Shown in pieces: positions 1 to 64,000 of a stretch of DNA of 64,000 nucleotides (positions are counted from its first letter, which is position 1; every line of letters starts with the position of its first letter). The notes under the pieces were generated by a model. The model was not told where the DNA came from. It ran no database searches and saw only the letters and a list, made by a program, of their open reading frames with translations. The position numbers and the translations under genes were made by a program. This stretch comes from Lachnospiraceae bacterium C7 (GTDB taxonomy: Bacteria; Bacillota; Clostridia; Lachnospirales; Lachnospiraceae): contig FOPE01000012.1 of the NCBI GenBank assembly GCA_900113385.1, positions 1 through 64,000 on the forward strand. Direction: 5' to 3'.

Positions 1-182
1 AAACCATTGCGAGAGTCTCCGGAATTCCTGCCGGAATAATCATATTTCTCGTAATTGAGGAAAGCTGTAAGCTCCGTTGATAGCACTTCGTTTACAGCGT
101 TTTCAAGTTCAGAACGAAAAACTTCATCAATAGATTCATTATTAAGTAGAGCAGACATTAAATTTGTGCTAATATTAGTCAT
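1..182 (-). CDS. IS256-family (mutator-type) transposase, N-terminal part only
   Basis: The minus strand has AAGGAG-type ribosome binding sequence followed by ATG at 182 and an open frame of 60 codons to the window edge. It begins MTNISTNLMSALLNN and contains ELTAFLNYEKYDYSG followed by SGDSRNG. This arrangement, a helical N-terminus then E-x-x-x-F-L-x-Y-E-K-Y and an S/N-x-R-N-G motif, is typical of the start of IS256 DDE transposases. The catalytic DDE residues lie beyond the edge, so I cannot tell whether the gene is intact. It would act as a DNA strand transferase moving the element. Confidence 0.8.
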   Translation of the reverse strand, partial: MTNISTNLMSALLNNESIDEVFRSELENAVNEVLSTELTAFLNYEKYDYSGRNSGDSRNG

Positions 183-294
183 AGGGACGAATTTCACTCC
201 TTTAAGTTTTTTTGTTTGGTCACTTAAAATCTTAAACGAAGTTCGTTCCTTTTTCTATGATTAATTTTATTTACACAAGATATTTTACACTATC
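1..294 (-). mobile_element. End of an IS256-family insertion sequence (cut by window edge)
   Basis: The transposase start at 182 reads off the left edge, so only the 5' end of the element is present. Read on the minus strand, the stretch from about 294 to 266 contains TAGTGTAAAATATCTTGTGT, which resembles the TGTGTAAA-containing terminal inverted repeats of the IS256 family. The element therefore probably ends near 294. The opposite end and the target duplication are outside the window, so the exact boundary is an inference. AT-only sequence with a 28-bp repeat (copies at 297 and 325) follows directly. Confidence 0.7.
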
Positions 295-375
295 TTAATA
301 AATAACAATTAATAATTAATAATTAATAAATAACAATTATTGATTAGCAATTATTAAGCAATAACTATAATAATA

Positions 376-420
376 AACCACTTCCAATTTAGTAGAAAAA
401 TAAAATTGAAAGTGGTTTTT
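376..420 (-). terminator. Rho-independent terminator of apbE
   Basis: A 13-bp stem (ACCACTTTCAATT read on the minus strand, one G-U pair) closes a short AT loop directly after the apbE stop codon and is followed by a T-rich run on the minus strand. The plus-strand reading is also followed by T residues, so it could stop transcription in either direction. Confidence 0.75.
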
Positions 421-421
421 G

Positions 422-1483
422 TTATTTTTCTGCAGTATAGTCTTTATCAGTTAGAATAAAATCATTAAATCCTTTACTGTGATAAACTTTATTGTCAGAT
501 GTAATAAAAATTGCGTCAACATTTTTCAAAGATTCAATATACTTTAATCCTTTTTTCAGTCCCATTGAAAAGCAAGTTGTGCTTAAAGCATCACCATCTA
601 CAGATTTGTCAGATATTATAGTTACTTCTACTAAATTATTGTTAACAGGATAGCCTGTAGAGGTGTCTATAATGTGGTGATATAATTTACCGTTAACGCG
701 ATAGTAACGTTCATAGACGCCAGAAGTTACAACAGATTTATTATTAACTTTTATATAACCTAAGGATTCTCCATTAGAAGAAAAAGGTTTTTGGATTCCA
801 ACATTATATTTCGTAGAATCTGGTTTTTCCCCTAAGGTTAAAACATTTCCCCCAAGGTTGATTATTCCAGAAGTAATATGTTGTTTATGCAAATATTCTT
901 TCATTTTATCAGCAATAAATCCTTTGGCAATTCCGCCTAAGTCTATTTTCGCATTTGAATCAGTTAGCATAACCTTGTTACCAGAAATTTTAATATTATT
1001 ATAATTTACATGTGGTAAAAGTTCGTCAATCTTTGTTTTTTCAGGTATAACTGAAGGATCAACTTCATTAGAATCAGATTTAGAATTCTCAGATATTTCT
1101 GAAAAGTTCCATAAATCAGTTATTTTACCAATTGTTATATCAAAAATATCATTACTTTTCTTGCCGTATTCAATTCCAGCTTTTATAACTTCAAGAGTAT
1201 CGGAACTGATTTTGACATATTTGTTAGGATTAGCATTGATTTTGGAAAGTTCACTATTTTTTTTAGTGTTAGAAAGTAAATTCTCATATTTTGATGCTAT
1301 AGAAAAGCATTCATCTATATATTTTTCAGAATCCTTCTCATATAAAGTTATTGTAATAATAGTGTCAAAATAAAAATTGGATTTTGAGAAAGGTTCAGTA
1401 TTTTTTTGAACACTACATCCACTTAGAAATGTTGTAATTACAATAGTAAAAATCGTCAATAGAGATATAATTTTTTTTTGCAT
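422..1483 (-). CDS. apbE: FAD:protein FMN transferase (ApbE), lipoprotein
   Basis: ApbE attaches FMN through a phosphoester bond to Thr/Ser of extracytoplasmic redox subunits such as RnfG, RnfD or NqrC, using FAD and Mg2+. The 353-residue protein starts with a lipoprotein signal (basic residues, hydrophobic stretch, LSGC with Cys23), so it should be anchored on the outer face of the membrane. Family motifs are present in order: DLGGIAKGF near residue 181, a H-I-I-D-T-S-T-G-Y-P segment near 270, and the D-A-L-S-T-T metal/FAD-binding segment near 295. Length is normal. It stands alone on the minus strand, divergent from proB. No Rnf or Nqr genes are nearby, but a NusG-domain-II/Gx pair often linked to flavin-based redox loci lies 5 kb away. 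Confidence 0.93.
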   Translation of the reverse strand: MQKKIISLLTIFTIVITTFLSGCSVQKNTEPFSKSNFYFDTIITITLYEKDSEKYIDECFSIASKYENLLSNTKKNSELSKINANPNKYVKISSDTLEVIKAGIEYGKKSNDIFDITIGKITDLWNFSEISENSKSDSNEVDPSVIPEKTKIDELLPHVNYNNIKISGNKVMLTDSNAKIDLGGIAKGFIADKMKEYLHKQHITSGIINLGGNVLTLGEKPDSTKYNVGIQKPFSSNGESLGYIKVNNKSVVTSGVYERYYRVNGKLYHHIIDTSTGYPVNNNLVEVTIISDKSVDGDALSTTCFSMGLKKGLKYIESLKNVDAIFITSDNKVYHSKGFNDFILTDKDYTAEK

Positions 1484-1558
1484 AAATAAGCCCCACCTTT
1501 GTTAGAATTTATATAAATATTTTATCACAATTGTCTTTAAATTGATATATCTAAGACG

Positions 1559-1632
1559 AGATTACCCCACCTCTAAGCAAAGGTAAAGCTTGCGTAAATC
1601 CTGCGATAAGTCTTTATCACGAGCCCCAAATT
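1559..1632. other. GC-richer block in the apbE-proB intergenic gap, unassigned
   Basis: Within a gap of about 250 bp, this stretch is clearly less AT-rich than its flanks. It contains CCCC, GCTTGCG and GAGCCCC, with several short self-complementary segments such as GATAAGTCTTTATC (a near palindrome). It fits no tRNA, T-box or riboswitch consensus that I recognise on either strand. It could be a small RNA or a decayed leader; I see no ORF in it. Confidence 0.3.
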
Positions 1633-1735
1633 ATGTTCGAAAATTTGTTCTGAAATATACTTGCCTATTATATTTTTTTATGATAAGGTATAAATTGTGA
1701 TGTTTTGACGTGATAATAGAAAGGTAGAGGTAGGA

Positions 1736-2578
1736 ATGGATAAAAATAATAGAAAATACAAGAGAATTGTAATTAAAATTGGATCATCGTCTCTTATGCA
1801 TCCAGAGACGGGAAATCAGAATTTTATCAAAATTGAACATCTAGTCAGACAATTGTGTGATTTGCAGAATCAAGGTCTTGACGTTTGCCTAGTAAGTTCA
1901 GGAGCTATAGCCTGTGGAAGGAAAGCTCTTAATATGAAAGAACGCCCCTCTACCACTTCGGAAAAACAAGCATGTGCAGCAGTTGGACAGAGTCGTTTAA
2001 TGATGACATATCAGAAGTTCTTTGGCGAATATAATCATGTTCCAGGACAGATTTTATTGACAAAGAATACTATGATTAATCCAGTTTCGAGAGATAACGC
2101 TAGAAACACTTTTAATCAATTATTTGAGATGGGAGTTGTTCCTATTGTAAATGAGAATGACACCATTAGTACTTATGAGATGCAGTTTGGTGATAATGAT
2201 ACATTGTCAGCTTTAGTTGCATCACTTATAGATGCAGATTTATTGGTGCTTTTATCAGATATTGATGGATTATATACTGATGATCCTAATAAGAATCCTG
2301 AAGCAGAACTAATAAAAGAAGTTCAAGAAATTGATGAAGATATTTTGTCAATGGCAAAGGAAAGTACAGGAAGTAACGTCGGTACAGGTGGTATGGCGAC
2401 TAAACTAATAGCTGCTAAAATAGCAACACAATCAGGCGCAGATATGATTATAGCTAATGGAGAAGAAGTTAGTATAATCGGTGATATTTTTGCAGATGAT
2501 TATGTCGGAACCAAATTTGTTGGTAAAGAAAATTCCAACTTTAATTTGGCAAATTTTATATTAGAAAGTATAGGTTAG
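1736..2578 (+). CDS. proB: Glutamate 5-kinase (gamma-glutamyl kinase)
   Basis: Catalyses the first step of proline synthesis, ATP-dependent phosphorylation of glutamate to gamma-glutamyl phosphate, in the cytoplasm. The amino acid kinase fold motifs are visible: KIGSSSL near the N-terminus, the glutamate-binding NENDT segment, FGDNDTLSALVA and the C-terminal GTGGMATKL loop. At 280 residues it is the short form lacking the C-terminal PUA domain of the E. coli enzyme (about 367 residues), as is usual in clostridia. The next gene begins 5 bp downstream and proA follows two genes later, so the two proline enzymes share one operon interrupted by a DUF896 gene and a folate gene. Confidence 0.95.
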   Translation: MDKNNRKYKRIVIKIGSSSLMHPETGNQNFIKIEHLVRQLCDLQNQGLDVCLVSSGAIACGRKALNMKERPSTTSEKQACAAVGQSRLMMTYQKFFGEYNHVPGQILLTKNTMINPVSRDNARNTFNQLFEMGVVPIVNENDTISTYEMQFGDNDTLSALVASLIDADLLVLLSDIDGLYTDDPNKNPEAELIKEVQEIDEDILSMAKESTGSNVGTGGMATKLIAAKIATQSGADMIIANGEEVSIIGDIFADDYVGTKFVGKENSNFNLANFILESIG

Positions 2579-2582
2579 CATT

Positions 2583-2816
2583 ATGACAAACGAAAAGATT
2601 CAAAGAATTAACGAATTATATAAAAAGTCGAAGGCTGAAGGTTTAACACCAGCTGAGAAGAAAGAGCAGACTTTTCTTAGACAAGAGTTTATTGCAAGCG
2701 TTAAGAATAACGTTGCAAGTCAATTAAATAACATTGACATGATTAATAAAGATGGTTCTGTTACAAACTTAGGTGATGAACACTCTGAAAAAATGCTTAA
2801 AAATAAAGGCAACTAA
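2583..2816 (+). CDS. DUF896 (UPF0291, YnzC-like) small protein
   Basis: A 77-residue, highly charged protein with the DUF896 signature: an N-terminal K-I-x-R-I-N-E-L segment, then L-T-x-x-E-K-x-E-Q-x-x-L-R-x-E-F (residues about 21-38), which forms a two-helix hairpin in the B. subtilis homologue YnzC. The family has no established biochemical role; in Bacillus one member lies in the SOS-induced yneA operon. The gene starts 5 bp after proB and is part of the proB-proA transcript. The C-terminal tail after residue 50 is variable and probably disordered. Confidence 0.88.
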   Translation: MTNEKIQRINELYKKSKAEGLTPAEKKEQTFLRQEFIASVKNNVASQLNNIDMINKDGSVTNLGDEHSEKMLKNKGN

Positions 2817-2840
2817 TATCCTAATAAAAGAGGAATGAAC

Positions 2841-3425
2841 ATGAATAAAAGGGAAATACGAAAAGCAACTTTAACCAAAAGAAAAGAAATTAAATTAGAA
2901 CTTAAAGAATTGAAAAGTAAATCAATTATAGATAAAATATTATCATCAGATTGGTATAAAAAATCTGAGATATTATTAGTATACGCAGCTTTAAAGGATG
3001 AAGTTAACTTAGATGAATTCATAGAGAAGGCTTGGGCTGATGGGAAAGAATTATATTTTCCGAGAGTCACTAAAACTGATATGGATTTTTACAAGGTTTC
3101 TTCGTTTCAGCAGTTAGAAGTGGCAACTTTTAATGTTAGAGAGCCTAAAAGAGAGTGCAAATTACTAGACATTTATAATGAAGATTTTCAAAAAGCTACA
3201 ACTACTCAAGCAGTTGTTGTTATTGTTCCTGGAGTGGCATTTGCTATAGACGGAACTAGAGTAGGATATGGTAAAGGCTACTATGATAAATATTTACATA
3301 AAATTCCTAAGGCACTTAGAGTAGGAATAGCATTTGAGGAGCAGATTGTAGATAAAACGTATGCAGATGCTTATGATGAGATAATGCATATTGTTTTAAC
3401 TGACAAAAGGGAGGTTTTAGTTTAA
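2841..3425 (+). CDS. 5-formyltetrahydrofolate cyclo-ligase
   Basis: Converts 5-formyl-THF to 5,10-methenyl-THF with ATP, returning a stored folate form to one-carbon metabolism. The diagnostic C-terminal motif [15 protein letters not shown] is present, preceded by the V-V-I-V-P-G-V-A-F strand. The N-terminal K-R-E-I-R-K segment fits the substrate loop. An ATG at 2835 also exists, but AAAGAGG at 2827-2833 sits only one base before it, whereas the ATG at 2841 has 7-bp spacing, so 2841 is preferred (194 residues). Its stop overlaps the proA start (TAATG), indicating translational coupling. Confidence 0.93.
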
Positions 3426-4681
3426 TGGATATTAGAGAATTATGCAGTAGTGCAAAGAAAGCTAAATTTGAAGTAGGTAAACTTGAAACTATAGTAAAGA
3501 ATAAGGTCTTAAAAGATGCAGCACAACAGTTGATTGATGATTCTAAAGACATCATGATAGCTAATGCTAAAGACATGGATAATGGCAAAAAAAATAACAT
3601 GTCACAGGGGCTTTTAGATCGTTTGTTTTTAGATGAAAAACGTATTGAAGCTATGGCCGATGGACTTTTACAAGTGGCTAGTTTAGATGATCCAATAGGA
3701 AATATTTTAGAGATGAAGACACGTCCTAATGGCCTTAGAATTGGCAAAAAGGTTGTACCAATAGGTGTTGTTGGAATCATATATGAAGCTAGACCAAATG
3801 TTACATCTGATGCCTTTGCATTATGTTTTAAGACAAGCAATTGTGTTATTTTAAAAGGTGGCAGTGATGCAATTAATTCTAATATAGCAATAGTGAAATC
3901 CCTAAAAAAGGCATTAGCAAAAAATAATGTTTCGATAGATGCCGTTTCATTAATAGAGGATACATCTCGTGAAAAAACAAATGAATTTATGCAGATGAAT
4001 GAATTTGTAGATGTATTAATTCCACGAGGTGGTAGGGGCCTTATTCAGGCAGTTGTTGCTAATTCTAATATTCCTGTAATTGAGACTGGAACTGGAAATT
4101 GTCATATTTATGTAGATGAAAGTGCAGATTTTGAAATGGCACTTTCTATTATTAAAAATGCCAAGACACAGAGAATCGGCGTATGTAATGCGGCAGAATC
4201 ATTAATTGTAAACAAGAAAATTGCTAAGAAATTTTTACCAATGGTATATGATACTTTAAAGGATAAAGAGGTTCAACTATTTGGAGATGAAAATTCAGTT
4301 GAAATTATAGGCAAGGAAAAAGAATTAATGAATTTTGCAACTCAAGATGATTGGGGAACAGAATATCTTGATTATAAAATGTCAGTTAAGGTTGTTGATA
4401 GTATTGAACAGGCTATAGAACACATTAATAAATACAACACAGGTCATTCAGAGGCTATTATTACTAATGATTATAGTAATGCAGAGAAATTCTTGAATGA
4501 GGTAGATGCGGCGTGTGTATATGTAAATGCATCTACGCGATTTACAGATGGCAATGAATTTGGATTTGGCGCTGAAATCGGAATTAGCACACAGAAAATA
4601 CATGCTAGAGGACCAATGGGGCTTGAAGCTTTAACTAGTATTAAATACGTAATTTATGGCAATGGTCAAATTCGAAAATAG
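3425..4681 (+). CDS. proA: Glutamate-5-semialdehyde dehydrogenase (gamma-glutamyl phosphate reductase)
   Basis: Second enzyme of proline synthesis: NADPH-dependent reduction of gamma-glutamyl phosphate to glutamate semialdehyde, which cyclises to pyrroline-5-carboxylate. The 418-residue length is typical. The aldehyde dehydrogenase-like fold shows [14 protein letters not shown] near residue 112, I-P-R-G-G near 198, and the catalytic cysteine in [10 protein letters not shown] near residue 256. The start overlaps the previous stop by one base. No proC (final reductase) is in the window. Confidence 0.95.
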
Positions 4682-4745
4682 TAGGTTCGAAATGATAGGC
4701 CCTAGAAGGATAGGTCTAATAAATTTTTAAAAGTAAGAGGAACAT

Positions 4746-6170
4746 ATGAGAGATTTTGAATTAAACTTAACTCCAGAAGAGGAGTCATTAAAACAATATA
4801 AATACATGGAAAAAGCAAAATTATTGGTTGCAGAAAAGGAAAAAGAACTAGGAAGAAAATTAACATTCCATGTAACAACATTTGGATGTCAGATGAATGC
4901 TAGAGATTCTGAAAAATTAGTTGGTATTCTTTCTGAAATTGGCTATGTTGAAGCTGAAGATGAAAGAGCTGATTTTGTTATCTACAATACATGTACTGTT
5001 AGAGAAAATGCAGACAATAAGGTTTGGGGTAGACTTGGATATTTAAAGAGCTATAAAAAGCAAAACCCAGAAACAATTATTGGACTTTGCGGATGTATGA
5101 TGCAAGAACAAGGCGTAGTAGAAAAAATTGAAAAAGAATATAAACACGTAAATCTTGTTTTTGGTACACATAATATTTATAAATTTGCTGAGTTAGCTTG
5201 TAAAACTCTTCAGTCAAAAGGCTTAGTTGTAGATGTATGGAAAGAAAATGATAAAATTGTTGAAGATTTACCAATGAAGAGAAAATTCTCATTTAAATCA
5301 GGTGTTAACATTATGTTTGGTTGTGATAACTTCTGCAGTTACTGCATCGTTCCATATGTGCGTGGTAGAGAAAAGAGTCGTGAACCAAAAGATATCATCA
5401 GAGAGATAGAACGCCTTGTTGCTGATGGTGTTTGTGAAGTTATGCTTCTTGGACAGAATGTTAACTCATATGGTAAGAACTTAGAGCATCCAATGTCATT
5501 TGCAGATTTATTAAGAGAAGTTAATAAAATTGAAGGCCTAGAAAGAATTAGATTTATGACATCGCATCCAAAGGATTTATCAGATGATTTAATTCTTGCA
5601 ATGAAAGAATGCGATAAAGTTTGTGGTCATATGCATCTTCCACTTCAGTCAGGAAGTGATAGAATCTTAGAAATCATGAATCGTCATTATGATAAAGCAA
5701 AATATCTTGATATTGTAAGAAAGTTAAGAGAAGCTGTACCTGATATTGCTATTACAACTGACATTATTGTTGGTTTCCCAGGAGAAACAGAAGAAGATTT
5801 CCAAGAAACACTTAATGTTGTAAAAGAAGTTGGCTATGACAGTGCGTTTACTTTTATTTATTCTAAACGTACAGGAACAAGAGCTGCAAAAATGGATAAT
5901 CAAGTTCCAACAGATGTTGTAAAAGATAGATTTAATCGACTTTTAGAAGAAGTTCAAACTATTTCAGCTGAAAGAGCTAAAAGACATGAAGGCAAAGTTA
6001 TGCCAGTATTGGTAGAAGGAATTAACGAACATGATAATTCTTTAGTTACTGGACGTCTTGAGAATAATTTGGTTGTTCATTTCAAAGGTACAGAAGATAT
6101 GATCGGTAAAATTTATAATGTTAAATTATCAGAATGTAAAGGTTTCTATTACTTAGGAGAACTAGCATAA
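4746..6170 (+). CDS. miaB: tRNA-i6A37 methylthiotransferase
   Basis: Radical SAM enzyme that adds a methylthio group to N6-isopentenyladenosine-37 of tRNAs reading UNN codons. Three domains are visible in order. The N-terminal UPF0004 domain has its three cluster cysteines in TFGCQMN (about 49), YNTCTVRE (about 85) and LCGCM (about 119). The radical SAM core has GCDNFCSYCIVPYVRGRE (about 193-210). The TRAM domain forms the last 65 residues. A 30-residue charged N-terminal extension is common in this family. The window also encodes the paralogue RimO. The stop overlaps the next start (TAATG). Confidence 0.95.
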   Translation: MRDFELNLTPEEESLKQYKYMEKAKLLVAEKEKELGRKLTFHVTTFGCQMNARDSEKLVGILSEIGYVEAEDERADFVIYNTCTVRENADNKVWGRLGYLKSYKKQNPETIIGLCGCMMQEQGVVEKIEKEYKHVNLVFGTHNIYKFAELACKTLQSKGLVVDVWKENDKIVEDLPMKRKFSFKSGVNIMFGCDNFCSYCIVPYVRGREKSREPKDIIREIERLVADGVCEVMLLGQNVNSYGKNLEHPMSFADLLREVNKIEGLERIRFMTSHPKDLSDDLILAMKECDKVCGHMHLPLQSGSDRILEIMNRHYDKAKYLDIVRKLREAVPDIAITTDIIVGFPGETEEDFQETLNVVKEVGYDSAFTFIYSKRTGTRAAKMDNQVPTDVVKDRFNRLLEEVQTISAERAKRHEGKVMPVLVEGINEHDNSLVTGRLENNLVVHFKGTEDMIGKIYNVKLSECKGFYYLGELA

Positions 6171-6589
6171 TGAGAAAAAAAATGGGGAAGGCAGATTTTT
6201 TCATGTTAGGGCTATTAGCAGTTGTATTTGTTTTAGTTTTAGTATTTTTTTGGCAATTTGAGTCAAAAGATGGTGAAAAGGTAGTAGTTTCCCTTAATGG
6301 AGAGACTTACGGTGTTTATGATTTACATAAATACCGTAAGGTCTCTGTAAAAGTTAAAAATAAAACAATAAATGTTATCGAGATAAAAAATGGTAAAGCT
6401 TTTATGAAGTACGCAACTTGTCCTGATAAATTATGTGAAAAGCAAAAAGCGATTTCAAAAGAAAACGAAACCATAGTTTGTTTGCCTAATAAAGTGATTG
6501 TTACTATTAAAGGTGCTGAAGATAGCAAAAAATCTACATCAAACAAGAATAATAGAGATGACAATGTAATTGATTCTATCTCAAATTAA
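6170..6589 (+). CDS. NusG domain II-containing membrane-anchored protein
   Basis: One transmembrane helix (residues about 10-29, very hydrophobic LGLLAVVFVLVLVFF) is followed by an extracytoplasmic NusG-domain-II beta fold of about 90 residues. It contains the family motif C-P-D-K-L-C-x-x-Q-K-x-I, then I-V-C-L-P-N-K-V-I-V. This is not the transcription factor NusG. The family is of unknown function and is usually next to a Gx transporter gene, as here, and often near ApbE or Rnf genes, suggesting a link to membrane redox or quinone metabolism (inference). The last 20 residues are Ser/Asn/Asp-rich. The start overlaps the miaB stop. Confidence 0.88.
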   Translation: MRKKMGKADFFMLGLLAVVFVLVLVFFWQFESKDGEKVVVSLNGETYGVYDLHKYRKVSVKVKNKTINVIEIKNGKAFMKYATCPDKLCEKQKAISKENETIVCLPNKVIVTIKGAEDSKKSTSNKNNRDDNVIDSISN

Positions 6590-6630
6590 ATCGTTGTTTT
6601 GATGTATTATAATGTGCGTGGAGGAATAAA

Positions 6631-7140
6631 ATGTCAAAAAGAACTCGAAAGATATCCTATCTTGGATTTTTCTTATCCATTGCATTGATATGTAGCTATA
6701 TAGAGAGCTTAATACCATTTTCAATAGGAATTCCAGGAATTAAACTAGGACTTACAAATATAGTGGTTGTAATGATGATGTATGTAGTGGGAGATAAAGA
6801 AGCTCTTTTAGTCTCTATATTAAGAATGCTTCTAGTTGGGTTTATGTTTGGTAATGCATTTAGTATTGTTTATTCGTTATCAGGTGGACTATTAAGTTTT
6901 TTAATTATGTTTTTATTGAAAAAAACAAATAGATTGCATTATATTACAGTTAGTATATATGGTGGAGTATTTCATAACATAGGACAGATAATAATGGCTT
7001 CATTGATTGTAGAAAATTACAAAGTGACATATTATATTCCAGTTTTAATTGTGGCAGGTGTAATAACAGGTACAATAATAGGGATTGTTTCAAGCGAAGT
7101 GATTTACCGTATGCAGAAAATGAAGTTTGAAATATCATAA
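6631..7140 (+). CDS. Gx transporter family protein (heptaprenyl diphosphate synthase component I-like)
   Basis: A 169-residue integral membrane protein with about five hydrophobic helices, starting after a short basic N-terminus (SKRTRK). The segment S-Y-I-E-S-L-I-P-F-x-x-G-I-P-G-I-K-L-G-L-T-N is the hallmark of the family annotated as Hpre_diP_synt_I or Gx transporter. It resembles ECF-type substrate-binding subunits, so uptake of a small ligand is plausible; prenyl synthase activity is not supported by any catalytic motif. It follows the NusG-II gene by 41 bp with AGGAGG-like GTGGAGGA before the ATG, so the two are probably co-expressed and work together. Confidence 0.87.
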   Translation: MSKRTRKISYLGFFLSIALICSYIESLIPFSIGIPGIKLGLTNIVVVMMMYVVGDKEALLVSILRMLLVGFMFGNAFSIVYSLSGGLLSFLIMFLLKKTNRLHYITVSIYGGVFHNIGQIIMASLIVENYKVTYYIPVLIVAGVITGTIIGIVSSEVIYRMQKMKFEIS

Positions 7141-7166
7141 TTGATTAAACAAAATAGTTTAAACCA

Positions 7167-7241
7167 ATTACAATACAATAAAACATATTAAATCGATTAC
7201 AATACAATAAAACATATTAAATTAATTACAATACAATAAAA
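7167..7241. repeat. 29-bp tandem repeat, 2.6 copies, before ruvA
   Basis: Copies start at 7167, 7196 and 7225, each beginning ATTACAATACAATAAAA; the first two copies differ only at the last two or three bases and the third is cut short. The repeat fills most of the gap between the Gx gene and ruvA. It has no dyad symmetry and no coding potential. Confidence 0.92.
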
Positions 7242-7272
7242 TGAGATAAAAAAATGAAAAGAGGAACAAAGA

Positions 7273-7887
7273 GTGTATAAATACGTTAAGGGCACTTTGA
7301 CAGAAAGTGATATAGATTCTATTGTTGTAGAAGCAGCAGGTGTAGGATATAATCTTTTTGTGACAGCTCAAACTTTAAATAAACTGCCTGATTATGGTAG
7401 TGAGATAAAAGTGTATACCTATCTAGTTGTTAGAGAGGATGCGATGATTCTTTATGGCTTTTTAAGCAAGGATGAGTTAGCAGTATTTAAGAACTTGATA
7501 AGTGTAAATGGTGTAGGACCAAAGGGTGCGATAGGAATCCTTTCAGTTTTATCTACAAATGAGTTGAGATTTGCTGTTGCAGCAGGCGATTCGAAAGCTA
7601 TTTCAAAGGCTCCAGGAGTAGGGGCTAAGACAGCTCAACGAATAATATTAGAACTAAAAGATAAATTAAAATTAGAAGATGCATTAGAGAATAATGAATC
7701 AGTAGATAATAGTACAAGTGAAGGTAATCCTTCTCAAATGAATAGAGCAAAGGAAGAAGCTATAATGGCGCTTACAGCATTAGGTTTTTCATCAACAGAA
7801 AGCTTAAAGGCTGTATCAGGTATTAATATCACACCTGAAATGGAAAGTGATGATATATTAAAAGCTGCATTAAAGCATATTTCGTAA
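7273..7887 (+). CDS. ruvA: Holliday junction branch migration protein RuvA
   Basis: RuvA binds four-way DNA junctions as a tetramer and loads the RuvB motor. The 204-residue protein has the N-terminal OB fold, the central helix-hairpin-helix pair (S-V-N-G-V-G-P-K-G-A near residue 75 and A-P-G-V-G-A-K-T-A-Q-R near 113), an acidic linker, and a C-terminal RuvB-binding domain ending in I-L-K-A-A-L. The start codon is GTG, set by AGAGGA 8 bp upstream; no in-frame ATG exists nearby. ruvB follows 29 bp downstream. RuvC is absent from the window; RecU (32150) presumably supplies the resolvase. Confidence 0.95.
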   Translation: MYKYVKGTLTESDIDSIVVEAAGVGYNLFVTAQTLNKLPDYGSEIKVYTYLVVREDAMILYGFLSKDELAVFKNLISVNGVGPKGAIGILSVLSTNELRFAVAAGDSKAISKAPGVGAKTAQRIILELKDKLKLEDALENNESVDNSTSEGNPSQMNRAKEEAIMALTALGFSSTESLKAVSGINITPEMESDDILKAALKHIS

Positions 7888-7916
7888 TATAATAAATTGA
7901 AAGGCATGACAAGTTA

Positions 7917-8921
7917 ATGAATAAAAGAGTTATTTCAACTAAAATTCAAGAGGAAGATGTAAAAATTGAAAAGACTCTAAGACCACAAAAATTAGATGAT
8001 TATGTTGGCCAAGAGAAAATAAAAAACAACTTAAAAGTGTATATAGAGGCCGCAAAGCAAAGAAGTGAAGCCTTAGATCATGTCCTTTTTTACGGACCAC
8101 CTGGATTAGGTAAGACAACATTAGCATGTATTATTGCAAATGAAATGGGAACAAACATTAAAATCACTTCGGGCCCTGCAATTGGAAAGCCAGGAGAGAT
8201 GGCTGCAATTTTAAATAATCTTTCAGAAGGTGACGTGTTATTTGTAGATGAAATCCATCGTTTAAACAGGCAAGTAGAAGAAGTTTTATATCCAGCAATG
8301 GAAGACTTTGCCATTGATGTAATGATAGGTAAAGGAGAGTCGGCAAGATCGTTAAGATTAGATTTACCTAAATTTACGTTAGTTGGAGCAACTACTAGAG
8401 CTGGAATGCTTTCAGCACCATTGAGAGATAGATTTGGCGTTGTAAGTCACATGGAGTATTATACATTTGATGAGTTGAAGAAAATTATTATTTCTTCAGC
8501 ATACAAACTTGGTGTTGGAATTGACGAGGAAGGAGCATATGAAATGGCTCGTAGATCTCGTGGAACACCACGTTTAGCAAACAGACTTTTAAAAAGAGTA
8601 CGTGATTTTGCAGAGGTAAAATATGACGGAAAAATAACATATGAGGTAGCAACTTTTGCGTTAGATCTATTAGAAGTTGATAAGTTTGGATTAGATAAAA
8701 ATGACAGAAATATCCTTATGACAATTATAGAAAAATTTGGTGGAGGCCCTGTAGGTCTTGATACTTTAGCAGCTGCTTTAGGTGAGGACTCAGGTACTAT
8801 AGAAGATGTATATGAACCATATTTAGTGAAAAATGGTTTTATTAACAGAACACCAAAAGGCCGAGTGGCAACAGATAGAGTATATGAACATTTTAATATT
8901 GCTAGACCTGTGGAGAATTAG
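7917..8921 (+). CDS. ruvB: Holliday junction branch migration ATPase RuvB
   Basis: Hexameric AAA+ motor that drives branch migration with RuvA. Walker [10 protein letters not shown] is near residue 60, Walker B L-F-V-D-E-I-H-R near 104, the sensor/arginine-finger region [10 protein letters not shown]-x-P-L-R-D-R-F-G near 157, and the C-terminal winged helix ends at residue 334. The length is typical. The ribosome binding site is weak (GAAAGG 12 bp upstream), and the start overlaps the stop of a three-codon frame (TAATG). Confidence 0.96.
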
Positions 8922-8939
8922 GTTGTAGGAGGTATTTTT

Positions 8940-9356
8940 ATGGCAGCAAAGACAGATGCAGAGGTTATTATAGACGGAAAAGTTTATACATTAAGTGGTT
9001 ACGAAGAAGAAGAATATTTACAAAAAGTTGCAAATTATATTAATAATAAGATAAGTGAATTTGATAGCAATGATGAAATGAGAAAGCTTCAAGGACAAAT
9101 GCGTTCAACACTTATTGAATTAAACATTGCAGATGATTATTTTAAAGTGAAGGATCAAATGAAAAAGCTTGAAAATGACGTTGAAGAAAAAGACAAGGAA
9201 ATGTATAATCTTAAACACGAAATAGTCACAAAGCAGTGTGATATTGAAAAAGCTGAGAAAGTTATTGAAAAATTAAGAGCAGAAAATAAGGAATTGTTAC
9301 TTAACAAAGCTAGATTAGAAAAAGCTTTAGAGGAACAACTCTTAGATTGCGAATAG
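8940..9356 (+). CDS. zapA: Cell division protein ZapA
   Basis: ZapA cross-links FtsZ filaments at mid-cell. The N-terminal ZapA globular domain (V-I-I-D-G-K-V-Y-T-L-S-G, then E-E-E-Y-L-Q-K-V-A-N-Y-I-N) is followed from about residue 65 by a long coiled coil rich in Glu/Lys heptads. At 138 residues it is longer than B. subtilis ZapA (85) because of the extended coiled coil, as is common in clostridia. TAGGAGG precedes the ATG. The position between ruvB and the U32 peptidase gene is conserved in Lachnospiraceae. Confidence 0.92.
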   Translation: MAAKTDAEVIIDGKVYTLSGYEEEEYLQKVANYINNKISEFDSNDEMRKLQGQMRSTLIELNIADDYFKVKDQMKKLENDVEEKDKEMYNLKHEIVTKQCDIEKAEKVIEKLRAENKELLLNKARLEKALEEQLLDCE

Positions 9357-9366
9357 CGTTGAGTTT

Positions 9367-9397
9367 AAAAAGGGGGACAATTTTTTGCCTCCCTTTT
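9367..9397 (+). terminator. Hairpin after zapA, possible weak terminator or attenuator
   Basis: AAAAGGGGG pairs with the CCTCCCTTTT segment (one G-T pair), with an ACAATTTTTTG loop. The 3' side is followed by GGTTAAATT rather than a pure T run, so termination may be partial, letting the operon continue into the U32 gene. Confidence 0.45.
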
Positions 9398-9440
9398 GGT
9401 TAAATTGCAATATAGCATTAAGATTGGAGATATTTAAGTA

Positions 9441-11672
9441 ATGAACAAAGAAATAATGGAACTTCTTGCACCAGCAGGGTCATTAGAAATTTTTAAAGCG
9501 GTTATTAGAGCTGGAGCAGATGCAGTTTATGTAGGTGGAAGTGCATTTGGTGCTAGAGCATATGCCAATAATTTTAATCAGGAAGAGATGTTTGAAGCAT
9601 TAGATTATGCCCATTTGCGTGGGAAAAAAGTATATATGACAGTAAATACTTTAATGAAAAACCAAGAAATTAAAGATAAGTTATATGATTTTTTAGTACC
9701 ATATTATGAGCATGGATTAGATGCAGTTATTGTACAGGATTTTGGTGCTGTGACATTTTTACGTAAACATTTTCCAAATTTACATGTTCATGCAAGTACA
9801 CAAACTACTATTGCTGGCGTGGAAGGTGCTAGATTGATGAAAAACCTAGGTGCCACACGAATTGTAACAGCTAGAGAGATGAATTTGCAAGAAATCAAGA
9901 AAATTCATGATGAGGTAGGAGTAGAAATCGAAACATTTGCTCATGGTGCATTGTGCTATTGTTATTCTGGACAGTGTTTATTTAGTAGTATGTTAGGTGG
10001 ACGAAGTGGAAACAGAGGACGATGTGCACAACCTTGTAGATTAGGCTATTCTGTTTTAGATAAAAATAAAGAACAGTACATGAAAGAGAAGTTTGTACTT
10101 AGTCCTAAAGATCAAGCTTTAATAGAATATTTACCTAAGATGATTGAAGCAGGCGTTTTTTCGTTAAAAATAGAAGGTAGAATGAAACAAGCTAATTATG
10201 CAGCAGGAGTTGTTTCAATTTATCGTAAATATTTAGATAAAGCCATTGAATTATATGAAAATAATAAGATGGATCAATATAAGGTAAGTCAAAAAGATAT
10301 GCAAAAATTATTAGATTTAGGTAACAGATGTGGATTTACAGACGGTTATCTACGTGAGCATAACGGTAAAGATATGATTACCTTTGCTAAGCCTAATCAT
10401 GAAAAGACAAATGATGCTTTGCAGACACAAATTACAGAGACATATGTTAATACTAAAGATTATCTTCCAATTACAGGTAAAGCATATTTTAGATGTGGCA
10501 AAGAAGCAACTTTAATAGTAAAATGTGGGAAACATACAATAAAAGTGCTTGGTCAAGTTGTAGATGTAGCAAAAAATAAACCACAAACTTATGAAGATAT
10601 AGATAAACGTTTGAAAAAAACAAAAGAATCATCGTTTGAGTTTAAAAATTTAGAGATTGAAATGGATGATAATATTTTCATGCCAAACGGTGCGTTGAAC
10701 AAATTACGAAGAGATGCGTTAGAGCAGCTTGAGAAGGAAATTTTAGAGAATAATTATCGTGATTTAAAAGCAGACCAGCAAAAGGCAGCAGAAAAACAAG
10801 AAAGCAATCAAAAAATCAGTTTTAGTACTTCAAGAAATAGAACAAAAGAAGCAGAAATTGTATGTGCTATTGAAGATAGAAATATGTTGAATGATGTTTT
10901 GAAATATGAATTTGTTTCTGATGTTTATTTAGATAGCACTTGTTACGAGAGAAAAAACTTAGATAAACAGCTAAAGGAAGATGTTCAAAAAATAGTTAAA
11001 GCTAATAAAAAAGCATACTTTATTTTGCCAGCTATTTATAGAAAATCTACTTCAGAATTTTATCACTCTAAAAAAGATGTGTTTGAAGAAATTAATTTAA
11101 CTGGTTTTGTGATTAAAAACTTTGAAGAGTTAGAATTGTTTAAAGACTCTGATAAGAAAGTTGTGTTAGATCATAATATGTACACATATAATGATATAGC
11201 CGAAGAAAGTTATTTGAATTTAGGGGCAGACATGGTTACAGTTCCATTAGAATTAAATCATAATGAAATTAGACACAGAAAAAATTCTAACTCAGAAATG
11301 ATTGTATATGGTTATTATCCACTTATGACTTCAGCTCAGTGTGTTCATAAAAATACATATAAGTGTGATAAAAAGAAAACTGTCACATATTTAAATGATA
11401 GATATAATAAATTATTCCCAGTTAAGAATCAGTGTGAAGAATGCTATAATGTTATATATAATTCATTGCCTACTTGTTTGTTTGAACAAATTGAAGAGTT
11501 AAAGAAAATGGATTTACACAGATTTAGAGTTAATTTTACAATAGAATCAAACAAGCAAATGAATAATATTTTAAGTACATTAGGAATGTTTTTAGAAGGG
11601 AAAGTTAGTAAAGTTCAAAAAGAATACTTAAGCGATTTTACTAAAGGACATTATAAAAGGGGAGTTGAATAA
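9441..11672 (+). CDS. U32 family peptidase, RlhA-like with DUF3656 region
   Basis: A 743-residue U32 protein. The N-terminal TIM-barrel part begins L-L-A-P-A-G-S-L-E-x-F-K-A, and the PROSITE-type U32 signature is at about residues 163-180 (E-T-F-A-H-G-A-L-C-Y-C-Y-S-G-Q-C), followed by the cysteine pair in N-R-G-R-C-A-Q-P-C-R. The E. coli relative RlhA hydroxylates C2501 of 23S rRNA, and other U32 proteins also act on RNA or ubiquinone, so true protease activity is doubtful. A DUF3656-type middle region and a Cys-containing C-terminal barrel (C-x-x-C-Y-N near 670) follow. It sits 3 bp before the SEDS gene and is probably co-transcribed with it. Confidence 0.88.
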   Translation: MNKEIMELLAPAGSLEIFKAVIRAGADAVYVGGSAFGARAYANNFNQEEMFEALDYAHLRGKKVYMTVNTLMKNQEIKDKLYDFLVPYYEHGLDAVIVQDFGAVTFLRKHFPNLHVHASTQTTIAGVEGARLMKNLGATRIVTAREMNLQEIKKIHDEVGVEIETFAHGALCYCYSGQCLFSSMLGGRSGNRGRCAQPCRLGYSVLDKNKEQYMKEKFVLSPKDQALIEYLPKMIEAGVFSLKIEGRMKQANYAAGVVSIYRKYLDKAIELYENNKMDQYKVSQKDMQKLLDLGNRCGFTDGYLREHNGKDMITFAKPNHEKTNDALQTQITETYVNTKDYLPITGKAYFRCGKEATLIVKCGKHTIKVLGQVVDVAKNKPQTYEDIDKRLKKTKESSFEFKNLEIEMDDNIFMPNGALNKLRRDALEQLEKEILENNYRDLKADQQKAAEKQESNQKISFSTSRNRTKEAEIVCAIEDRNMLNDVLKYEFVSDVYLDSTCYERKNLDKQLKEDVQKIVKANKKAYFILPAIYRKSTSEFYHSKKDVFEEINLTGFVIKNFEELELFKDSDKKVVLDHNMYTYNDIAEESYLNLGADMVTVPLELNHNEIRHRKNSNSEMIVYGYYPLMTSAQCVHKNTYKCDKKKTVTYLNDRYNKLFPVKNQCEECYNVIYNSLPTCLFEQIEELKKMDLHRFRVNFTIESNKQMNNILSTLGMFLEGKVSKVQKEYLSDFTKGHYKRGVE

Positions 11673-11674
11673 GA

Positions 11675-13615
11675 ATGGTACATTTGATTGTACAGGCATC
11701 TAAGTATTTGATGATTTTTCTATTTATGATTTATACGTTTGAATGCTTTCATGTATTTAGATTTTCATATGATAGAGAAAAACAACAAATCATATATGCT
11801 AAACAAAGAAAAATAATGTATTTTATACATTTTGATGGCTTTTTAGTATTGTTTTTAAATACTTTTGATGTAAGAGTGTTGGGAATATATATATCACAGG
11901 TTGTTTTGATAGCTGCAATTTATTTGGTTTACCATTTGTTTTATAAGAAAGCATCAGAACTTGTGTTAAATAATATGTGCATGCTCTTGTGCGTGAGTTT
12001 TATAATGATTACTCGTATTTCTGTTGAAAAGGCTATGAAGCAATTTGCAATTTTAGTTTTTTCGACAGTAATATCTTTAGTAATACCACTAATTATTAAA
12101 AAGGAAAGATCATTTAGAAAACTTACATGGTTGTATGTTGCTTTTGGTATTTGTGCATTAGGACTTGTTTTCATTGCAGGAAGTGTTAGTTACGGTGCGA
12201 AATTATCAATATCTGTAGCTGGATTTTCATTTCAAGCATCAGAGTTTGTAAAAATAACTTATGTATTTTTTATAGCTTCGATGTTAGAAAATGATACTTC
12301 GCCTAAAAAGTTAATGTTTACTTCGGGGATAGCAGGGCTTCACGTATTGATTTTAGTAGCTTCGAAGGATTTAGGTAGTGCATTTATTTTCTTTGTGGCA
12401 TATATAATGATGGTATATGTTGCTTCAAAAAATGTATGGTATTTAGTTGGCGGATTTGGAGCAACTTTTGGCGCTTTGTATATTGCGTCGATTTTGTTTA
12501 ATCATGTAAAGCAAAGAATCGTGGCATGGCAAAAGCCATTATCTGTAATTGATCATGAAGGATATCAAATATGTCAGTCGTTATTTGCAATTGGTACTGG
12601 AGGATTATTTGGATTAGGTTTATGTCAAGGTAAACCAGATAAGATTCCTGTAGTTGCTCAAGATTTTATATTTTCAGCAATTTCAGAAGAATTTGGTGGA
12701 ATATTTGCTTTATGTTTGATAATGATTTGCGTTAGTTGTTTTTTTATGTTCTTAAATATTTCAATAGAAATGAAAGATCAATTTTATCAGTTAACAGCAT
12801 TAGGATTAGGTACAACATACGCAATTCAAGTTTTTTTGACAATCGGTGGTGTAACAAAGTTTATACCATCAACAGGAGTGACTTTACCACTTATTAGTTA
12901 TGGTGGTAGTTCATTGCTGTCTACTATGATTATCTTTGGCGTTATTCAAGGCTTATATATCATTCAATACGATCGCCAGTATCCTGAGATGGAAGATGAA
13001 GATGCAGAAGATGCGGAAGCTATGAAAGATATAGAAGATATAGAAGGTGACAACTCTAATAGGTTAAAAGATTTCGATTCAAATGATATGTTATACGAAG
13101 AACCTAGCATGGATCAAAATGAATATTTAGGTGAAATGAGAGATTTTACAAGTAATAATATCATAGATGATGTAGCAAATAACATGGCTAATGAAATAAA
13201 AGATTTCACTAGCGCTAATGTTAAAAATTATTCTTCAGACAAATTAGATACGTTATCTGAAGATGACGTTAAATCTTATATTGGTAACAGCGTTAGGGAT
13301 TTTATTAATGAAGATAACGTCAAGAAAAATAGCCTAGAAAATCATGATAAAAAAGCAAATGAACAGGAAAATTATGATGCAGATTATCTAGATTTTTTAA
13401 ATAGAATTGAAGGCGATGACGATTTAGAAGATTATAGTTTAGACGACTATAGCTCAAACGACTATAGCTCGAATGATAATAACTTAGAAGATTATAGCTT
13501 AAATGACTATAATCCCAAAAATTATAGTTTAAATAATAGTAGTAAAAAAACTCAGACTATAAAAGAAGGAGATGGGCATAGTGGCAAAGAAGAATATGAA
13601 CTCAAGGACTTCTAA
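11675..13615 (+). CDS. FtsW/RodA/SpoVE family (SEDS) glycosyltransferase with long acidic tail
   Basis: SEDS proteins polymerise lipid II into glycan strands together with a cognate class B PBP. The first 430 residues hold about ten membrane helices, the S-A-I-S-E-E-F-G-G segment near residue 338 and T-L-P-L-I-S-Y-G-G-S-S-L-L near 403, matching the conserved extracellular and C-terminal SEDS motifs. From about residue 434 to 646 there is a cytoplasmic, Asp/Asn/Glu-rich, apparently disordered tail. It contains repeated D-F/L-S/T-x-x-N and, near the end, repeated Y-S-x-N-D units. SEDS proteins usually end soon after the last helix, so this tail is unusual. The 3' end overlaps the PBP gene, which should be its partner, as in actinobacterial rodA-pbpA. 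Confidence 0.9.
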   Translation: MVHLIVQASKYLMIFLFMIYTFECFHVFRFSYDREKQQIIYAKQRKIMYFIHFDGFLVLFLNTFDVRVLGIYISQVVLIAAIYLVYHLFYKKASELVLNNMCMLLCVSFIMITRISVEKAMKQFAILVFSTVISLVIPLIIKKERSFRKLTWLYVAFGICALGLVFIAGSVSYGAKLSISVAGFSFQASEFVKITYVFFIASMLENDTSPKKLMFTSGIAGLHVLILVASKDLGSAFIFFVAYIMMVYVASKNVWYLVGGFGATFGALYIASILFNHVKQRIVAWQKPLSVIDHEGYQICQSLFAIGTGGLFGLGLCQGKPDKIPVVAQDFIFSAISEEFGGIFALCLIMICVSCFFMFLNISIEMKDQFYQLTALGLGTTYAIQVFLTIGGVTKFIPSTGVTLPLISYGGSSLLSTMIIFGVIQGLYIIQYDRQYPEMEDEDAEDAEAMKDIEDIEGDNSNRLKDFDSNDMLYEEPSMDQNEYLGEMRDFTSNNIIDDVANNMANEIKDFTSANVKNYSSDKLDTLSEDDVKSYIGNSVRDFINEDNVKKNSLENHDKKANEQENYDADYLDFLNRIEGDDDLEDYSLDDYSSNDYSSNDNNLEDYSLNDYNPKNYSLNNSSKKTQTIKEGDGHSGKEEYELKDF

Positions 13616-15020
13616 TAAAAAAAGTAAAAAAGAATATACAGTTGTTATGTATATTTTCTTCTTTATGTTTCTTGCATTGATGGGATACTTTATGTATTTT
13701 CAGCTTGTATTAAGCAAAACATATGTAAATAGTCCATATAATTCATTACAAAATATTGCAGCAGAAAGAGTAAGACGTGGAGATATAAAATCTTCTGATG
13801 GAAAAGTTTTAGCAACAACTAAAACGAAATCAAATGGGGATGAAACAAGAGAATATCCATATGGAAATTTATTTGCTCATGTAGTAGGGTTCTCATCTCA
13901 TGGAAAGTCTGGTTTAGAAAATAGAACGAATTTTGAATTATTATCTTCTCATGATTTTATATTAAATCAAGTTTTTAATGATTTTACAGAACGAAAAAAT
14001 GATGGAGATAATGTAATCACAACTTTAGATTATAATGTACAAAAAAGTGCTTATGATGCGCTAGGACAATATGATGGTGCGGTTATTGTTATGCAACCTA
14101 AAACAGGAAAGGTGCTTGCCATGGTTTCTAAACCTGATTTTGATCCAAATAAATTATCAGAGCAATGGGATAATCTAAATAGGCAAGGAAGTACTGCATT
14201 ATATAATAGGGCTACTCAAGGAAAATATGCACCAGGTTCAGTTTTTAAAATTCTAACAACATTAGAGTTTATTAATGAAAATAAAGCTACATATGAGACA
14301 TTTTCATACAGATGTACTGGTGGAGTAACTGCCAATGGTCATACGTTGCACGATGCAGGTGGTGAAAAACATGGAGATGTCAATTTGCGTTCTGCTTTTG
14401 CAGAATCGTGCAACTCAGCTTACGGAACTATTGCAAAAGATTTAAATGTAAAAAAGTTTAATGATTTTTGTGACTCAATGTTATTTAATAAAAATTTACC
14501 AATTGATTTTGAATCATCACAAAGTAAATTTAAATTAAATAATACTGACAATGATTATTTGAAAATGGCTACGGGAATTGGTCAAGGTAACACGTTAGTT
14601 TCGCCACTTCATATGTTACTTATTACATCGTCAATAGACAATGATGGGGTTTTAATGAAACCATATTTGGTAGATAAAATTGAAAATGCTCAAGGAACAG
14701 AGATATCAAGCAATTCACCCAAAAAACAGGCTACGCTTTTGACAAAAGAGCAGGCAAATATAATGCAAGATTATATGTCAAGCGTTGTACAAGAGGGAAC
14801 TGCTTCTCGTTTGAAAGGGCAATCGTATCAAGTGTTTGGCAAGACAGGAACTGCGCAAGTATCAGATAGTACAGATAAAACAAATGCTTGGTTTGTTGGT
14901 TATGCCAAAAAAGATGGATACGATGATATTGCAATAGCTGTAGTAGTAGAGGATTCCGGTTACGGAAGTAAATATGCTGTTCCAGCAGCAAAAAAAGTGT
15001 TTGATACTTACTTTAATTAG
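13581..15020 (+). CDS. Class B penicillin-binding protein (peptidoglycan transpeptidase)
   Basis: D,D-transpeptidase that cross-links the glycan made by the preceding SEDS protein. A basic, cytoplasmic N-terminus and one membrane anchor (about residues 20-40) are followed by a short dimerisation region and the transpeptidase domain. The three active-site motifs are present: PGSVFK (SxxK) near residue 220, SCNSAY (SxN) near 277 and KTGTAQ near 421. The 479-residue size matches actinobacterial PbpA. An ATG at 13572 abuts the AGAAGGAG site with no spacing; GTG at 13581 has 9-bp spacing and is the preferred start. The gene overlaps the SEDS gene by 35 bp. Confidence 0.93.
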   Translation: MAKKNMNSRTSNKKSKKEYTVVMYIFFFMFLALMGYFMYFQLVLSKTYVNSPYNSLQNIAAERVRRGDIKSSDGKVLATTKTKSNGDETREYPYGNLFAHVVGFSSHGKSGLENRTNFELLSSHDFILNQVFNDFTERKNDGDNVITTLDYNVQKSAYDALGQYDGAVIVMQPKTGKVLAMVSKPDFDPNKLSEQWDNLNRQGSTALYNRATQGKYAPGSVFKILTTLEFINENKATYETFSYRCTGGVTANGHTLHDAGGEKHGDVNLRSAFAESCNSAYGTIAKDLNVKKFNDFCDSMLFNKNLPIDFESSQSKFKLNNTDNDYLKMATGIGQGNTLVSPLHMLLITSSIDNDGVLMKPYLVDKIENAQGTEISSNSPKKQATLLTKEQANIMQDYMSSVVQEGTASRLKGQSYQVFGKTGTAQVSDSTDKTNAWFVGYAKKDGYDDIAIAVVVEDSGYGSKYAVPAAKKVFDTYFN

Positions 15021-15080
15021 TTTATTGCCGATTAGGAAGAAATAAGTTATACTTTTATAATGTAGGTAGTTATTATTGAT

Positions 15081-15180
15081 TACATATAATATTAATGCAC
15101 AGAATATTAGTTACACAAAATATTAGTTGTACATAATATTGCTTATACGTAATATTAGTTATACATAATATTAATTATAT
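15081..15180. repeat. Imperfect tandem repeat of about 16-18 bp, six units
   Basis: Units resemble ACATAATATTAGTTAT and repeat from 15081 to 15180 with drift between copies. They fill the gap between the PBP gene and the next small gene. No hairpin or ORF accounts for it. Confidence 0.85.
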
Positions 15181-15206
15181 ATGATATAAAATATAGGATG
15201 GAAAAA

Positions 15207-15536
15207 ATGGAGTGGTATAATAAATTGTATATTAGTCCATCGGCAAAGAAAAAATCACGCAGAATCATTTGGAAAATCAAACATAAAGCAGGAACTATTG
15301 GAATATACATAATTGCTATTGCTTCTAACAAACAAAATTTGTTAGATATAATTCCAGCAAATGATGTTATGTTTTTACAATATCCTAGACGAGATGTCTA
15401 TGTTATTGGGATTGCAAAAGGATATAATGAAGCCATAGAGCTTGCAACATCAATAGTTCAAGAAGTGTATGAAAAAACAGGTGGTTTTGATGTTAGAGCT
15501 TTTTTTAGCGATGGTAGTAGGAGAAGAAGCATATGA
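15207..15536 (+). CDS. Unrecognised conserved-looking small basic protein
   Basis: A 109-residue protein that I cannot assign to a family. It begins MEWYNKLYISPSAKKKSRR, a strongly basic N-terminal segment. A predicted alpha/beta body follows (I-G-I-Y-I-I-A-I-A near residue 35, V-M-F-L-Q-Y-P-R-R-D-V-Y-V-I-G-I-A-K-G near 55-73, then a helix E-A-I-E-L-A-T-S-I-V-Q-E-V-Y). It ends in R-R-R-S-I. There is no signal peptide or membrane helix. AGGATGG lies before an ATG at 15207; an ATG at 15198 sits inside that site. The stop overlaps the DUF2953 start (ATGA), so it is coupled to DUF2953 and GerW and may share a sporulation or envelope role (inference). Confidence 0.75.
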   Translation: MEWYNKLYISPSAKKKSRRIIWKIKHKAGTIGIYIIAIASNKQNLLDIIPANDVMFLQYPRRDVYVIGIAKGYNEAIELATSIVQEVYEKTGGFDVRAFFSDGSRRRSI

Positions 15537-16492
15537 TTTTCCTTCAAATATTAAAAATAATAGGGATAATATTATTGATATTAGTTGGGGTAGTATTATT
15601 TGCATTATTAAGTATTTTATTTTATCCGATAAGGTACAAGGCAAATGGAGATGCTCGAATTAATTGCAATAATATTAGCGAAAGTGTATCGACTTCTCAC
15701 ATAGGTGGAATACATGGGAAGTGTAAGTGGCTTTATCATATTTTGGGAATAAGTTTTCAAATAGAAAAAGATGAAAATTTAACTTATAACGTTGAATTAA
15801 GAGTTTTATTCTTTAAAAAAATTATATTTACTAGTGATTTTGAAGAGTCAGATGTAAATACTGAAGAAACTAAGGTTGATTTTGAAGAGTCAGATACAAA
15901 AATCGAAGAATCTTCAAATGAAAAAATAGAATCTTTAAACAAAGAAGTAGAATCTTCAAATAAATCTGAAGTAAGCATTACAAAAAAATCAAAGCCTCAA
16001 AAGAAGAGCTTTTTTGAAAAAAATATCGATAAAATTAGAAAAATCAAGAAGGTTCCAAAATCAATTGCTAGAGGCATTAAGAGTAAAATTAGAAGGCTTA
16101 AAAAAACAAAAGATAATATAGAAGAATTTAAAAGTAAGATAAATGCAATTGTAAAAGATAGAGCATTTAAAGATTCAGTAAAGCACGTAAAAGACGAAAT
16201 ATTTATTTTGATAAAAATATTATCGCCAAAAAAAATAAAAGGATATACAGAGTTTTCATTAGGAGAGCCAGATAAAACTGGTTATGTAACAGGGGCTGTT
16301 TCGATGTTGCCGTTTGCATACCAAGAGGGCTGTGAAATATATCCAGATTTTCAATCGGAGAAGGCATTTTTAAAATCCGATTTTGATGTGAAAGGTTCAA
16401 TACAAGTATATAAATTGTTGTTGATTGCTTTTAGAATATGGCAAGATAAAGAACTTTTGAGATTAATAAATAAAATAAAAAGAATGTTTTAA
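15533..16492 (+). CDS. DUF2953 domain-containing membrane protein (YtfI-like)
   Basis: A 319-residue protein with one N-terminal membrane helix (residues about 5-30, rich in Leu/Ile/Val) and a C-terminal domain with the DUF2953 pattern (K-G-Y-T-E-F-S-L-G-E-P-D-K-T-G near residue 240, then Y-P-D-F). The family pairs with GerW/YtfJ in Bacillus and clostridia, and the same pair is seen here. Between them lies a low-complexity acidic insert (about residues 100-150) with a duplicated D-F-E-E-S-D segment, followed by a Lys-rich helical stretch (residues 155-225). Function unknown; a spore-envelope role is suggested by its partner. Confidence 0.87.
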   Translation: MIFLQILKIIGIILLILVGVVLFALLSILFYPIRYKANGDARINCNNISESVSTSHIGGIHGKCKWLYHILGISFQIEKDENLTYNVELRVLFFKKIIFTSDFEESDVNTEETKVDFEESDTKIEESSNEKIESLNKEVESSNKSEVSITKKSKPQKKSFFEKNIDKIRKIKKVPKSIARGIKSKIRRLKKTKDNIEEFKSKINAIVKDRAFKDSVKHVKDEIFILIKILSPKKIKGYTEFSLGEPDKTGYVTGAVSMLPFAYQEGCEIYPDFQSEKAFLKSDFDVKGSIQVYKLLLIAFRIWQDKELLRLINKIKRMF

Positions 16493-16506
16493 TGGGAGGA
16501 AGAAGG

Positions 16507-16950
16507 ATGTCAGAGAATTCGTTTAATAGTACAGTAGAATCATTATTTAAAGGTATGGATAGTTTTATTTCTACAAAAACAGTTGTAGGAGATGCTATCC
16601 ATATAGGAGACACAATCATTTTACCACTTGTTGATGTGTCTTTTGGAGTGGGAGCAGGAGCTGTATCTAAGAAAGAGGCCGAAAATGCAGGTGGTGCAAT
16701 GGGCGGAAAAATTATGCCTAGTGCAGTTTTAGTTATTCAAAATGGAACTACAAAATTAGTTAATGTAAAAAATCAAGATGGTCTTACAAAAATTTTGGAT
16801 ATGGTTCCAGACTTTGTGAATAAGTTCTCAGCTAAAACAGCTGAGGAAGAATCTAAAGTAGATAATAAAGCAGCTGATTCTGAAAAAAGAGAAAAAGAAA
16901 TAGAAGATGCTGTTTTTAATACTTCAGAGAAATCTGATGAACAAGCGTAG
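16507..16950 (+). CDS. gerW: GerW (YtfJ) family spore germination protein
   Basis: B. subtilis GerW (YtfJ) is a forespore protein needed for efficient germination with some nutrients. The family core is clear: S-T-V-E-S-L-F-K-G-M near the N-terminus, I-I-L-P-L-V-D-V-S-F-G-V-G-A-G near residue 40, and G-G-x-M-G-G-K-I-M-P-S-A-V-L-V-I near 65. An upstream ATG overlaps the previous stop, but GGGAGG at 16494-16499 places the start at 16507 (7-bp spacing, 147 residues). The tail after residue 110 is acidic and Lys-rich. Confidence 0.9.
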   Translation: MSENSFNSTVESLFKGMDSFISTKTVVGDAIHIGDTIILPLVDVSFGVGAGAVSKKEAENAGGAMGGKIMPSAVLVIQNGTTKLVNVKNQDGLTKILDMVPDFVNKFSAKTAEEESKVDNKAADSEKREKEIEDAVFNTSEKSDEQA

Positions 16951-16968
16951 AAAAGTCAGAACAATTAT

Positions 16969-17033
16969 AGATTAAAAAGAGTATTAATAGATCAAAAAGA
17001 ATATTAATTAATATGCATAAAAGAGTATTTATA
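16969..17033. repeat. 20-bp tandem repeat after gerW
   Basis: Two adjacent 20-bp copies (16969-16988 and 16989-17008) differ at two positions; each reads AGAT, then AAAAAGA, then ATTAAT. A third, more diverged copy follows to about 17033, just before the terminator. Confidence 0.8.
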
Positions 17034-17040
17034 AAGTAAA

Positions 17041-17072
17041 AAAACCAACGTATATTTCATACGTTGGTTTTA
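17041..17072. terminator. Bidirectional terminator between gerW and rpmB
   Basis: A 13-bp perfect stem, AAAACCAACGTAT and its complement, closes a five-base loop. T-rich sequence follows on the plus strand (TTTTAATTTTAAT) and seven T residues follow on the minus strand, so it can end both the gerW transcript and rpmB read-through. Confidence 0.88.
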
Positions 17073-17093
17073 ATTTTAATGTTATTAATGTGT

Positions 17094-17118
17094 AAAAAAA
17101 GCAAGCTTAAAAGCTTGC
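17094..17118 (-). terminator. Second rpmB terminator
   Basis: On the minus strand, GCAAGCTT and AAGCTTGC form a perfect 8-bp stem with a two-base TT loop, followed by seven T residues. It lies 73 bp beyond the rpmB stop. Confidence 0.85.
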
Positions 17119-17137
17119 CTATGTCATTACATCCATT

Positions 17138-17172
17138 AAAAAAAGCTGCTAGAAGAAATATCCAACAGCCTT
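17138..17172 (-). terminator. First rpmB terminator
   Basis: On the minus strand, AAGGCTG pairs with CAGCTTT (one G-T pair) across a 17-base loop and is followed by a run of T residues. It starts about 18 bp after the rpmB stop and is the weakest of three consecutive terminators. Confidence 0.65.
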
Positions 17173-17190
17173 CTTCAACCGATACCAATA

Positions 17191-17376
17191 TTAAGCTCTT
17201 TCAACTTTACCAGATCTTAAACAAGAAGTACATACATATAACTTCTTAGGTACTCCGTTCACTTTACAACTTACATGTTTGAGGTTAGATTTCCAAACTC
17301 TATTTGATCTTCTATGAGAATGGCTAACTTGGTTACCATAATGAACACCTTTTTCACAAATTGCACATTTTGCCAT
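17191..17376 (-). CDS. rpmB: 50S ribosomal protein L28
   Basis: A 61-residue large-subunit ribosomal protein. It starts MAKCAICEKG and carries two C-x-x-C pairs (residues 4-7 and about 49-52, VCTSC), so it is the zinc-binding C+ form. The conserved S-H-S-H-R-R-S-N-R motif is at about residues 19-27. A strong AAGGAGGTG site precedes the ATG. It is a single-gene minus-strand unit with its own promoter and three tandem terminators, divergent from the asp23-fakA operon as in B. subtilis. Confidence 0.97.
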   Translation of the reverse strand: MAKCAICEKGVHYGNQVSHSHRRSNRVWKSNLKHVSCKVNGVPKKLYVCTSCLRSGKVERA

Positions 17377-17402
17377 GATATTGCACCTCCTTGCATCTCA
17401 CT

Positions 17403-17439
17403 AAGCTTGTAAAAATATAAAAAATTACAATACAAGCTC
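17403..17439 (-). promoter_or_regulatory. Leader hairpin upstream of rpmB
   Basis: AGCTTGTA and TACAAGCT form an 8-bp stem around a 19-21-base AT-only loop, within the about 70-nt untranslated leader between the rpmB promoter and its ribosome binding site. It could stabilise the mRNA or take part in autogenous control; neither is shown by the sequence. Confidence 0.45.
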
Positions 17440-17450
17440 GCAACAATGAT

Positions 17451-17479
17451 ATTCTATCAGAAACAGTGCCTTATTGCAA
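17451..17479 (-). promoter_or_regulatory. SigmaA-type promoter of rpmB
   Basis: On the minus strand TTGCAA, a 17-bp spacer and TAGAAT lie about 75 bp upstream of the rpmB start. It is the best match in the gap for this direction. Confidence 0.7.
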
Positions 17480-17528
17480 GGAAAAAATGAAAATTTAGAA
17501 TAAAAATTATTTTGTTTGCAAAGATGGT

Positions 17529-17556
17529 TTGCTTTTTAGTGAAAATTAGGTATAAT
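17529..17556 (+). promoter_or_regulatory. SigmaA-type promoter of the asp23-fakA operon
   Basis: TTGCTT, a 16-bp spacer and a perfect TATAAT end 37 bp before the Asp23 start codon. Confidence 0.72.
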
Positions 17557-17593
17557 ATTATTAACTACGTCACATTTTCATGGAGGTTAAGAT

Positions 17594-17953
17594 ATGAAAG
17601 GGCAAATGGATACCCAGTACGGGAAAATTTTGATTGATAATGATGTTATAGCAACATATGCAGGTTCAGTAGCAGTAGAATGCTTTGGTATTGTTGGTAT
17701 GGCAGCTGTTAATATGAAGGACGGTCTTGTTAAATTATTAAAGAGAGACTATATGGCTCATGGCATTACCGTCAGTGTAAATGAAGAAAATAAAATTACA
17801 ATTGATTTTCATGTAATCATTGCTTACGGTGTAAGCATTAACACAGTTTCTGAAAATTTAATTGACACAGTCAAATATAAAGTTGAAGAATTTACAGGCA
17901 TGAAAATTAAAAAAATCAATATTTACGTCGAAGGCGTACGTGTTATTGATTAA
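17594..17953 (+). CDS. Asp23/Gls24 family envelope stress response protein (YloU-like)
   Basis: A 119-residue Asp23-fold protein: G-K-I-L-I-D-N-D-V-I-A-T-Y-A-G near the start, A-V-E-C-F-G-I-V-G-M near residue 30, and the repeated I-D-F-H-V-I-I-A-Y-G-V-S-I and I-N-I-Y-V-E-G-V-R strands. These proteins sit at the membrane and influence envelope homeostasis; the precise role of this small YloU-type member is not known. It precedes the DAK2/FakA gene by 14 bp, the widely conserved yloU-yloV pair. Confidence 0.92.
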   Translation: MKGQMDTQYGKILIDNDVIATYAGSVAVECFGIVGMAAVNMKDGLVKLLKRDYMAHGITVSVNEENKITIDFHVIIAYGVSINTVSENLIDTVKYKVEEFTGMKIKKINIYVEGVRVID

Positions 17954-17967
17954 GGAGGACTATTAAA

Positions 17968-19617
17968 TTGAAAATCACCAGTATTAATGCAGAGTTATTA
18001 GCAAAGATGTTTTTGGCTGGAGCTAAGAATCTTGACGCAAAAAAAGATTGGATTAACGAATTAAACGTATTCCCTGTTCCTGATGGAGACACAGGTACAA
18101 ATATGTCAATGACTATTATGTCTGCAGCAAAAGCAGTAAGTGATCTCGAAAATCCAACAATGGCTCAGTTATCAAAAGCTATTTCGTCTGGATCATTAAG
18201 AGGAGCTCGTGGTAACTCTGGAGTTATTTTATCACAGTTATTTAGAGGCTTTTGTAAAGTAATTAAAGAATACGATGAAGTAGATGTAATCATTCTCACA
18301 GAAGCTGTTCAAAAAGCTGTTGAGACAGCCTATAAAGCTGTTATGAAACCTAAAGAAGGTACAATTCTTACAGTTGCAAAAGGTGCTGCAGATAAAGCAA
18401 CAGAGATCTCTAATAAAACTGATGATATTGTAGAGTACCTAGAAGCTATCGTAGAAGAGGCGGATTATGTCTTAAGTAAGACACCTGATATGCTACCTGT
18501 TTTAAAACAAGCTGGAGTAGTAGATTCAGGCGGACAAGGTCTTGTTCAGGTATTAAAAGGTGCATATGATGCATTAATTGGAAAAGAATTTGATTATTCT
18601 CTTGAGTCAGAAGAAAAAGCTTCAGAAGAGAAAGAAGAAATCAAATTTGTATATCGCACAGAGTTTGTAACAGTTTTAGACAGACCATTATCTGAAAGAG
18701 AAGAAAAAGAATTTAAATTATATCTTGAGACAATTGGCGACTCAGTTGTAGTTGTAGCTGATGATAAGAAAATTAAGGTATCAGTTCATACTAATGCACC
18801 AGGACACGCTATTCAAAAAGCGTTAGATTTTGGCTCATTGACAAATGTTCAGATTTTAAACCTTAAGTTAGAAGATGAAAAAACAGTTAAGGCAACATCT
18901 AATGTTGATGCACCTGTTGAGGAATCTAAAGCTAGCGAAGAACCTGCAATGGAACACAAAGACATGGGATTTATTGCAGTTTCAGTTGGTGAAGGTGTCA
19001 ACGAAATCTTTAAGAGCCTTGGAGCTGATTACATTATTTCAGGTGGACAGACTATGAACCCTAGTACAGATGATGTATTAAGCGCTGTAGAGAAGGTTAA
19101 TGCAGATCACGTATTTGTATTACCAAACAATAAAAATATTATCATGGCTGCTAAACAGGCTGCAGAGATTTGTGAAGATAAAGAGATTATCGTAATCCCA
19201 ACAAAGACTATTCCACAAGGAATAACAGCATTAGTTAACTTTATTCCAGAGCTTTCAGCAGAGGATAATAAAGAGACTATGTTAGCAGAAATCGAAAACG
19301 TTAAAACAGGTCAAGTTACATATGCTGTAAGAGACACTGAAATAGACGGAAAAGAAATTAAGAAGAATGATTACATGGGAATTGGAGATAAAACAATTCT
19401 TGCAGTAGGTCAAGAACTTGAGGCTACTACAATCGAAATGACAGAGCAGATGATTGATGAAGATTCAGCAATGGTTAGTATTTATGTTGGTAAAGAAGCT
19501 AAAATGGAAGATGCTGAAAAAATTGCTTCAATTATCACTGAAAAACATAGCGATTTAGAAGTAGAGATTAATCAAGGAGATCAACCAATTTATTATTATA
19601 TCATTTCTGTAGAATAA
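17968..19617 (+). CDS. DAK2 domain fatty acid kinase FakA (YloV-like)
   Basis: FakA phosphorylates exogenous or recycled fatty acids bound to FakB (DegV) proteins, feeding acyl-phosphate to PlsX/PlsY. The N-terminal DAK2/DhaL kinase domain shows the nucleotide/Mg motif V-F-P-V-P-D-G-D-T-G-T-N-M at about residues 31-44 and G-A-R-G-N-S-G-V-I-L-S-Q near 80. The C-terminal half (from about 330) is the FakA-C domain. Length (549) is normal. The start is TTG, fixed by AAGGAGG with 9-bp spacing. No fakB gene is in the window. Confidence 0.92.
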   Translation: MKITSINAELLAKMFLAGAKNLDAKKDWINELNVFPVPDGDTGTNMSMTIMSAAKAVSDLENPTMAQLSKAISSGSLRGARGNSGVILSQLFRGFCKVIKEYDEVDVIILTEAVQKAVETAYKAVMKPKEGTILTVAKGAADKATEISNKTDDIVEYLEAIVEEADYVLSKTPDMLPVLKQAGVVDSGGQGLVQVLKGAYDALIGKEFDYSLESEEKASEEKEEIKFVYRTEFVTVLDRPLSEREEKEFKLYLETIGDSVVVVADDKKIKVSVHTNAPGHAIQKALDFGSLTNVQILNLKLEDEKTVKATSNVDAPVEESKASEEPAMEHKDMGFIAVSVGEGVNEIFKSLGADYIISGGQTMNPSTDDVLSAVEKVNADHVFVLPNNKNIIMAAKQAAEICEDKEIIVIPTKTIPQGITALVNFIPELSAEDNKETMLAEIENVKTGQVTYAVRDTEIDGKEIKKNDYMGIGDKTILAVGQELEATTIEMTEQMIDEDSAMVSIYVGKEAKMEDAEKIASIITEKHSDLEVEINQGDQPIYYYIISVE

Positions 19618-19633
19618 TAATTAGGAGACTATA

Positions 19634-21694
19634 ATGGACTTGCAATCACCTATAACGGAAATTAAAGGTGTTGGAGCAAAAACAGAACAGTTATTTGAAA
19701 AGATAGGAGTATATACCGTAGGGGATATACTCCTTCATTTTCCTCGCACCTATTTAAAATATCCGGGAGCAGTTCCGATAACGTCGGACATAGAATTAAA
19801 TAAAAACATAGCAATTCGTGCAATTATTCAAAAGAGTGCAACAGTTAGAAAAAATACTAGAATTCCTATTACACTTTTGACTTTGTTTGGAGAAGACACA
19901 AAAATTCAATGCGTATGGTATAGAATGCCATATTTAAAAAGCACTTTAACACCAGGAAAACATTTTATTTTTTACGGGAAAGTAGTGTTGAAAAATAATA
20001 CACTTACCATGGAACAACCTACTGTTTACGAAGAAGAAGCATACAGCAAAATAGAAGAGACAATGTCTCCAGTATATGCTTTAACGGCTAAATTATCTAA
20101 TAATTTGGTTATAAAAACAGTTAAGGGAGTTTTCGAAAAGGAATCACTTTTTTTAGATTACTTACCTAAAAATATAAAAGAAAAATTTGAACTATGCGAT
20201 TATAATTATGCTATCAAACAAATTCATTTTCCAGATTCGATGGATGATCTAGTTAAGGCAAGAAGAAGACTTGTTTTTGATGAGTTTTTCTTGTTTATTC
20301 TCGCAATGCAGTTACAAAAAACTAAGCAGATCAAAGAACCAAATCATTTTAAGTTCAAAAAAGATAATTTTGCCGAAAAATTAATGGAAAAACTTCCATT
20401 TGAATTAACAAATGCGCAAAAGAAAACAATTAGCGAAATAAAAAAAGATTTGTATAGCGATACTGTTATGCAACGACTCATACAAGGTGATGTAGGCTCA
20501 GGAAAGACAATAGTTGCTTTCTTGATGATGGCTGAGGCGTTTCATAGTGGTTATCAATCTGCAATTATGGCACCAACAGAAGTTTTAGCTAGACAACATT
20601 ACGAAACATTTGGTGAATGGTGTAAAATGTTTGACATAGACGTGCCATTGATTTTATTAACTGGATCAATGACTCAAAAGCAAAAAAGAATAGCATATGA
20701 ACAAATAGAAAATACACCAAATGCAATGGTTATAGGAACACATGCTATAATTCAAGACAAAACTCATTTTTCTAACCTGGCCTTAGTAATAACAGATGAA
20801 CAACATCGATTTGGCGTTAAACAGAGAAATACATTGTCAGGGAAAGGCGATTTGCCACATATTTTGGTAATGAGTGCTACACCAATACCTAGAACATTAG
20901 CGATAATTTTGTATGGTGACTTGGATATTTCAGTTATTGATGAGGTCCCTGCAAAACGTTTACCAATAAAGAATTGTGTAGTTGATACAAGTTTTAGAGA
21001 CAAAGCGTATAATTTTATTGCAGGGCAAGTAGCAGAAGGACATCAAGCTTATGTTATATGTCCGTTAGTTGAAGAGTCTGAGAATATGGAAGGCGAGAAC
21101 GTAATTGATTATTCAAAGATCCTTGAAGATAAGTTTCACGGTAAAATTTCAGTTGGTGTTTTACATGGTAAAATGAAACCAGCACAAAAAAATGAAATTA
21201 TGGAAGCTTTTGCTGAAAATAAAATTCAGGTTTTAGTGTCAACGACGGTTGTAGAGGTAGGAGTGAACGTCCCTAATTCCACAGTTATGCTTATAGAAAA
21301 TTCAGATAGATTTGGACTAGCCCAATTGCATCAATTAAGAGGACGTGTTGGACGAGGTGACGCACAATCATATTGTATAATGATTAATACTTCTAAGAGT
21401 AAAAATGCAAAAAAACGTTTAGAAACACTTAATAAGTCAAATGATGGATTTTTTATAGCTAGTGAGGATTTAAAATTGCGAGGCCCAGGAGATTTCTTTG
21501 GGATTCGTCAAAGCGGAGAGTTTCAATTTCAGTTGGCTGATATCTACCAGGATGCAAATGTTTTGCAAGATGCGTCAGAATCTGTAAAAAATATTTTGGA
21601 AAATGATAGAAAATTGGAAAACGATGAGAATAGAAATTTGAGAAATTGGCTAGAAAAAACAATGATTGATAGTTTGAAAAACATTAATTTATAA
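19634..21694 (+). CDS. recG: ATP-dependent DNA helicase RecG
   Basis: Monomeric superfamily 2 helicase that remodels stalled forks and R-loops. The N-terminal wedge/OB domain (residues about 60-200) is followed by Walker A G-D-V-G-S-G-K-T near 286, the DEQH box I-T-D-E-Q-H-R-F-G near 387, S-A-T-P-I-P-R-T near 414, and Q-L-R-G-R-V-G-R-G near 565. Length (686) is typical. It starts 16 bp after fakA and ends the operon at a strong terminator. Confidence 0.96.
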   Translation: MDLQSPITEIKGVGAKTEQLFEKIGVYTVGDILLHFPRTYLKYPGAVPITSDIELNKNIAIRAIIQKSATVRKNTRIPITLLTLFGEDTKIQCVWYRMPYLKSTLTPGKHFIFYGKVVLKNNTLTMEQPTVYEEEAYSKIEETMSPVYALTAKLSNNLVIKTVKGVFEKESLFLDYLPKNIKEKFELCDYNYAIKQIHFPDSMDDLVKARRRLVFDEFFLFILAMQLQKTKQIKEPNHFKFKKDNFAEKLMEKLPFELTNAQKKTISEIKKDLYSDTVMQRLIQGDVGSGKTIVAFLMMAEAFHSGYQSAIMAPTEVLARQHYETFGEWCKMFDIDVPLILLTGSMTQKQKRIAYEQIENTPNAMVIGTHAIIQDKTHFSNLALVITDEQHRFGVKQRNTLSGKGDLPHILVMSATPIPRTLAIILYGDLDISVIDEVPAKRLPIKNCVVDTSFRDKAYNFIAGQVAEGHQAYVICPLVEESENMEGENVIDYSKILEDKFHGKISVGVLHGKMKPAQKNEIMEAFAENKIQVLVSTTVVEVGVNVPNSTVMLIENSDRFGLAQLHQLRGRVGRGDAQSYCIMINTSKSKNAKKRLETLNKSNDGFFIASEDLKLRGPGDFFGIRQSGEFQFQLADIYQDANVLQDASESVKNILENDRKLENDENRNLRNWLEKTMIDSLKNINL

Positions 21695-21696
21695 AT

Positions 21697-21746
21697 AAAA
21701 ACTCCCTATAGAATAGCTAGAAAAATGCTATCTTATAGGGAGTTTT
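21697..21746. terminator. Bidirectional terminator between recG and rqcH
   Basis: AAAACTCCCTATA pairs perfectly with TATAGGGAGTTTT, with an inner AGCTA/TAGCA-like stem in the loop. T residues follow on the plus strand; the minus-strand reading ends in TTTTTATTTAT. The adjoining 100 bp up to rqcH is AT-rich with degenerate ATAAAG-containing repeats. Confidence 0.85.
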
Positions 21747-21864
21747 GTTGTAAAACACTAATTATAAAGTGCAAAACCATTAAATACTGAAATATAAAGT
21801 ATTTAAATATAAAACATTAAATCATAAAGCACTAAACCATAAAAATAAATTATTTAATATCAGT

Positions 21865-23610
21865 CTAGTCTACTAATTTTAAAGTAGAAATATTTGGATG
21901 CACTGTAAGGGAAAAGTTAGTGTAATAAACTACAAAACCAGGTGCTCCTTTATTTGGCTTCTTGACATTTTTTTTCTGAAGATAGTCGACTTCAATTTTG
22001 TCATTTTCACGTCCTTTTGAATAATAAGCGGCTAATTGACCAGCTTCTTCAAAAACTCTGTCTGGAAGCTCTTCATTATTTGATTTAACAATAACATGTG
22101 AACCAGGCATGCCCTTTGCATGGAACCACCAGTCATTACCAGTAGCAAACTTAAAAGTAAGTTCATCATTTTGGTAATTGTTTTTTCCAACATAAATATC
22201 GTATCCATCAGAAGAAATATAATGGAAAGGTTTGCTTTTGGCTTTCTTTTTCTTATCTGTCCTATGGCGTTTGATATAACCATATTCTATTAATTCATCT
22301 TTGATTTGTACTAAATCATCTGCAGAAGTAGCAATGTCAAGAGAGGTTTGAATTGATAGAAGATGATCGATTTCTGACTTAGTTTCAGCACTTAATATTG
22401 TCAATGCTTCAAAAGTACGTTTTAATTTTTGATACTTGTCAAAATATTTAATAGAATTTTGCTGTGGCGTTAGTGTTTCATCTAGTGGAATCTTAACTAT
22501 TTTATTATCATCATAATAGTTAGGGGCTTCTAAAAATTTAGCATCATCTGCTAAACCATATCTAAAAGCATTAATTAGTTCGCCATACACTTTAAATTTA
22601 TCTCTTTTTTCGGTGTCGCGTAACTGCTTAAGTTGAAGGTTATATTTTTTTGAATTACGTTCTAAAGCAGTTGTAACAATATGTCTTAAATCAGCAGATT
22701 TCTGACGTATACGGTTATAAATATCACGTTCTCTATAATAAAGCTCAAGAACTTCTGATATAGAGTTATAAGATGTTATATCGTAGTCAGAATATTGTTT
22801 AAGATGAAAAGCACTAAATTCTATAGGCGCATCGTTTTTTCTAATAATACAAGGAGAAAAATTATTGTTTTTAATATCATCAATTAACCAATAAAAATTA
22901 TTAGAGATATGTAATAACTCATCATCTGAAAAACTACTAACGGATGAATCGCCATCGATGCCTGCTCTGTAACAAACTTCACTTGCAATAAGCGGACTAA
23001 TTCCAGTAAAGGATGTATAAATGGCTTTTATAACTGAAGATGGCTTCTGAGAAATTATATTGAAAATTTCTTGTGCACTTTCAATTGTTAGCGGATTAAT
23101 TTTATTGTGTTGAGTATCAGCAACAAAATAAGGACGACCAGGTAGAACTTCTCTAAGAGAACTTACAAGGCTTGATACATGCTTAATACTATCAATAATT
23201 TTATTGTTGTTATCGCAAAAAATAATATTTGAATGTTTACCCATTAATTCTATAATTAAAGTTTTAGAATTTAAATCACCCATTTCATCTAGATGTTCAA
23301 TGTCCATATGAATTATTCGATCTAGAGTTGGCTGATAAATTCTTGTAATTCTTCCGTTTGCTATATGCTTTCTTAAAACCATGCAAAAAGTAGGTGCTTT
23401 TAATGGTGCAACTTTATTGTTTTGAGTTAAACACATAAAAGGTAAAGAGGCGTTTGCTGAAATACTGAGACGAAAATTGCCTTTTTTTCCTTTTAATGTA
23501 AGCAAAAGTTCGTCGCTTTCAGGTTGAGAAATTTTGCTGATTCTAGAGTTTAATATGTTTTCATTAAGTTCGTGTACTAAATTTGATACAACTATGCCGT
23601 CAAAGGCCAT
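21865..23610 (-). CDS. rqcH: Rqc2 homologue RqcH (NFACT family ribosome quality control protein)
   Basis: RqcH binds obstructed 50S subunits with peptidyl-tRNA and recruits tRNA-Ala to add C-terminal alanine tails that mark stalled peptides for degradation. Domains in order: NFACT-N (M-A-F-D-G-I-V-V-S-N-L at the start, with the conserved D-R pair in P-T-L-D-R-I near residue 98), a HhH segment (F-T-G-I-S-P-L-I-A-S-E near 208), a long coiled coil (about 280-430), and NFACT-R with T-G-N-D-W-W-F-H-A-K-G-M-P-G-S-H-V near 495. Older annotations call it fibronectin-binding protein FbpA. At 581 residues it is full length. It is divergent from yicC. Confidence 0.94.
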   Translation of the reverse strand: MAFDGIVVSNLVHELNENILNSRISKISQPESDELLLTLKGKKGNFRLSISANASLPFMCLTQNNKVAPLKAPTFCMVLRKHIANGRITRIYQPTLDRIIHMDIEHLDEMGDLNSKTLIIELMGKHSNIIFCDNNNKIIDSIKHVSSLVSSLREVLPGRPYFVADTQHNKINPLTIESAQEIFNIISQKPSSVIKAIYTSFTGISPLIASEVCYRAGIDGDSSVSSFSDDELLHISNNFYWLIDDIKNNNFSPCIIRKNDAPIEFSAFHLKQYSDYDITSYNSISEVLELYYRERDIYNRIRQKSADLRHIVTTALERNSKKYNLQLKQLRDTEKRDKFKVYGELINAFRYGLADDAKFLEAPNYYDDNKIVKIPLDETLTPQQNSIKYFDKYQKLKRTFEALTILSAETKSEIDHLLSIQTSLDIATSADDLVQIKDELIEYGYIKRHRTDKKKKAKSKPFHYISSDGYDIYVGKNNYQNDELTFKFATGNDWWFHAKGMPGSHVIVKSNNEELPDRVFEEAGQLAAYYSKGRENDKIEVDYLQKKNVKKPNKGAPGFVVYYTNFSLTVHPNISTLKLVD

Positions 23611-23657
23611 AATTTCACCTCCATAATTATTTGTGTTATAGTAAAATAAACACTAAC

Positions 23658-23686
23658 ATTATACAAAATAGATGCAAAAATATCAA
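23658..23686 (-). promoter_or_regulatory. SigmaA-type promoter of rqcH
   Basis: On the minus strand TTGATA, a 17-bp spacer and a perfect TATAAT lie about 50 bp before the rqcH start. Its -35 box is only 8 bp from the -35 box of the divergent yicC promoter. Confidence 0.75.
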
Positions 23687-23694
23687 TGTAACAT

Positions 23695-23723
23695 TTGACG
23701 AAAGTGGGTTTTGGCATTATAAT
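23695..23723 (+). promoter_or_regulatory. SigmaA-type promoter of the yicC-remA-gmk-rpoZ operon
   Basis: TTGACG, a 17-bp spacer and a perfect TATAAT, 74 bp before the yicC start codon. This is one of the strongest consensus promoters in the window. Confidence 0.82.
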
Positions 23724-23733
23724 AGATACGATT

Positions 23734-23777
23734 ATGCATATTAGTGCATTTTCAAATTCCTTGCATTAATAATGCAA
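23734..23777. promoter_or_regulatory. Two TGCA-containing palindromes in the yicC leader
   Basis: TTGCATTAATAATGCAA (23761-23777) is a 17-bp palindrome perfect apart from its central base, and ATGCATATTAGTGCAT (23734-23749) is a near palindrome just upstream. Both lie downstream of the yicC -10 box, where a repressor would block elongation or an RNA hairpin would form. The regulator is unknown. Confidence 0.5.
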
Positions 23778-23796
23778 AAGTAGAGAGGGACATGAA

Positions 23797-24681
23797 ATGA
23801 TTAAAAGCATGACAGGCTTTGGTAGAGCAGAAGAATCAAATGAGAACTGCAGATTTACCGTTGAACTTAAATCAGTAAATCATCGCTATCTTGATATTAA
23901 TATAAAGATGCCTAAGAAACTTAATTTCTTAGAGAATAAAATCAGAAGTGTCTTAAAGAAATATATGCAACGAGGAAAAGTTGATGTATTTATAGGATAT
24001 GAAGATTTTACTGGAAATGGAGAAACTCTTCATTATAATGAAGCGCTAGCCAAACAGTATCTTACATTCCTTAGACAAATGCAAGAAACTTTTGACTTAG
24101 AAGATGATATTCGAGTAAGTACATTATCTAGATATCCTGATGTTTTTACAATGGAGGAAGAGACTCCAGATGAGGACGCATTGTGGAGTGTACTTGAAAA
24201 AGTTTTAGATAATGCGGCAAAACAGTTTGCAGATTCTAGAGTAGTTGAAGGTGAAAATTTAAGAAAAGATTTATGTGAGAAGTTAGAAAAAATGCTTACA
24301 TATGTTGAATTTATCGAAGAAAAATCGCCTGAGATTGTTAAAACATATAAAAAGAATTTAGAGGAAAAAGTAGAAGAATTGCTTGGAAATCATTCTATAG
24401 ATGAAGGCAGAATTGCAACAGAGGTTACTATTTATGCTGATAAAATTTGTGTAGATGAAGAGACTGTTAGACTAAGAAGTCATATTAAAACAGCCATTGA
24501 TGTGTTATCTACAGATAGTAAGGAAAGTGTTGGACGCAAACTTGATTTTATAGCACAAGAGATGAACAGAGAAGCTAATACTATCCTTTCTAAGACAAAC
24601 GATATCGAAGTATCAGATGTTGGAATTAATCTAAAGACTGATATTGAAAAGGTTAGAGAACAAATTCAAAACATAGAGTAG
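23797..24681 (+). CDS. YicC/YloC family endoribonuclease
   Basis: A 294-residue YicC-family protein. It begins M-I-K-S-M-T-G-F-G-R-A and has the conserved V-E-L-K-S-V-N-H-R-Y-L-D near residue 25, R-G-K-V-D-V near 65, and a DUF1732 C-terminal segment with H-I-K-T-A, K-L-D-F-I-A-Q-E-M-N-R-E-A-N-T-I. E. coli YicC is an Mn-dependent endoribonuclease acting on RyhB-type RNA. In Firmicutes it precedes remA-gmk-rpoZ, exactly as here, and leads the operon. Confidence 0.93.
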   Translation: MIKSMTGFGRAEESNENCRFTVELKSVNHRYLDINIKMPKKLNFLENKIRSVLKKYMQRGKVDVFIGYEDFTGNGETLHYNEALAKQYLTFLRQMQETFDLEDDIRVSTLSRYPDVFTMEEETPDEDALWSVLEKVLDNAAKQFADSRVVEGENLRKDLCEKLEKMLTYVEFIEEKSPEIVKTYKKNLEEKVEELLGNHSIDEGRIATEVTIYADKICVDEETVRLRSHIKTAIDVLSTDSKESVGRKLDFIAQEMNREANTILSKTNDIEVSDVGINLKTDIEKVREQIQNIE

Positions 24682-24689
24682 GTGAGCAT

Positions 24690-24947
24690 ATGACACAGCT
24701 TATTAATATTGGTTTTGGAAATTTAGTTAATTCAGATAAAATTGTGGCAATTATTTCGGCAGAATCAGCTCCTGCTAAGAGACAAATTGCGTATTCTAAG
24801 GAAAGACATCAATTCATTGATGGAACTCAGGGTCGAAAGACAAAGAGTCTAATATATACCACGGATGAATATATTATAACATCATCATTACAAACAGACA
24901 CTTTGTTGAATAGGTTTTATTGCTCTGATAAAAATGATAAAAATTAG
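24690..24947 (+). CDS. remA: Extracellular matrix regulator RemA (DUF370)
   Basis: An 85-residue DUF370 protein: I-N-I-G-F-G-N, then A-I-I-S-A-E-S-A-P-A-K-R, ending with the I-I-T-S-S-L-Q strand. In B. subtilis RemA is an oligomeric DNA-binding activator of biofilm matrix and osmoprotection operons. The conserved basic/Arg residues of the DNA-binding face (A-K-R and R-K-T-K-S) are present. It sits 8 bp after yicC. Confidence 0.92.
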   Translation: MTQLINIGFGNLVNSDKIVAIISAESAPAKRQIAYSKERHQFIDGTQGRKTKSLIYTTDEYIITSSLQTDTLLNRFYCSDKNDKN

Positions 24948-24964
24948 ATAGAAGAGGTTTTACC

Positions 24965-25633
24965 ATGTGTGATAATCAGAAAGGTATTTTAGTTGTTGTT
25001 TCAGGATTTTCAGGTGTTGGAAAAGGAACAATGATGAAAAAACTAATGAAAGAGCATAAAGAAGATTATGCTTTATCCGTTTCAGCTACAACAAGATCTC
25101 CTAGACCAGGAGAAGTTGACGGAAAATCATATTTTTTTGTTACTAAAGAAAAATTTGAGGACATGATTTCACAAGACAAGTTGATTGAGTACGCTCAATA
25201 TGTGGGAAATTATTATGGAACTCCAAAAGATTATGTATTTGATCAGCTAAAAGCAGGAAAAAGTGTTATATTAGAGATAGAGATACAAGGTGCTTTAAAA
25301 ATAAAAGAAAAGTTCCCAGATACTAGACTTTTATTTGTAACAGCTCCTTCTGCAGATGACTTGAAAAAAAGACTTGTTGGAAGAGGCACAGAGACAGAAG
25401 AGGTTATCGCAAATAGATTAAAACGAGCAAGCGAAGAATGCGAAGGTATTGAAAAGTACGATTACTTAGTTATTAATGATAATTTAAGTGAAGCAGTAGA
25501 TAAAGTACATTCAATAATACAGAATTCAAGGTTTAATAATCTTGGTGAAATAGAGCAAGATTTGATTATAAATAATACAGAATATATTAAAGAGATGAAA
25601 AGTGAATTAAAAGGCTTTTCGAAAGGAGAATAG
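24965..25633 (+). CDS. gmk: Guanylate kinase
   Basis: Phosphorylates GMP to GDP with ATP. The P-loop is G-F-S-G-V-G-K-G-T near residue 13 (Gly replaces the usual Ser before Thr). The GMP-binding S-A-T-T-R-S-P-R-P-G-E-V-D-G motif is near 38 and E-I-E-I-Q-G-A near 98. The 222-residue length includes a C-terminal helical extension of about 20 residues. It is followed by rpoZ after 2 bp. Confidence 0.95.
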   Translation: MCDNQKGILVVVSGFSGVGKGTMMKKLMKEHKEDYALSVSATTRSPRPGEVDGKSYFFVTKEKFEDMISQDKLIEYAQYVGNYYGTPKDYVFDQLKAGKSVILEIEIQGALKIKEKFPDTRLLFVTAPSADDLKKRLVGRGTETEEVIANRLKRASEECEGIEKYDYLVINDNLSEAVDKVHSIIQNSRFNNLGEIEQDLIINNTEYIKEMKSELKGFSKGE

Positions 25634-25635
25634 AA

Positions 25636-26034
25636 ATGATACATCCATCATACGTAGAATTAATGAAAGTAGTAAATAGTGATGCAACAGAGGTGGGAGA
25701 AGAACCAGTAGTAAATAGCCGTTACTCAATCGTTCTTGCAGCTGCAAAAAGAGCTCGCCAAATTATTGGAGGAGATGATCCTTTTGTTGCAAAACCTAAA
25801 TGCAATAAACCACTTTCAATTGCAGTAGAAGAGCTTTACAATCAAGATGTTAAGATTTTATCAGAAGAAGAGGCAGCAAAATTAATCGCTGAAGAAGAAG
25901 CTAGAGAAGCTCAAAGAGCAAAAGAAAGAGAAGAGCAGTTACGCGAATATGCTAGAAAACAAGCTGAAGCAGCTCTTCAAGCAGAAAATACAACAGAAGT
26001 TGAAGCAGAAGAAGAAGCTACAACAGAAGAATAA
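25636..26034 (+). CDS. rpoZ: RNA polymerase omega subunit
   Basis: A 132-residue omega subunit that helps fold and assemble beta-prime. The core is R-Y-S-I-V-L-A-A-A-K-R-A-R-Q-I (residues about 29-43) followed by K-P-L-S-I-A-V-E-E-L. Compared with the roughly 70-90-residue norm, it has a C-terminal extension of about 50 residues, a Glu/Ala-rich predicted helix (E-E-A-x-K repeats). Such tails occur in other Lachnospiraceae. The gmk-rpoZ order is conserved. Confidence 0.92.
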   Translation: MIHPSYVELMKVVNSDATEVGEEPVVNSRYSIVLAAAKRARQIIGGDDPFVAKPKCNKPLSIAVEELYNQDVKILSEEEAAKLIAEEEAREAQRAKEREEQLREYARKQAEAALQAENTTEVEAEEEATTEE

Positions 26035-26049
26035 TATATAGAATTTAAA

Positions 26050-26074
26050 GGGATGGCGTATGTCATCCCATTTT
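26050..26074 (+). terminator. Short hairpin after rpoZ
   Basis: GGGATG and CATCCC form a 6-bp stem with an eight-base loop, followed by ATTTT. It is probably a partial terminator or mRNA 3'-end stabiliser, since rimO follows within 20 bp with its own GAGAGG site. Confidence 0.45.
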
Positions 26075-26088
26075 AAAAGAGAGGTTTT

Positions 26089-27411
26089 ATGAAGTTATTA
26101 TTTATTTCTTTAGGTTGCGATAAGAATCTTGTCGATTCAGAATATATGATTGGTAAGTTGACTTCAGAAGGAATTGAGCTTACTAATTTTGAAGAAGAAG
26201 CAGATATTATCGTTGTAAATAGCTGCTGTTTTATAGGAGATGCTAAAGAAGAAAGTATAAATACTATTCTTGAAATGGCAGAATATAAAAAGGCAGGAAT
26301 CTGTAAAGCACTTATTGTTACAGGTTGTCTTGCACAAAGATATCAAGATGAAATCAAGAAGGAAATTCCGGAAGTAGATGCAATTATTGGAACAAATTCT
26401 TATGATTCTATTTTTGAAGCAGTTAAGGAAGCTTTAAAGAATAATTATTATAAAAGTTTGAAAGAATTGAAAGGCCTTCCAAAGATGGAGACTAAAAGAA
26501 GTCTTACAACTGGTGGGCATTATGCATATCTTAAAGTTGCAGAAGGCTGTAACAAGAGATGTACTTATTGCATAATACCATATATAAGAGGTAATTATCG
26601 AAGTGTACCAATTGAAGAATTAGTTCAACAAGCGAAAGAACTTGTCGCTGGCGGAGTTAAGGAAATTATTTTGGTGGCACAGGAGACTACTTTATATGGA
26701 ATCGATCTATATAAAGAAAAATCATTACATAAATTATTAGATGAGTTAAATAAGATTGAAGGATTGAAATGGATTAGAATTTTATATTGCTATCCAGAGG
26801 AAATTTACGACGAACTTATTGATTCAATTATTAGAAACGAAAAAGTATGTCATTATCTTGATATGCCTATTCAACATTGTAATGATGATGTACTTAAGAG
26901 AATGCATCGTAAAACAAACAATGCTGATTTATTAAGAATTATCAAAAAATTACGTCAGAGAATCCCTGATATTACTTTGCGTACTACATTGATTTGTGGT
27001 TTCCCAGGCGAGACTAAAGAAGCACATGAGCAAATGCTTGAATTTATGAATGAGGTAGAATTTGATAGATTAGGAGCGTTTACTTATTCACCAGAGGAAG
27101 GAACACCTGCAGCAGGCTATGAAGATCAGATTGACGAAGAGGTTAAAAAAGATTATCAAGCCGATGTTATGGAACTTCAGGAAGAGATTAGTTTCGACAA
27201 GAATGAATCAATGAAAGGTAGAATACTTGATGCTTTCATTGAGGGAAAAGTGGCAGATGAGAATGCATACGTTGGAAGAACATACAGAGATGCACCTGGT
27301 GTAGATGGGTACATTTTTATCAATACAGATGAAGAACTTATGACTGGTGACATGGTTAAGGTTAAGGTTACTGGTGCATATGAATATGACTTGATAGGAG
27401 AATTAGTATGA
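26089..27411 (+). CDS. rimO: Ribosomal protein S12 methylthiotransferase
   Basis: Radical SAM enzyme that methylthiolates the conserved Asp of ribosomal protein S12. Motifs: S-L-G-C-D-K-N-L-V-D-S-E at the N-terminus (the RimO-specific variant of the UPF0004 cysteine motif), N-S-C-C-F-I-G-D-A near residue 44, T-G-C-L-A-Q-R near 83, the radical SAM C-N-K-R-C-T-Y-C-I-I-P near 153, and a C-terminal TRAM domain. Length (440) is typical. It overlaps pgsA by 4 bp (ATGA). Confidence 0.95.
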   Translation: MKLLFISLGCDKNLVDSEYMIGKLTSEGIELTNFEEEADIIVVNSCCFIGDAKEESINTILEMAEYKKAGICKALIVTGCLAQRYQDEIKKEIPEVDAIIGTNSYDSIFEAVKEALKNNYYKSLKELKGLPKMETKRSLTTGGHYAYLKVAEGCNKRCTYCIIPYIRGNYRSVPIEELVQQAKELVAGGVKEIILVAQETTLYGIDLYKEKSLHKLLDELNKIEGLKWIRILYCYPEEIYDELIDSIIRNEKVCHYLDMPIQHCNDDVLKRMHRKTNNADLLRIIKKLRQRIPDITLRTTLICGFPGETKEAHEQMLEFMNEVEFDRLGAFTYSPEEGTPAAGYEDQIDEEVKKDYQADVMELQEEISFDKNESMKGRILDAFIEGKVADENAYVGRTYRDAPGVDGYIFINTDEELMTGDMVKVKVTGAYEYDLIGELV

Positions 27412-27971
27412 ACTTACCAAACAAATTAACATTATTTAGAGTTATTTTAATACCATTTTTTGTATTTTTCGTTTTGGCACCTTGGTTCGAAGGTTATGGT
27501 AAATTTATAGCAGTAGCTATTTTTATTGTAGCTAGTTTAACTGATATGCTTGATGGAAAAATAGCAAGAAAATATAATTTGGTTACAGATTTTGGAAAAT
27601 TTATGGATCCACTTGCAGATAAGTTGTTAGTTAGCTCTGCACTTATATGTTTAGTAGAACTTAAATGTTTAGCAGCTTGGATTGTAATTATTATTATTGC
27701 TAGAGAGTTTGCTATTAGTGGATTTAGATTAGTTGCGGCAGATAATGGAATTGTTATTGCTGCAAGTTACTGGGGCAAATTTAAGACAACATTCCAGATG
27801 CTTATGATTATTGCATTAATCATTGAAAAACAATTAGTAGAAATTAATTTAGTATGTTTACCACTTCACTATGTAGGTGTTGCATTAACATATGTTGCGC
27901 TTATTCTTACAATTGTTTCATTAATTGATTATTTTGCAAAAAATATTAATGTATTAAAGGAACAAAAATAA
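27408..27971 (+). CDS. pgsA: CDP-diacylglycerol-glycerol-3-phosphate 3-phosphatidyltransferase
   Basis: Membrane enzyme that makes phosphatidylglycerol phosphate. The CDP-alcohol phosphatidyltransferase signature is complete: D-M-L-D-G-K-I-A-R, then D-F-G-K-F-M-D-P-L-A-D-K at about residues 46-68. Around five hydrophobic helices span the 187 residues. It overlaps rimO (ATGA) and its stop overlaps the pncC start, so it is tightly coupled to both. Confidence 0.94.
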   Translation: MNLPNKLTLFRVILIPFFVFFVLAPWFEGYGKFIAVAIFIVASLTDMLDGKIARKYNLVTDFGKFMDPLADKLLVSSALICLVELKCLAAWIVIIIIAREFAISGFRLVAADNGIVIAASYWGKFKTTFQMLMIIALIIEKQLVEINLVCLPLHYVGVALTYVALILTIVSLIDYFAKNINVLKEQK

Positions 27972-28459
27972 TGGCAGTTGAGAATTATGAAAATAAGTTA
28001 TATAATTTATTAAAGAAAAATAATTGGAAATTATCTACAGCTGAAAGTTGTACAGGCGGCTTGGTTGCCGCCTCAGTTGTTAATATTTCTGGCATTTCGG
28101 AGTTCTTTGAAGAAGGATTTATTACATATTCTTCAAGAGCTAAAGTTAAAAGAATTGGAGTTAATCCAGATGTCATAGAAAAATATGGCGTTGTTAGTAA
28201 CGAAACAGCGGAAGCAATGGCAATTGCAACAGCTAATACAGCTAATAGTGATTGTTCTATTTCTACAACTGGTGTTGCAGGACCAAATGGTGGAACTCGA
28301 GAAGTTCCAGTTGGTTGTGTTTGCATTGGATGTTCTGTAAAAGGAAAAGCTTTTTCTACAAGAAAGCTTTTTAAAGGAACACGCCAAGAAATTAGACAAC
28401 AAGCTGCAGAAGAAGCTATAAAATATTTAGTAGAAAAGATTGAAGAGGTATCAGCATGA
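27971..28459 (+). CDS. Nicotinamide-nucleotide amidohydrolase PncC (CinA C-terminal domain)
   Basis: Deamidates nicotinamide mononucleotide to nicotinate mononucleotide in NAD recycling. The 162-residue protein is the stand-alone CinA-C domain: S-T-A-E-S-C-T-G-G near residue 17, I-T-Y-S near 51, and the T-G-V-A-G-P-N-G-G loop near 100. The N-terminal MoCF-like domain of full CinA is absent. It overlaps rsmD by 4 bp. Confidence 0.92.
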   Translation: MAVENYENKLYNLLKKNNWKLSTAESCTGGLVAASVVNISGISEFFEEGFITYSSRAKVKRIGVNPDVIEKYGVVSNETAEAMAIATANTANSDCSISTTGVAGPNGGTREVPVGCVCIGCSVKGKAFSTRKLFKGTRQEIRQQAAEEAIKYLVEKIEEVSA

Positions 28460-29022
28460 GAGTAATTGCAGGTTCAGCAAGAAGATTGCAACTTAAAACC
28501 CCAAATGGTTTGAATACTAGACCAACATCTGATAAAATTAAAGAAACGTTATTTAATATGATTCAAGGAAATGTTCCTGGAGCATATTTCTTGGATTTAT
28601 ATTCAGGTAGTGGACAGATTGGTATTGAAGCTTTAAGCCGTGGAGCAAATTATTGCGTCTTCGTTGAAAACAATAGACAGGCTGAGGCATGTATTACAGA
28701 AAATATTGCATTTACTAAATTTGATAAGCAAGCAACATTAATTAAAAGTGATGTAATGTCTGCGCTTAGAACTTTAGAAGGCAAATATAAGTTTGATGTT
28801 ATTTTTATGGACCCTCCATATAATCATGAATATGAAAAAGAGGTTTTAGAGTATTTAGTTAATTCTTCTCTTCTAAAAGAAGATACGGTTATTATAGTAG
28901 AGGCTTCTTTAGATACAGAATTTGATTATTTGGAAGAATTAGGGTATCATTTAATTAAATACAAACAATATAAAACAAATGCTCATATATTCGTTAGAAA
29001 AACAAACGATTCTATGGATTAA
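28456..29022 (+). CDS. rsmD: 16S rRNA (guanine(966)-N(2))-methyltransferase
   Basis: SAM-dependent methyltransferase modifying G966 of 16S rRNA during 30S assembly. Motifs: R-V-I-A-G at the start, R-P-T-S-D-K-I-K-E-T-L-F-N near residue 22, SAM-binding D-L-Y-S-G-S-G-Q-I-G-I-E-A-L near 46, and catalytic D-P-P-Y near 117. Length (188) is typical. The pairing with coaD downstream is conserved across bacteria. Confidence 0.95.
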   Translation: MRVIAGSARRLQLKTPNGLNTRPTSDKIKETLFNMIQGNVPGAYFLDLYSGSGQIGIEALSRGANYCVFVENNRQAEACITENIAFTKFDKQATLIKSDVMSALRTLEGKYKFDVIFMDPPYNHEYEKEVLEYLVNSSLLKEDTVIIVEASLDTEFDYLEELGYHLIKYKQYKTNAHIFVRKTNDSMD

Positions 29023-29065
29023 AACCAGTCTTTAGAGAGTTTATGAGTTTATTTTGGAGGCAGGT

Positions 29066-29548
29066 ATGAAAAAAGCAGTGTATCCAGGGAGTTTTGATCC
29101 ATTGACGTATGGACATTTGGATATAATAGAAAGAGCATCTAAGATATTTGATGAGGTAATAGTAGCTGTGTTGTGCAACAGCACTAAAAATTCGTTGTTT
29201 TCTATAGATGAACGTGTTAGTATGATAGAAGATGTAACACAAAAATATCCAAATGTTACTGTTACTTCATTTGATGGTTTGCTTATCGATTTTATGAAAG
29301 AGATAAACGCATCAGTTATAATTAGAGGACTTAGAACAGTAACGGATTTTGAGTATGAATTTCAAATAGCTCAGACTAATCATGTTCAGGATTCAAACAT
29401 TGAGACAGTATTTCTAACATCAGAGTTGCAATATTCTTATTTAAGTTCGTCAATTGTAAAAGAATTTGCATCATATGGTGGAGAAATCTCAAAGTTTGTC
29501 CCAGAGCAGTTTATCGATAAAATATATTCAAAATATAAAGACAGATAG
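29066..29548 (+). CDS. coaD: Phosphopantetheine adenylyltransferase
   Basis: Transfers AMP from ATP to 4'-phosphopantetheine in CoA synthesis. The nucleotidyltransferase motifs are [14 protein letters not shown] at the N-terminus and I-R-G-L-R near residue 88, with [10 protein letters not shown] near 125. The preferred start is ATG 29066, after TGGAGG; a TTG at 29054 precedes the ribosome site and is excluded. This gives 160 residues, the normal size. Confidence 0.95.
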
Positions 29549-29561
29549 GAGACTTTTTTAT

Positions 29562-30170
29562 ATGAGTAGCAGAATGGAACAAATTATTAACGAAATTGAA
29601 GATTACATTGATGGATGCAAAAAACAACCATTTTCACCTAGTAACATAATTGTTAACAAAGATGAAATTGACGAATTACTAATTGAATTGAGACGTAAAA
29701 TACCTGAAGAGGTTAGACGTTATCAGAAAATGATTAGTAATAAGGAGGCAATTTTAGCTGACGCTCAAGCTAAGGCTGAACAGATTGTAGCTCAAGCGCA
29801 GATAAAAACTGATGAGTTGGTAAGTGAACATCAGATTATGCAACAAGCATATGCTCAAGCTAACGAGGTTGTTTCAATTGCAACAAAACAGGCACAAGAT
29901 ACGTTAGATAACGCAACTACAGAAGCAAATGGAATTAGAATGAGTGCAATCACATATACTGATGAGCAGTTACAAGGCATCGAAGATGTACTTACAAATG
30001 CGATTTCTGCTTCTCAAGAAAAGTATGAGAATCTTTTAGGTTCTTTGCAGAATTATTTAGATGTAGTTTCTCAAAATCGTTCACAGCTTATGCCAGAAAA
30101 TACATCAGAGCAGGATGTGTCAGTTGGAGAAGGCTCTAGAGATACAGAGGAAAGTGCTGTGGAAGCATAA
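29562..30170 (+). CDS. Coiled-coil protein of unknown function (DivIVA/ATPase-like in appearance)
   Basis: A 202-residue soluble protein that I cannot assign firmly. An N-terminal segment (M-E-Q-I-I-N-E-I-E-D-Y-I-D-G-C-K) and a V-N-K-D-E-I-D-E-L-L-I-E-L-R motif near residue 34 are followed by a long Ala/Gln-rich helix (about residues 60-150, with A-D-A-Q-A-K-A-E-Q-I-V-A-Q-A). That helix recalls DivIVA-like and ATP synthase b-like stalk helices. The C-terminus is acidic. It starts at ATG 29562 behind AGGAG; an upstream frame from 29466 lies inside coaD and lacks a ribosome site. It ends the coaD transcript, and similar genes follow coaD in other Lachnospiraceae. Confidence 0.75.
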   Translation: MSSRMEQIINEIEDYIDGCKKQPFSPSNIIVNKDEIDELLIELRRKIPEEVRRYQKMISNKEAILADAQAKAEQIVAQAQIKTDELVSEHQIMQQAYAQANEVVSIATKQAQDTLDNATTEANGIRMSAITYTDEQLQGIEDVLTNAISASQEKYENLLGSLQNYLDVVSQNRSQLMPENTSEQDVSVGEGSRDTEESAVEA

Positions 30171-30210
30171 TTTAAAACTGACCAGGACAGAAGTCTTGAT
30201 TATTTATAGG

Positions 30211-30250
30211 GAACCGGTATCAGTTTGAAAGAAGTGATGCCGGTTCTTTT
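30211..30250 (+). terminator. Terminator after the rsmD-coaD unit
   Basis: GAACCGGTATCA pairs with TGATGCCGGTTC (one G-T pair) around a 12-base loop and is followed by TTTTAG. Confidence 0.85.
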
Positions 30251-30300
30251 AGTGTTATATGTACATGAATTAATTGTAGTTCTTTAACTTGAAATAATGA

Positions 30301-30367
30301 CATAAAAGTAACAACGTAAAGTGACAACATAAAGTAACAATGCAAAATATTAACATAAAATAAAAAC
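30301..30367. repeat. 13-14-bp tandem repeat, five units
   Basis: Units of the type CATAAAGTAACAA repeat from 30301 to about 30367 with one or two changes per copy. A short hairpin (AAGTCTT/AAGACTT, 30384-30403) follows, just before the rsuA ribosome binding site. Confidence 0.82.
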
Positions 30368-30428
30368 ATTCAAATTCAACGTTAAGTCTTGCAAGGAAGA
30401 CTTAGAATAAATGTGTAAGGAGAGTATG

Positions 30429-31148
30429 ATGCGTTTAGATAAATTCTTAGCTGAAGTTGGTGTCGGCACAAGAACAGAAGTTAAAAAAATAATAAAAAAG
30501 AAACAAATTCTAGTTAATGGTGAAACAGCATTAAAACCAGAAATGAAAATAAATGAAAATTCAGATGTGATAGAATATAATGGAAATATTATTAAATATC
30601 AAAAATATTACTATTATTTACTGAATAAGCCGGCAGGGTGTGTTACTGCTTTAAAAGATAATATGTTTAAAACAGTAATGGATTGCTTAGATAGTGATAT
30701 AAGAAAAATTAAAGGATTTGCACCAGTAGGAAGGTTAGATAAAGATACAGAAGGTTTACTCCTTTTGACAAATGATGGACAACTAACACATCATTTATTA
30801 AGTCCTGCACATCACGTTTCTAAAAAGTATTATGCAAAATTAGATAAAAAAGTTGAGAATGATTCAATTGAATTATTTGAAAAAGGCATAGATATTGGAG
30901 ATGATAAGCCTACATTGCCTAGCAAACTAGAGATATTAGAAGATGGCTATAGTGCTTATCTTACGATAACAGAAGGAAGATTCCATCAAGTAAAAAGAAT
31001 GTTTAAAGCAGTTGGTTGCGAAGTTATATATTTGAAGCGTGTTCAAATGGGCAAAGTTACACTTGATGGACTTGACATTGGAGAATATCGAGAACTGACA
31101 CCAGAAGAAATTGATATGTTATCCCAAAACATGAAAAAAAGAAATTAA
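30429..31148 (+). CDS. RsuA-family rRNA pseudouridine synthase
   Basis: Isomerises a specific uridine in rRNA, most likely U516 of 16S rRNA (RsuA) by resemblance to B. subtilis YtzG; RluB-type specificity is the alternative. An S4 RNA-binding domain (M-R-L-D-K-F-L-A-E at the start) is followed by the catalytic motif G-R-L-D-K-D-T-E-G-L-L-L-L near residue 100 with the active Asp. ATGs at 30411 and 30426 also exist; AAGGAG at 30417-30422 favours 30429 (6-bp spacing, 239 residues). Confidence 0.9.
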   Translation: MRLDKFLAEVGVGTRTEVKKIIKKKQILVNGETALKPEMKINENSDVIEYNGNIIKYQKYYYYLLNKPAGCVTALKDNMFKTVMDCLDSDIRKIKGFAPVGRLDKDTEGLLLLTNDGQLTHHLLSPAHHVSKKYYAKLDKKVENDSIELFEKGIDIGDDKPTLPSKLEILEDGYSAYLTITEGRFHQVKRMFKAVGCEVIYLKRVQMGKVTLDGLDIGEYRELTPEEIDMLSQNMKKRN

Positions 31149-31165
31149 AATGATGGAGAGACAAA

Positions 31166-32134
31166 ATGAAAGAATTTAAAATAAATAGTAATGAACAAAA
31201 TCAACGTTTTGATAAATATTTAAAAAAATTATTGCCAAATGCATCTACAAGTTTTTTGTATAAGATGTTACGCAAAAAAAATATAGTACTAAATGGGAAA
31301 AAAGCAACAGGTAAAGAAAAACTAAATAGTAATGATATTGTGAAAATATTTTTTTCTGATGAAACATATAATAAATTTTCAATAGATCCAACAACTTTAA
31401 AAAATGAATATAATTATTTTGCAAGGCTAAAAAATTCAAATATAAAGTATGTATATGAAAATGATGATATTATTATAATTGATAAACCAGCAAATTTATT
31501 ATCTCAGAAAGCTCAAACATCAGATGTATCAGCTAATGAATATATTTTAGGGCATTTAATTCAAGAGAGTAAGTTGAGTTTTGAGGATTATTGCACATTT
31601 AAACCTTCCATTTGTAATAGATTAGATAGAAATACTACGGGATTATTAATTGCTGGAAAGACATTAAAAGGTTTGCAGGATATGTCAGAGGCTTTAAAAA
31701 ATAGGACAGTTCAGAAATACTATAGATGTATAGTAAGTGGAAAAGTTACAGAAAATCAACACTTAAAAGGTTATATAGTTAAGGATGATTCAAATAATAA
31801 AGTTGAAATCACCCAGAATGATCCAGGGGATGGACAATTAGTAGAGACTTCTTATAAAGTAATTGCAAATAGTCAGTATTATAGCTATTTAGAAATTCAT
31901 TTAATAACAGGTAAGACGCATCAAATTCGTGGGCATCTTGCATCAATTGGCCATCCGGTTGTAGGTGACATGAAATATGGAGATCAAAAAGTTAATGCAA
32001 AAGCAAATCAGTTGTTTAAAGTAAAACATCAACTTTTACATGCATATAGACTAGAATTTGAAAACGGCGAAAAAATAGTGGCAGAGGTTCCAGGAATCTT
32101 CGAAAAAATACTTAATAAGGGAGAATGGAATTAG
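31166..32134 (+). CDS. RluA/RluC-family pseudouridine synthase
   Basis: A 322-residue RluA-superfamily enzyme with an N-terminal S4 domain (residues about 12-70) and the catalytic motif N-R-L-D-R-N-T-T-G-L-L near residue 150. H-Q-I-R-G-H-L-A-S-I-G-H-P near 253 completes the family signature. It probably modifies 23S rRNA (the RluC/RluD range); the exact uridine cannot be read from sequence. It follows the RsuA-type gene by 17 bp, so two rRNA pseudouridine synthases are co-expressed. Confidence 0.9.
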   Translation: MKEFKINSNEQNQRFDKYLKKLLPNASTSFLYKMLRKKNIVLNGKKATGKEKLNSNDIVKIFFSDETYNKFSIDPTTLKNEYNYFARLKNSNIKYVYENDDIIIIDKPANLLSQKAQTSDVSANEYILGHLIQESKLSFEDYCTFKPSICNRLDRNTTGLLIAGKTLKGLQDMSEALKNRTVQKYYRCIVSGKVTENQHLKGYIVKDDSNNKVEITQNDPGDGQLVETSYKVIANSQYYSYLEIHLITGKTHQIRGHLASIGHPVVGDMKYGDQKVNAKANQLFKVKHQLLHAYRLEFENGEKIVAEVPGIFEKILNKGEWN

Positions 32135-32149
32135 TTAGGAGGACTTAAA

Positions 32150-32683
32150 ATGTCGACTTGGAATTCAAGAGGATTAAGAGGATCAACGTTAGAAGATTTA
32201 TTAAATAGGACAAATGAAAAATATCAAGAAAATAATCTAGCGTTGATAAAAAAAATACCAACACCAATTACTCCAATAAAAATTGAAAAATCAACACGTC
32301 ATATAACATTGGCTTATTTTGACCAAAAGAGTACGGTAGATTATATTGGCGCTGTTCAAGGAATACCAGTATGTTTTGACGCAAAGGAGTGTCACACGGA
32401 TACTTTTCCATTGGCAAATATTCATGAGCATCAAGTTGAATTTATGAGACAATTTGAGGAGCAAGAAGGAATTGCATTTTTTTTGATTTATTATACTAGT
32501 AGAGATGAATTTTATTATCTTACATTGAATCAATTAGAGATTTTTTGGAATAGGGCAAAAGAAGGTGGAAGGAAAAGTTTTAGGATAGAAGAGCTAGATC
32601 CTAGATATTTTTTGCCAAAAGTTCCAGGTATAATGGTTCCATATCTAGAAGGAATACAGGTGGATTTAGCAAATAATAGATAG
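32150..32683 (+). CDS. recU: Holliday junction resolvase RecU
   Basis: Firmicute replacement for RuvC: cuts four-way junctions and modulates RecA. The 177-residue protein has the N-terminal N-S-R-G-L-R-G and L-E-D-L-L-N segments, the nuclease core with T-V-D-Y-I-G and F-D-A-K-E-C near residues 63-81 (the D-E-x-K-type metal site), H-E-H-Q-V-E-F-M near 94 and F-L-I-Y near 113. The ruvAB operon is 24 kb away in the same window. It is the last gene before a terminator. Confidence 0.92.
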   Translation: MSTWNSRGLRGSTLEDLLNRTNEKYQENNLALIKKIPTPITPIKIEKSTRHITLAYFDQKSTVDYIGAVQGIPVCFDAKECHTDTFPLANIHEHQVEFMRQFEEQEGIAFFLIYYTSRDEFYYLTLNQLEIFWNRAKEGGRKSFRIEELDPRYFLPKVPGIMVPYLEGIQVDLANNR

Positions 32684-32797
32684 TAAAATAAAAAAATAGT
32701 AAAATAGATAAAAAAATAGAAAAATAGATAAAAAATAAAAAAAGGTAATGAAAAAGCAATATTAAAAGACATAGAAAAAGGCATGGGATAAACTTTA
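32684..32797. repeat. AT-only low-complexity repeats after recU
   Basis: From the recU stop to the terminator the sequence is almost only A, T and G in units like ATAGATAAAAAAATAGAAAA, repeated three to four times with drift. No ORF or hairpin. Confidence 0.65.
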
Positions 32798-32840
32798 ATA
32801 TATTATCACTTTACAAAAACAAAGTGATAATATATAATAA
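32798..32840 (+). terminator. Terminator between recU and hisZ
   Basis: A perfect 15-bp stem (ATATATTATCACTTT and its complement) with an ACAAAAAC loop. The 3' flank is AATAAAC rather than a T run, but the 3' arm itself ends AATATATAAT. It could act as a terminator or strong pause. Confidence 0.65.
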
Positions 32841-32885
32841 ACTAACAGCTAGTTTATACGAAATACTATATGTGGAGTTATATGA

Positions 32886-32914
32886 TTTATAAAATAGGAA
32901 AATTTAGTTATAAT
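32886..32914 (+). promoter_or_regulatory. Candidate promoter of the his cluster
   Basis: TTTATA, a 17-bp spacer and a perfect TATAAT end 23 bp before hisZ. The -35 box is a weak match. No T-box, His attenuator peptide or other leader is visible. Confidence 0.5.
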
Positions 32915-32937
32915 TAAAAGAGAATAGGGAGGAATAT

Positions 32938-34125
32938 ATGGGAAATCAAATTTTACATACTCCAGATGGAGTCCGCGACATATATAATGGTGAATGCAAA
33001 AGAAAGCTAAAATTGCAAGAAAAGTTGCATGATGTTTTGATAAAATATGGATTTTGTGATATACAAACACCAACATTTGAGTTTTTTGACGTTTTTGACA
33101 AACAAGTAGGTACTACATCGTCTAAAAATCTATACAAGTTTATTGATAAAGAAGGAAATACATTAGTTTTGCGTCCAGATTTTACACCATCAATTGCAAG
33201 ATGTGTGGCAAAATATTATTCCGATGAAACTTTACCTGTAAAAATATGCTATATGGGTAATACATTTACAAATTCATCAGCATATCAAGGACGATTAAAG
33301 GAAACAACACAGTGTGGAGCAGAAAATCTAGGAGATTCTTCAACATTTGCAGATGCAGAAATGCTAGCTTTAGCCGTAGAATCTTTAAAAACTGCAGGGC
33401 TAAATGAATTTCAGATTTCTGTTGGTCATGCATCGTATTATGATGGGTTAGTTCAGGAGTCTAAGCTTGAGATAAGGCAAGAGGAGGAGTTGAAAAATTT
33501 AATTACCAATAAGAATTTTTTAGGAGTAGAGGAATTTGTTGACAATTTAGAGATTGATGATGATTTGAAGAAATTATATGAAGGTTTAGGAGTTTTCAAT
33601 ATTTCCATTGAACAGTTAGAAAATCTAGAAAAATACGCACAAAAATACAAAAAAGTAAAAGAAGCAATAGTTCGCCTAAAAGAGTTATACAAAATTATTA
33701 AATTGTTTAAGGTTGAACAGTATATTTCTTTTGAATTAGGTATTATTAGTGAACATAAATATTACACAGGTGTTATATTCCAAGGATATACTTATGGAAC
33801 AGGAGAACCTATTATTAAAGGTGGTCGTTATGACAAGTTAGTAAGCTATTTTGGAAAAAAATCACCTGCTATTGGATTTGCAATTGTGGTAGATCAAGTT
33901 ATGTCAGCATTAGATAGACAGAAAAAAACTATAGAAGAAGGATATACTACAAAACTTTTAGTCTTTTCAAAAAATAAGACAGAGGAAGCAGTTAAAAAGG
34001 CTATGGAATTACGTTCAAGAGGAGAAAATATTCAAACAGTTATGGAGTTAGATAAAAAAACTGTAGAAGAATATGAAAAATATGCGAAAACGATGGATAT
34101 TTCAGAAATAATTTACATACGATAA
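32938..34125 (+). CDS. hisZ: ATP phosphoribosyltransferase regulatory subunit
   Basis: HisZ is a histidyl-tRNA synthetase paralogue without aminoacylation activity that forms an octamer with short-form HisG and confers activation and histidine inhibition. The class II synthetase-like motifs are present: P-D-G-V-R-D-I near residue 10, T-P-T-F-E-F-F-D-V-F near 42, and L-R-P-D-F-T-P-S-I-A-R near 77. G-G-R-Y-D-K-L near 298 replaces the catalytic HisRS motif region. GGGAGG precedes the ATG. It is 12 bp upstream of hisG. Confidence 0.93.
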   Translation: MGNQILHTPDGVRDIYNGECKRKLKLQEKLHDVLIKYGFCDIQTPTFEFFDVFDKQVGTTSSKNLYKFIDKEGNTLVLRPDFTPSIARCVAKYYSDETLPVKICYMGNTFTNSSAYQGRLKETTQCGAENLGDSSTFADAEMLALAVESLKTAGLNEFQISVGHASYYDGLVQESKLEIRQEEELKNLITNKNFLGVEEFVDNLEIDDDLKKLYEGLGVFNISIEQLENLEKYAQKYKKVKEAIVRLKELYKIIKLFKVEQYISFELGIISEHKYYTGVIFQGYTYGTGEPIIKGGRYDKLVSYFGKKSPAIGFAIVVDQVMSALDRQKKTIEEGYTTKLLVFSKNKTEEAVKKAMELRSRGENIQTVMELDKKTVEEYEKYAKTMDISEIIYIR

Positions 34126-34137
34126 AAGGAGAAAAGT

Positions 34138-34911
34138 ATGAATAGCCACAACATAAATAAAAATATAGATAATTGCATAAATAATAATGCAAACAATGAA
34201 TTTTATAATGATTCTAATAACAATGTTAATAACAATTTTAATGATAATTTATCAAATGACAGGTATTTAACTTTTGCACTTGGAAAAGGTAGACTTGCAG
34301 ATAAAACATTAGAGTTGTTTGAAAAAATAGGAATTAAATGCGAAGAAATGAAAGACAAACATACTAGAAAATTATTGTTTGTAAATGAAGAGTTAAAGCT
34401 AAAATTCTTTTTGTCAAAAGGTCCGGATGTTCCAACTTATGTTGAGTATGGAGCTGCAGATATTGGAATTGTTGGCAAAGACACAATTTTAGAAGAAGGA
34501 AGAAATGTTTATGAAGTTTTAGACCTAGGTTATGGAAAATGCAGAATGTGTATCTGCGGACCTAAGGAAGCAGAAGAATTATTGCAACATCATGAACAGA
34601 TTCGTGTTGCAACAAAATATCCACATATTGCTAAGGATTATTTTAATAATCAAAAATATCAAACAGTTGAGATTATTAAATTAAATGGTTCTATTGAGCT
34701 GGCACCTATAGTAGGGTTATCTGAAGTTATATGTGATATTGTAGAAACAGGATCTACACTAAAAGAAAATGGATTAGTGGTTTTAGAAGAAGTATGTCCA
34801 TTATCAGCGAGAATGGTAGTTAACCAAGTTAGTATGAAAATGGAAAATGAAAGAATAACTAAGATCATTAAGGCTTTAAAAGAGGAAATATATAAAGGGA
34901 AAGGAATTTAA
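34138..34911 (+). CDS. hisG: ATP phosphoribosyltransferase catalytic subunit (short form) with Asn-rich N-terminal extension
   Basis: First committed step of histidine synthesis, joining ATP and PRPP. The catalytic core begins at about residue 42 ([11 protein letters not shown]), continues with [11 protein letters not shown] near 105 and E-T-G-S-T-L-K-E-N near 203, and is the short HisZ-dependent type (about 215 residues). Ahead of it lie about 41 residues dominated by Asn with Asp, Ile and His, which no HisG I know carries. The strong AAAGGAG site precedes the ATG at 34138 and there is no alternative start codon close to the core, so the extension should be translated. It may be a recent AAT/AAC expansion. 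Confidence 0.93.
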
Positions 34912-34914
34912 ATA

Positions 34915-36204
34915 ATGAAAGTAATTAAGTTAACTGAAAAATCAAAAAAAGGATTAATGGATAATCTGTTAAAAAGAAGTCCAATAAATTATGGTAAATT
35001 TGAAAAGAATGTAAATGAGATAATTGAAAATGTAAGAAAAAATGGTAACAAAGCTATTTTTGAATATACAAAGCAATTCGACAAAGCAGAAATAGATGAA
35101 ACAAATATTTTAGTGACTGAAGAGGAAACACAAGAAGCTTATTCCGTGGTAGATGAAAAACTTTTAGAAGTAATTAGAAAATCGGCAAAAAATATAGTTA
35201 AATTCCACGAAAAACAAAAACAAAATTCTTGGTTTACTTCAGAAGAAGGTAAAATTTTAGGACAACGAATAACTCCTTTAGAAACAGCAGGTGTGTATGT
35301 CCCAGGGGGTAAAGCAGTATATCCATCATCAGTTTTGATGAATGTTTTACCGGCAAAAGTTGCTGGTGTTGAAAAAATAATAATGTGTACACCACCTAGT
35401 CAAGATGGAAAAGTTTATGCATCAACATTAGTTGCGGCCAAGGAAGCAGGTGTTGATGAAATATATAAAGTAGGCGGTGCCCAGGCTATTGCAGCAATGG
35501 CATATGGTACAGAAAGTGTTCCAAAAGTAGATAAAATTGTTGGCCCAGGAAATATCTACGTTGCATTAGCTAAAAAAGCGGTGTTTGGATATGTTAGTAT
35601 AGATTCAGTAGCAGGACCTAGTGAAATATTGGTTTTAGCAGATGAAAGCGCAAATGCACATTATGTTGCAGCAGATTTGTTATCTCAAGCTGAACATGAT
35701 GAAATGGCATCGGCAATTTTGGTTACAACGAGTGAAAAATTAGGTAATGAAGTTATTAAAGAAATTGAAGGATATTTACCAAAATTAGAAAGAAGACAAA
35801 TTATAGAAAAATCGTTAGATAATTATGGTTATGTTCTTATTGCAGAAAATATGGATGATGCTATTGATGCATGCAATTCAATTGCTTCAGAACATTTAGA
35901 AATCGTAACTAAAAATCCTTTTGATACAATGACTAGAGTAAAAAACGCAGGGGCAATTTTCTTAGGCCAGTACTCTTCAGAACCTTTAGGTGATTATTTC
36001 GCAGGTCCTAATCATGTGTTGCCTACGAATGGAACAGCAAAGTTTTTCTCGGCATTAAGTGTTGATGATTTTATAAAAAAATCTAGCATTATTTCATATT
36101 CAAAGGATGCATTAGAAGAAGTTTATAAAGATATAGCACAATTTGCTGAGTGTGAAAAGTTAACTGCTCATGCAAATTCTGTAAAGGTGCGTTTTGAAAA
36201 ATAA
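34915..36204 (+). CDS. hisD: Histidinol dehydrogenase
   Basis: Zn-dependent enzyme oxidising histidinol to histidine in two NAD-linked steps. Motifs: Y-V-P-G-G-K-A-V-Y-P-S-S-V-L-M-N near residue 124, G-G-A-Q-A-I-A-A-M-A-Y-G near 182, V-G-P-G-N-I-Y-V near 203, A-E-H-D-E near 260, S-E-H-L-E near 324 and G-P-N-H-V-L-P-T near 363. These include the Zn ligands and the catalytic Glu-His pair. Length (429) is typical. Spacing to hisG is 3 bp. Confidence 0.96.
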   Translation: MKVIKLTEKSKKGLMDNLLKRSPINYGKFEKNVNEIIENVRKNGNKAIFEYTKQFDKAEIDETNILVTEEETQEAYSVVDEKLLEVIRKSAKNIVKFHEKQKQNSWFTSEEGKILGQRITPLETAGVYVPGGKAVYPSSVLMNVLPAKVAGVEKIIMCTPPSQDGKVYASTLVAAKEAGVDEIYKVGGAQAIAAMAYGTESVPKVDKIVGPGNIYVALAKKAVFGYVSIDSVAGPSEILVLADESANAHYVAADLLSQAEHDEMASAILVTTSEKLGNEVIKEIEGYLPKLERRQIIEKSLDNYGYVLIAENMDDAIDACNSIASEHLEIVTKNPFDTMTRVKNAGAIFLGQYSSEPLGDYFAGPNHVLPTNGTAKFFSALSVDDFIKKSSIISYSKDALEEVYKDIAQFAECEKLTAHANSVKVRFEK

Positions 36205-36219
36205 AGGATGGTGATGGAA

Positions 36220-36822
36220 ATGGCTAGTTCAACTAAATTTAGAACATCTAAAAAAGAAAGAAAAACTAAAGAAACAGATATACATATGTTTTTAAATATA
36301 GATGGAATGGGAAAATCAAAAATCGACACAGGCGTTGGCTTTTTTAATCACATGTTAGAAGGGTTTGCTAAGCATGGCTTTTTTGATTTAAATTTACAAT
36401 GTAATGGTGACTTAGATGTGGATAGTCATCATACAATAGAAGATTGTGGAATAGTGTTGGGAAAGGCAATAAAAGAAGCAATTGGAGACAAAAAAGGAAT
36501 AAAAAGATTCGGAAGTTGTATGTTGCCAATGGATGAAACATTAGTATTATGTGCAGTTGATTTATCTGGAAGACCATATTTGGTTTTTGATGGTGAATTT
36601 ACCATTCCTAAGGTTGGGGATTTTGATACTGAAATGGTAAAAGAATTTTTTTATGCAATATCTTATGCAGCAGAGATGAATCTTCACATAAAAGTGATAC
36701 ATGGAAGCAATAATCATCATATCATTGAAGCAATGTTTAAGGCATTTGCAAGATCATTAGATGAGGCAACTACATATGATGAAAGGATTACAGGGATTTT
36801 ATCAACGAAAGGAAGTTTATAG
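36220..36822 (+). CDS. hisB: Imidazoleglycerol-phosphate dehydratase
   Basis: Mn-dependent dehydration of imidazole glycerol phosphate to imidazole acetol phosphate; single-function form without the phosphatase domain. The metal-binding motifs H-H-T-I-E-D-C-G-I and N-N-H-H near the C-terminus are present, with G-F-F-N-H-M-L near residue 42. In-frame ATGs at 36208, 36214 and 36220 compete. AAGGATGGTG at 36204-36213 overlaps the first and favours 36220 (6-bp spacing, 200 residues), but 36214 is possible. Confidence 0.94.
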   Translation: MASSTKFRTSKKERKTKETDIHMFLNIDGMGKSKIDTGVGFFNHMLEGFAKHGFFDLNLQCNGDLDVDSHHTIEDCGIVLGKAIKEAIGDKKGIKRFGSCMLPMDETLVLCAVDLSGRPYLVFDGEFTIPKVGDFDTEMVKEFFYAISYAAEMNLHIKVIHGSNNHHIIEAMFKAFARSLDEATTYDERITGILSTKGSL

Positions 36823-37149
36823 ATGCCAAGATTACAATGGAAAGATTTAAAGCTAAACTCAGACGGAATGGTACCGGTAATTGTTCAAGATTATAAAACA
36901 AATGAGGTTTTAATGCTTGCATATATGAATGAAGAAGCATTTAATGAAACTTTAAGAATTAAGAAAATGACTTATTGGAGTAGAAGCCGCAACGAATTGT
37001 GGACAAAGGGCTTGACCTCGGGGCATATTCAACACTTAAAATCCTTGACGGCGGACTGTGATTTTGATACGATATTAGCTAAGGTGTCTCAAGTGGGAGT
37101 TGCGTGTCATACAGGAAAGCGCTCCTGCTTTTTTAACGAAATAATATAA
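36823..37149 (+). CDS. hisI: Phosphoribosyl-AMP cyclohydrolase
   Basis: Opens the adenine ring of PR-AMP in histidine synthesis. The 108-residue protein is the single HisI domain: E-V-L-M-L-A-Y-M-N near residue 28, Y-W-S-R-S-R near 47, and the metal-binding stretch D-C-D-F-D, then [11 protein letters not shown]. The HisE pyrophosphohydrolase is not fused. It is the last his gene here; hisH, hisA, hisF, hisE, hisC and the phosphatase must lie elsewhere. Confidence 0.95.
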
Positions 37150-37288
37150 TTTTATATTTTGTTAAAAGTGCACTATTTTGTTGCCAATAGGCAAATGTGA
37201 CCCTAGACTAATCAATATGATTAGTAGATTTGTTGAAAAAAAGGAGTGACAGGGGAGGCTTACTACACAGCTGTCCCGAGAGAAAAAT

Positions 37289-39157
37289 ATGACAAAATTA
37301 GCTTTATCAGACAAGATATTAATGGAGGTTGAAAAACCTGCTAGATATATCGGTAATGAATTAAACAGTGTAATTAAAAATAAAGACGAGGTTGATATTA
37401 GATTTGCAATGGCATTCCCAGACGTTTATGAAATCGGCATGTCCCATTTAGGAATACAAATCTTATATGATATGTTCAATAAGCGTGAGGACACATGGTG
37501 CGAACGTGTTTATTCGCCATGGCCTGATTTACATAAAATAATGAAGGAAGAAAATATTCCATTATTTGGCTTAGAATCTCAAGAGCCTGTTAAGGACTTT
37601 GATTTTTTAGGTATAACATTACAGTATGAAATGTGTTATATAAATATTTTACAATTGCTTGATTTAAGTCAAATTCCAATGATGGCGGAAGATAGAACAG
37701 AGGAGCATCCTATTGTAATTGGTGGTGGACCATGTACTTATAATCCAGAACCAATTGCAGATTTCTTTGATATATTTTACATTGGTGAGGGCGAAATTAC
37801 ATACGACCCATTACTTGAATTGTATAAAAAAATGAAAAAAGATGGCAAAAGTCGTAAAGAATTTTTACATGAAGCAAGTAAGATCCCAGGAATGTATGTG
37901 CCATCATTGTATGATATTTTTTATAACGAAGATGGAACATTAAAAGAGATGAGACCAAAATATGAAGACGTTCCTAAAACAGTTAAAAAACAAATTGTAA
38001 TGGATATGAGTACTTCAGTATATCCAGAAAAACCAGTTGTTCCTTTTATTAAAGTTACTCAAGATAGAGTAGTGCTAGAAATTCAAAGAGGTTGTATTAG
38101 AGGTTGTAGATTTTGTCAAGCGGGTATGATTTACAGACCTAACAGAGAGAAAAAAGTTGAAAGATTAAAACAACTTGCAACAGAGATGATTAAAAATACA
38201 GGTCATGAAGAAATATCATTAAGTTCATTAAGTTCATCTGATTATTCAGAATTAGGAGAATTAATTGAATTCTTAATTGAAAACTTCCATAAAAAAGGTG
38301 TTAACATTTCATTGCCATCTCTTAGAATTGACGCATTTTCATTAGATATAATGAGCAAGGTTCAAGATATTAAAAAAAGTAGTTTGACTTTTGCACCAGA
38401 GGCTGGTTCTCAAAGATTAAGAGATGTTATTAATAAAGGTTTGACACGAGAAGTGATTTTAGATGGAGCACATAAAGCCTTTATTGGTGGTTGGAATAAA
38501 GTAAAATTATATTTCATGTTAGGTTTGCCTACTGAAACAGAAGAAGATATGAAAGCAATTCCAGAGCTTGCTAATGAAATTGCTGCTTTATATTATGATA
38601 CAGTTCCAAAACAAGAAAGAAATGGAAAATGCCAAATTACAATTTCGACATCTTTCTTTGTACCTAAGCCATTTACACCATTCCAGTGGGCGCCTATGTA
38701 TCAACCAGGTGAATACTTAAGAAGAGCAAAAATCGTAAATGACACTGTAAAAGCTCAATTGAATCATAAAAGTATTAGATATAACTGGCATCAAGCAGAT
38801 GTTACACTATTAGAAGGTGTTTTAGCAAGAGGCGATAGAAAGTTATCAAAAGCATTACTTTATATTTATGAGCATGGTGGATTCTTTGATGCATGGAGTG
38901 AATTCTTTAACTACGAGTTATGGCTTGAAGCTTTTGAAAAATGTGGAATTGACATAGAATTCTATGCTTTAAGACAAAGACCAGAGGACGAGTTATTCCC
39001 ATGGGATTTCATTGACTGTGGAGTTACAAAAGAATTTATGCTAAGAGAATGGCATACTGCACTTTCAGAAACAGTTACACCAAACTGTCGTATGCGTTGT
39101 TCAGGATGTGGAGCTAGAAAGTATTTAGGAGGCGTCTGCTTTGAGAATAAGAATTAA
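37289..39157 (+). CDS. TIGR03960 family B12-binding-domain radical SAM protein
   Basis: A 622-residue radical SAM protein with an N-terminal cobalamin-binding-like region (about residues 20-200; G-M-S-H-L-G-I-Q-I-L-Y, then I-G-G-G-P-C-T-Y-N-P-E-P) and a radical SAM core carrying C-I-R-G-C-R-F-C-Q-A-G near residue 268. A Cys-rich C-terminus (C-R-M-R-C-S-G-C-G-A-R) suggests another metal site. The substrate is unknown. The gene always pairs with the TIGR03936/DUF2344 gene and RNase G/E, L21 and L27 genes, as here, so an RNA or ribosome modification is a fair guess. The leader (37150-37288) has a GACTAATC/GATTAGT hairpin and a GACAG/CTGTC pairing but no strong ribosome site. Confidence 0.9.
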   Translation: MTKLALSDKILMEVEKPARYIGNELNSVIKNKDEVDIRFAMAFPDVYEIGMSHLGIQILYDMFNKREDTWCERVYSPWPDLHKIMKEENIPLFGLESQEPVKDFDFLGITLQYEMCYINILQLLDLSQIPMMAEDRTEEHPIVIGGGPCTYNPEPIADFFDIFYIGEGEITYDPLLELYKKMKKDGKSRKEFLHEASKIPGMYVPSLYDIFYNEDGTLKEMRPKYEDVPKTVKKQIVMDMSTSVYPEKPVVPFIKVTQDRVVLEIQRGCIRGCRFCQAGMIYRPNREKKVERLKQLATEMIKNTGHEEISLSSLSSSDYSELGELIEFLIENFHKKGVNISLPSLRIDAFSLDIMSKVQDIKKSSLTFAPEAGSQRLRDVINKGLTREVILDGAHKAFIGGWNKVKLYFMLGLPTETEEDMKAIPELANEIAALYYDTVPKQERNGKCQITISTSFFVPKPFTPFQWAPMYQPGEYLRRAKIVNDTVKAQLNHKSIRYNWHQADVTLLEGVLARGDRKLSKALLYIYEHGGFFDAWSEFFNYELWLEAFEKCGIDIEFYALRQRPEDELFPWDFIDCGVTKEFMLREWHTALSETVTPNCRMRCSGCGARKYLGGVCFENKN

Positions 39158-39860
39158 ATTTAGAAAATATGGACCAATGAAGTTTATAGGTCATCTTGAT
39201 ATGATGAGATATTTCCAAAAAGCTATGAGAAGAGCAGATATTGATATTTGTTATTCAGAAGGATATTCACCACATCAAATTATGTCTTTTGCTGCACCAC
39301 TTGGTGTTGGAATTACTAGCGATGGAGAGTATCTTGATATTGAGGTACATTCAAGCATGTCAACAAAAGAGGCGCTTCAGCGAATTAATGATACTATGGT
39401 GTATGGTGTTGAGGTTACTGAGTACGTAGAGCTTGAGCAGAATGCTAAAAAGGCTATGACAATGGTAGCAAGTGCAGAATATGACGTATTTTACAAAGAA
39501 GGATATGAAAGTCCTAAGACAGTAGATGAATGGGCAAGTATCATAGAAGATAATTTTTGGAAAAAAGAAGAATTTATTATCACTAAAAAAACTAAAAAAA
39601 GTGAAAGAGAAGTCGACTTAAAACCATTAGTTGAGAAATTTAGTGTTTTAGAAAAAGATGGTAGACCTTGCTTTAACTTACAAGTTTCAACAGGTAGTGT
39701 TAATAATATTAAACCAGAATTAGTTTTAGAATCTGTTTTTAAAACAGTTGATGTAGAATTTGCAAAGGAAGCGTTCCAAATACATAGAGTAGAGGTTTTT
39801 GCATACGATAATAGTGAAAATCTAGTTCCACTTGGAGCTTTTGGAAAGGAGATTCAGTAA
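39141..39860 (+). CDS. TIGR03936 family radical-SAM-associated protein (DUF2344)
   Basis: A 239-residue protein with the family start R-I-K-F-R-K-Y-G-P-M-K-F-I-G-H-L-D and Y-S-E-G-Y-S-P-H-Q-I-M-S-F-A-A-P-L near residue 36. It has no radical SAM cluster motif of its own and is thought to assist the preceding enzyme; in some species the two are fused. The start is TTG at 39141 with AGGAGG 8 bp upstream, overlapping the preceding gene by 17 bp. Confidence 0.88.
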   Translation: MRIRIKFRKYGPMKFIGHLDMMRYFQKAMRRADIDICYSEGYSPHQIMSFAAPLGVGITSDGEYLDIEVHSSMSTKEALQRINDTMVYGVEVTEYVELEQNAKKAMTMVASAEYDVFYKEGYESPKTVDEWASIIEDNFWKKEEFIITKKTKKSEREVDLKPLVEKFSVLEKDGRPCFNLQVSTGSVNNIKPELVLESVFKTVDVEFAKEAFQIHRVEVFAYDNSENLVPLGAFGKEIQ

Positions 39861-39861
39861 A

Positions 39862-41043
39862 ATGAATCGTCTTGCAATTACAAAAGTAAATGCATGTGAG
39901 AAAGAATTTGTTGCATACAATGTACTTGATGAACAAAGAAAATTAGTAGATTTTCAGCTTTTTCCAATTGAGCAAAAGTCTATTTTAAATAATATTTATA
40001 TAGCAAAAGTGGCAGATATAATAGAGAATATTAATGCCGCATTTGTTATGATTTCTCCTACAACAAAATGTTTTTTGCCTTTAGAAAATTTAAAGAATCC
40101 TATATTTGTTAAAAAAATGGGAAAAAAAGACAAGCTTTGCCAAGGAGATGAAATAGTAGTTCAAGTTGTAAAAGAAGCTGTAAAAACGAAGGATGCAGTT
40201 GTAAGCTGCCAATTGACTTTTGAAGGAAATTATACAGTTTTGACCACATCAAATAAGCGTGTAGGCATTTCTAAGAAAATTGAAGAAGAAAAAAGAAATG
40301 TTTTGTGGGAAAAATTTATAAAATACAAAAATAAAGATTACGGAATTATTATAAGAACTAATTCCGTAGAAGTAGATGTTGAAACAGTAGAAAAAGATTT
40401 AAACAGTATAATAGATAAGTATCAGAAAATAGTTACTTATGCTTCGCATAAAAATGTTTTTGATGTTTTATATGAATCAGAAAAAGGTTACATAGTAAAA
40501 CTTAGAAAACATAATAGTGAACTAATGGATTTTGTATATACAGATGATGAAGAAATTTTTAAAGAAATATCAAATCATTTACCTTATTTAGTAGAGCAGA
40601 ATAGAGTTCGTTTTTATGATGATAAGGCATTGAGCTTGAAATCGTTATATAATATAAATGGTGCAGTGGATGAATTGAAAAGAAAGCTTGTATGGCTTAA
40701 TTCAGGCGCTAATATTATTATAGAGCAACTAGAAACTCTTACTGTGATTGATATTAATACTGGAAAAAATGCAAAAACATCTAATGTTATAGAAAAGGTT
40801 AATAAGGAAGCGGCAAGAGAGATTGCTCGTCAAATTCGACTTCGAAATATTAGCGGAATGATTATTATAGATTTTATTAATATGAAAAGTAAAGAGCAAG
40901 ACAATGAATTGATAGAGGTTTTGAAGCGTGAAATTGCGAAGGATCCTGTTACTACAAGTTTTGTAGATATAACGAAATTAGGATTAGTGGAATTGACTAG
41001 AAAGAAAATATCAAAGTCGCTAAAAGAGATATTGACTTATTAA
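39862..41043 (+). CDS. rng: Ribonuclease E/G family endoribonuclease
   Basis: Single-strand-specific, 5'-end-sensing endoribonuclease for rRNA and mRNA processing. The N-terminal S1 domain (Y-I-A-K-V-A-D-I-I-E-N-I-N-A-A-F-V near residue 45) is followed by the RNase H-like/DNase I-like core. The two catalytic aspartates are in T-V-I-D-I-N-T-G-K near 304 and M-I-I-I-D-F-I-N-M-K near 345. The 393-residue protein ends at K-S-L-K-E-I-L-T-Y, just before where the C-P-x-C zinc-link and small domain of RNase E/G would be. The start is ATG 39862, behind GGAAAGGAG. Confidence 0.9.
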   Translation: MNRLAITKVNACEKEFVAYNVLDEQRKLVDFQLFPIEQKSILNNIYIAKVADIIENINAAFVMISPTTKCFLPLENLKNPIFVKKMGKKDKLCQGDEIVVQVVKEAVKTKDAVVSCQLTFEGNYTVLTTSNKRVGISKKIEEEKRNVLWEKFIKYKNKDYGIIIRTNSVEVDVETVEKDLNSIIDKYQKIVTYASHKNVFDVLYESEKGYIVKLRKHNSELMDFVYTDDEEIFKEISNHLPYLVEQNRVRFYDDKALSLKSLYNINGAVDELKRKLVWLNSGANIIIEQLETLTVIDINTGKNAKTSNVIEKVNKEAAREIARQIRLRNISGMIIIDFINMKSKEQDNELIEVLKREIAKDPVTTSFVDITKLGLVELTRKKISKSLKEILTY

Positions 41044-41060
41044 TTTTTTTATGCTAATAT
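41032..41060 (+). promoter_or_regulatory. SigmaA-type promoter of rplU-prp-rpmA
   Basis: TTGACT, a 17-bp spacer and TAATAT. The -35 box lies inside the last codons of rng, so the ribosomal unit has its own start point in addition to read-through. Confidence 0.75.
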
Positions 41061-41144
41061 ATTTGAGTATGCCGCACAGTTAGGTATAAGTCTATTTTAA
41101 AAATAGCACCAAAACTGGCGAGTAATGATAATAGGAGGTGCCAT
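41061..41144 (+). promoter_or_regulatory. L21 leader RNA
   Basis: The 84-nt untranslated leader before rplU contains GAGTATGCCGCACAGTTAGG, a TCTATTTTAAAAATAGC hairpin (CTATTTTTAAAATAG-type stem) and AGCACC...GGTGCC pairing that would cover the AGGAGGTG ribosome site. This layout and position match the known L21 leader of Firmicutes, an autogenous control element for L21/L27. I assign it by position and motif order only. Confidence 0.65.
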
Positions 41145-41453
41145 ATGTACGCAATTATAGCAACAGGTGGTAAACAGTACAAAGTAGCCGAGGGCGATAT
41201 CATTACCATTGAAAAGCTTGGAGTAGAAGCTGGTGAAAAAGTTACTTTTGATCAGGTTTTAGCAGTATCTGGAGACGGATTCAAAGCTGGTAATCCAACA
41301 GTTGAAGGAGCTTCAGTTGAGGCTTCAGTTGTTGAAGAAGGTAGAGCTAAAAAAGTTATCGTCTACAAATACAAGAGAAAAACTGGTTATCATAAGAAAA
41401 ACGGTCATAGACAGTCTTTTACACGTGTTAAAATCGAAAAGATTAATGCATAA
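41145..41453 (+). CDS. rplU: 50S ribosomal protein L21
   Basis: A 102-residue ribosomal protein: [14 protein letters not shown] at the N-terminus, the acidic [10 protein letters not shown] loop, and the basic C-terminal [14 protein letters not shown] that binds 23S rRNA. It has a perfect AGGAGGTG site and heads the rplU-prp-rpmA operon. Confidence 0.97.
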
Positions 41454-41470
41454 TTCATTGGTTATGTACT

Positions 41471-41800
41471 ATGATTAATGTAACAGTTTTTAGAAATCAA
41501 CAAGCAGATTATATAGGATTTAAATTTGCTGGCCATGCTGGTTATGCAGATCCAGGTTATGATATTGTATGTGCTGGTGTGTCAGCTATCGTAATAAATA
41601 CTATCAATTCTATAGAAGAGTTTACTGATGTAAAATTTTCTGTTGGGCTTGATGAAAAGTCTGGTTTAATTGATTTCAGATTAGAAGAGCCGGTAACTGA
41701 ACAGACGCAGTTACTTATCAAGTCATTGATTTTAGGCATTGAAGGAATTAAAAAAGATTATAACGGTGATTATATCACTTTAAAGTTCAAGGAGGTGTAA
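41471..41800 (+). CDS. prp: Ribosomal-processing cysteine protease Prp
   Basis: Removes the N-terminal leader from L27 before 50S assembly. The catalytic His is in F-A-G-H-A-G-Y-A (residue about 22) and the Cys in D-I-V-C-A-G-V-S-A (about 34). The 109-residue size and the position between rplU and rpmA are characteristic. Its substrate, the extended L27, is encoded 6 bp downstream. Confidence 0.95.
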   Translation: MINVTVFRNQQADYIGFKFAGHAGYADPGYDIVCAGVSAIVINTINSIEEFTDVKFSVGLDEKSGLIDFRLEEPVTEQTQLLIKSLILGIEGIKKDYNGDYITLKFKEV

Positions 41801-41806
41801 TAAGAC

Positions 41807-42094
41807 ATGATGAAAATGAACCTTCAGTTTTTCGCTCATAAAAAAGGAGTTGGTTCTACAAAGAACGGACGTGACTCTGAATCTAAGAGATTAGGTGCAA
41901 AAAGAGCAGACGGACAATTCGTAAAAGCTGGTAATATTTTATATAAACAGCGTGGAACTAGAATCCATCCAGGAGTTAACGTAGGAAAAGGCGGAGATGA
42001 TACATTATTCGCTAAGGTTGACGGTATCTTAAGATTCGAAAGAGTTGGTAGAGATCGTAAACAGGCTTCTGTATATCCAGTAGCAAACGATTAA
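41807..42094 (+). CDS. rpmA: 50S ribosomal protein L27 (with Prp-cleaved leader)
   Basis: A 95-residue L27 whose mature N-terminus reaches the peptidyl transferase centre. The precursor starts M-M-K-M-N-L-Q-F-F then A-H-K-K-G-V-G-S; the F-F/A-H-K-K-G junction is the established Prp cleavage site. The conserved G-S-T-K-N-G-R-D-S and G-T-R-x-H-P-G-x-N-V-G motifs follow. The ATG at 41807 is 9-11 bp from the AAGGAGGTG site; ATGs at 41810 and 41816 are alternatives. Confidence 0.96.
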
Positions 42095-42107
42095 TTTTAA
42101 ATTTTGT

Positions 42108-42135
42108 AGCCCCGACTGTAAAGCCGGGGCTCTTT
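42108..42135 (+). terminator. Terminator after rpmA
   Basis: AGCCCCG and CGGGGCT form a 7-bp GC-rich stem with a 10-base loop, followed by CTTTATATA. A second hairpin (GGGGTTATTA/TAATAGCC) follows at about 42145-42171. No clear promoter for obgE was found between 42172 and 42254. Confidence 0.8.
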
Positions 42136-42245
42136 ATATAAGTGGGGTTATTAATAAAAAGTAATAGCCTCTTTATATAAGGAGTTCCGTTATAGTGTAG
42201 GATTGGCTATAGTGTTTGTATAAACCCAAGATTTTAGTTATATGA

Positions 42246-43538
<1,293 letters not shown>

Positions 43539-43646
43539 TATAAAATAATATAAAATAATATGTTATATGCAAATTAATATTTTAAATGTATAACATAATA
43601 AGTAACAGATAAAAAGATACAAATTAAATTATAAAAGGAGATAAAT

Positions 43647-43937
43647 ATGACAAGCAAACAACGTGCATATTTAAGCGGATTAGCTAGTACAATTAATCCA
43701 ATTTTTCAGGTGGGTAAATCATCACTTACACCTGAAATCGTTAAAGCAATTGATGAAGCATTAGAGAAAAGAGAATTAATTAAAGTGTCAGTTTTAAATA
43801 ACTGCGCAGATGACCCAAGAGAAATTGCAGAGATGATTGGAGAGAGAACACGTTCAACAGTAGTTCGTGTAATTGGTAAAAAAATGATTTTTTACAGAAA
43901 AGCCAAAAAAAATTCAAAAATCAATTTACCAAATTAA
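43647..43937 (+). CDS. yhbY: YhbY family RNA-binding protein (CRM domain)
   Basis: A 96-residue CRM-domain protein associated with the pre-50S ribosome. It shows the family core: Q-R-A-Y-L-S-G-L-A near the N-terminus, I-F-Q-V-G-K-S near 21, and the G-x-x-R-x-x-V-V-R-V-I-G-K-K-M-I-F-Y-R pattern near residue 65-85. It sits between obgE and nadD, the usual place in Firmicutes. The preceding 108-bp gap carries AAATAATAT-type repeats. Confidence 0.93.
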   Translation: MTSKQRAYLSGLASTINPIFQVGKSSLTPEIVKAIDEALEKRELIKVSVLNNCADDPREIAEMIGERTRSTVVRVIGKKMIFYRKAKKNSKINLPN

Positions 43938-44116
43938 TTTGCTAGAAAATCTAAATACATTTAAGTTAGATTTAGATAAAATTACATAGCAAAAATATCA
44001 AAGTAGTTGACGATAATGTTAAATGTTTAAAGTTATTGAAATATACTTTGATGACTTGAATATGCCATGCAGTGGTAAAATACGCATAACAAAGATTGAC
44101 GTATATAGGTGAGATT

Positions 44117-44722
44117 ATGAAAATAGGTATTTTAGGTGGATCGTTTGACCCCATTCATAAGGGCCATATGTATATGGCTCTTATGGCTAAAAAATATATG
44201 AATCTAGATTTGGTATATATTATTCCAGCAGGTCATTCTCCAAATAAAGATGAGAATAGAATGACCAAAAGTAGCGATAGATTAGAAATGTGTCGTTTGG
44301 CTTGCAAAAAGCAAGAAGGGATAATAGTATCTGATATAGAAATTAAATCTAGAGAAACAAGTTATACATATAAGACTATTAAAAAGGTTCATGAGCTAGA
44401 ACCATGTCATGAACTATATTTTATTATGGGGGCAGATTCACTTGACTATTTTGAAAAATGGAAAAAACCTGAAATTATAGCAAAATATTCAGATATTGTA
44501 GTTGTTAATCGTGATTTGTATTCTAAAAAAGATTTAGAAGAAAAGATTGCGAGAATCAATAAGATTTTTCCTGCTAAGATACATGTTTTAGATTGTCCTA
44601 AAATGGATATTTCATCAACTAAGATACGAGACTACATTCGTCATAAAGATATGAGGAATGCTAGTGAAATGCTTGATGGAACAGTACTTAGTTATATAAA
44701 AGAAAATAGAATTTATGTATGA
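44117..44722 (+). CDS. nadD: Nicotinate-nucleotide adenylyltransferase
   Basis: Adenylates nicotinate mononucleotide in NAD synthesis. Motifs: G-I-L-G-G-S-F-D-P-I-H-K-G-H at the start, I-P-A-G-H-S-P-N-K near residue 38, M-G-A-D-S near 105 and the C-terminal I-S-S-T-K-I-R-D near 170. The preferred start is ATG 44117 behind AGGTGAG; an upstream ATG (44096) has no ribosome site. Length is 201 residues. Confidence 0.95.
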   Translation: MKIGILGGSFDPIHKGHMYMALMAKKYMNLDLVYIIPAGHSPNKDENRMTKSSDRLEMCRLACKKQEGIIVSDIEIKSRETSYTYKTIKKVHELEPCHELYFIMGADSLDYFEKWKKPEIIAKYSDIVVVNRDLYSKKDLEEKIARINKIFPAKIHVLDCPKMDISSTKIRDYIRHKDMRNASEMLDGTVLSYIKENRIYV

Positions 44723-44934
44723 TAATTTGTTATGACACATAGATAAATGGTTAATATATTATAGATAAAAAGGTACGAGGGATTTAAAGATAAATTTATA
44801 TAGGTGATAAAGATTATATAGAGAATATGAAATATATAGAGATTATATCCTATATAGGTGATGCAAATTATATAAAAAGTGTATAATTTTGTGATATAAG
44901 ACTTTAAATCAAACAGAAAGGGACGGGTACTCAA

Positions 44935-45549
44935 ATGAATATCGACATAAAAGCTTTACGTAAGAAACTCAAAAAGGAATTAGACAAAGATCGATATGAG
45001 CATACAAAGGGAGTTATGTATACTTCAGCATGTTTGGCTATGGCTTATCAGTATGACATTAATAAAGCTATGGTTGCTGGTTTGTTACATGATTGCGCAA
45101 AATGCATTCCTAATGATGAAAAGATTAAAATTTGTAAGAAGAATAATGTAGAAATTACTAAAATAGAAATGGAAAATCCTTTTTTGCTACATTCAAAAGC
45201 AGGCGCTGTAGTAGCAAGAAAAAAATATGATATTACAGATGAAGAAATTTTACATGCTATTAAAGTTCATACTACAGGCGTTCCAAATATGAGTTTGCTT
45301 GACAAAATTGTTTTTGTTGCCGATTATATTGAACCTAAAAGAGATAAAGCACCTCGTTTAGAATTTATAAGAAAAATGGCATTTAAAGATATAAATAAGT
45401 GTGTCGCTTATATTTCATATGATACATTACATTTCTTGAAGAGCAAAAAAGGATCAATTGATCCAACAAGCGAAGTAACATACGATTATTATAAAGAATA
45501 TATCAAAGACGACATGGAAGTCGTTACTGAAGAAAAAGTGGAGGATTAA
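44935..45549 (+). CDS. yqeK: HD-domain diadenosine tetraphosphatase YqeK
   Basis: Symmetrically cleaves Ap4A to two ADP, lowering alarmone levels. A 204-residue HD-domain protein: R-Y-E-H-T-K-G-V near residue 20, the metal-binding L-L-H-D-C-A-K near 51, H-S-K-A-G-A near 84 and H-T-T-G near 113. It follows nadD and precedes rsfS as in most Firmicutes. The 210-bp gap before it is AT-rich with two TATATAGGTGATnnA copies about 60 bp apart and no other feature I can name. Confidence 0.93.
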   Translation: MNIDIKALRKKLKKELDKDRYEHTKGVMYTSACLAMAYQYDINKAMVAGLLHDCAKCIPNDEKIKICKKNNVEITKIEMENPFLLHSKAGAVVARKKYDITDEEILHAIKVHTTGVPNMSLLDKIVFVADYIEPKRDKAPRLEFIRKMAFKDINKCVAYISYDTLHFLKSKKGSIDPTSEVTYDYYKEYIKDDMEVVTEEKVED

Positions 45550-45550
45550 A

Positions 45551-45889
45551 ATGGAAACATTAGATATTGTAAAAAAAATAGCAACTGTCCTTGATGAAAA
45601 GAAAGCGATAGATGTTAAAGTCCTTGATATTATGAAAGTTTCAACAATTGCAGATTACTTTGTACTTGCAAGTGGTAGCAATTCAAACCAACTTCAGGCT
45701 ATGGTTGATATAGTTGAAGACGAAATGGTTAAATGCGATGTTCATTCTAAGAGAGTTGAAGGAGATAGTTCATCATCATGGATTTTAATGGATTTTGGTG
45801 ATGTTGTTGTGCATTTATTTAGTGATGAAGATAGAGAATTTTATGATTTAGATAGAATTTGGTCTGATGGAGAAGTAGTAGAATATTAA
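45551..45889 (+). CDS. rsfS: Ribosomal silencing factor RsfS
   Basis: Binds L14 on the 50S subunit and blocks subunit joining under starvation. The 112-residue protein shows V-L-D-I-x-K-V-S-T-I-A-D-Y-F-V-L-A-S-G-S-N-S-N-Q near residue 24, split here only for length, and S-W-I-L-M-D-F-G-D-V-V-V-H-L-F near 76. A GTGGAGG ribosome site overlaps the yqeK stop region. Confidence 0.95.
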   Translation: METLDIVKKIATVLDEKKAIDVKVLDIMKVSTIADYFVLASGSNSNQLQAMVDIVEDEMVKCDVHSKRVEGDSSSSWILMDFGDVVVHLFSDEDREFYDLDRIWSDGEVVEY

Positions 45890-45927
45890 TAGAGTATTAA
45901 TAGAATATTTTTAAAGCACTAGTATAG

Positions 45928-45976
45928 AAAAAGCTCTTGTGAAGATTTGAATATTCAAACTTCATAAGAGCTTTTT
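45928..45976. terminator. Bidirectional terminator between rsfS and lexA
   Basis: AAAAAGCTCTT pairs with AAGAGCTTTTT, with an inner TGAAGATTTGAA/TTCAAACTTCA stem (one mismatch). The stem carries its own A and T runs, so it serves both converging genes. Confidence 0.87.
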
Positions 45977-46027
45977 GAATTCATAATTTTATAGATTGTT
46001 AAAATTAATGCTAAAATTAATGTGAAA

Positions 46028-46660
46028 TTAGTGCTTAATGTTGTGCTTCATAAATCTAAATACGCCAATTACTTTTCCAAGAACAGAACAGCTATTTACA
46101 AAAATAGGTTTCATTGTGTCGTTTTGAGGTTGTAATCTAATATGGCCATTCTCTTTGTAGAATGTCTTAACAGTAGCTGAATCATCAACTAATGCCACAA
46201 TAGTGTCTCCATTTTCAGCAGTCATCTGTTCCTCGACAAGTATAATATCTCCATCAAAGATTCCAGCTTTAATCATGCTATCACCTTTTACTCGAAGCAT
46301 AAATACTTCGTTATTTGATAGATATTCTGCAGGAATTGGAAAGTATGATTCAATGTTTTCAATAGCTAAAATAGGTAAGCCTGCAGCAACTTTACCCACA
46401 ACTGGAACGTTAATCATTTCTCTACGCATTACATTGAAATTCTCATCTAAAATTTCGATAGCTCTAGGTTTAGATGGATCTCGTCTGATGTATCCATTTT
46501 TTTCAAGAGTTGCAAGATGAGCATGAACTGATGAAGTAGAACGAAGATTAACAGCTTCGCAAATATCTCTAACAGTAGGGGGGTACCCCTTGCTTGTGAT
46601 TTCCTTTTTAATATAATCTAAAATCATTCTTTGTTTGTCGGAAATTTTTCCGTATCCCAT
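46028..46660 (-). CDS. lexA: LexA repressor
   Basis: SOS regulator that self-cleaves when RecA is activated. The N-terminal winged helix (K-Q-R-M-I-L-D-Y-I-K, then G-Y-P-P-T-V-R-D-I near residue 28) binds DNA. The Ala-Gly cleavage site is in G-K-V-A-A-G-L-P near 92. The catalytic Ser is in G-D-S-M-I near 127 and Lys in A-T-V-K-T-F near 164. Length (210) is typical. A good GGAGG site precedes the ATG. It is divergent from the plsC-like gene. Confidence 0.95.
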   Translation of the reverse strand: MGYGKISDKQRMILDYIKKEITSKGYPPTVRDICEAVNLRSTSSVHAHLATLEKNGYIRRDPSKPRAIEILDENFNVMRREMINVPVVGKVAAGLPILAIENIESYFPIPAEYLSNNEVFMLRVKGDSMIKAGIFDGDIILVEEQMTAENGDTIVALVDDSATVKTFYKENGHIRLQPQNDTMKPIFVNSCSVLGKVIGVFRFMKHNIKH

Positions 46661-46687
46661 TGCTTTTCCTCCGTAAAAGTTTTTCTA

Positions 46688-46716
46688 ATTATAGTTTAGC
46701 ATAAATTTACGAACAA
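46688..46716 (-). promoter_or_regulatory. SigmaA-type promoter of lexA
   Basis: On the minus strand TTGTTC, a 17-bp spacer and a perfect TATAAT lie about 30 bp before the lexA start. The -35 box overlaps a GTTCG half-site of the kind LexA binds. Confidence 0.7.
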
Positions 46717-46746
46717 TGCAAACATATATTCAGAAAATATGTTCTA
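46711..46746. promoter_or_regulatory. Candidate LexA operator (SOS box-like half-sites)
   Basis: GAAC at 46711 (within CGAACAATG) and an inverted repeat AACATAT (46721) ... ATATGTT (46737), extending to ATATGTTC, lie between the lexA and plsC promoters. Firmicute LexA sites have GAAC-N4-GTTC; here the half-sites are present but more widely spaced, so the match is imperfect. Confidence 0.45.
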
Positions 46747-46770
46747 AAATAAATTTGGATGGTTGATATA

Positions 46771-46799
46771 TTGCTATATGTAAAAAATTAAGTTATAAT
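46771..46799 (+). promoter_or_regulatory. SigmaA-type promoter of the plsC-like gene
   Basis: TTGCTA, a 17-bp spacer and a perfect TATAAT end 20 bp before the start codon. Confidence 0.72.
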
Positions 46800-46819
46800 T
46801 TTAGATAGGAGAGATTAAT

Positions 46820-47560
46820 ATGTTTAAATTATTTTATGTAATATTTAGAAATTTATTTAGGGCGCCATATATGATCCCTAAAATGAGATTTTTTGCAGAT
46901 CATCCAGAAAAATATTCTAAAGAAACTAGATACTCGTTAGTTCAACATGTAATTAATTTGATGAAAAAATCAGGTGGGATATATACAATTGCCGAAGGTG
47001 TTGAGAATTTACCCAAAGATTCAGGGTATATTATGTATCCAAACCATCAAGGAAAATATGATGTTTTAGGGATTATGACTACTCATAGAGAGCCTTGTTC
47101 TTTTGTTATGGATAAGAATAAATCTCATACAGTTCTTGTAAGAGAGTTCGTTGATTTAGTTCAGGCAAAGCGACTAGAAAAAGATAACCCAAGGCAGGGA
47201 ATTAAAATTATTATGCAAGTAGCTAAAGAAGTTGCAAAAGGAAGCAAATATATTTTATTTCCAGAAGGCGGATATGAGAATAATAATAGAAATGTTGTAG
47301 CAGATTTTAAAGCAGGCAGTTTTAAAATTGCATTGAAATCTAAGGTGCCAATTGTACCAATTGCATTAATTGACTCATATAAAGTTTTTAATGCGATACA
47401 TTTTGGTAAAGTAACTACATATGTATGTTATTTAAAACCAATTTACTACAACGAGTACAAGGATTTAAAAACTAATCAAATTGCTGAGATGGTAAAGAAT
47501 AGAATAGAAGAAAAGATTATTGAAATGTCTAGTAAGAAAGTCGGTTTAAAGGTTATGTAA
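46820..47560 (+). CDS. 1-acyl-sn-glycerol-3-phosphate acyltransferase (PlsC family)
   Basis: Transfers an acyl chain to lysophosphatidic acid to form phosphatidic acid at the membrane. The H-x4-D motif is N-H-Q-G-K-Y-D near residue 75, the F-P-E-G-G motif near 151, and V-P-I-V-P-I-A-L near 175. The N-terminal segment is amphipathic rather than clearly membrane-spanning. Length (246) is normal. It has its own promoter, divergent from lexA, and a hairpin that overlaps its stop codon. Confidence 0.9.
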   Translation: MFKLFYVIFRNLFRAPYMIPKMRFFADHPEKYSKETRYSLVQHVINLMKKSGGIYTIAEGVENLPKDSGYIMYPNHQGKYDVLGIMTTHREPCSFVMDKNKSHTVLVREFVDLVQAKRLEKDNPRQGIKIIMQVAKEVAKGSKYILFPEGGYENNNRNVVADFKAGSFKIALKSKVPIVPIALIDSYKVFNAIHFGKVTTYVCYLKPIYYNEYKDLKTNQIAEMVKNRIEEKIIEMSSKKVGLKVM

Positions 47561-47574
47561 GCTTTTAAACCGAC
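47540..47574 (+). terminator. Hairpin over the plsC stop codon
   Basis: GTCGGTTTAAA near the 3' end of the coding region pairs with TTTAAACCGAC just after the stop, then ATTTTAG. It probably terminates the transcript. Diverged copies of its 3' half follow as a tandem repeat. Confidence 0.65.
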
Positions 47575-47675
47575 ATTTTAGATTATGTAAATTTTTAAGT
47601 CAACCTTTTTAGATTATGTAAATTTTCAAGTTGTTTTTTTAAAATTATGCAATCTTTTAAATTGATATTTATGAC
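47553..47675. repeat. About 31-bp tandem repeat, four units, after plsC
   Basis: Four units begin TTATGTAA or TTATGCAA (near 47553, 47584, 47615 and 47647), each followed by TTTTAA/TTTCAA and a T-rich tail. The first copy includes the gene's stop codon, so the array appears to have grown out of the gene end. Confidence 0.82.
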
Positions 47676-47692
47676 GTTATATAAAAACGTAA

Positions 47693-49045
47693 TTATTCTA
47701 ATGTAATTTTTTTCATAAAGCATGAAGTTGTTCCATTTTGAAGTCCAGTCATTATTATACTTTGTTTTTTTGAATATTGATCTAAAATAGGTCTAATTTG
47801 GTAACGCTCACAGATATTACCAATGCGTAATTCTAGGATTTGGTTATGCTTTGAATCTTCAATTAAGTCAAAAGTACCTTTGTTAAGAGAAATTGTAAAA
47901 GTTTTATCCTCTTTTAAATTAATTGGGAAAGAAGATGTAATTTGTTGAGGAAAACGTGATTCCATAACGATACGATCATACATTCCAATTATGTCTTTTA
48001 AAGAAACTTTTTGCTGTTTTTCCCCACTATAAATATTTGGAACAATAATTGGCCAACCGCTTTCGTCCCATAAAAGTGGGTAAACGTGCATTGTAGAAAT
48101 TCCGCCATGAAGATAATCTTTGCGACGAACATGGCAGACTACAAACCATTCATTGTTGATAGATATAACTGAATTGTGTCCAGGTCCCATAACAGGGGTA
48201 TCATTACCGAATTGATAACCACCTAAAAGTAAGTGACCTGTGTGATAGTCGGAATTAGCGGTTATTTCATTAGAATCAATATCTAAATAAGGACCAGTAA
48301 TATTTTTGCTTCTAGCAATTCGAATGTTATAATCGCTACTTAAAGAACCATATGAAACAAATAAATAATAGTAATCTGTTTCTTTATTATAAATAATATA
48401 AGGTCCTTCAATAGCATGATCTGTAAATTCAGGTCGACTTGCGATGTTTATCCCATAATTGGTCAGGACTCCATTAGAATCGGTTTCGATATTTTCAACA
48501 AATCCTTCGGAATTAAGTGGTAGTATATGAATGCCGTTCCAAAAAGAACCATAAACTAAGTATTGTTTTTTACTTTTTTGGTCCACTGCAACATTTGCAT
48601 CGATTGCATTTACGTTAGAGTTTAAATCTGTTTTTAAAACAATGCCTTTATATTCAAAAGGGCCAAAAGGAGTATCTGATGTAGCAAGAAAAATTATTGA
48701 TCGACTTACACCAAATGTGGAAGTTGAGCAGTACATTCTATATTCTCCGTTAACCTTTGTAATATCTGGGGCCCATAAATCTTCGCCACCAATATAGTCA
48801 ATAGTTTCTTTAGGCATATGTGGAACAATCTTGCCTTGTCTTTCCCAATGTTTCATATCTTTACTAGTATAGAAAACATTGTGTGTACAATAGGCAAAAA
48901 AAGTTTTGCAATCTTCATCATAAAAAATTGCAGGATCGTGAGCACCGATTAAAGAATTAGAAGGTAGCTCATCTAGTGAATTGATACGTTTTGTAGGCCA
49001 TTCCCCCTGGTCTGCAAAATCAATTGGGTAATTTAATAAATCCAT
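47693..49045 (-). CDS. Glycoside hydrolase family 43 (probable intracellular arabinosidase)
   Basis: A 450-residue GH43 five-bladed propeller enzyme, probably acting on arabino-oligosaccharides (endo-arabinanase/arabinosidase-like). The catalytic triad is visible: base Asp in G-A-H-D-P-A-I-F (residue 37), the pKa-modulating Asp in N-A-I-D-A-N-V (about 149) and acid Glu in H-A-I-E-G-P-Y-I (about 220). The last 100 residues form a beta domain like those after GH43 arabinanases. No signal peptide is present, so it acts on imported oligosaccharides. It is a lone carbohydrate gene with no transporter or regulator beside it. Confidence 0.88.
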   Translation of the reverse strand: MDLLNYPIDFADQGEWPTKRINSLDELPSNSLIGAHDPAIFYDEDCKTFFAYCTHNVFYTSKDMKHWERQGKIVPHMPKETIDYIGGEDLWAPDITKVNGEYRMYCSTSTFGVSRSIIFLATSDTPFGPFEYKGIVLKTDLNSNVNAIDANVAVDQKSKKQYLVYGSFWNGIHILPLNSEGFVENIETDSNGVLTNYGINIASRPEFTDHAIEGPYIIYNKETDYYYLFVSYGSLSSDYNIRIARSKNITGPYLDIDSNEITANSDYHTGHLLLGGYQFGNDTPVMGPGHNSVISINNEWFVVCHVRRKDYLHGGISTMHVYPLLWDESGWPIIVPNIYSGEKQQKVSLKDIIGMYDRIVMESRFPQQITSSFPINLKEDKTFTISLNKGTFDLIEDSKHNQILELRIGNICERYQIRPILDQYSKKQSIIMTGLQNGTTSCFMKKITLE

Positions 49046-49298
49046 TTCTTAAAATCCTCTTTTTATAAAGATAGTAGTATTTTTTTTGAGACCTTCTCCA
49101 GGGTCTAGTTACTTAATCAAAAATAAGTATATAGTTATATTCTAAAAACAATAATCTTTTAAGTCAATATAAAATAATTTAAAAAAAGCTAAAAATAACA
49201 TAATAAAAAGAATATTAAATATAGAAGAATAAGAAAACTAAATATAGAAGCATAAGGATATTAAATGTAAAAGTATAAAAATACTAATTATAAAAGGG
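49046..49298. repeat. AT-rich gap with a 23-bp tandem repeat (49214-49293)
   Basis: Upstream of the GH43 gene and the T-box, this gap contains a 23-bp unit starting ATTAAATATAGAAG-like, repeated 3.4 times from 49214 with increasing drift. A small hairpin (AGACC...GGTCT, about 49080-49098) lies nearer the GH43 start and may be part of its leader. No ORF. Confidence 0.72.
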
Positions 49299-49327
49299 TT
49301 GAATAAAGGCTCTATGTATGATAAAAT
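49299..49327 (+). promoter_or_regulatory. SigmaA-type promoter of the pheST T-box transcript
   Basis: TTGAAT, a 17-bp spacer and TAAAAT, placed just ahead of the T-box stem I sequence. Confidence 0.75.
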
Positions 49328-49335
49328 ATTGTCCG

Positions 49336-49653
49336 TGCGAAAGACTATGAACGTGAAAGTAGTTGCAAGAGACATTTTAAGAGAGAGGGAGCCATAGGCT
49401 GGAAGCTTCCTTAAATAAGACTTGTATATGAATTTCCCACGGGAGTTGCGTAGATGAAGGAAGTGTTTTTTACTTTTGGTAGTTTACGACGTTTTATACA
49501 CGTTACGTATTTTAATGAGAGCTTATGTCTCGCATTTTCGGTTTGGCTTTTGAGGGCAACATCACATAAAGTCGTTAGAGATGCAGTATAAGAATCAGGG
49601 TGGTATCGCGGATTAGTTTCGTCCCTCGAATGTGTGGGATGGAACTTTTTTTA
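49336..49653 (+). promoter_or_regulatory. T-box riboswitch (tRNA-Phe) controlling pheS-pheT
   Basis: T-box leaders sense uncharged tRNA and switch off a terminator. The conserved AGAGAGAGGGAG/GGCTGGAAGCTTCC stem I motifs are near 49380-49410, the candidate Phe specifier codon TTC is at 49434-49436 (GAATTTCCCACGG), and the T-box sequence AGGGTGGTATCGCG is at 49597-49610. The specifier agrees with the phenylalanyl-tRNA synthetase genes downstream. The competing terminator is listed separately. Confidence 0.93.
49615..49653 (+). terminator. T-box terminator stem
   Basis: AGTTTCGTCCC pairs over 11 bp with GGGATGGAACT (two G-T pairs), followed by seven T residues. The T-box antiterminator sequence overlaps the 5' side, as required for switching. 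Confidence 0.92.
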
Positions 49654-49774
49654 TTGTATAAATTTCACACAATATTATTTATATCTCAGATGAGATGCAC
49701 TTGCCTCTAAGTGAAGAGTAGGTGAGGGCAAGAGACTTTAATAAAAATCATATTAATATGAGAAGGAGAAAGTA

Positions 49775-50794
49775 ATGAAAGAAAGATTGCAGAAAATCCA
49801 AGAAGATGCAATGCGTCAGATTAATGAAGCGGTTAATTTAAGTGTTTTAAATGATGTAAGAGTCGCTTTTTTAGGAAAAAAAGGTGAATTAACAGCCGTT
49901 TTAAAAGGAATGAAAGATGTAGCGCCAGAAGATCGACCAAAGGTTGGTCAATTTGTAAATGAAGCTAGAAAACAAATTGAAGAAGCTTTAGAGTCTACAA
50001 AAGAAAAATTAGAAAAAGCAGCTTTGGATAAGAAATTAAAAGAAGAAGTTATTGACGTAACTTTACCAGCAAAGAGAAATAAAATTGGACATCGTCATCC
50101 AAATACTTTAGTTTTAGATGAAGTAGAACGTATTTTTACAGGAATGGGTTACGAAGTTGTTGAAGGACCTGAGCTTGAATATGATTACTATAATTTCGAA
50201 GCATTAAACATTCCAGCAAATCATCCAGCAAAAGATGAGCAAGACACATTCTACATTGATGACAAAATCTTATTACGTACACAGACATCACCAGTTCAGG
50301 TACGTGTAATGGAAAAACAAAAACCACCAATTAGAATGATTGCACCAGGTAGAGTATTTAGAGCAGATGAAGTTGATGCAACACATTCACCTTCATTCCA
50401 TCAAATCGAAGGTATGGTTATTGATAAAAACGTTACTTTTTCCGACTTAAAAGGAACATTAACTATGTTCGTTCAGCAGATGTTTGGAAAAGATACAAAA
50501 GTTAAATTTAGACCACATCACTTCCCATTTACAGAGCCATCAGCAGAAATGGATATTAGCTGCTTCAAATGTGGCGGAAAAGGTTGTAGATTCTGTAAAG
50601 GTGAAGGTTGGATTGAAATCTTAGGATGTGGAATGGTTCATCCTCGTGTACTTAGAATGAGCGGAATTGATCCAGAAGAGTACCAAGGTTTTGCCTTTGG
50701 TGTTGGACTAGAACGTATTTCATTACTTAAATACGAAATCGATGATATGCGTTTATTATATGAAAATGATGAAAGATTTTTAAAACAATTCTAA
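49775..50794 (+). CDS. pheS: Phenylalanyl-tRNA synthetase alpha subunit
   Basis: Catalytic subunit of the alpha2-beta2 class II synthetase. An N-terminal coiled coil (residues 1-90) is followed by motif 2 around [16 protein letters not shown] near residue 200 and motif 3 [10 protein letters not shown] near 307. Four cysteines near 262-276 (C-F-K-C...C-R-F-C) could form a zinc knuckle. Length (339) is typical. It follows the Phe T-box, with AGAAGGAG before the ATG. Confidence 0.97.
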
Positions 50795-50856
50795 TTGAAA
50801 ATATAGAATTTTTAAAAAGTGAAAATGATAAAATACATAAGTGGAGAGGATAAAAA

Positions 50857-53277
50857 ATGGATACATCATTAAATTGGATTAAAGATTTAGTTCCAGGTCT
50901 TGAGTGTACAGATCAGGAATATATGGATGCTATGACTTTATCAGGAACTAAAGTTGAGCAGGGAAATAGATTAGATAAAAATTTAAGCAAAATCGTTATT
51001 GGTCAGGTTAAGAAAATTGAAAAACATCCAGACGCAGACAAATTAGTGATTTGCCAGGTAGATGTGGGAGAAGATGATTTGATTCAAATCGTAACAGGTG
51101 CTCCAAATGTTTTCGAAAACGCTAAAGTACCAGTTGTTTTAGACGGCGGTTCTGTAGCTGGCGGACATGATGGAAAGATTGTTGAAGGCGGAGTTAAAAT
51201 TAAAAAAGGTAAACTTCGTGGCGTAGAATCATGTGGAATGATGTGTTCTATTGAAGAACTTGGTTCAACAACAGAAATGTTCCCAGATGCAGCAGAAGAT
51301 GGATTATATATTTTACCAGAGGATGCTCCAGTTGGTGAAAGTGCTCCACATTATTTAGGACTTGATGATTTAGTTGTTGAGTATGAAGTTACTTCTAACC
51401 GTGTAGATTGTTTCTCAATTCTTGGAATCGCAAGAGAAGCTGCCGCTACATTTGACAAAAAATTTGTACCACCAGTTGTAACAGAAACAGGTAATTCAGA
51501 AGACGTTAACGATTACATTAAAGTAAGAGTGGAAGATAAAGAACTTTGCAAACGTTATACAGCTCGTGTTGTAAAAAATGTTAAGTTTGCTCCTTCTCCA
51601 ATTTGGATGCAAAAGAGATTACGTTCACAGGGAATCCGTCCAATTAATAACTTAGTTGATATTACAAACTACGTAATGGAGGAGTTTGGACAGCCAATGC
51701 ATGCTTATGATTTAGATACAATTGCTGGAAAAGAAATTGTAGTTAAAAGAGCAGAAAAAGGCGAGAAGTTTACAACTCTTGATGGACAGGAAAGAGAATT
51801 AGATGATTCAATGCTTATGATTTGTGATGCAGAAAAATCAGTAGGTATTGCAGGTATCATGGGTGGAGAAAACTCAATGATTACAGAAAAGGTTTCAAAC
51901 ATTTTATTTGAAGCAGCTTGTTTTGATGGAACTAATATCCGTTTATCAGGTAAAAAGCTAGGTATGAGAACAGATGCATCTGCAAAATTTGAAAAAGGAT
52001 TAGATCCAAATCTTGCTATGGAAGCAATGAATAGAGCCTGCCAACTTATTGAAGAACTTGGAGTAGGTGAAGTTGTAGGTGGCGCAGTTGATGTATATGA
52101 TACAAAGAGAGAAGGATTAAGAGTCCCATTTGAACCTGAAAAATACAATAAGTTATTAGGCACAGATATTCCAGCTGAAACAATGATTGGATATTTTGCA
52201 AAAATAGATTTAGGTTATGATAAAGAAACAAATGAGATTTTAGTTCCATCTTGGAGACAGGACGTACTTTGCGATGCAGATTTAGCAGAAGAAGTAGCAC
52301 GTTTCTATGGATATGACAAGATTCCTACAACATTACCTAATGGACAGTCAACAACTGGCAAGATTTCATTTAAACAATATATTGAAAAAATAGCTAGACA
52401 AGTTGCAGAATATTGTGGTTTCTCACAAGGAATGACATATTCATTTGAAAGTCCAAAAGTATATGACAAGTTATTAATTGATCAAGATGATAATGTTAGA
52501 AATGCAATTAAGATTTCTAATCCATTAGGTGAAGATTTCTCAATTATGAGAACTTTATCATTAAATGGAATGTTAACATCTCTTTCAACAAACTATGGTC
52601 GTAGAAATAAAAACGTAAGATTATATGAAATGGGTAATATTTATATTCCAAAACAACTTCCTTTAACAGAACTTCCAGATGAAAGAAAACAGTTAACACT
52701 TGGAATGTACGGAGAAGGAGACTTCTTTGAGATGAAAGGTGTTGTTGAAGAATTATTATATCAAGTAGGAATGAGAAATAAGCCTGAGTATGATCCAAAA
52801 GCTGAGCTTAATTTCCTTCACCCAGGAAAACAAGCTAATATTATTTATGATGGCAAAGTTGTTGGTTACTTAGGAGAAGTTCATCCTACAGTTTGCGCTA
52901 ATTACGCAATTAAAGATAGAGTATATATTGCAGTAATTGATATGCCAACAGTTACTGAGATGGCTTCATTTGATTACAAATATGAAGGTATCGTTAATTT
53001 CCCAGCATCTTCTAGAGACATTTCTATGGTTGTCCCTAAAGAAGTTTTAGTTGGTGATATTGAAAAGGTATTTGACCAAAGAGGTGGTAAATATCTTGAG
53101 TCATATAAATTATTTGATTTATATGAAGGTGAACAGATTAAAGATGGCTTTAAGTCAGTAGCTTATTCTTTAGTATTTAGAGGAAAAGAGAAAAACTTAG
53201 AAGAAGCTGATATTTCAAAAGCTATGAAGAAAATTTTAAATGGACTTGAAGAGCTTGGTATCGAACTTAGAGCATAA
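50857..53277 (+). CDS. pheT: Phenylalanyl-tRNA synthetase beta subunit
   Basis: Structural, editing and tRNA-binding subunit. In order: N-terminal domain, EMAP/tRNA-binding OB fold (about residues 40-150), B3/B4 editing domain (about 205-375, with R-I-N-N-x-V-D-I-T-N-Y-V-M near 260), B5 domain (about 400-480), a catalytic-like domain, and the C-terminal FDX-ACB anticodon-binding domain (last 95 residues; F-P-A-S-S-R-D-I-S-M-V-V). Length (806) is normal. It follows pheS by 62 bp. Confidence 0.97.
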   Translation: MDTSLNWIKDLVPGLECTDQEYMDAMTLSGTKVEQGNRLDKNLSKIVIGQVKKIEKHPDADKLVICQVDVGEDDLIQIVTGAPNVFENAKVPVVLDGGSVAGGHDGKIVEGGVKIKKGKLRGVESCGMMCSIEELGSTTEMFPDAAEDGLYILPEDAPVGESAPHYLGLDDLVVEYEVTSNRVDCFSILGIAREAAATFDKKFVPPVVTETGNSEDVNDYIKVRVEDKELCKRYTARVVKNVKFAPSPIWMQKRLRSQGIRPINNLVDITNYVMEEFGQPMHAYDLDTIAGKEIVVKRAEKGEKFTTLDGQERELDDSMLMICDAEKSVGIAGIMGGENSMITEKVSNILFEAACFDGTNIRLSGKKLGMRTDASAKFEKGLDPNLAMEAMNRACQLIEELGVGEVVGGAVDVYDTKREGLRVPFEPEKYNKLLGTDIPAETMIGYFAKIDLGYDKETNEILVPSWRQDVLCDADLAEEVARFYGYDKIPTTLPNGQSTTGKISFKQYIEKIARQVAEYCGFSQGMTYSFESPKVYDKLLIDQDDNVRNAIKISNPLGEDFSIMRTLSLNGMLTSLSTNYGRRNKNVRLYEMGNIYIPKQLPLTELPDERKQLTLGMYGEGDFFEMKGVVEELLYQVGMRNKPEYDPKAELNFLHPGKQANIIYDGKVVGYLGEVHPTVCANYAIKDRVYIAVIDMPTVTEMASFDYKYEGIVNFPASSRDISMVVPKEVLVGDIEKVFDQRGGKYLESYKLFDLYEGEQIKDGFKSVAYSLVFRGKEKNLEEADISKAMKKILNGLEELGIELRA

Positions 53278-53316
53278 TTTTAGTACTATTATTAGAAAGA
53301 AATAGAGGTTTTAAAA

Positions 53317-54366
53317 ATGGATGTAAAAGATTTTGATTACGATCTCCCACAGGAGCTTATTGCACAGGATCCTTTAGAGGATCGTTCTAGTTCAAGACTT
53401 ATGTTACTTGACAAAGAAAGTGGAGAAGTTAAAAACAGAATTTTTAAGGATATTACAAAATTCCTTAAGCCAGGAGATTGCTTAGTTCTCAATAATACAA
53501 AAGTTATTCCAGCTAGATTGTATGGTGTAAAAGAAGATACTCATGCTAAAATTGAAATTCTTCTTTTAAAGAGAAAAGAAAACGATATTTGGGAGACTTT
53601 GGTAAAACCAGGTAGAAAAGCAAAGATTGGCACAAAAATTGTGTTTGGAGAAGGTCTTTTAGTTGGAGAAGTTGTCGATATAATAGAAGAAGGTAACCGT
53701 TTGATTAAATTTCATTACGAAGGAATATTTGAAGAAATCCTTGATAAGCTTGGTCAAATGCCACTTCCACCATATATTACACATAAACTAGAAGATAAAA
53801 ATCGTTATCAAACAGTTTACGCTAAATATGATGGATCAGCAGCTGCACCAACAGCTGGACTTCATTTTACACCAGAACTTTTACAGAAAGTAAAAGATAT
53901 GGGTGTTGATATTGCAGAAGTTACATTACATGTAGGTCTTGGAACATTTAGACCTGTAAAGGTTGAGCATATCCAGGATCATCATATGCATTCTGAATTT
54001 TATATGGTATCTCAGGAAGCTGCCGATAAAATTAATAAAGCAAAAGAAAATGGAAATAGAGTAATTGCAGTAGGAACTACAAGTACTAGAACTTTAGAGT
54101 CTGCTTCTGATGAGAATGGTAGATTAAAAGAGACTAGTGGCTGGACTGAAATTTTTATTTATCCAGGTTATAAGTTCAAGGTTATCGATGCATTAATTAC
54201 AAATTTCCATTTGCCAGAATCAACATTAGTAATGCTTGTATCAGCTCTTGCAGGTAGAGAGCATGTTTTAAACGCATATCATAAAGCTGTAGAAGAAAAG
54301 TATCGTTTCTTTAGTTTTGGAGATGCAATGTTCATTACTGATGACATTGTTGGAGACGAACAATAG
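53317..54366 (+). CDS. queA: S-adenosylmethionine:tRNA ribosyltransferase-isomerase
   Basis: Makes epoxyqueuosine in tRNA by transferring the ribosyl part of SAM to preQ1. Family motifs: the start [14 protein letters not shown], then R-S-S-S-R-L-M near residue 25, P-L-P-P-Y-I near 146, [18 protein letters not shown] near 169 and T-S-T-R-T-L-E near 252. Length (349) is typical. It lies 39 bp after pheT and may read through from it. No tgt gene is in the window. Confidence 0.95.
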
Positions 54367-54377
54367 ATATTTTTTTC

Positions 54378-54406
54378 TTGCTAAAGTGATGCAATTGTAA
54401 TATCAT
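54378..54406 (+). promoter_or_regulatory. Candidate promoter of the PilZ gene
   Basis: TTGCTA, a 17-bp spacer and TATCAT, 80 bp upstream of the PilZ start and just after queA. Confidence 0.55.
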
Positions 54407-54486
54407 ATAAGTATAAGTGAATTTTTGAGTAATGAAAGTCGGAAATATTAAAAACACTTTTATGTGGACATAAAGGAGAGTACAAT

Positions 54487-54828
54487 ATGGAAGAGAAACG
54501 TAAACACAAAAGGCTTGACCTTGATGTTTCTATTCAATTAGAAAGATTAGATCAAGAAGGTATAACTACATTGAAATATGTACATGTTAAAGTAACAGAT
54601 ATTTCTAGAAGTGGAATTGGTTTTACAGCCAATCAGAAACTTGATGTAGGTACTTACTATGATACAAAAATTCAGATATGGACACAAGAAATAGTCGATG
54701 CTGTTGTTGAAATCGTTCGTAGAGAAGATAATGATGATGGAGAATATCACTATGGTTGTGTGTTTATAGGTATGACTGACACCGATGCTCTTAAGATTGA
54801 TATTTATCAAATTTTTAATGACTTATAA
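54487..54828 (+). CDS. PilZ domain protein (c-di-GMP receptor)
   Basis: A stand-alone 113-residue PilZ protein. The two c-di-GMP-binding motifs are present: R-K-H-K-R at residues about 5-9 (R-x-x-x-R) and D-I-S-R-S-G-I-G-F at about 38-46 (D/N-x-S-x-x-G). The rest forms the beta barrel and a short C-terminal helix. AAAGGAG precedes the ATG. It is monocistronic between queA and a terminator. A GGDEF protein is encoded 3 kb downstream, so the window has both a possible producer and a receptor of c-di-GMP. Confidence 0.9.
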   Translation: MEEKRKHKRLDLDVSIQLERLDQEGITTLKYVHVKVTDISRSGIGFTANQKLDVGTYYDTKIQIWTQEIVDAVVEIVRREDNDDGEYHYGCVFIGMTDTDALKIDIYQIFNDL

Positions 54829-54843
54829 GATATTAGATTATAT

Positions 54844-54883
54844 ATAGCAGGTAGATGATGAATCGTTTACCTGCTATTATTTT
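54844..54883 (+). terminator. Terminator after the PilZ gene
   Basis: ATAGCAGGTA and TTACCTGCTAT form a 10-bp stem with a 13-base loop, followed by TATTTTA. Confidence 0.85.
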
Positions 54884-54997
54884 ACCTGATTTAATATGTT
54901 TGAAATATATTTAAAATATATTTAGAATGTGTTTGGATTTTAGAAAATATTTTAAGGCTAAATTAAAATGTTTATAGTTTTTTTAAGGAGAAAGTTT

Positions 54998-56536
54998 ATG
55001 GAATGCGTTAATAAAAAAAGAATGATTTTAGGGCAAGAGTACGAAGTGAAGAAAATGACTAATCCAAGGGATATAGCTGTTAAAGTGCCAGGTTCAAAAA
55101 GTATAACAAATAGGGCATTATTGATAGCAGCTCTTACAGATGGAAAATCAGTGCTAAATGGAGTTTTGTTTAGTGATGATTCAAGAAATTTTTTACAGGC
55201 ACTTAAAGATATGGGATTCAAAGTAGAAGTTGACGAAGAAAGAGAAAGGGTTGAAATTGTTGGTAATGCTGGACTTATTCCAAATAATAAAAGTGAAATC
55301 TATGTTGGAAGTGCAGGTACAGCTGCAAGATTTTTAACAGCGTTGTGTGGACTTGAAAAGGGAGAATTTAAACTTACATCTTCAGAACAAATGAAAAAAC
55401 GTCCCATGAAAGAATTGTTAGAAAGTTTAGTTGAAATAGGAGCTAACGTAGAGTATCTAGAGGAGAAATATCATTTTCCATATATAATAAAAAATAATAT
55501 AGCAAATAACATAGAAAGCAACACAGTAAGCAAAACAGAAAATAACACAGTAAGCAAAACAGAAAATAACACAGTAAGCAAAACAGAAAATAATGCAGAG
55601 ATTAACATAGTAAATGAAAGAGACAGTGTAACTGTTAATATAGATAAAAGCAGTCAGTTTTTAAGTGCATTATTAATTTCTTCAGTTGTATTGAATAAAA
55701 AATTTACAATACATGTTGAAGGAAATCATGGAATGGCATACGTAAAAATGACCGTAAAAATGATGGAACAGTTTGGAGTGAAAGTTCAAGTTTCAGCAGA
55801 TGAAAAAACATATACTATTCCTGCAAATTCAAAATATAAAGCTCGAGAATATGATATAGAACCAGATATTTCAGCAGCATGCTATTTTTATGCGATGAGC
55901 CCTATTTTAGGGATTAATGCTGAAGTGAAAGGAGTTAAATTAAATTCACTGCAAGGTGATATAGCATTTCTTGATGTTTTAAAAGATATGGGGTGCAATA
56001 TATCTGTAGGAAATGATAAACAGATAATTGTTATACCACCTAGGGATGGAAGTATTAAAGGTGGAAGCTGGGACTTGTCAGCATTTTCCGACCAAGCATT
56101 AACACTAGCAGCAGTTGCATATTATTGTCATGAAAAAGTAGAAATAAAAAATATTGGTCATATACAATTTCAAGAATGCGATAGGATTAATGCAATAATA
56201 GAAAATCTTAAAAATGCAGGAAAAAATTCATACTGTATTAGCAGTGACGGGAATGCTGTCAAAAATGTTGTTATATGCGATGACGTAAGAAGTGAAGATT
56301 TAACTATTAAAGATGGGGCTAATCAAAGTAAAATTAGCAAAGATGAAATTAATCAAGAGTTGGCGCAACAAGCAAAGAAAGTTGTAAGGATAAAGACATT
56401 TGATGATCATAGAGTAGCAATGGCTTTTTCTCTTATAGGATTGAGAAAAGGCAATGTAATTATTGAAAATCCTTCTTGTTGTAAAAAAACTTTTGAGACA
56501 TATTTTGATGTCTTAGAAAGCCTATATAGACCGTAA
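54998..56536 (+). CDS. aroA: 3-phosphoshikimate 1-carboxyvinyltransferase (EPSP synthase) with repeat insertion
   Basis: Joins phosphoenolpyruvate to shikimate-3-phosphate in aromatic synthesis. Conserved elements: V-P-G-S-K-S-I-T-N-R-A-L near residue 31, G-S-A-G-T-A-A-R-F-L near 105, K-R-P-M near 135, and F-D-D-H-R-V-A-M-A-F near 468. At 512 residues it is about 85 longer than usual. One extra segment (about residues 165-210) is an Asn/Thr/Glu/Lys insert with three S-K-T-E-N-N-T-V copies, and another (about 400-460) precedes F-D-D-H-R. Both lie between secondary structure elements, so activity could be kept. The start is ATG 54998 behind AAGGAG, not the upstream ATG at 54968. Confidence 0.93.
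   Translation: MECVNKKRMILGQEYEVKKMTNPRDIAVKVPGSKSITNRALLIAALTDGKSVLNGVLFSDDSRNFLQALKDMGFKVEVDEERERVEIVGNAGLIPNNKSEIYVGSAGTAARFLTALCGLEKGEFKLTSSEQMKKRPMKELLESLVEIGANVEYLEEKYHFPYIIKNNIANNIESNTVSKTENNTVSKTENNTVSKTENNAEINIVNERDSVTVNIDKSSQFLSALLISSVVLNKKFTIHVEGNHGMAYVKMTVKMMEQFGVKVQVSADEKTYTIPANSKYKAREYDIEPDISAACYFYAMSPILGINAEVKGVKLNSLQGDIAFLDVLKDMGCNISVGNDKQIIVIPPRDGSIKGGSWDLSAFSDQALTLAAVAYYCHEKVEIKNIGHIQFQECDRINAIIENLKNAGKNSYCISSDGNAVKNVVICDDVRSEDLTIKDGANQSKISKDEINQELAQQAKKVVRIKTFDDHRVAMAFSLIGLRKGNVIIENPSCCKKTFETYFDVLESLYRP
55526..55597 (+). repeat. 24-bp tandem repeat inside aroA, three copies
   Basis: Three in-frame copies begin GTAAGCAAAACAGAAAATAA at 55526, 55550 and 55574; the first two are identical and the third changes near its end. 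They encode eight-residue units T-V-S-K-T-E-N-N. Identity at the DNA level indicates recent duplication. Confidence 0.95.
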
Positions 56537-56578
56537 TTATATTTAGGAAGATTCAAAATCGTACCACACCAAATACGT

Positions 56579-56626
56579 TTGCTACAACAACGTATTGCTA
56601 CAACAATGTATTGCTACAACAATGTA
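56579..56626. repeat. 16-bp tandem repeat, three copies, between aroA and tyrA
   Basis: TTGCTACAACAATGTA at 56595-56610 and 56611-56626, and the same with one base changed at 56579-56594. Near-perfect identity points to recent expansion. The array ends 8 bp before the tyrA promoter candidate. Confidence 0.93.
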
Positions 56627-56634
56627 ATAAAGTG

Positions 56635-56663
56635 TTTATTAAATTAAAAAAATGTAGTACAAT
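56635..56663 (+). promoter_or_regulatory. Candidate promoter of tyrA
   Basis: TTTATT, a 17-bp spacer and TACAAT, 30 bp before the start codon. The -35 box is weak. Confidence 0.45.
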
Positions 56664-56693
56664 TAGGTCAAACACGTATTTTTGGAGGCGGAA

Positions 56694-57791
56694 ATGAATT
56701 TTAATAAAATTGGATTTATAGGTTTTGGATTAATAGGAGCATCAATTGCAAAAAAAATCAGGAATGATTCTCCTAATACACATATAATTGCGACAGCTAG
56801 ACATCAAAGCACCATAGACGAGGCATATAGTATCAATTTAATTGATAACATATCACAGTTAGAAATAAAGGATTTTAATGACTGTGATCTTATTTTTTTG
56901 TGTGCACCTGTTCAATACAATATAGAATATTTAAAGGAATTAAAGCCAATAATAAAGGAAGATTGTATTATAACGGATGTAGGCAGTACGAAAGCTGCTA
57001 TTCACAAAGAAGTTAAAAGATTAGGGCTTCAGAAGAATTTCATTGGTGGACATCCAATGACGGGTTCAGAAAAAACTGGAGTTGCTAATTCAAATATGTT
57101 TTTGCTTGAAAATGCATACTATATTATTACACCGACAGAAGAAACAAGCAAAAAGACTTTAGAGGAATTTGAAAAATTTATAAAAAAATTAAATTCAATT
57201 CCAATGGTATTAGACTATAAATTCCACGATTATGCAACAGGGGCAATAAGTCATTTGCCACATATGATCGCTTATTCTTTAGTTGATTTAGTTAAAGAAA
57301 TTGATAGTGAAGATGAGGTTATGAAAACAATTGCAGCAGGTGGCTTTAGAGACATGACGCGTATAGCATCGTCATCAGCGGCAATGTGGAAAAGTATTTG
57401 TCAGTCTAACACAGAAGAAATAGTAAAATTAATAGATTTGTTTGTAGATAAATTGCAATATGTAAAAAATAATTTAAATCAAGAAAAATTTGATGAATTA
57501 TATGATTTTTTTCAAGAGGGCAAAAATTATAGAGATTCCCTTGCTGTTCCTAAAAGACGTTTACAGCAAATGGTATATGAATTATATATTGATTTAGTAG
57601 ATGAAGCAGGTGGAATTGCAACGATTGCAACATTATTGGCGACAAATCAAATAAGTATTAAGAATATGGGTATAATAAACAATCGAGAATTTGAAGAAGG
57701 GGTATTAAGAATCGAATTTTATGATGAAGAATCACAGAAGTTTTCTAAAAAGCTTCTAGAGTCAAAAAATTATACCATTTATCAAAGATAG
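56694..57791 (+). CDS. tyrA: Prephenate dehydrogenase with ACT domain
   Basis: NAD-dependent oxidative decarboxylation of prephenate to 4-hydroxyphenylpyruvate, on the way to tyrosine. The Rossmann motif G-F-G-L-I-G-A-S-I-A is near residue 9, D-V-G-S-T-K near 95 and G-G-H-P-M-T-G-S-E near 117, with H-L-P-H near 193. A C-terminal ACT domain (about residues 295-365; G-G-I-A-T-I-A-T-L-L) probably gives feedback inhibition by tyrosine. An in-frame TTG at 56682 precedes the GGAGG site; ATG 56694 is the start (365 residues). Confidence 0.93.
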   Translation: MNFNKIGFIGFGLIGASIAKKIRNDSPNTHIIATARHQSTIDEAYSINLIDNISQLEIKDFNDCDLIFLCAPVQYNIEYLKELKPIIKEDCIITDVGSTKAAIHKEVKRLGLQKNFIGGHPMTGSEKTGVANSNMFLLENAYYIITPTEETSKKTLEEFEKFIKKLNSIPMVLDYKFHDYATGAISHLPHMIAYSLVDLVKEIDSEDEVMKTIAAGGFRDMTRIASSSAAMWKSICQSNTEEIVKLIDLFVDKLQYVKNNLNQEKFDELYDFFQEGKNYRDSLAVPKRRLQQMVYELYIDLVDEAGGIATIATLLATNQISIKNMGIINNREFEEGVLRIEFYDEESQKFSKKLLESKNYTIYQR

Positions 57792-57936
57792 TAATAAGTA
57801 GTATTAGAATTTCCGATATTAAATTGGAAGGGACGGTTAAGTCTGTGCTTTTTTTAGGATGCCCTTTCCCTATTCATTGAGAAAAGCATTTAATATGCTC
57901 TTATTCTATGAAAAAATTAGAAGTCGGAGTGGTGAA

Positions 57937-59781
57937 ATGAAACAAAAAAGATTCATCCTAAATGATGTAGAGTCATTTGAAAAAATGTCAGATGAAATAA
58001 ATAAAGATGCTTTGTATAGGAAATGCGAAAAATGCCTAATTCAAATGGTTGTACCTATGCAAGAAAGTCCATTTATAATAAATCACCTAAAATTTTTTAA
58101 GGAAAACATTCCAAAAGCGGTAGTTATAGGGATGACTAATCATGGTGCTTTAAGTAGAGAGACGCATTCAATAGATTGCATAATTTGTACAGTTTTATTT
58201 TTTGAAGAGACAAATTTTAAATTAGATGTATTTGATTGCTCAGAGAAAACTCCTAAGGAAGTAGGGGCTGAGTATATAAATATGTTAAGCGAAAGAGAAA
58301 ACGTTAGGGGCATTTTAATGATGTCGTCAGATATAAAGTTGTGTCCCGAAAAGTTTATAGATCAAATATATACTTTTGACGAAAGACTAATCGTTTTTGG
58401 TGCTTTAGCAGGCTCTAATGAAATGGGCAAAAATAATTCTATAATTTTTGCTGAGGAAAAGATTTATGATAGAGCAATCTTAGCAGTATCATTCGAAGGA
58501 AAAAATTTGCAGATTACTGCAGACTATAATTTGGGCTGGAAATCTTTAGGAAAAGAATTGACTATAGATAAAAGTGATGACAATGGAGTAGTGTATCAAA
58601 TAGATAATATTCCAGCATTTGATGTTTATGCAAATCATTTAGGAGTATCAAAAAACCCATATTTTTTTGAAAATATAAGTTCTTTTCCGTTTATGATTAG
58701 ACATAATGGCATATATCTTGCAAGAATAGCACTAAATTATAGGGAAAGTGGTGCTTTAGAATTTGCAATGGAGTTGCCAGTAGGAAGTAGAGTGAGTTTG
58801 GGTTATGCTAAACCGGAATATTTGTTGGCGGAAAGTTACACAAAGTCAAGAGAAATGATGAATTTTAGACCAGAAGCGTTGCTAATATATTCTTGCATGA
58901 ACAGGCGAATGCTTATGGGAGATAATTTGACAGAAACAGAATTTTCATATTATGAAGATGTTAACCCAAGTGCCACATGGGTCTGCGGATATGGAGAAAT
59001 TCTGCATACAAGAGAAATTAGAGGATTGCTTAATAGTACTCTAGTTGCAGTTGGTATGAGGGAGTGTGATAGCAGTCAATTACCAGAGAAGTATCAGTAT
59101 TCGGAAAGAGGATTTTATAGTAATCAAGAACCTATTTTCATAGAAGACATTAAGAATGATGAAAAATACAAAGAAATTATTAAAGATCTAACTAGGATGG
59201 AGATAATAAGAAAAGAAGGATATATTCCTTTAAATGACAGATTAATTAATTTCCTTGAAGCCACTACATCAGATTTGCGTGATGCGGTAAATATGCTGTT
59301 TAAAGCAGCAAGTTTAGACCAATTGACAGAGATTTATAATAGACGAGCATTAGATTTCTTTATTGAACAAGCAATCGGAAATTTCGGAATAGAAGGACGA
59401 GTTGCTTTAGTTATGTTTGATATAGATTTCTTTAAAAAGATAAACGATAATTTCGGTCACGATATTGGAGATGACATCATAAAACAAGTAGTTAACGTTA
59501 TTAAAGATTCTTCAGGAAAACATAGTGTTTTAGGACGCTGGGGAGGCGAAGAATTTATACTAATGGTAAAAAACACAAGTCAAAATGATGTTGTGAATTT
59601 GGCAGAAAAAATTAGAAAAAAGGTAGAAGTTACTAATTTTATACCAGTTGGTCATATAACAATAAGCGTAGGAATTACATTTATGGATAATACAGATGAT
59701 TCGGTTCGCTTATTTGAAAGAGTTGATAAGGCTTTGTATCAGGCTAAGAAAAATGGTCGAAATTGTATTAGAATTAAATGA
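57937..59781 (+). CDS. FIST sensor-GGDEF diguanylate cyclase
   Basis: A 614-residue soluble signalling protein. An N-terminal FIST domain (about residues 25-200) and FIST-C (about 210-385) form a cytoplasmic small-ligand sensor, and a C-terminal GGDEF domain (about 450-614) makes c-di-GMP. The GGDEF core has L-T-E-I-Y-N-R-R-A-L, F-D-I-D-F-F-K-K-I-N-D near 490 and an intact R-W-G-G-E-E-F near 533. The inhibitory I-site R-x-x-D five residues before is absent (G-K-H-S there), so product inhibition is not expected. The start is ATG 57937 behind GGAGTGGTG. The 145-bp gap before it holds a GGAAGGG/CCCTTTCC pairing and a TCCGATAT motif. Confidence 0.9.
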   Translation: MKQKRFILNDVESFEKMSDEINKDALYRKCEKCLIQMVVPMQESPFIINHLKFFKENIPKAVVIGMTNHGALSRETHSIDCIICTVLFFEETNFKLDVFDCSEKTPKEVGAEYINMLSERENVRGILMMSSDIKLCPEKFIDQIYTFDERLIVFGALAGSNEMGKNNSIIFAEEKIYDRAILAVSFEGKNLQITADYNLGWKSLGKELTIDKSDDNGVVYQIDNIPAFDVYANHLGVSKNPYFFENISSFPFMIRHNGIYLARIALNYRESGALEFAMELPVGSRVSLGYAKPEYLLAESYTKSREMMNFRPEALLIYSCMNRRMLMGDNLTETEFSYYEDVNPSATWVCGYGEILHTREIRGLLNSTLVAVGMRECDSSQLPEKYQYSERGFYSNQEPIFIEDIKNDEKYKEIIKDLTRMEIIRKEGYIPLNDRLINFLEATTSDLRDAVNMLFKAASLDQLTEIYNRRALDFFIEQAIGNFGIEGRVALVMFDIDFFKKINDNFGHDIGDDIIKQVVNVIKDSSGKHSVLGRWGGEEFILMVKNTSQNDVVNLAEKIRKKVEVTNFIPVGHITISVGITFMDNTDDSVRLFERVDKALYQAKKNGRNCIRIK

Positions 59782-59910
59782 AGAGCTAGGGATTGTTTTT
59801 TTATTAATGAAACAAAAAATAGTTCCTTGAAAGATAAAATTGAATACACGTCGGAAAAAAATTATATTTTGAATTAGCAAAAGAAAAGCTGTTAACATAT
59901 ACACATTAAG

Positions 59911-59958
59911 AAAAGCCTAAGATAAAGTGGATTAAAACATTTTATCTTAGGCTTTTTT
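59911..59958. terminator. Terminator between the GGDEF gene and tetR
   Basis: AAAAGCCTAAGATAAA pairs perfectly with TTTATCTTAGGCTTTT over 16 bp around a 14-base loop, followed by T residues on the plus strand. It also serves tetR from the other side. A weaker hairpin (about 59787-59825) just after the GGDEF stop has several G-T pairs. The gap 59782-60011 holds nothing else. Confidence 0.9.
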
Positions 59959-60011
59959 TAGAGAAAGCAAATAATAATAGCGTAGAGTAAATAAAAATAA
60001 GCTATTTTGCA

Positions 60012-60596
60012 TCAATTTTTTGAAGTAGATTCGTTGCTGTGAAAAAAGTTACGAAACTCTGAACCTAATATTTTAGTGATGATGGCCATATCTTCATTTT
60101 TATGATCAAAAAAAGTAACAAAGGAAAAACTAGTAAAATAGCATTCAAGTTTTAAATTATTTTCTTTAGTGTCTTTAATTTCAGTAATAGAAAATACTTT
60201 TGATTTTAATTTATTAATAACCATATTAATGAATTCATGTCCAATGTAGGCACTTCCAATGTCTAGAAGATGGCCTGTTGTAGATATTGATTTTATACAT
60301 TTATCTTGTAAAGCAAGAAAATGTTCAATAAATGCTTCAGGGTAATCATAAAATTCATCCCAAAAATCTATAGTTTCAACAAAGAAATTTATAAAATCAG
60401 AGAGGACTTCACGGTATAAATCATAAATGTCATTATAATGCAAGTAGAAAGTTCCTTTGTTAATTAAAGCTTGCTTAGATAATTCAGTTACTGTTATTTT
60501 TTGAATGGGTTTATTTTCTAGTAATTGAATAAATGCATCTTTAATAGCTTTTTTAGTTTTAATTACACGTAAATCATCTGAATTTTTTGCTTTCAT
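60012..60596 (-). CDS. TetR/AcrR family transcriptional regulator
   Basis: A 194-residue one-component repressor. The N-terminal TetR helix-turn-helix (residues about 12-58) has I-K-D-A-F-I-Q-L-L, I-T-V-T-E-L-S-K-Q-A and N-K-G-T-F-Y-L-H-Y near 48. The C-terminal ligand domain is of the DUF/TetR_C type found in clostridial regulators of ABC exporters. It is divergent from the two ABC genes, with an inverted repeat between them, so it most likely represses that exporter until a drug or metabolite binds. Confidence 0.92.
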   Translation of the reverse strand: MKAKNSDDLRVIKTKKAIKDAFIQLLENKPIQKITVTELSKQALINKGTFYLHYNDIYDLYREVLSDFINFFVETIDFWDEFYDYPEAFIEHFLALQDKCIKSISTTGHLLDIGSAYIGHEFINMVINKLKSKVFSITEIKDTKENNLKLECYFTSFSFVTFFDHKNEDMAIITKILGSEFRNFFHSNESTSKN

Positions 60597-60615
60597 AAGT
60601 TTCTCCTTCTAATAA

Positions 60616-60694
60616 TTAATCAACTATTTTGCATATTCGTTGATTAAAAGACTAATATTAATAACCGTTTATTGAATAATCAACTAGTGTGCAT
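60616..60694. promoter_or_regulatory. Candidate TetR operators in the tetR-ABC gap
   Basis: TTAATCAAC (60616) and GTTGATTAA (60639) form an inverted repeat with perfect 9-bp arms. The 17-bp sequence AATCAACTATTTTGCAT (60618) recurs with two changes at 60678, exactly as the spacer of the ABC promoter. A repressor bound at both places would shut the exporter and also control tetR itself. Confidence 0.7.
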
Positions 60695-60700
60695 TAAAAT
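60672..60700 (+). promoter_or_regulatory. SigmaA-type promoter of the ABC exporter
   Basis: TTGAAT, a 17-bp spacer and TAAAAT, 50 bp before the first ABC gene; its spacer is a copy of the operator-like sequence. Confidence 0.75.
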
Positions 60701-60749
60701 ATTATCATACTATCAAAAAAAATAAAATAGGCAGAAAGGAATAATCTAT

Positions 60750-62528
60750 ATGTGGAAGATTTTAAAAAAATTGAAAAAACGCGAATGGTCGTTTGTTTTT
60801 ATCAGTTTAATATTTATTATCACACAAGTTTGGCTTGATTTAAAAATGCCAGATTATATGTCAGAAATAACTAAATTGGTAGAGACTAAAGGCTCAAAAA
60901 TGATAGATATCATAGAACAAGGCGGATACATGTTATTGTGTGCCCTAGGAAGTATGTTTGCTTCTGTTGTTGTTGGCTTTTTAGCAGCACAGGTGGCAGC
61001 AGGATTAGCTAGAAGATTACGTGGTGAAGTTTACGAAAAAACGATGACATTTTCCATGGAGGAAATTAATGTTTTTTCTACAGATTCATTAATAACACGT
61101 ACAACAAATGATATTACACAGATTCAAACACTTATTGCAATGGGATTGCAGGTTATTATAAAGGCTCCAATTCTTGCTGTTTGGGCAATTATTAAAATAT
61201 CGGACAAAAGCTGGCAGTGGACAGCTGCAACTGGAGTAACAGTAGCAGAACTTATGCTTTTCCTAATTATAATGATTATAATTGTTTTACCAAAGTTTAG
61301 AATTTTACAAACATTAACAGATAATCTAAATAAAGTTACAAGAGAAAATTTAACTGGTATAAGAGTTGTTAGAGCTTATAATGGTGAGGCTTATCAAGAA
61401 GAAAAATTTGAAAAAGCTAATACAGATGTTACAAGAACAAACTTGTTTACAAGCAGAGGAATGGCTTCAGTATTTCCAATGATGACTTTGCTTATGTCAT
61501 TCTTACCATTAGCGATTTATTGGATTGGAATGTATTTAATAAATGATGCATCAGCTCCAATGGATAAAGTGCAATTGTTTTCTAACATGGTTGTATTTTC
61601 ATCATATGCAATGCAAGTAATAATGGCGTTTATGATGCTAATAGTTGTATTTTTTATTTTCCCAAGAGCAAATGTTTCAGCAAAGCGTATTAACGAAGTA
61701 CTTGGTGAAAAAACAAAAATTCATGATGGAAACATAGTTGAAAATAATCAAAAGAGTAAAGGAACAATTGAATTTAAAAATGTAAGTTTTAAATATCCAG
61801 ATGCAGGAGATTATGTTTTACGTAACATTTCATTTAAAGCCGATAAGGGAGAAACTGTAGCAATTATAGGTGCAACTGGTAGTGGTAAAAGTACAATTAT
61901 AAATTTGATTCCTCGTTTTTATGATGTTACGGAAGGAAGTATTTTAATTGATGGAGAGGATATAAGAGATTATTCTCAAGATATTTTACATAATAAACTA
62001 GGATATGTTCCACAAAAGGCAGTTTTGTTTAAAGGAGATATTTCTTCTAATATCATGTTTGGTGAAAATGGAGAAAGTTTAACGGATAAAGAAAAGGCAA
62101 TTCGAGTTAGTGAAGCAATCGATGTTTCTCAGTCAAGAGAATTTATTTCAAAAATGCCTAAAGGAGAGGATTCAAAAATTTCTCAAGGCGGTACTAATGT
62201 ATCTGGTGGACAAAAACAAAGAATTGCAATAGCTCGAGCAATAGCTAAAAATCCAGAAATTATGCTATTTGATGATTCTTTCTCAGCACTAGATTACAAA
62301 ACAGATAGAATTCTTCGTTCAGCACTTAAAAATAGAAGTCACAAGGTAACATCAATTATCGTTGCTCAAAGAATAGGAACTATAAAGGATGCAGACAGAA
62401 TTGTTGTGTTAGATGAAGGAAAAGTTGTAGGTTACGGAAAACATGGAGAATTACTTAAAAATTGTCCGGTGTATCTTGAAATTGCTAAATCACAGCTTTC
62501 AGAAGACGAAATCAGAAAAGACATGTAG
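60750..62528 (+). CDS. Heterodimeric ABC exporter, first subunit (degenerate ATP site)
   Basis: A 592-residue half-transporter: six membrane helices (residues 1-320) fused to an ATPase domain. Walker A G-A-T-G-S-G-K-S-T is near 373 and the signature N-V-S-G-G-Q-K-Q-R near 483. Walker B I-M-L-F-D-D is near 505, where the catalytic Glu is replaced by Asp. The switch His is also replaced (V-A-Q-R instead of V-A-H-R, near 540). Both changes mark the non-hydrolysing site of heterodimeric exporters such as BmrCD and TM287/288. It must pair with the next gene. The substrate is unknown; multidrug or lipid/peptide export is likely. Confidence 0.93.
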   Translation: MWKILKKLKKREWSFVFISLIFIITQVWLDLKMPDYMSEITKLVETKGSKMIDIIEQGGYMLLCALGSMFASVVVGFLAAQVAAGLARRLRGEVYEKTMTFSMEEINVFSTDSLITRTTNDITQIQTLIAMGLQVIIKAPILAVWAIIKISDKSWQWTAATGVTVAELMLFLIIMIIIVLPKFRILQTLTDNLNKVTRENLTGIRVVRAYNGEAYQEEKFEKANTDVTRTNLFTSRGMASVFPMMTLLMSFLPLAIYWIGMYLINDASAPMDKVQLFSNMVVFSSYAMQVIMAFMMLIVVFFIFPRANVSAKRINEVLGEKTKIHDGNIVENNQKSKGTIEFKNVSFKYPDAGDYVLRNISFKADKGETVAIIGATGSGKSTIINLIPRFYDVTEGSILIDGEDIRDYSQDILHNKLGYVPQKAVLFKGDISSNIMFGENGESLTDKEKAIRVSEAIDVSQSREFISKMPKGEDSKISQGGTNVSGGQKQRIAIARAIAKNPEIMLFDDSFSALDYKTDRILRSALKNRSHKVTSIIVAQRIGTIKDADRIVVLDEGKVVGYGKHGELLKNCPVYLEIAKSQLSEDEIRKDM

Positions 62529-62546
62529 GAAAGGGTGGTGAAAATA

Positions 62547-64000
62547 ATGGAAAATTATAAATTTGGTACTGCTATGAAAAAATTAGCTATATATTGTAAA
62601 AAATATTATTTCCCAATAATTTTTGCATTTGCATTGTCAATTTGTGGAACTGTTTTTAATATTATTGGACCTGATAAGTTATCAGAGGTTATAAATAAAA
62701 TTGCTGAAGGAATGATGCTTCCAACAGGCATTGATACAGACGGTGTTTTAAAAATAATTAAAATCCTTATTATTTTATATGGACTAGGTTTTGTTTTTAA
62801 CACAGTTCAAGGTGTAATTATGGCCACCTGTACTCAAAAAATAACTAACAAAATGCGTACAGACATATCGCAAAAAATAAATAAGATACCTCTTAAATAT
62901 TTTGATCAAACAACTGTAGGTGATACATTATCAAGAGTAACAAATGATGTTGATACAATTGGACAATCTTTAAATCAAAGTATTGGTACGTTAGTCAGTG
63001 GAATTACCATGTTTTTCGGTAGTATGTTTATGATGTTAAAAACAAATTGGATTATGACGGCAGCAGGTGTGCTAGCTACAATAATTGGATTTGTTTTGAT
63101 GATTATGATTACAAAAAAATCTCAAAAATATTTCGTTAGACAGCAGGAAGAACTTGGTAGATTAAATGGACAAATTGAAGAGACTTATACAGGACACAAT
63201 GTTATTAAAGCTTATAATGATACACATAGAGAAATCACAAAATTTCATGAAATTAACGACAAATTATTTGAGTCAGCGTGGAAAAGTCAATTCTTATCTG
63301 GATTAATGATGCCACTTATGACATTTATTGGTAACTTAGGATATGTAGCAGTTTGTATTACAGGTGCTGTTTTAGTACAAAGAGGTGATACAGAATTTGG
63401 TACAATAGTCGCATTTATGATGTACATCAGATTATTTACTCAACCACTTGCACAAATGGCTCAAGCTGTTACATCCCTTCAGTCTACTGCAGCGGCTTCA
63501 ACAAGAGTATTTAGATTCTTACAAGAAGAGGAACTTTCTGACGAAAGTGGTAAAAATACTGCAATAGATACAATAAAAGGAAATGTTGTGTTTGACCATG
63601 TTAAATTTGGTTATACTTCTGACAAAACTATTATTAATGATTTTAATTTAGAGGTTAAACAAGGACAAAAAGTGGCTATTGTTGGACCTACAGGTGCAGG
63701 TAAAACTACCCTAGTAAATCTATTGATGAGATTTTATGAAATTAATGAAGGAAGCATTAAAATAGAAGGCGTTTCAACGAAAGATTTAACAAGAGAACAA
63801 GTTCATTCAATGTTTGGAATGGTTTTACAAGAAACTTGGCTTTTTGAAGGAACTATTAAGGATAATATACGTTATAATATGCATGATGTTTCAGATGAAC
63901 AAATTATTGAAGCAAGTAAAGCAGTTGGATTAGATCATTTTATTAAAACTCTTCCAAAGGGGTACGATACAATTTTAGATGATAAAACTAATCTTTCATC
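62547..64000 (+). CDS. Heterodimeric ABC exporter, second subunit (cut by window edge)
   Basis: The frame opens at ATG 62547 behind AAAGGGTGGTG, 18 bp after the first subunit, and stays open for 484 codons to the right edge. Six membrane helices, the coupling region K-Y-F-D-Q-T-T-V-G-D-T-L-S-R-V-T-N-D-V near residue 125, Walker A G-P-T-G-A-G-K-T-T near 381 and the Q-loop L-Q-E-T-W-L-F near 430 are visible. The signature, Walker B and switch His lie beyond the edge, so whether this subunit carries the consensus catalytic site cannot be seen here, though the partner's defects predict it does. Confidence 0.92.
   Translation, partial: MENYKFGTAMKKLAIYCKKYYFPIIFAFALSICGTVFNIIGPDKLSEVINKIAEGMMLPTGIDTDGVLKIIKILIILYGLGFVFNTVQGVIMATCTQKITNKMRTDISQKINKIPLKYFDQTTVGDTLSRVTNDVDTIGQSLNQSIGTLVSGITMFFGSMFMMLKTNWIMTAAGVLATIIGFVLMIMITKKSQKYFVRQQEELGRLNGQIEETYTGHNVIKAYNDTHREITKFHEINDKLFESAWKSQFLSGLMMPLMTFIGNLGYVAVCITGAVLVQRGDTEFGTIVAFMMYIRLFTQPLAQMAQAVTSLQSTAAASTRVFRFLQEEELSDESGKNTAIDTIKGNVVFDHVKFGYTSDKTIINDFNLEVKQGQKVAIVGPTGAGKTTLVNLLMRFYEINEGSIKIEGVSTKDLTREQVHSMFGMVLQETWLFEGTIKDNIRYNMHDVSDEQIIEASKAVGLDHFIKTLPKGYDTILDDKTNLS

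Follow-up and report, generated by a model that had tools for sequence, protein, structure and literature searches.

The gene for EPSP synthase (aroA) in the window, as we call the whole 64,000-nucleotide stretch of DNA that was analysed, carries three perfect tandem copies of a 24-bp unit. The array is real and above chance: chance is excluded because TRF found 52 arrays scoring at least 80 in 404 kb of the window's own genome, and none in each of five dinucleotide shuffles. We consider it most probably an in-frame coding minisatellite, generated by slippage, filtered for reading frame and situated in loops that tolerate changes in length. The features are collected in Table 1.

Table 1. Features of the aroA region, in window positions.
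Feature	Position	Strand	Description
aroA, EPSP synthase	54968..56536	+	longest ORF 522 aa; TIGR01356, PF00275
24-bp tandem array	55520..55591	+	3 perfect copies, NTVSKTEN each; residues 185-208 of the 522-aa ORF
Insert 1, 12-bp-periodic region	55496..55627	+	may start at 55484; fades beyond about 55615
Insert 2 region	56216..56407	+	64 aa, against 29 aa in 46/63 aligned sequences; non-repetitive
12-bp x1.9 perfect repeat	55741..55763	+	VKMTVKM; conserved enzyme region, outside the insert

The array and its host enzyme

The TRF call (55513-55593; 24-bp unit x3.4, 96% match, score 148) contains copies at 55520-55543, 55544-55567 and 55568-55591, each consisting of AACACAGTAAGC followed by AAAACAGAAAAT, which translate to NTVS and KTEN, respectively. 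The original prediction, which was made from the letters of the sequence, spoke of three nearly identical copies; this wording is too weak, since the copies are perfect over 72 bp. It was right that each copy encodes eight residues and that 24 bp preserves the frame, which is kept through the whole gene, and its view that the expansion is recent is supported because the three copies are identical. The array lies inside an ORF, has a length divisible by three and exceeds chance, these being the marks of an in-frame intragenic tandem repeat.

The single 24-bp expansion that was proposed is real, but is only part of the history, since the unit grew from an older 12-bp array. It is built of two diverged 12-bp halves and is flanked by degenerate 12-bp units, which begin near 55484 or 55496 and continue to about 55615. 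The in-frame 12-mers at 55484, 55496, 55508 and 55604 match a repeat half at 9, 9, 10 and 9 of 12 bases, respectively, compared with a best value of 8/12 among the 466 other in-frame 12-mers of aroA. The self-match of insert 1 reaches 0.65, 0.78 and 0.71 at shifts of 12, 24 and 36, respectively, and does not exceed 0.48 at the remaining shifts tested (3 to 39). These flanking-unit matches and the periodic self-match indicate an older 12-bp array, part of which was re-amplified as a 24-bp block.

Elsewhere in the genome the unit was not found, apart from one match with three mismatches (a reversed control pattern also gave one). A palindrome search of the insert returned nothing beyond one 9-nt pair, and no RNA structure was detected in it (z +1.0). 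The short VKMTVKM repeat of Table 1 is probably coincidental and no part of the insert. A separate repeat of a 16-bp unit (x3.3, 94% match; window 56575-56626) is located 38 bp past the aroA stop, before the prephenate dehydrogenase gene.

Judged by sequence and model, the host is a complete EPSP synthase, the enzyme named in the original prediction. It scores 332.6 bits against TIGR01356 (cut-off 287.25), also matches Pfam PF00275, and is the sole EPSP synthase match in its genome (G000; 2.84 Mb, a draft of 91 contigs; GC of the window 0.31). The gene has a PilZ-domain gene on one side and the prephenate dehydrogenase gene on the other. A better start than that of the longest ORF is the ATG at 54998, which has AAGGAG upstream, gives 512 aa and is likely the true start. 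Residues at columns invariant in 62 sequences are kept, including K34, R39, G107, T108, R135 and Q220, as well as D365, E393, R396, R472 and K497. Of these, K34, R39, R135, D365, E393, R396, R472 and K497 may correspond to the substrate-binding and catalytic residues of the E. coli enzyme.

Residues 104-113 of the 512-aa form read GSAGTAARFL, with Phe in place of the Pro found in the AGTAMRPL of Vibrio and Colwellia EPSP synthases. This Pro is presumably Pro101 of E. coli. Since crystal structures exist for E. coli Pro101 variants (2qfq, 2qfs), the glyphosate response of the window's AroA type may differ.

The window's AroA has 512 aa (522 from 54968) compared with 427 for the E. coli enzyme (1g6s), an excess of 85 residues, so that the predicted surplus of about 85 residues in two inserts is borne out. 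It aligns with 421/427 residues of 1g6s and 421/426 of the Vibrio cholerae enzyme (3nvs), and differs from both mostly by these two inserts. Loop 1, which holds the repeat, has 63 aa, compared with 26 aa in 29 of the 63 aligned sequences. The second insert, near residues 417-480 in the numbering of the 522-aa form, is also present as predicted, and it is not repetitive. The model renders part of it as two strands plus a helix, at middling confidence. The sister sequence G060 is also long at this site (47 aa), and insert 2 is therefore probably older than the split between the two.

In the AlphaFold2 model, which was run with 62 sequences, the mean pLDDT is 87.7 and most core blocks exceed 90. 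Values below 50 occur at residues 173-185 and 187-202 of insert 1 (512-aa form), which falls between strands at 162-166 and 210-214. VIA-align superposes the model on 3nvs over 421/426 residues (Z 43.1, rmsd 2.1), and the predicted model has the two-domain fold of EPSP synthases; the extra residues would therefore be additions to a complete fold. The repeat, which had been described as a surface insert, is thus predicted to be a disordered loop on an otherwise intact fold, and from the secondary structure, pLDDT and alignment we infer that this loop lies well away from the active site.

Arrays in AroA of other genomes

Of the 62 genomes of the genus, 55 have a match to the N-terminal part of AroA, and a search of named contigs gave 12 AroA loci with 39-69% identity. 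The 63 distinct sequences that were aligned consist of 54 from the genus and 9 from the named contigs, identical ones having been merged (G079 stands as L035); L086, which contains X, was omitted from the tree and from alignment A1. Loop 1 ranges from 26 aa, in 29 of these sequences, up to the 63 of the window. The length of AroA is mostly steady in the genus: the core, as measured on the alignment, has 377-473 residues in 54 sequences, with 51 of them within 398-439, and the window (473) is an outlier.

The tree places the window's AroA as sister to that of G060 (support 100/97), in which the loop has 28 aa and no array is present. Copy number is thus not fixed between species; a fixed number would have spoken against a recent expansion. 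Two other members of the genus have arrays of their own. G069 has an 18-bp unit (x2.4, NEVASG) in the loop that also carries the window's array; it groups with three array-less sequences that have 26-aa loops (94/91). G029 has a 30-bp unit (x4.3) in a different loop, and pairs with the array-less G030 (100/99). By unit sequence and tree position, these two arrays are independent gains of unrelated units. No array was found in the AroA of G079.

A sample of 396 family genomes yielded 96 further AroA of the window's type (high-scoring among the matches listed). The 150 sequences scanned comprise 54 from the genus plus 100 loci from other genera (high-scoring among the matches listed, six of them from another scan), less four dropped for low similarity (L187, L370, L371 and L372); L031-L042, and hence G079, were excluded. 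Nine arrays scoring at least 60 were found in eight of these 150 sequences, and eight of the nine, among the matches listed, have a period divisible by three. The ninth, in L088, has a 22-bp unit and falls within the C-terminal tail. A 14-bp match in L026 (x2.2, score 55) is under the threshold of 60, and the AroA of L180 is a truncated ORF of 313 aa. Arrays in other genera include those of G208, G131, G237 and G399. The AroA of G208 (L186; 561 aa) contains two non-overlapping arrays, one of them in the same hairpin as that of the window, and both are in disordered loops in its model. The original reading of an expansion is therefore supported but incomplete, since in-frame arrays recur independently in other AroA, and that of the window is not a one-off.

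In 29 genomes chosen for weak or split AroA matches, arrays scoring at least 50 occur in 6 of 28 sequences, a figure that is not a prevalence. Among individual sequences, L183 (G363) has an ORF of 624 aa with several arrays, and L163 (G464) has 466 aa with an array. Both look like the other of two AroA types, which suggests that array expansion is not confined to the type of the window. The profile scores in the 396-genome sample (among the matches listed) split into two types, that of the window and a much more distant one; this suggests that aroA has been replaced or transferred during the history of the family.

Repeat load, control genes and rival explanations

The genome of the window is rich in tandem repeats. 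In the 404 kb sampled, TRF found 82 arrays scoring at least 60 (period at least 9), compared with 0-5 in five dinucleotide shuffles. The density of 20 arrays per 100 kb is 3.6 times the 5.7 of G060 (12 arrays in 212 kb) at equal GC (p 3e-6), and minisatellites per non-coding base are two to four times as frequent as in G060, a comparison that rests on genome samples. Nine other genomes (samples of 11-60 kb) have 0-10 arrays per 100 kb, with the exception of G069, which has 20 (4 in 20 kb around aroA, including the aroA array itself); the value for G029 is 8.9 (11 kb around aroA). Intergenic minisatellites with differing units are seen in the window at 7159-7241, 15074-15187, 47553-47626, 49208-49296 and other spots.

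Within ORFs of this genome the arrays are filtered for frame, because 19 of the 20 inside ORFs have a period divisible by three, compared with 22 of the 62 outside (Fisher p 3e-6). The ORFs concerned include those for RecA, an NAD(P)HX dehydratase, an FtsW/RodA-like protein and a PSP1 protein. In RecA a 21-bp array (x2.3; L122:8071-8118) occupies the C-terminal tail. A YjeF/NnrD-type enzyme has a 9-bp array (x4.9; L129:14641-14684) inside its Carb_kinase domain, and so provides, after AroA, another case of an enzyme with an in-frame array in its interior. At window 13424-13511, a 15-bp in-frame array of LEDYS-like units is found in the C-terminal part of an FtsW/RodA-family protein, beyond the Pfam domain.

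Loss of mismatch repair was rejected as the source of the repeat load, because the genome has mutS and mutL, matched over their full length; in 25 of 25 genomes, that of the window included, both genes score over the cut-off. Genome-wide slippage alone was likewise rejected as a sufficient cause, because PurA, AroC and MurA of the genus show little spread in length and no array scoring at least 60. Complete HMM matches over the cut-off in the genus are contiguous and span about 1239-1254 nt for MurA (which has the same fold), 1245-1278 nt for PurA and 1023-1077 nt for AroC, with matches cut by contig ends omitted. Since these three proteins hardly vary, something about the AroA loops matters.

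No array scoring at least 60 was found in about 90 purA, aroC and murA genes (the best 30 per family), and the sole sub-threshold control (L253, score 53) may be a neighbouring ORF at a cut contig. The excess of arrays in AroA has Fisher p values of 0.018 for the genus (4/54) and 0.027 for all 150 (high-scoring among the matches listed), or 0.051 if just the three interior genus arrays are counted. These values are modest because taking the best-scoring loci as controls favours genes without interruptions, and because contig ends truncate a few of them, so that the ORF at the centre may belong to a neighbouring gene. Since, in addition, AroA probably evolves faster than the control genes, the contrast suggests that its loops are permissive rather than selected.

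The same data bear on the reading of the array as a selected contingency locus, in which copy number would tune AroA activity, partner binding or the response to an inhibitor, and selection would keep the loops prone to repeats. The arrays in 8/150 AroA (among the matches listed), compared with none scoring at least 60 in the about 90 best-scoring controls, are consistent with this, as is the fact that one hairpin carries arrays in three genomes (L001, L053 and L186). On the other hand, the inserts have no common sequence, disorder is predicted for those of L001 and L186, 142 of the 150 AroA of the same type (high-scoring among the matches listed) have no array, and AroA may simply have more permissive loops and faster evolution than the controls, so that we consider such a locus unlikely. 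It is quite improbable that the hairpin loops of the family's AroA form a nursery of minisatellites kept by selection, with an essential-pathway enzyme as a slow contingency locus; if this were true, copy-number changes would tune a central enzyme in its partner binding, inhibitor response or stability.

An error in the copy number of the draft is very doubtful. The genome is a draft of 91 contigs, and tandem repeats are said to produce assembly errors (PMC6868369), but the 72 perfect bases are shorter than a common short read, the frame is intact across the whole of aroA, the degenerate flanking units point to a real history, and seven other genomes have AroA arrays (among the matches listed), all of these arrays with a period divisible by three except that in the C-terminal tail. 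A mobile coding element inserted in frame, of the type of the Rickettsia palindromic elements, would also place an insert at a loop of a metabolic enzyme. This reading is scarcely credible and is largely refuted, because the unit has no dispersed copies in the genome, the insert lacks an inverted-repeat core (one 9-nt pair) and an RNA fold, and its tandem 12/24-bp structure is unlike a single element of about 150 bp.

A repeat-prone genome, together with AroA loops that accept changes in length, gives the simplest account. In the coding-minisatellite reading that we favor, a short AT-rich stretch encoding a beta-hairpin loop at the surface of AroA would have been duplicated to give a 12-bp array, which then diverged; a 24-bp block of it would have been re-duplicated recently to three copies, with replication slippage or unequal exchange as the presumed process. 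Since the cell has a single AroA, changes would survive only in multiples of three, and the loop, being disordered and lying outside the folded core, would accommodate the added residues. We infer here that slippage is the mechanism, that the array is nearly neutral and that its copy number is still changing. The gains of arrays in G069 and G029 count against this account, although the repeat load of these genomes comes from small samples.

Relation to known repeats and implications

In-frame coding tandem repeats are already known in bacteria, and the added interest here is their recurrence in one central enzyme. In a Legionella pneumophila survey (PMC2639597), all 26 intragenic repeats have lengths divisible by three, and 7 of the 26 are polymorphic between strains, these having higher internal identity. 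The aroA array resembles them in its short in-gene tandem units, divisibility by three and high internal identity, but its host enzyme is central to biosynthesis and encoded by a single gene copy, with the array in an internal loop of the fold. Bacillus repeats with lengths divisible by three usually encode amino-acid repeats (PMC8161180), as the aroA array also does; the examples noted there are repeat families of a general stress protein and of an anchor protein, whereas in AroA unrelated units appear repeatedly in one enzyme. A KPC beta-lactamase variant is similar in having a slippage-type in-frame insertion in an enzyme loop (PMC12593533). That insertion, however, is of 3 bp, stands under drug selection and was modelled with mismatch-repair deficiency, while the window's aroA has several copies of a 24-bp unit in a genome that has mutS and mutL, and is under no known selection. 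The Rickettsia palindromic elements (PMC10969869) are likewise in-frame inserts within metabolic genes, but form dispersed families of about 150 bp, whereas the aroA unit is tandem and private to one gene. A search of the open-access literature (EPSPS/AroA with tandem repeat and insertion) found no report of loop repeats in bacterial AroA.

The aroA array is a candidate typing marker for the source species. More broadly, the arrays that arose independently in several loops of a single fold form a natural series for length tolerance in a central enzyme, with MurA, of the same fold and genus, as a contrast in that it hardly changes in length. The AroA of this family could therefore serve the study of how disordered inserts are born in enzymes.
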